From an uncultured Lachnospiraceae bacterium (GTDB taxonomy: Bacteria; Bacillota; Clostridia; Lachnospirales; Lachnospiraceae), in NCBI GenBank assembly GCA_958444395.1, contig CAUCOL010000006.1:1-14746 (forward strand): a stretch of DNA of 14,746 nt, in the 5' to 3' direction. Under the pieces are notes generated by a model. It was not told the origin of the DNA. It did not search any database and saw nothing but the letters and a program-made list of their open reading frames with translations. Below are positions 1 to 14,746 of this stretch, piece by piece (within the stretch, counting starts at the first letter, position 1; each line of letters opens with the position of its first letter). Made by a program: the position numbers and the translations under genes.

Positions 1-795
1 TATCAGAACAATCACCTGCTGCCCCTGCCTGATCACTTCCGAAATGATGTGCATGTACACTTCCGTTTTTCCGCTGCCCGTCACACCGTGGATCAGATAG
101 GTATTGCGAAGTCCTCTTATATACTCACCGGTAATGCCTGCCACGACACACTGCTGCTCTTCGTTTAAGACAGGGATCGTTTCTTTCGTATCCATCTGAC
201 GGATCGGATTGCGGTACTCACGGCTCGAACTGATCCGAAGTACGCCCTCCTTCTGAAGTCCCTGAACAACGGTTCCCGCAACATCTGACCGCTGCAGCAG
301 GCGTCCATAGTCTATCCCCTGCTGATACTCTTTCTGTTCTAAAAGGCACTGTACGACACGCGCCTTAGCCCGAAAATGCTTCTGCACATAGACTTCACCG
401 ATACGCTGCATTTTCTCAGCCGCTATTGCCGGATAAACCGTACGTCGGATCTTTTCTTTCATTTCCTGCTTCACCGGAAGAACTACTTTTATCGCATCGC
501 TCATCGTAGCACCATAATTTTCTTTGATCCAATAAGCAAGGGAAAGCAGGTGTGATTCGACAATCACTCCCTGCCTGCTGATTTCCAATATACTTTTGGT
601 TTTGGATATCTCATACTTCGCCTCGCCGGACAGCCCTATGATATATCCCTTCATCGTTCGGTTTCCCTGGCCAAACGGCACCTTCACCTGTGCACCGACC
701 TGTGCATCCCCGACCCATTCCTCCGGTACGATATACTGAAACGGCCGATCCAGGCTTTTCACCGAAATATCCACGATCACATCTGCAAATATCAC
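1..795 (-). CDS. priA: Primosomal protein N' (PriA helicase), N-terminal part, cut by window edge
   Basis: PriA is the 3'-to-5' helicase that recognises stalled or repaired replication forks and starts primosome assembly. The first 265 residues are present and the rest lies beyond the left edge. The N-terminal DNA-binding domain covers roughly residues 1-105; its IFADVIVDI and DRPFQYIVP segments are typical of the family. A winged-helix-like linker follows, and then the helicase core begins with Walker A GVTGSGKT at residues 237-244. The start is a GTG at 795-793. I chose it because an AGAGAGGG ribosome binding site sits five bases upstream and the translated start matches PriA N-termini. It follows murE by 17 bases and probably shares the dapF-murE transcript. 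Identity is secure; the C-terminal zinc-binding and helicase motifs cannot be seen here. Confidence 0.93.
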   Translation of the reverse strand, partial: MIFADVIVDISVKSLDRPFQYIVPEEWVGDAQVGAQVKVPFGQGNRTMKGYIIGLSGEAKYEISKTKSILEISRQGVIVESHLLSLAYWIKENYGATMSDAIKVVLPVKQEMKEKIRRTVYPAIAAEKMQRIGEVYVQKHFRAKARVVQCLLEQKEYQQGIDYGRLLQRSDVAGTVVQGLQKEGVLRISSSREYRNPIRQMDTKETIPVLNEEQQCVVAGITGEYIRGLRNTYLIHGVTGSGKTEVYMHIISEVIRQGQQVIVLI

Positions 796-812
796 GTTTT
801 CCCTCTCTTTAT

Positions 813-2282
813 CTAATGAATGAAATTTCCATCCTTTACAACATCTGCAACCAGCTCTCTCTCATCCATATGATGCTTCTTGCCGCAGATCTCCTGATAA
901 TCCTCATGACCCTTTCCTGCCAGTACGATCACATCGCCCTCCTTCGCATGCTCGATCGCATAGCGGATCGCTTCTGCACGGTCTAAGATCGTAATATACT
1001 CGCCATCTGCTTTCCTGACACCTGTCACAATGTCATCCAGGATCGCCTGTGGCTCTTCATTTCGTGGGTTATCTGACGTAACGATCGTCAGATCTGCCAG
1101 ACGGGAAGAAACCTCTCCCATCTCAAAGCGGCGGTCTCTGGATCTGTTTCCACCACATCCAAACAGGCAGACAAGACGTTTTGGATGGTATTCACGCAGC
1201 GTAGATAACAGGCTCTCAAGGCTCATCGCATTATGCGCATAATCAATCATCAGCGTAAATTTGGAGGAGATCGGAAGCAGTTCGACTCTTCCCTTCACAC
1301 GGATCTTTGCCAGCGCATCCAGGATCGTTTGCTCCTTCACGCCAAAGTGGCGGCAGATTGCGATTGCCGTCAGGGAATTATATACGCTGAATTTGCCCGG
1401 AATATCAATCTCTACATCCAGATCCATTTTACCACTCATATGGTAGGCAACACCCAGGCTGCCACCCTTGTCCAGCAGATGTACATTGGATGCATGCAGA
1501 TCGGCATTTTCAGAGAAACCATACGTCTCCACCTGACAGGTATGTCCTTCCAGAATTTTCTCCAGATGACTGTCATCCGCATTGAATATGCCCTGACGGC
1601 ACTGTTGAAACAGCAGACTCTTGCAATGGATATAATCCTCCAGATCCTTATGCTCATTCGGTCCGATATGATCCGGTTCCAGATTGGTAAAAATGCCGTA
1701 ATCAAAGATAAATCCGCTGACACGGTGCAGCATCAGACCCTGTGAGGACACCTCCATCACCACACACTTGCAGCCGGCATCGACCATCTTACGGAAAGAC
1801 TCCTGTACCACATAAGACTCCGGTGTCGTATTGGTTGAAGGGATGACCGTCTCTCCGATGATCGTTTCAATCGTGCCGATTAGTCCTGTCTTATAACCGG
1901 AATGCTCCAGAATGGAACGCACCATATAAGTTGCTGTCGTCTTTCCTTTCGTACCGGTAATACCAATTGTCGTCAGTTTCCTTGCCGGGTGACCAAAGTA
2001 AGCCGCAGCAGTCTGTGCCAACGCCAGGCGGGTATCTTTTACCTGAATCACCGTCACATGCTCCGGTACCTCGACCGGCTTCTGTGCAATAATCGCCGTT
2101 ACTCCGTCCGCTGCCACCTGCTGTGCAAATTCATGGCCATCGCGGACAGCCCCGCAGATACATACAAATACAGCCCCCGGTGCTGCTTTTCTCGAATCAT
2201 AGATCAGTGTCTCGATATCACATTCTACGGATCCCTGCATACACTGATAGTCCACTTCTTCTAATAAATCCTTCAGTTTCAT
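813..2282 (-). CDS. murE: UDP-N-acetylmuramoyl-L-alanyl-D-glutamate--2,6-diaminopimelate ligase (MurE)
   Basis: MurE is a cytoplasmic ATP-dependent ligase that adds the third stem-peptide residue to UDP-MurNAc-L-Ala-D-Glu. Counting from the chosen ATG (489 aa), visible motifs are the ATP loop GITGTKGKTT at 107-116, TNTTPE at 150-155, EVSSQGL at 177-183 and a lysine near 221 in YIHCKS, the position carbamylated in Mur ligases. The C-terminal domain has DYAHN, CGGNRSRDRR and DNPRNEEP at 404-411. The DNPR signature is the meso-DAP-selective form, so the wall should be DAP type. Start choice: the frame stays open upstream to a TTG at 2333 and an ATG at 2297. I prefer the ATG at 2282 because MKLKDLLEEVDY matches family N-termini, but no start has an ideally spaced ribosome binding site. 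The gene lies 22 bases after dapF, whose product supplies its substrate. The variants DYAHN and CGGN (DYAHT and CGGD in the best-known enzymes) look like clade variation. Confidence 0.95.
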   Translation of the reverse strand: MKLKDLLEEVDYQCMQGSVECDIETLIYDSRKAAPGAVFVCICGAVRDGHEFAQQVAADGVTAIIAQKPVEVPEHVTVIQVKDTRLALAQTAAAYFGHPARKLTTIGITGTKGKTTATYMVRSILEHSGYKTGLIGTIETIIGETVIPSTNTTPESYVVQESFRKMVDAGCKCVVMEVSSQGLMLHRVSGFIFDYGIFTNLEPDHIGPNEHKDLEDYIHCKSLLFQQCRQGIFNADDSHLEKILEGHTCQVETYGFSENADLHASNVHLLDKGGSLGVAYHMSGKMDLDVEIDIPGKFSVYNSLTAIAICRHFGVKEQTILDALAKIRVKGRVELLPISSKFTLMIDYAHNAMSLESLLSTLREYHPKRLVCLFGCGGNRSRDRRFEMGEVSSRLADLTIVTSDNPRNEEPQAILDDIVTGVRKADGEYITILDRAEAIRYAIEHAKEGDVIVLAGKGHEDYQEICGKKHHMDERELVADVVKDGNFIH

Positions 2283-2304
2283 CTTATCTCTATCCATCCT
2301 CTCT

Positions 2305-3138
2305 CTATAACGAAATCTCTCCATCAAATACAACCGCTGCCGGTCCGGTCATCCAGACAGTATTTTCTTTCTGATCATAGAAAATATGCAGATCACCACC
2401 CAGCAGATGTACATCGACCTCTGGCTCTGTCTTTCCATTCAAAACGCAGGCGACAACAGAAGCACAGGTACCGGTACCACATGCCAGTGTCTCCCCGGAT
2501 CCTCTCTCCCATACACGCATATTGATCTCATGACGATTCAGAACCTGGACAAATTCTGTATTGATCCGCTCCGGAAATAACGGATGATTTTCAAACTTCG
2601 GCCCGATCTTTTCGAGTTCCAGAGAAGCGGTATCCTCTACAAAAGTAACTGCATGTGGATTTCCCATAGATGCTCCGGTGACCGCATAGTCTTTGCCATC
2701 GACCGTAATCTTCTCATTGACCACCCGTTCCTTATCCATTGCAATCGGAATCTTTGCTGCCTCCAGGATCGGAGCACCCATATTCACCTTGACCAGTGCC
2801 ACTTTTCCATCCTGTATCGTCAGATCCAAATACTTGATGCCCGCCTTCGTCTCGATGGAAATCGCTGTCTTATCCGTCAGACCATAATCATACACATATT
2901 TGGCAATGCAGCGTACACCATTTCCACACATCATGCCCTCAGAACCATCTGCGTTATACATTGCCATCCGAAAATCTGCCACATCCGATGGACAGATCAG
3001 GATCAATCCATCCGAACCGATTCCAAAATGCCGGTCACTTACAAACTTTGCCACCTCGGACGGGTTCTTTACCGTCTCCTGAAAACAATTTACGTATACA
3101 TAATCATTTCCACACCCATGCATCTTTGTAAACTTCAT
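2305..3138 (-). CDS. dapF: Diaminopimelate epimerase (DapF)
   Basis: DapF is a cofactor-independent epimerase that converts LL- to meso-diaminopimelate, the last step before lysine and the amino acid MurE installs. The 277 residues match the usual family length of about 275. The two halves of the pseudo-symmetric fold each supply one catalytic cysteine: C71 in MMCGNGVRC and C220 in ACGTGTCAS. Other family marks are the N-terminal KMHGCGNDY, GSDG at 41-44, the ADGSEGMMCGNG block and ERGSGETLACGTG. The ATG at 3138 is preceded by GGAGG with a seven-base spacer, so the start is firm. It heads the dapF-murE-priA group; a possible extended -10 promoter lies about 100 bases upstream. Nothing looks damaged. 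Confidence 0.97.
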   Translation of the reverse strand: MKFTKMHGCGNDYVYVNCFQETVKNPSEVAKFVSDRHFGIGSDGLILICPSDVADFRMAMYNADGSEGMMCGNGVRCIAKYVYDYGLTDKTAISIETKAGIKYLDLTIQDGKVALVKVNMGAPILEAAKIPIAMDKERVVNEKITVDGKDYAVTGASMGNPHAVTFVEDTASLELEKIGPKFENHPLFPERINTEFVQVLNRHEINMRVWERGSGETLACGTGTCASVVACVLNGKTEPEVDVHLLGGDLHIFYDQKENTVWMTGPAAVVFDGEISL

Positions 3139-3235
3139 TGCTATACCTCCGATCTGTTTTATAATAATCTGCCGCAGAGATAACCGGCTGACCGGCTGTT
3201 CTGCCGCTGCTGTTGTTTATGTCTGTCTATTTTCT

Positions 3236-3267
3236 ATTGTATCAGAAGTATTTCGCACGTAATACAA
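3236..3267 (-). promoter_or_regulatory. Candidate promoter for dapF-murE-priA
   Basis: On the minus strand there is an extended -10, TGATACAAT (3236-3244, hexamer TACAAT at 3236-3241). The nearest TTGTAT -35-like box (3262-3267) is 20 bases away, which is too long. If this promoter is real it probably works through the TG extension. It lies about 100 bases upstream of dapF, in the 167-base gap after the regulator gene at 3306-4061. I see no convincing terminator in that gap, so some read-through from the hydE-like pair is possible. Confidence 0.4.
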
Positions 3268-3305
3268 TAATATTGTCTCTGATATTGCAAAAAATGCCTT
3301 TTTAT

Positions 3306-4061
3306 CTACATAACTTCTTCATCGTCTGCCAGCCGGTATCCTTTGCCATAAACCGACCGAATCTTCCAACCGATAGGCTTTAACTTATATCGGATCTGTT
3401 TTACCGTTGTATCAAGCGTCCGTGGATCGCCTGTATAATCCTCTCCCCAGACCAGCGCCAGCAATGTCTCTCTCGGCACCACTCTCCCTCTCGCATGAAG
3501 CAGCCAGTGCAGCACCTGCTGTTCCTTTCCCGACAAAGCCAGCGCAGCTTCATTCCAGCAAATCTCACCGGATGCCATCCGCTCAGACCAGCCATGCCAT
3601 GTATGCGCATCATAGATATATCCCTGATACAGATGGCACAGACGCATCAGACGTGCCCAGAGCACCTCCGGATGCTGTCCGGCAGCGACCACATCATCTG
3701 CACCCGTCTCGAGATACCGGATCTGCTGATAGGCATCCATTGTCTCTGTCAGTACCAGGAGCGGACAAGCCGCCACGGATCGGATCTGCTCCACCAGTAC
3801 CAGCCCATTCTCTGGACGATGCAGCCGGAGTAATACTGCGCTGTTGAAAGCCTCTGTCCCTGTCTCCAGTATATGAAGAACCTCTCCGTCATATGTGTGC
3901 CGTCTGTAATCCACCAGATGCTTCTGCAGGACTGCGCCACGCTCCTCCAGCAGTTCCTCCAGCTCCTCCATTTCTTCATCCTGCCATGCCATATCTGTCA
4001 CCAGCAGGATTTGTACTGCCCTGTCTGATTTCTTACATTCTCCTTCTTCCATCAAATACAT
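3306..4061 (-). CDS. OmpR/PhoB-type winged-helix regulator with a degenerate receiver domain
   Basis: A 251-residue DNA-binding regulator. The C-terminal domain (about 168-246) is a clear OmpR-type winged helix, with LSGKEQQVLHWLL, GRVVPRETLLALVWGED, the recognition-helix segment RTLDTTVKQIRYKL and YGKGYRL. The N-terminal 130 residues have the receiver layout (ILLVTD, VLTET, GADDVV) but not its chemistry. The phospho-acceptor aspartate position is R79 in VLLRLHRP, and the conserved lysine of the K-P motif is alanine near 127. It should therefore not respond to a histidine kinase in the usual way, and none is encoded nearby. The ATG at 4061 is supported by GGGGGAG seven bases upstream. The gene overlaps the end of the hydE-like gene by 29 bases, so the two are probably translated together. 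The target is unknown; regulation of hydrogenase or redox genes is only a guess from context. Confidence 0.85.
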   Translation of the reverse strand: MYLMEEGECKKSDRAVQILLVTDMAWQDEEMEELEELLEERGAVLQKHLVDYRRHTYDGEVLHILETGTEAFNSAVLLRLHRPENGLVLVEQIRSVAACPLLVLTETMDAYQQIRYLETGADDVVAAGQHPEVLWARLMRLCHLYQGYIYDAHTWHGWSERMASGEICWNEAALALSGKEQQVLHWLLHARGRVVPRETLLALVWGEDYTGDPRTLDTTVKQIRYKLKPIGWKIRSVYGKGYRLADDEEVM

Positions 4062-4989
4062 GATACTTCTCCCCCTGCTCTGCCGGCGTCAGATCGTTCC
4101 ATGTGATATTTGCTCCTGCCTGGATCCCTTTCCCGGCTGCCCCGGGATCTGCCGCACAGACTGCCTGATCCACGATCATATCTGCCTGTGGAAAGAGCAG
4201 CCGCAGGATGGACAGGATCACCCAGACCAGATCTTCTCTTCCGCTTGGTTGTCTGGCAAATGGTGTCTGCCTGGTTGCAAGAAATACACCGACATCCAGG
4301 ATCTGCGGCTGCAGCTGCTTCAAAAAGACCAGATCCTGCGCCAGATGCTCCATCTTCTGATACGGCAGACCAATCTGAAATCCACTGCCCAGGCAATACC
4401 CAAGCTCTTTTAATTCCCATAAGATCTGCTTTCGCCGCAGCAGGGACATATCCGCCGGATGCAGCTTCTTATAATGACTGTCATCCGCTGTCTCATGACG
4501 CAGGATATACCCCCATGCGCCCGCCTGCTTCCATCGTCTGGCAGTCTCCCGCGGCCGTTCCCCCAGCGCAAGGACAATGCGCATCCCCGGACATTCTGTC
4601 TGTACCTGCCGAAGCAGCTGTTCGACCCGCTCCGGTGTAAAAAAAGAATCCTCGCCACTCTGCCATAGAACCGTGCGAATCCCCTGTGCATATCCTTTCT
4701 GACAGCATGACAGAATCGTCTCATCCTCCATGCGGTATCTGGGAAGAAAACGGTTTTCACGCCGTATCCCGCAATAATAACAGTCCTTCCGACAGTAGTT
4801 GGACAAAGAAAGCACACCCCATCCTTCTGTCTGTATCTCCGTCTGTCTATCTCGTACCTGGCAGGCACGCTGCGCCAGATATTCCGCAGATTCCTTGTCC
4901 CGAAATCGAATGATCTCGACATATTCTTCTTCTGAAAGTTCTCTGGTGATATATAAGCGGTCGATCAACGACTGCATTCCCTCATTCAT
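4033..4989 (-). CDS. hydE: HydE-family radical SAM protein, probable [FeFe]-hydrogenase maturase
   Basis: HydE, with HydF and HydG, builds the H-cluster of [FeFe]-hydrogenases. The radical SAM cluster motif CxxxCxxC is at C66, C70 and C73 (NYCRKDCYYCGIRREN). Family blocks are QSGED at 110-114, LGERPRE at 142-148, LRHETA at 163-168, YKKLHP, and a C-terminal GANITWNDLTP. The ATG at 4989 (318 aa) is chosen because GGAG lies six bases upstream and the first residues align with HydE starts. The frame remains open to 5088, but that extension does not resemble the family. Two things are odd. The usual G-FIPH-TP segment reads VFLATRQTP and the usual TTA-GT segment reads VDQAVCA. The protein also stops about 25 residues earlier than typical HydE (roughly 340-350 aa). 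It may be a divergent HydE or a paralogue with a related reaction. Neither hydF nor hydG is in the window. Confidence 0.8.
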   Translation of the reverse strand: MNEGMQSLIDRLYITRELSEEEYVEIIRFRDKESAEYLAQRACQVRDRQTEIQTEGWGVLSLSNYCRKDCYYCGIRRENRFLPRYRMEDETILSCCQKGYAQGIRTVLWQSGEDSFFTPERVEQLLRQVQTECPGMRIVLALGERPRETARRWKQAGAWGYILRHETADDSHYKKLHPADMSLLRRKQILWELKELGYCLGSGFQIGLPYQKMEHLAQDLVFLKQLQPQILDVGVFLATRQTPFARQPSGREDLVWVILSILRLLFPQADMIVDQAVCAADPGAAGKGIQAGANITWNDLTPAEQGEKYHVFDGRRRM

Positions 4990-5002
4990 ATGAAACTCCA
5001 TT

Positions 5003-5102
5003 CCGCAGACGCTTTGTGTCGAAAGCATCGCAGGCAATATATCAGACTCTGCTCTGCGATCATGGCTGGTTTGCGACGCCTGCGGCACAAACAGTCAGCC
5101 AT
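5003..5102 (-). other. Structured 5' leader of the hydE-like gene
   Basis: The 249-base gap between tetR and the hydE-like gene contains, on the minus strand, a hairpin with outer arms ATGGCTG/CAGCCAT (5096-5102 and 5062-5068), an inner GTTTG/CAAAC pair and a GCC-gca-GGC tip. The tip sequence CGCAGGC (5078-5084) is also exactly complementary to GCCTGCG at 5029-5035. An overlapping CCGCAG is complementary to CTGCGG at 5003-5008, just upstream of the ribosome binding site. These pairings exclude one another, which is the layout expected of a leader that switches structure. No known riboswitch family is recognised, and no good promoter was found to fix the transcript start. Confidence 0.35.
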
Positions 5103-5148
5103 TACTTGTATAGGCTTACTAATTCCCTCGCATATACATGATGTCACA

Positions 5149-5220
5149 TTCTGTAATAGAAAACAAGAGGGATATTCACAACCGGCGGCTTCTGCCAGAT
5201 GTGTATTATCCCTCTTGTTT
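5149..5220 (-). terminator. Intrinsic terminator of the mmpL-tetR operon
   Basis: A perfect 14-base inverted repeat, AAACAAGAGGGATA (5161-5174) with TATCCCTCTTGTTT (5207-5220), starts 18 bases after the tetR stop. On the minus strand it is followed by a T-rich run (TTGTTTTCTATT). The 32-base loop contains further short pairings (CACA/TGTG and GGC/GCC), so the whole can fold as one long arm. The T-run favours minus-strand termination. Confidence 0.8.
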
Positions 5221-5238
5221 AATGCATACTATGCTGTG

Positions 5239-5847
5239 CTAATCTGTCTGCGTTGTTTCAAACTGTTTGATGATTCCTTCTACCGAACGATGCAGCTCCG
5301 GAAGTACCTCTTCCAGCGTACAGGGTGACCGTTCAAGGATCACATTGTAACAGACTGCATTTACAAGTTCTACGATCATATAGATCATCAAATCCTTCTG
5401 CCGGAATGTCCTGCCGGATTCTTCGATCAGACATTCAAAGATATCCATGCAATTCATATTATCCATATCAGAAATACGGATATTTGAAAACATCGCCCAG
5501 CTTAAATTCTTTGAGATAAACCGCAGCAGAGATTTATCACGGTTTAACTGATTGGTCACATGATCTACGATAAAGATCACTTTTTCTTCCAGTGTATCCA
5601 GCTGCTGCCGCAACATCTCTGCATGCGCTTTGCCAAAGATCTGATTGGCCTTATGCGTAATCAGTCTGTCACGGATATCGTATTTATCTTTAAAATACAG
5701 ATAAAAGGTTCCCTTTGCCATCTTGGCAGATTTGACGATGTCCGAGATCGACGTGTTATTGATTCCTTTAGAAGTAAATAACTGAAAGGCAGAGGCAAAC
5801 AATGCTTCTTGTTTCATTTTCTTTTTTTCTTCTACCTTATTTGCCAT
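5239..5847 (-). CDS. TetR/AcrR-family transcriptional regulator
   Basis: A 202-residue TetR-family repressor, the usual length. The N-terminal helix-turn-helix domain covers about residues 10-57, with TSISDIVKSAKMAKGTFYLYFKDK as the recognition region. The remaining helical domain would bind the inducing ligand and form the dimer; its sequence does not tell the ligand. The start is the ATG at 5847, with GAGG six bases upstream. The frame is open to 5994, but that extension lies inside the preceding gene. It is the third gene of the mmpL operon, 22 bases after the exoprotein gene. The twin palindromes at the mmpL promoter (10487-10499 and 10530-10542) are the obvious operators, so the operon is probably autoregulated and induced by a substrate of the exporter. 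Confidence 0.92.
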   Translation of the reverse strand: MANKVEEKKKMKQEALFASAFQLFTSKGINNTSISDIVKSAKMAKGTFYLYFKDKYDIRDRLITHKANQIFGKAHAEMLRQQLDTLEEKVIFIVDHVTNQLNRDKSLLRFISKNLSWAMFSNIRISDMDNMNCMDIFECLIEESGRTFRQKDLMIYMIVELVNAVCYNVILERSPCTLEEVLPELHRSVEGIIKQFETTQTD

Positions 5848-5869
5848 ACAAATCCTCACTTCACTTCTT

Positions 5870-8239
5870 TTATTCGTCTTTGGACAGTTCCTCAGTTGCC
5901 ATGATGAATTTAACGCTTCCATCCATATCATCCGCTGCTCCACTGAAGCTTGTGTAATCATTGGATGTAGAACTGATCTTGGAGATTCTGTCATTTAAGT
6001 CACTGGTTGTATCTAACAGATCTGTTACAGTATCAGCAATCTTGCGGATACCCTCTTTATAGAACTTCGCCATGCCATCCTTTAATTCCTTAGCACCATC
6101 ATTCAGATCAGAAATACCATCGGATACATCACCCGTCTTTGTTACCAGCTTGCTGACACCATCAAATAATGTGCCTACACCATCTGCCAGTTCAGATGCA
6201 CCATCTCTTAATGTGCTACTATTCTTTGTCAGCTTCTTTGAGTTCTTTGTGATCGCAGATGAATTCTTGATCAGACTCTTTGCACCATCATTCAGTGCCT
6301 TGTCGTTTGCTGTCAGCTTTGCAGATGCATCGTCGATCTGACCGATACTGTCTGCTACCTTTGTCACGCCATCGCTCATCTGCTTATTAGCAGCCGTCAG
6401 TGTACCGGAGCTGTCACGCAGCTGCTGTGCATATGTGGACATTGTGCCTGCTGCTGTATCCAGTGCGGCTGCTCCTGTATAGAGATTTGTTTCTTTGCTC
6501 TCTTTATTGGTAGCGGCTTCCATTGTTGCCAGTGCGGCTGCCAGATCGGCTGCACCGTTCTTGTCGGCATCGCCATCTGCCTTGCCATTGGTAGCGGCAT
6601 CAATACCGGCTGCTACCTGCTCACCACCTTCAATATACTGTACGGCACCCTGCAATGCTGTAACCATAGAAGCATATTTTGTTGCATTCTCTGTATCGCC
6701 GGCTGCTTTATACTGCTCTGCGATCGCTGTGAACTGTGTGCTCATGCTCTGAAGACCTGCTACACACTGATCTAACTGATCTGTCTTAGCCAGTTTGTTG
6801 ACTGTCTCATTGATCGTCTTAACACCTGCCTGTGCCTGTTTTAAGCCATCATCCAGCTGACCAACACCTGATTTTAATGCCGCTGTTCCGGATGTCATGG
6901 TATCCATATTTTCCTTTGCAAGGAGCTTATCTACCGATGCCACATAGGTATCTACCCCGCTTCCAAACTTCTGATACTGTGTTGGAAGATCCTTTGTTGC
7001 GGTACGCAGCTGATTTACTGCACTGACCAGCTGATCTGCACCGGCTGTATATGCCTGAATACCTTTCGAGAGTTTCTTAGATCCCTTTACATAGGTATTT
7101 ACACCTGTCAATAATTTGTCAGCACCCTTTGTATAATCCTTCACACCGGACTTCAATGTGTCAGAACCATCCTTCAGGTCACTGACGCCGTCCTTGACTG
7201 TATCAATAGCATCTGCATATTTTGCAAAATTATCCTTTAATTTCTGTGTACCATCCTGCAGATCTTTCGTACCATCTACCAGCTTCTGTGCAGAATCTGT
7301 TAATTCATCGATCTTATCATTCAGTTCATCCATATCGTCAATGTCGTCGAAATCCAGCTCATTGAAAATACTGTTTGTTGCTACTGTATAAGATGCATTT
7401 ACTTCAAAGTCCTTTACATCTGCTGTGATCTTAACGGTATCTGTGATCTTGTCACTGATCTTGGAAGTATCAATGTCCATATCATCACCAAAATCCAGAT
7501 TATCCAAATCCAGGCTTTCCTTCAGTCCCGGCATACCGTAAGCAACCACGATGTTGTTATCTCCCTCAGATACGATCGTACCATTGTCGATCGTCAGATG
7601 GTCAAAGGTATCTACCGGAAGGATCATGCCGGTTGCCATCAGGAACGGTGTATAAATCTCTGTCTCTTTTCCGCCGATCTTCACAGTCTTCTTGGCATTG
7701 TTGGAATACTTGATCGTCATTTCCAGCTTACCGCTCTTACCAATAATATCTGCCGGTTTTACTTCTTTTCCGTCCAGCTTATAAGTGATCTGCATACCGA
7801 CCGGAAGCTCTTTATCTGTCTTACCCTGGTAATAAATATCCTGATTGGATGTATTCCATGTTACATTGCTTCCATCCTGCTGGAAAGTCTCATCCCCTTT
7901 TACGTTCTGAATATCTTTCAGATCAGAAACATCCTTCAGAGAGCCGTTTGTTCCGGAATTTTTCAGCCAGTCGGATACGACAACGTCTTTCTGGTTACCG
8001 GATGCGTCCAGATTCACATATACTGTTTCCTGCTTTGATACTTCACTGTCTTTATCCAGTCCGGCTGCCTGATTGATTCCAACCTTCTCAGAAGAAGTCT
8101 TCTGTCCGGCAGCTGCCTGTGCCACACTGCCTGTCAGGCAGAATGTATGGGATGCGTATTCTACATTTCCTGCGATCAAACCGGCTGTCAGCATACCACT
8201 TAAACCGATGGCGATTACTTTTTTCACATTCTTTCTCAT
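5870..8239 (-). CDS. Secreted heptad-repeat (xxxLxxG, YhgE/Pip-like) protein paired with MMPL exporter
   Basis: A 789-residue exported protein. It opens with a signal peptide: basic RKNVKK, a hydrophobic run VIAIGLSGMLTAGLIAG and a possible cleavage site in VAQAAA near residue 43. Residues of about 50-290 form a mixed N-terminal region. From about 310 to 760 there are many seven-residue repeats of the type xxxLxxG, such as KLVDGTKDLQDGTQKLKDN and LADGVGTLFDGVSKL. These repeats are known from YhgE/Pip proteins and from the extracellular parts of some Firmicutes MMPL exporters, and they predict a long helical rod outside the membrane. Unlike full YhgE/Pip proteins it has no C-terminal membrane segments and ends in a charged tail, ELSKDE. 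The ATG at 8239 is used: AAGGTAGG lies eight bases upstream, and the TTG six bases earlier is less well placed. It is co-transcribed with mmpL, so I infer an extracytoplasmic partner of that exporter. Confidence 0.85.
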   Translation of the reverse strand: MRKNVKKVIAIGLSGMLTAGLIAGNVEYASHTFCLTGSVAQAAAGQKTSSEKVGINQAAGLDKDSEVSKQETVYVNLDASGNQKDVVVSDWLKNSGTNGSLKDVSDLKDIQNVKGDETFQQDGSNVTWNTSNQDIYYQGKTDKELPVGMQITYKLDGKEVKPADIIGKSGKLEMTIKYSNNAKKTVKIGGKETEIYTPFLMATGMILPVDTFDHLTIDNGTIVSEGDNNIVVAYGMPGLKESLDLDNLDFGDDMDIDTSKISDKITDTVKITADVKDFEVNASYTVATNSIFNELDFDDIDDMDELNDKIDELTDSAQKLVDGTKDLQDGTQKLKDNFAKYADAIDTVKDGVSDLKDGSDTLKSGVKDYTKGADKLLTGVNTYVKGSKKLSKGIQAYTAGADQLVSAVNQLRTATKDLPTQYQKFGSGVDTYVASVDKLLAKENMDTMTSGTAALKSGVGQLDDGLKQAQAGVKTINETVNKLAKTDQLDQCVAGLQSMSTQFTAIAEQYKAAGDTENATKYASMVTALQGAVQYIEGGEQVAAGIDAATNGKADGDADKNGAADLAAALATMEAATNKESKETNLYTGAAALDTAAGTMSTYAQQLRDSSGTLTAANKQMSDGVTKVADSIGQIDDASAKLTANDKALNDGAKSLIKNSSAITKNSKKLTKNSSTLRDGASELADGVGTLFDGVSKLVTKTGDVSDGISDLNDGAKELKDGMAKFYKEGIRKIADTVTDLLDTTSDLNDRISKISSTSNDYTSFSGAADDMDGSVKFIMATEELSKDE

Positions 8240-8281
8240 AATCAATACCTACCTTTCACTCAAATCATCCAGATTCTACTC

Positions 8282-8338
8282 GTAACGGTTCCGTACCCTT
8301 TCTGATACAGACCGTATCTTTGGGCACCGGAGCGTTAC
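8282..8338 (-). other. Long imperfect hairpin between mmpL and the exoprotein gene
   Basis: In the 119-base gap the minus strand can fold into an extended arm. Outer pairs are GTAACG/CGTTAC (8333-8338 and 8282-8287), followed by a GC-rich stretch CCGGTGCCC against GGGTACGG with one bulge and one G-U pair, then GATAC/GTATC around a GGTCT loop. No T-run follows, so it is not a normal terminator. It could be a processing or mRNA-stability element that sets the ratio of exporter to exoprotein. Confidence 0.5.
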
Positions 8339-8358
8339 ACTTATTCTATCTTTATTTG

Positions 8359-10458
8359 TTATACTGTCTTTTTGCCTCTTTTGCTGACTCCTGCCTTCAT
8401 CAGATCCCAGGAACTTCTGATGATCACACCATCAAAGATCCACAGGGCTGCCGGCAGAACACAGATAACGATGACCATACTTACGATCGCGCCTCGTGCC
8501 AGCAATGTACAGATTGAACTGATCATATCGATCTTGGAATACAGACACACACCGAATGTGGCTGCAAAGAAGCACAGACCACTGGTTACGATTGACTTAA
8601 TACTGGTCTTATGCGCAATCGCAATTGCTTCTTTCTTATTCGCTCCATTCAGACGTTCTTTATGATAACGGTTCGTCATCAGGATCGCATAGTCAACTGT
8701 TGCACCCAACTGGATCGTACCGATTACGATACTGGCAACGAATGGCAGGGATGTATGCGTATAATATGGTACTGCCATGTTACATGCAATCGCAAACTCG
8801 ATGATCGCTACCAGGATCACCGGAATGGAAATAGACTTAAATGTTACCAGGATGATCAGGAAGATTGCTGCAATGGAAATGTAGTTTACATTGGCAAGAT
8901 CCACATCGGTTACATCGGAAAGATCCTTCATCAATGGCGCCTCACCGATTACCATACCATCCTTTTCATAGCTCTTGACGATCTTGCTGATCTTTGCAAT
9001 CTGTGCGTTTACTTCGTCAGTAGCTGATTTATAGTCTGATCCTACAAACATCAGTTCATAATTATCATTCTTTAACATACTGGTGATCTTCGTTGGGATC
9101 ATGGAATCCGGAAGGTTGGAACCAACCATAGAATTCAGTCCGATGACCCATTTAACACCATCCACATCTTCAATCTCTTTGCTCATTTTGTTCTTCTGTT
9201 TTGCCGTCAGACCTTCATTTTTCAGAAGAACCATGTGCATATTGCTCATATCGAACTCTTCGGAAAGTTTTTTATTCGCAACGGCACTCTGCAGATTATC
9301 CGGCAGAGAGGTATCGATATTATAGTAAATCTCGTAATGTGAGTTACCATACATTGCCGGTACCAAAAGGATTACGAATACTGCGATCGCAATCTTATAA
9401 TGCTTAACGATCCATTTGGATAAGCCCTCCATCTCCGGAAGCAGAGCCTTATGGGATGTCTTATCGATTGCTTTATCAAATGTAAGGATCATAGCCGGCA
9501 ATACCGTAACGCAGGCAATTACACCGATCACAACACCCTTTGACATAACGATACCGATATTCATACCGAGACGAAATGTCATGAAACACAATGCCAGGAA
9601 ACCGGCGATCGTGGTGATCGAACTACTGGATACAGATTTGAAGGTATTCATGATCGCATGCTTCATAGCCCGATCCTTGTCACCCTCAAACCGCTTCTTA
9701 TTTGCTTCATAGCTCTCTAACAGGAAGATGGAATAATCCATTGTAACCGCCAGCTGTAATACTGCCGCCAGCGCCTGTGTCAGATAGGATATCTCACCGA
9801 GCATAATATTACTTCCCAGGTTATATACGATCGACATACCGATCGTTGTCAGGAAGATTATCGGAGTAACAAGTGAATCCATTGTAAGTAACAGAACCAG
9901 CAGGGATAATGCACCGGCGATCACTACGTAGATCGGCATCTCCTGCAGTGCCAGGTTCTTGATATCCGTTACAACACCGGACATACCGGAAGCATAAACA
10001 CTCTTGCCAACGGTCTTACGAATCTGTGTGACTGCTTCCATCGTATTATCTGTGGAAGTCGTCTCATCAAATAATGCGATCATCATCGTCGCATCCCCAT
10101 TGAAAAATGCATCCTTTAATTTCTTCGGCATCATTTCGGTCGGTACGGATATATCCAGTACATCATCATACCAGAGAACATCCTCTACATGATCGATCTT
10201 CTCAATCTTCTTTTCCAATGCCGCCGTGTCCTTCATGGACATGTCTTCTACAATAATCATGGAAAAAGCACCCATACCGAACTCATCCACCATGATATCC
10301 TGTCCCTTGACTGTCTCCAGAGTATTTGGCAGATAACTCAGAACATCGTAATTGATTCTGGTTGATACATAACCAAATGCTGAAGGAATTAACAGAAGAA
10401 CCGCGATAATCAAAATCAGATTCTTATGTTTGGTAATCCATTTTGCCATCGTATTCAT
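8359..10458 (-). CDS. MMPL/RND-family membrane exporter
   Basis: A 699-residue integral membrane exporter with the duplicated RND architecture. TM1 lies at about 14-30, followed by an outer loop to about 172 and then five membrane segments (about 174-335). The second half repeats this: TM7 at about 355-370, an outer loop to about 525, and a final five-helix bundle. The proton-relay aspartate of the MMPL motif is seen twice, as TMDYSIFLLESY at 239-250 and TVDYAILMTNRY at 587-598. The family moves lipids, glycolipids or drugs out of the membrane using the proton gradient; the substrate here is unknown. At about 700 residues it is a compact member without the large heptad-repeat insert of some relatives. 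Such repeats sit in the next gene instead. The ATG at 10458 follows AAAGGTAGGAGACA. It is the first gene of the TetR-controlled operon. Confidence 0.93.
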   Translation of the reverse strand: MNTMAKWITKHKNLILIIAVLLLIPSAFGYVSTRINYDVLSYLPNTLETVKGQDIMVDEFGMGAFSMIIVEDMSMKDTAALEKKIEKIDHVEDVLWYDDVLDISVPTEMMPKKLKDAFFNGDATMMIALFDETTSTDNTMEAVTQIRKTVGKSVYASGMSGVVTDIKNLALQEMPIYVVIAGALSLLVLLLTMDSLVTPIIFLTTIGMSIVYNLGSNIMLGEISYLTQALAAVLQLAVTMDYSIFLLESYEANKKRFEGDKDRAMKHAIMNTFKSVSSSSITTIAGFLALCFMTFRLGMNIGIVMSKGVVIGVIACVTVLPAMILTFDKAIDKTSHKALLPEMEGLSKWIVKHYKIAIAVFVILLVPAMYGNSHYEIYYNIDTSLPDNLQSAVANKKLSEEFDMSNMHMVLLKNEGLTAKQKNKMSKEIEDVDGVKWVIGLNSMVGSNLPDSMIPTKITSMLKNDNYELMFVGSDYKSATDEVNAQIAKISKIVKSYEKDGMVIGEAPLMKDLSDVTDVDLANVNYISIAAIFLIILVTFKSISIPVILVAIIEFAIACNMAVPYYTHTSLPFVASIVIGTIQLGATVDYAILMTNRYHKERLNGANKKEAIAIAHKTSIKSIVTSGLCFFAATFGVCLYSKIDMISSICTLLARGAIVSMVIVICVLPAALWIFDGVIIRSSWDLMKAGVSKRGKKTV

Positions 10459-10486
10459 TGTCTCTCCTACCTTTCAGTTTAAATAT

Positions 10487-10499
10487 TGACCATCGGTCA
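10487..10499. promoter_or_regulatory. TetR operator O1, downstream of the mmpL promoter
   Basis: The palindrome TGACCATCGGTCA (5+3+5) lies about 10-20 bases after the expected mmpL transcript start and 28 bases before the mmpL ATG. An identical copy lies 43 bases away, centre to centre, on the other side of the -10 box. The size and the presence of a TetR gene in the operon make it the likely repressor site. Confidence 0.8.
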
Positions 10500-10514
10500 T
10501 TTTCTACATTAAGC

Positions 10515-10543
10515 ATCATACAACAAAAATGACCATCGGTCAA
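10515..10543 (-). promoter_or_regulatory. mmpL operon promoter
   Basis: On the minus strand the -35 is TTGACC (10538-10543), then a 17-base spacer, then the -10 TATGAT (10515-10520). The -35 shares its bases with operator O2, so a bound repressor would block the polymerase directly. The next 25 bases upstream are almost pure A and T and may act as an UP element. Confidence 0.8.
10530..10542. promoter_or_regulatory. TetR operator O2, overlapping the -35 box
   Basis: This is the second identical copy of TGACCATCGGTCA. Its minus-strand left half supplies most of the -35 hexamer TTGACC. The centre-to-centre distance of 43 bases to O1 is close to four DNA turns, which would put two repressor dimers on the same face of the helix. 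Confidence 0.8.
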
Positions 10544-10652
10544 TAATTTAATTGTAAAAAAATTATTAACAAGTTTTTATTTGTTCATATTCTAAATTGA
10601 TCCACCAAACGCAACGACAACGAAAGGAAACGAGTATTTTCCTATACACGAA

Positions 10653-10707
10653 CAATAACAAAAAGAAACGCCTGAACCGGCCATTTTGCCGGAACAGACG
10701 TTTCTTT
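10653..10707 (-). terminator. Intrinsic terminator of htpG
   Basis: On the minus strand AAAGAAACG-CTG-CCGGC pairs with GCCGG-CAG-CGTTTCTTT around a short AAAATG loop, with two small internal mismatches. It is followed by TTTTTGTTATTG. The hairpin starts 69 bases after the htpG stop. It separates htpG from the mmpL promoter; the remaining 232-base gap holds only the AT-rich promoter flank. Confidence 0.9.
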
Positions 10708-10775
10708 ATGATCATTATCAGAGACTGATTCCTCCGTCCCTCTCCACAGATTCCTCTGATCTGTTTTTCTATCTT

Positions 10776-12857
10776 TTATTTGGTCAGAAGAAGCATGATC
10801 TCATTGCTGCGGTTTACAAATTTGGTCATTTCTTCTGCTGCCAGCGGCTTATTCGCAAGCATTGCCAGATCATACAGCTGCTGACAGATCATATCTGTAT
10901 GCTCACCCTCTTTGTTCTCCAGGATATACTGTACCAGTTTATTCTTGGCATTTAAGATCAGCGTCTCCCCGCCGCCAAACATCCCCATGTCCATACCGGC
11001 ACCACCCATGCTGTACATCTTCATCATATCCTGCATACGACGTGCTTCCTCAGACAATGTGATCATGGAGGAGACATTTTCATTCTTCAGATTCTGTACC
11101 TGTACCGTCAGCTGCTCTTTGCCCAGTGCCTTCTTGAAGATCTCTGTCAATTCCTCTGTCTGCTTCTTGATCGTTTCTTCATCTGCATCCTCTTTAAAGG
11201 TCTCAGACAGATCGGAATCAATACGCTGGAACTTCACCTTCAAATCTTCACTCTGCTCTAACTGTGAAATAAACGGCTGATCGATCGTATGCGTCAGGAT
11301 CACGGCATTCAGATTCTGTTCCTTGAACATATTGATATACTGGCTCTGCTGCTGCAGATTTGTGACATAATATACGATCGTCGGCTTTTCTTCCTTCTGA
11401 TCGTCGGATGTCTCTTTGTCTGCATCCGCTGCCTCTACTACCTCCGGCTCACTCTCGTCCGGCTTCTGGCTGGCATCTGCTGCTTCCACATAATCCGGCA
11501 GCGTGATATATTTATCGTTCAGATCCTTAAAGATCAGATAATCTTTCATCTTATCGCGGAACTTCTCATCCTTCAGGCAGCCGTATTTGATAAACGGGCT
11601 GATATCGTCCCAGTATTTCTCATAGTTCTCACGGTCTACCTTAAACATACCGGATAATTTGTCCGCAACCTTCTTTGTGATATAGTCTGAGATCTTCTTC
11701 ACGAATCCATCATTCTGCAGAGCACTTCTGGATACATTCAGAGGAAGATCCGGGCAATCGATCACACCCTTTAATAACATCAGGAATTCCGGAATAACCT
11801 CTTTGATATTATCCGCAATAAATACCTGATTGTTATATAATTTGATCACACCCTCTAAGTTATCATATTCTGTATTTACCTTTGGAAAATACAGGATACC
11901 CTTCAAGTTAAATGGATAATCCATATTCAGGTGGATCCAGAACAGCGGCTCCTTATAGTCCTGGAATACCTTTCTGTAAAACTCTTTGTATTCTTCGTCT
12001 GTGCAGTCATTTGGATGCTTCATCCACAATGGGTGAATATCACTGACAGAAACCGGACGTTTGTTGATCTTGGCTTTTTCTTTGGCTGGAGAGATCTCCA
12101 CAACCTCTTTCTCACCATTCTCATTTTCTTTTTCTTCTGTCTTTGCTTCCTCTGTGAATTTCTCAACAACTACATCATCCTCGCGAATGTCTGCCGCATC
12201 GATCGTCTCATATTCCTGCGGAGCATCTTTCTTGGACAAAAAGATCTCTACCGGCATGAAAGAACAGTATTTCTCCAGGACTTCACGTACACGGTATTCA
12301 TTGGCAAACTCTACGCTGTCCTCTGACAGATATAATGTAATCTTCGTACCGACCTCTGTCTTCTCTCCATCAGACATCTCAAAATTAATACCGCCCTCAG
12401 ACTCCCAGTGTACCGGTGTGGCACCCTCCTGGTAGGACAGTGTATCAATCGTGACACGATCTGCTACCATAAATGCAGAATAAAAACCGAGACCGAAATG
12501 TCCGATGATCTGCTCCTCATTCGTCTTATCTTTATATTTCTCCAGGAAATCGGTTGCACCGGAAAATGCTACATTATTGATATACTCCTTTACCTCAGCC
12601 TCTGTCATGCCAAGACCGGTATCGGTAAATGACAATGTCTTATCTTCCGGACTTACTTCTACCTTTACAGATGCTTTATAATCATCCGGTAATGTATACT
12701 CGCCCATGATGTCCAGTTTCTTTAACTTCGTAATCGCATCACAGCCATTCGATACAAGCTCCCTGATAAAGATATCATGATCGGAATACAACCACTTCTT
12801 GATGATCGGGAACATATTCTCTGATTCAATTGATAAACTTCCTTTTTCCATCTGCAT
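10776..12857 (-). CDS. htpG: Molecular chaperone HtpG (bacterial Hsp90)
   Basis: HtpG is the dimeric cytosolic ATP-driven chaperone that remodels client proteins. The N-terminal GHKL ATPase domain has E33 and N37 in RELVSNGCDA, D79 in DTGLGM and the lid loop GHFGLGFYSAF at 119-129. The middle domain has HPLWMK and NVSRSALQND (arginine at 377), and the C-terminal dimer domain ends in TLILN...LLLTK. At 693 residues it is longer than the roughly 625 of Escherichia coli. There are two charged additions: a linker at about 221-266 between the N and middle domains, and a very acidic stretch at about 457-491. A Met/Gly-rich segment (608-630) precedes the final domain. AGGAG with a nine-base spacer supports the ATG at 12857. 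It is a single-gene unit, with its own promoter and CIRCE operator upstream and a terminator downstream. Confidence 0.97.
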   Translation of the reverse strand: MQMEKGSLSIESENMFPIIKKWLYSDHDIFIRELVSNGCDAITKLKKLDIMGEYTLPDDYKASVKVEVSPEDKTLSFTDTGLGMTEAEVKEYINNVAFSGATDFLEKYKDKTNEEQIIGHFGLGFYSAFMVADRVTIDTLSYQEGATPVHWESEGGINFEMSDGEKTEVGTKITLYLSEDSVEFANEYRVREVLEKYCSFMPVEIFLSKKDAPQEYETIDAADIREDDVVVEKFTEEAKTEEKENENGEKEVVEISPAKEKAKINKRPVSVSDIHPLWMKHPNDCTDEEYKEFYRKVFQDYKEPLFWIHLNMDYPFNLKGILYFPKVNTEYDNLEGVIKLYNNQVFIADNIKEVIPEFLMLLKGVIDCPDLPLNVSRSALQNDGFVKKISDYITKKVADKLSGMFKVDRENYEKYWDDISPFIKYGCLKDEKFRDKMKDYLIFKDLNDKYITLPDYVEAADASQKPDESEPEVVEAADADKETSDDQKEEKPTIVYYVTNLQQQSQYINMFKEQNLNAVILTHTIDQPFISQLEQSEDLKVKFQRIDSDLSETFKEDADEETIKKQTEELTEIFKKALGKEQLTVQVQNLKNENVSSMITLSEEARRMQDMMKMYSMGGAGMDMGMFGGGETLILNAKNKLVQYILENKEGEHTDMICQQLYDLAMLANKPLAAEEMTKFVNRSNEIMLLLTK

Positions 12858-12912
12858 AACTCATCTCTCCTATCTGATTCACTGTCAAACTGCATCACTA
12901 TCTATTGTCTTT

Positions 12913-12967
12913 CCGGCAGCACATTGCCACCCACAGGATCTGCCTGGCATCCTTTGTCCTCTGCCGG
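12913..12967 (-). other. Structured part of the htpG 5' leader
   Basis: The predicted leader is about 170 bases. Within it the minus strand has nested pairings: CCGGCAG/CTGCCGG (12961-12967 and 12913-12919) enclosing TGCCA/TGGCA (12945-12949 and 12925-12929) and a CAGG/CCTG tip. The ribosome binding site is not part of these stems, so a classical heat-opened thermometer is not obvious. Confidence 0.35.
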
Positions 12968-12992
12968 CCGGTACAGATCTCTTTTTGTTGTG

Positions 12993-13019
12993 TTAGCAGT
13001 CATGTTCAATGATTGCTAG
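12993..13019. promoter_or_regulatory. Degenerate second CIRCE-like site
   Basis: TTAGCAGTC, nine bases, GATTGCTAG. This keeps the exact 9+9+9 geometry of CIRCE with one mismatch in the left half and two in the right. It lies about 10-40 bases after the predicted htpG transcript start, where HrcA sites normally act. Weak binding is plausible but unproven. Confidence 0.5.
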
Positions 13020-13036
13020 TAATCTCGCTAGAAGAT

Positions 13037-13065
13037 ATGATAATACGATTAAAAATAAAAGTCAA
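13037..13065 (-). promoter_or_regulatory. htpG promoter
   Basis: On the minus strand: -35 TTGACT (13060-13065), a 17-base spacer and -10 TATCAT (13037-13042). This gives a transcript start near 13030. The -35 lies inside one arm of the CIRCE-centred hairpin. Confidence 0.75.
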
Positions 13066-13112
13066 GCATTTTTTAGCACTCATATAACAGGAGTGCTAAA
13101 AACGCCTGACTT
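13047..13112 (-). terminator. Probable intrinsic terminator of the polysaccharide operon, built on CIRCE
   Basis: Starting 29 bases after the cpsD stop, the minus strand has two arms of 22 and 23 bases (13091-13112 and 13059-13081) around a nine-base loop. They pair as AAGTCA/TGACTT, then a GGCG segment with G-U pairs, then TTTTTAGCACTC/GAGTGCTAAAAA. TTTTATTTTT follows at once. The two arm differences form G-U pairs only in minus-strand RNA; on the plus strand they would be A-C mismatches. That favours a working RNA hairpin on this strand. Confidence 0.7.
13073..13099. promoter_or_regulatory. CIRCE operator (HrcA binding site)
   Basis: TTAGCACTC, nine bases, GAGTGCTAA: an exact match to the CIRCE consensus bound by the heat-shock repressor HrcA. 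It lies seven bases upstream of the htpG -35, so htpG is probably in the HrcA regulon. hrcA itself is not in the window. Confidence 0.92.
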
Positions 13113-13141
13113 ATATTGTTACGATCTATTAATGGACAGTA

Positions 13142-13858
13142 TCAGGTCTCATCGCCGTAAGTGCCATAATATTTACCATAGTACTTACCGTAATATTTGC
13201 CATAATACTTACCGTAATATCCTTTTTTCTCCATCATAACCTTATTTAATACAGCACCCAGGATACGGCAGCCAGCCTTGTCCAGCTGATCCTTTACACT
13301 CTGTGCAAAATGATAACTGATCTCATTGTTGGCAATGACCATGATCGCACCGTCTACTACGGTCGATACGATCGCTGCATCGATAACGGAACCAAGCGGC
13401 GGACAATCGATAAAGATATAATCATACTGATCACGAAGATCTGCAATCATCTTCCTAAACTTCTCTGTACCCAGAAGCTCTGCCGGATTTGGTGCGTACG
13501 GACCGGAAAAGATCATATGTAGATTCTCAACATCTGTCTCCAGCAATACATCCTCCAGTTCATTCTGACCGGACAGATAATGTGTCAGACCTGCTTCAAC
13601 TGCGCCGACCTTATAACGGCCTACCAATACAGACTTACGAAGATCCGCATCGATCATCAGAACCTTTTTGCCTGCCTCAGCCATAGACATTGCCAGGTTA
13701 AAGGATACGTTTGATTTTCCTTCGTTTGGTGTACAGCTTGTAAAAAGGATCACCTTAATATCATTACCGCAAAACTGTACATTCGTACGAAGAGACTTAA
13801 AGGACTCATTCGCACGATAGCTTAACTTTTCAATCTTTCCAAATGTTATCTTCTTCAT
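13142..13858 (-). CDS. cpsD: CpsD/CapB-type bacterial tyrosine kinase of polysaccharide synthesis
   Basis: This is the cytoplasmic BY-kinase that, together with its membrane adaptor, controls polymer length and export of capsule or exopolysaccharide. The 238 residues hold a Walker A-like SCTPNEGKSN at 41-50 (K48), Walker A' MIDADLRKS at 68-76 and Walker B FIDCPP at 149-154. Residue 50 is N, where Ser or Thr is usual. The C-terminal tyrosine cluster, the autophosphorylation site in the family, is five tandem four-residue units (YYGK x4, then YYGT) with 11 tyrosines in all. The ATG at 13858 has AGGAG seven bases upstream and overlaps the cpsC stop as ATGA, so the two are translationally coupled. 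It is the last gene of its operon. MinD-like ATPases share the fold, but the tail and neighbour make the assignment firm. Confidence 0.94.
   Translation of the reverse strand: MKKITFGKIEKLSYRANESFKSLRTNVQFCGNDIKVILFTSCTPNEGKSNVSFNLAMSMAEAGKKVLMIDADLRKSVLVGRYKVGAVEAGLTHYLSGQNELEDVLLETDVENLHMIFSGPYAPNPAELLGTEKFRKMIADLRDQYDYIFIDCPPLGSVIDAAIVSTVVDGAIMVIANNEISYHFAQSVKDQLDKAGCRILGAVLNKVMMEKKGYYGKYYGKYYGKYYGKYYGTYGDET
13160..13219 (-). repeat. Tandem 12-base repeat encoding (YYGK)4-YYGT
   Basis: Five 12-base units, read on the minus strand as variants of TATTACGGTAAG, with differences mostly at third codon positions (TAT/TAC, GGT/GGC, AAG/AAA). The repeat is in frame with cpsD, so gain or loss of a unit would change the number of tyrosines without a frameshift. 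Confidence 0.85.
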
Positions 13859-14622
13859 TTTGCGGCTCCTTTCTTACGTTTCTTCATTTCACGTTTGCGC
13901 TCTTTCTTCTCTCTCTGCTCACGCTCTTCCTCTTTTACACCACTCTCTTCAAATGGCAGGAGTGCCAGAGTATTGAGTCCCAGATACTTCTCGATATCCT
14001 CGGAAGACTTGATCGTATCATCCATCAGGAAACGTACGATGAAGAAAGCAGAAGCAAGTACCACGCCAAGAACGCCTGCGATCACTGCATTCCTTCCGGT
14101 TGTCGGAGATACCTTCTGATCATCTGCATAACCCTCAGAAATAACACCCGGCTCAGCGATATCCATCAGATCTGCGATCCGCTTCTTTGATACAGTCGCA
14201 TATTGATCTACGATCTGCTTTGCCATGTAAGGATCAGGGTCTGTAACCGTGATCTGCAGGATACGTGTATCAGAAGGGTTTTCAATCGTTGTGACCCCCA
14301 GCAGGTCCTCATAAGTCATGTCCAGATCCAGATTCTTGATCACCTGTTCAACGACCGGACGGCTCTGTGCTACTACAATATAATCCTGTGTCAGCTGTGA
14401 GCCGATCTGCAGATCTGCCAGTGAAGATAAGGTTGTATTACTTCCTGTAATACAAAGCTGTGTTGTGGAGCTGTAAATCGGAGTGACCAGAAATTTACAT
14501 ACCAGACCGGTGCCGGCTGCCAGAATAACTCCGACTAATAATATGATCCAGCACTTTGATAATAACAGCTGAAAAATTTCTCTTAAGTCAATTTCGATTT
14601 CTTCATTATTGTTTTGTTCCAT
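13855..14622 (-). CDS. cpsC: CpsC/Wzz-like chain-length and kinase-adaptor membrane protein
   Basis: A 255-residue protein of the polysaccharide co-polymerase type, which sets chain length and activates the CpsD kinase. The N-terminal amphipathic stretch IDLREIFQLLLSKCW leads into TM1 at about 25-46. An external domain follows to about 170, with repeated VVEQVIKNLDL-type helices and ILQITVTDPDP. The Pro-containing VSPTTGRN precedes TM2 at about 179-198. The cytoplasmic tail (about 199-255) ends in a strongly charged, lysine- and arginine-rich stretch (EEEREQREKKERKREMKKRKK), longer and more basic than I expect for this family. The ATG at 14622 has only a distant AAAGG upstream, but no in-frame alternative exists nearby. 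It lies 17 bases after the preceding coding region and overlaps cpsD by four bases. Confidence 0.92.
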   Translation of the reverse strand: MEQNNNEEIEIDLREIFQLLLSKCWIILLVGVILAAGTGLVCKFLVTPIYSSTTQLCITGSNTTLSSLADLQIGSQLTQDYIVVAQSRPVVEQVIKNLDLDMTYEDLLGVTTIENPSDTRILQITVTDPDPYMAKQIVDQYATVSKKRIADLMDIAEPGVISEGYADDQKVSPTTGRNAVIAGVLGVVLASAFFIVRFLMDDTIKSSEDIEKYLGLNTLALLPFEESGVKEEEREQREKKERKREMKKRKKGAAK

Positions 14623-14639
14623 ACATTAACCATGCCTTT

Positions 14640-14746
14640 CTAAATATATTTACCCTCCAGAAGTACTCTGGCATTCTCTCCGGTCAGCCGCCTTGCTGTA
14701 TATTCTCCGGCCAGTTTTTCGACCATTTTTGCTGTCTTTTCCATCT
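14640..14746 (-). CDS. C-terminal end of a probable CpsB-type (PHP) tyrosine phosphatase, cut by window edge
   Basis: Reading inward from the right edge, an open frame of 34 residues ends in TAG at 14640-14642. It covers MEKTAKMVEKLAGEYTARRL and closes with TGENARVLLEGKYI. The last residues resemble the end of CpsB/CapC PHP-domain phosphatases (an EYA--L--EN---LLEGK pattern), which dephosphorylate CpsD and usually lie next to cpsC. The 17-base distance to cpsC fits one operon. The fragment is too short for certainty; another regulatory or glycan gene of the operon is possible. Confidence 0.55.
   Translation of the reverse strand, partial: MEKTAKMVEKLAGEYTARRLTGENARVLLEGKYI

Follow-up and report, generated by a model that had tools for sequence, protein, structure and literature searches.

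How can a repressed heat-shock promoter lie so close to where the preceding gene ends, and can the same bases serve both? The question is raised by the window, the whole 14,746-nt stretch of Lachnospiraceae DNA analysed here. On its minus strand, a cpsC/Wzz-like chain length determinant gene (13855..14622) precedes a gene for a cpsD-like polysaccharide tyrosine autokinase (13142..13858). After 29 nt comes a hairpin with an HrcA operator sequence (CIRCE-1); next are a T-tract and the remaining part of the htpG promoter, then another CIRCE (CIRCE-2) and htpG, which encodes the Hsp90 chaperone (10776..12857, minus strand). CIRCE and HrcA are an established heat-shock operator and repressor, and CIRCE is usually regarded as nothing more than a DNA operator whose spacer is free of constraint. 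We consider it probable that in this compact junction the same bases are HrcA operator, part of the htpG promoter and cps terminator, and that this double use recurs in Lachnospiraceae. Among the surrounding genes, the C-terminal end of the cpsD product (13142-13200) carries a tyrosine-rich repeat, GYYGKYYGKYYGKYYGKYYGTYGDET, like those of autokinase tails. The segment 5870-10458 contains an MMPL-type transporter gene and, 3' of this gene and on its strand, one whose long product carries xxxLxxG heptad repeats.

CIRCE-1 (TTAGCACTC-N9-GAGTGCTAA, 13073..13099, minus strand) is perfect, with 0 mismatches, as the preliminary description of this DNA had reported; CIRCE matches with up to 3 mismatches are expected by chance 0.01 times per window. 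It is the predicted HrcA operator 5' of the htpG -35 element and forms the core of a 22-bp hairpin (13059..13112, minus strand), whose 5' arm (13112-13091) pairs with a 3' arm (13081-13059) containing one bulged A. The 22-bp arm noted earlier thus stands as 22 pairs but not as a clean repeat, the arms being 22 and 23 nt long. The stem alone (13112-13059), which is mostly A-T, includes two G-U pairs among the 22 and has a 9-nt loop, is worth -27.9 kcal/mol. Minus-strand RNA from 13045 to 13120 folds at -30.3 kcal/mol (z -8.6), and none of 200 dinucleotide shuffles did as well. When the CIRCE core was held fixed and the two 16-nt flanks were shuffled, at least 13 flank pairs arose in 0.012% of 200,000 shuffles, and 0/2000 folded as well as the native sequence. 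Directly 3' of the stem lies the T-tract TTATTTTT (13051..13058, minus strand), which would be the U-tract of the proposed terminator and is also promoter spacer. A T-run after the arm and a distance of 29 nt from cpsD (stop at 13142) to the stem are both present as described, although the final bases of the stem are already part of the T-run.

The window therefore holds a stable transcript hairpin and a T-tract directly after its stem, as an intrinsic terminator does. A simple terminator scan of the region returned 0 sites because it takes loops of only 3-8 nt (with a G+C-rich stem) and the loop here is 9 nt; TransTermHP permits loops of up to 13, according to the excerpted text of PMC1852404. 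No second terminator candidate was found between cpsD and CIRCE in a scan for a hairpin plus T-tract, and Rfam gave nothing at gathering score between 12600 and 13400.

The hairpin also reaches into the htpG promoter (13037..13065, minus strand), which consists of TTGACT (13065-13060), a 17-nt spacer, and TATCAT (13042-13037). A promoter scan alone does no better than chance, with 3 sites against 2.1 expected in the region. The earlier assignment of TTGACT, within the arm, as the htpG -35 element is borne out by the match of the -35 and -10 elements to 10/12 consensus bases and by the spacing to CIRCE, which lies 6-8 nt before the -35 in 213/227 unique loci, window included, and exactly 7 nt before it in 197. 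CIRCE-2 (12993..13019, minus strand), absent from the preliminary description, is degenerate, with 3 mismatches, and lies 3' of the -10 element, the classical place for an operator. Within the window's clade CIRCE-2 often reads TTAGCAGTC...GAYTGCTAA, and some members have matching changes in both arms.

These positions suggest how one sequence could act at two levels. As DNA, CIRCE-1 would be the HrcA operator abutting the htpG -35 element. As RNA, the CIRCE repeat in the cps transcript would form a hairpin with the T-rich promoter spacer just 3' of it, and the transcript would end there; termination would then shield htpG from read-through that bypasses heat-shock repression. CIRCE-1 of the window most likely acts as an operator and also terminates the cps unit, whose transcripts would end within the htpG promoter. 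Binding of HrcA, actual termination, and the benefit of shielding are what we infer from this arrangement.

If CIRCE serves as a terminator, a stronger hairpin is expected only at loci with a co-directional upstream gene, and this prediction was tested in upstream regions of htpG. These were 80 loci from named genome contigs together with further genomes of the same genera and family, leaving out loci with less than 150 nt before htpG and those with an identical CIRCE neighborhood. The nearest htpG proteins found are 84-85% identical to that of the window, and no htpG relatives were found in virus contigs. A CIRCE (up to 4 mismatches, within 700 nt upstream) was present in all 238 loci with at least 150 nt upstream, duplicates included. 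The 227 unique loci plus 20 added gave 247; dropping 14 without a CIRCE before the -35 element left 233, of which 165 have a co-directional upstream gene, 62 a divergent one, and 6 no called gene of at least 100 aa. The spacer analysis used the remaining 227 loci, of which 201 are on the tree. Upstream genes are the longest ORFs called by a script; each of the nine upstream proteins sampled matched a Pfam family above cut-off.

In 119/165 co-directional loci the stop is no more than 60 nt from CIRCE, and in 19 of these the stop is inside CIRCE. In nine loci (L106, L119, L025, L039, L049, L061, L076, L155, L156) it is a TAG within the CIRCE 5' arm (T-TAG-CACTC); in ten others the stop codon lies deeper inside. 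In many Lachnospiraceae a DUF5721 gene is directly upstream of htpG and co-directional, as in L031 and a cluster of 23 rows, some of which are duplicates of one genome.

When folded with 13-nt flanks, the window's is the most stable of the 233 htpG CIRCE hairpins. Pairing beyond CIRCE extends for 13 bp in the window; in 212 other htpG loci it ranges from 0 to 9 bp, with a mean of 1.41, equal to the 1.39 of a control in which 5' and 3' flanks were swapped among genomes. Conserved flank pairing was therefore rejected, and the covariation in the flanking arms for which an alignment had been proposed does not appear. The closest relative, L097, has 8 flank pairs with a bulge, and the two other genomes of its genus in the set have no upstream CIRCE. 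The extended arm is thus a feature of the window's lineage, unlikely by chance at its own locus, without covariation. Nor is there a strand-specific wobble bias of the kind expected from the earlier argument that G-U pairs in the RNA, which would be A-C mismatches on the other strand, point to selection on the hairpin: across 108 co-directional loci with a stop within 60 nt, the spacer has 23 G-U versus 20 A-C cells and the arms 4 and 7.

The T-run behaves differently from the flanks. At least 5 T in 8 nt are found in 56/62 divergent loci versus 111/119 co-directional loci with a stop within 60 nt. Since it is equally common with a divergent neighbor, the T-run belongs to the promoter, though a terminator could make use of it. 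A dependence of the T-run on orientation was seen only in a first set containing duplicates (30/52 versus 7/28, p=0.009) and was rejected in the larger, deduplicated set (49/108 versus 20/56, p=0.25; two-sided p=0.38 on the tree). Loss of both flanks and T-run from relatives that keep CIRCE had been named as evidence against a dual role; the flanks are lost, but the T-run is kept.

Because the operator fixes the arms of CIRCE, the 9-nt spacer is the free variable for the test. Its positions 1-9, 2-8, and 3-7 can pair inward, and all three pairs together leave a loop of 3. The mean number of consecutive inward pairs is 1.85 where a co-directional stop lies within 60 nt (n=119, permuted 0.96), 1.41 where it is further off (n=46, permuted 0.86), and 0.77 where the upstream gene is divergent (n=62, permuted 0.79-0.80). 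By stop distance the means are 2.16 (0-10 nt, n=25), 2.03 (10-30 nt, n=37), 1.70 (30-60 nt, n=37), 1.72 (60-120 nt, n=25), and 1.19 (120-900 nt, n=21); where the upstream reading frame enters CIRCE, the mean is 1.32 (n=19). Without tree correction, the contrast between orientations holds for a minimum upstream ORF of 100 to 250 aa. Blautia sp. MSJ-9 (locus L070) combines a co-directional neighbor with a paired spacer, and the locus of Eubacterium ramulus is called divergent.

Pairing also follows the presence of another terminator, taken as a hairpin plus T-tract of -8 kcal/mol or better between stop and CIRCE. Co-directional loci in which none was found average 1.85 inward pairs (n=144, of which 81 with a stop within 30 nt were assumed rather than scanned to lack one; permuted 0.94, 0/1000 permutations). 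Those with another terminator average 0.90 (n=21, permuted 0.83), by a rough detector that also fires in 7/53 divergent loci. Within the 84 co-directional loci with a stop more than 30 nt away, this contrast holds at cut-offs from -6 to -12 kcal/mol and fades at -14 kcal/mol (p=0.069). The pattern is not universal: 59/144 co-directional loci without another terminator, the window included, have fewer than 2 inward pairs. The window's spacer has none; its stem is closed outward instead, by flank pairs that include the -35 element. Double use would thus recur at Lachnospiraceae htpG CIRCEs with a co-directional upstream gene and no other terminator, many such genomes strengthening the hairpin inward through a self-complementary spacer and the window doing so outward.

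An htpG tree of 218 rows, 201 of them labelled, carries 139 co-directional and 62 divergent loci and shows 28 changes of orientation. On this tree, at least 2 inward pairs occur in a fraction of 0.54 of co-directional versus 0.177 of divergent loci, a contrast reached in 0/2000 discrete-trait simulations. Phylogenetic generalized least squares (PGLS) gives p=9e-5 for the effect of orientation on spacer pairing. Relative to divergent loci, p=9.5e-6 for co-directional loci without another terminator and p=0.64 for those with one. A stricter sister-pair test agrees in direction but falls short of significance (7.0 for and 1.6 against among 18 pairs, median p 0.125); with 12 pairs it was not significant either. 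A first tree of 102 labelled rows, later enlarged, had given weaker support (simulation, two-sided p=0.027; PGLS, t=1.95 for spacer pairs and t=-1.1 for core energy). Together, the comparisons support the view that, in Lachnospiraceae, htpG CIRCE hairpins have been shaped as putative terminators at loci that have a co-directional upstream gene and in which no other terminator was found. The proposal that CIRCE terminates the upstream unit thus holds in its general form, through spacer pairing that depends on the class of neighbor, and not in the particulars first offered for it (flanks, G-U pairs, and T-run).

CIRCEs elsewhere in the genomes provide a control. Among the matches listed from a search of 150 genomes, there are at least 75 exact CIRCEs from 29 genomes. 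In the 22 listed at htpG, Watson-Crick inward pairs average 1.64 (permuted 0.95, P=0.001), whereas the 53 listed elsewhere have 0.075, fewer than the permuted 0.39 (P=0.0002). Splitting by spacer identity instead of position (51/75 elsewhere, with two coincidental matches misplaced) gives the same outcome. In seven relatives, one CIRCE each is found a few hundred nt 5' of an HrcA match; of these seven, one has 2 inward pairs and six have none. Away from htpG, the extended CIRCE hairpin appears to be avoided, which would fit a position in a leader or over a promoter, since a terminator there would shut off the operon. Several non-htpG CIRCEs have TTGAC within the 9-nt spacer (for example CCTCTTGAC and GCTATTGAC), placing a -35 element inside the operator.

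The window's clade (30 loci: the window and members of two genera) illustrates turnover of the operator. A CIRCE 3' of the promoter is present in 30/30 loci. CIRCE-1 (up to 4 mismatches) is present in 18/30, decayed in one (L102), and not found in 11 (L098, L099, L104, L107, L109, L111, L112, L114, L116, L117, L127), which have no N9 CIRCE before the -35 element and only the downstream one. In L127, CIRCE arms with an 8-nt spacer persist as a hairpin shortly after the stop; L109 has the hairpin arms TTAGCGC/GCGCTAA just before the -35 element and a separate terminator further upstream. These two loci suggest that the hairpin can outlive the operator, and they are possibly operators that have decayed into plain terminators. 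Six co-directional relatives without CIRCE-1 (L098, L099, L104, L114, L116, L117) show no terminator candidate, and termination is therefore not indispensable.

That last observation is what one would expect if CIRCE-1 were an ordinary CIRCE whose palindrome folds by necessity. The T-tract and flank pairing would then come from the AT richness of the promoter, and transcription of the upstream unit would read through or stop elsewhere. The T-tracts at divergent loci and the restriction of flank pairing to the window's lineage agree with such an account as well. However, it leaves unexplained both the dependence of spacer pairing on the upstream gene and on other terminators and the avoidance of such pairing at CIRCEs elsewhere, and we regard it as unlikely. 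HrcA bound to CIRCE-1 could instead be a roadblock to the upstream polymerase, a protein insulation lost on heating, with the RNA hairpin secondary. CIRCE-1 is suitably placed between the upstream stop and the htpG promoter, and an HrcA gene was found in 11/12 relatives searched (not in G005), but a roadblock needs no spacer pairing, let alone pairing that depends on other terminators; this makes it very improbable as the main function.

The hairpin might also, instead of causing termination, protect the upstream mRNA against exonucleases at its 3' end. Protection predicts the same geometry and the same dependence on a co-directional gene, and the comparative data fit it and termination alike. 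The T-tract in 111/119 close co-directional loci, which intrinsic termination needs, speaks against it, although divergent loci have the T-tract too; we give protection in place of termination only a slight chance. There is roughly an even chance that the full operator-terminator reading is correct, namely that the Lachnospiraceae htpG CIRCE is a palindrome selected at once for HrcA binding and for ending the preceding gene, its spacer shifting between shaped and unshaped as the neighbor changes. In the window's clade, the downstream CIRCE could then take over repression and free CIRCE-1 to be a terminator, and release of HrcA on heating may alter read-through.

Related systems share parts of this arrangement. 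Like known CIRCE/HrcA operators, CIRCE-1 is a perfect TTAGCACTC-N9-GAGTGCTAA that adjoins a chaperone promoter. In Mycoplasma gallisepticum, CIRCE lies 5' of chaperone promoters and transcript ends have been mapped, and the excerpted text of PMC4245973 leaves the two unlinked; CIRCE is taken as a DNA operator there, whereas here spacer pairing follows the upstream gene, pointing to an RNA role. Like an intrinsic (Rho-independent) terminator, the window's hairpin follows a stop codon, precedes a T-tract, and has no other candidate before it; unlike one, it is a repressor operator and contains the -35 element of the next gene, and its loop is 9 nt long and its stem mostly A-T. That selection has shaped the hairpin where a terminator is called for is supported at the family level, in the spacer, but this support does not extend to the window's own flanks. 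The nearest concept found in the literature is the co-option of DNA uptake signal sequences as terminators in Neisseria and Pasteurellaceae, in which, according to the excerpt of PMC1852404, an inverted pair of a DNA motif of other function supplies the hairpin. That motif is a genome-wide repeat, whereas here a repressor operator at one promoter is shaped by the neighboring gene. A statement that CIRCE acts as a terminator was not found in the excerpted open-access full-text literature, and the excerpts of PMC3806222 and PMC5335608 do not mention it.

If the CIRCE spacer is under RNA-level selection set by the neighboring gene, a well-known bacterial operator would do additional work that depends on its context, and any operator palindrome would become a candidate terminator. 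Such additional work would also account for a repressed stress promoter lying within a few bases of an active gene's end.
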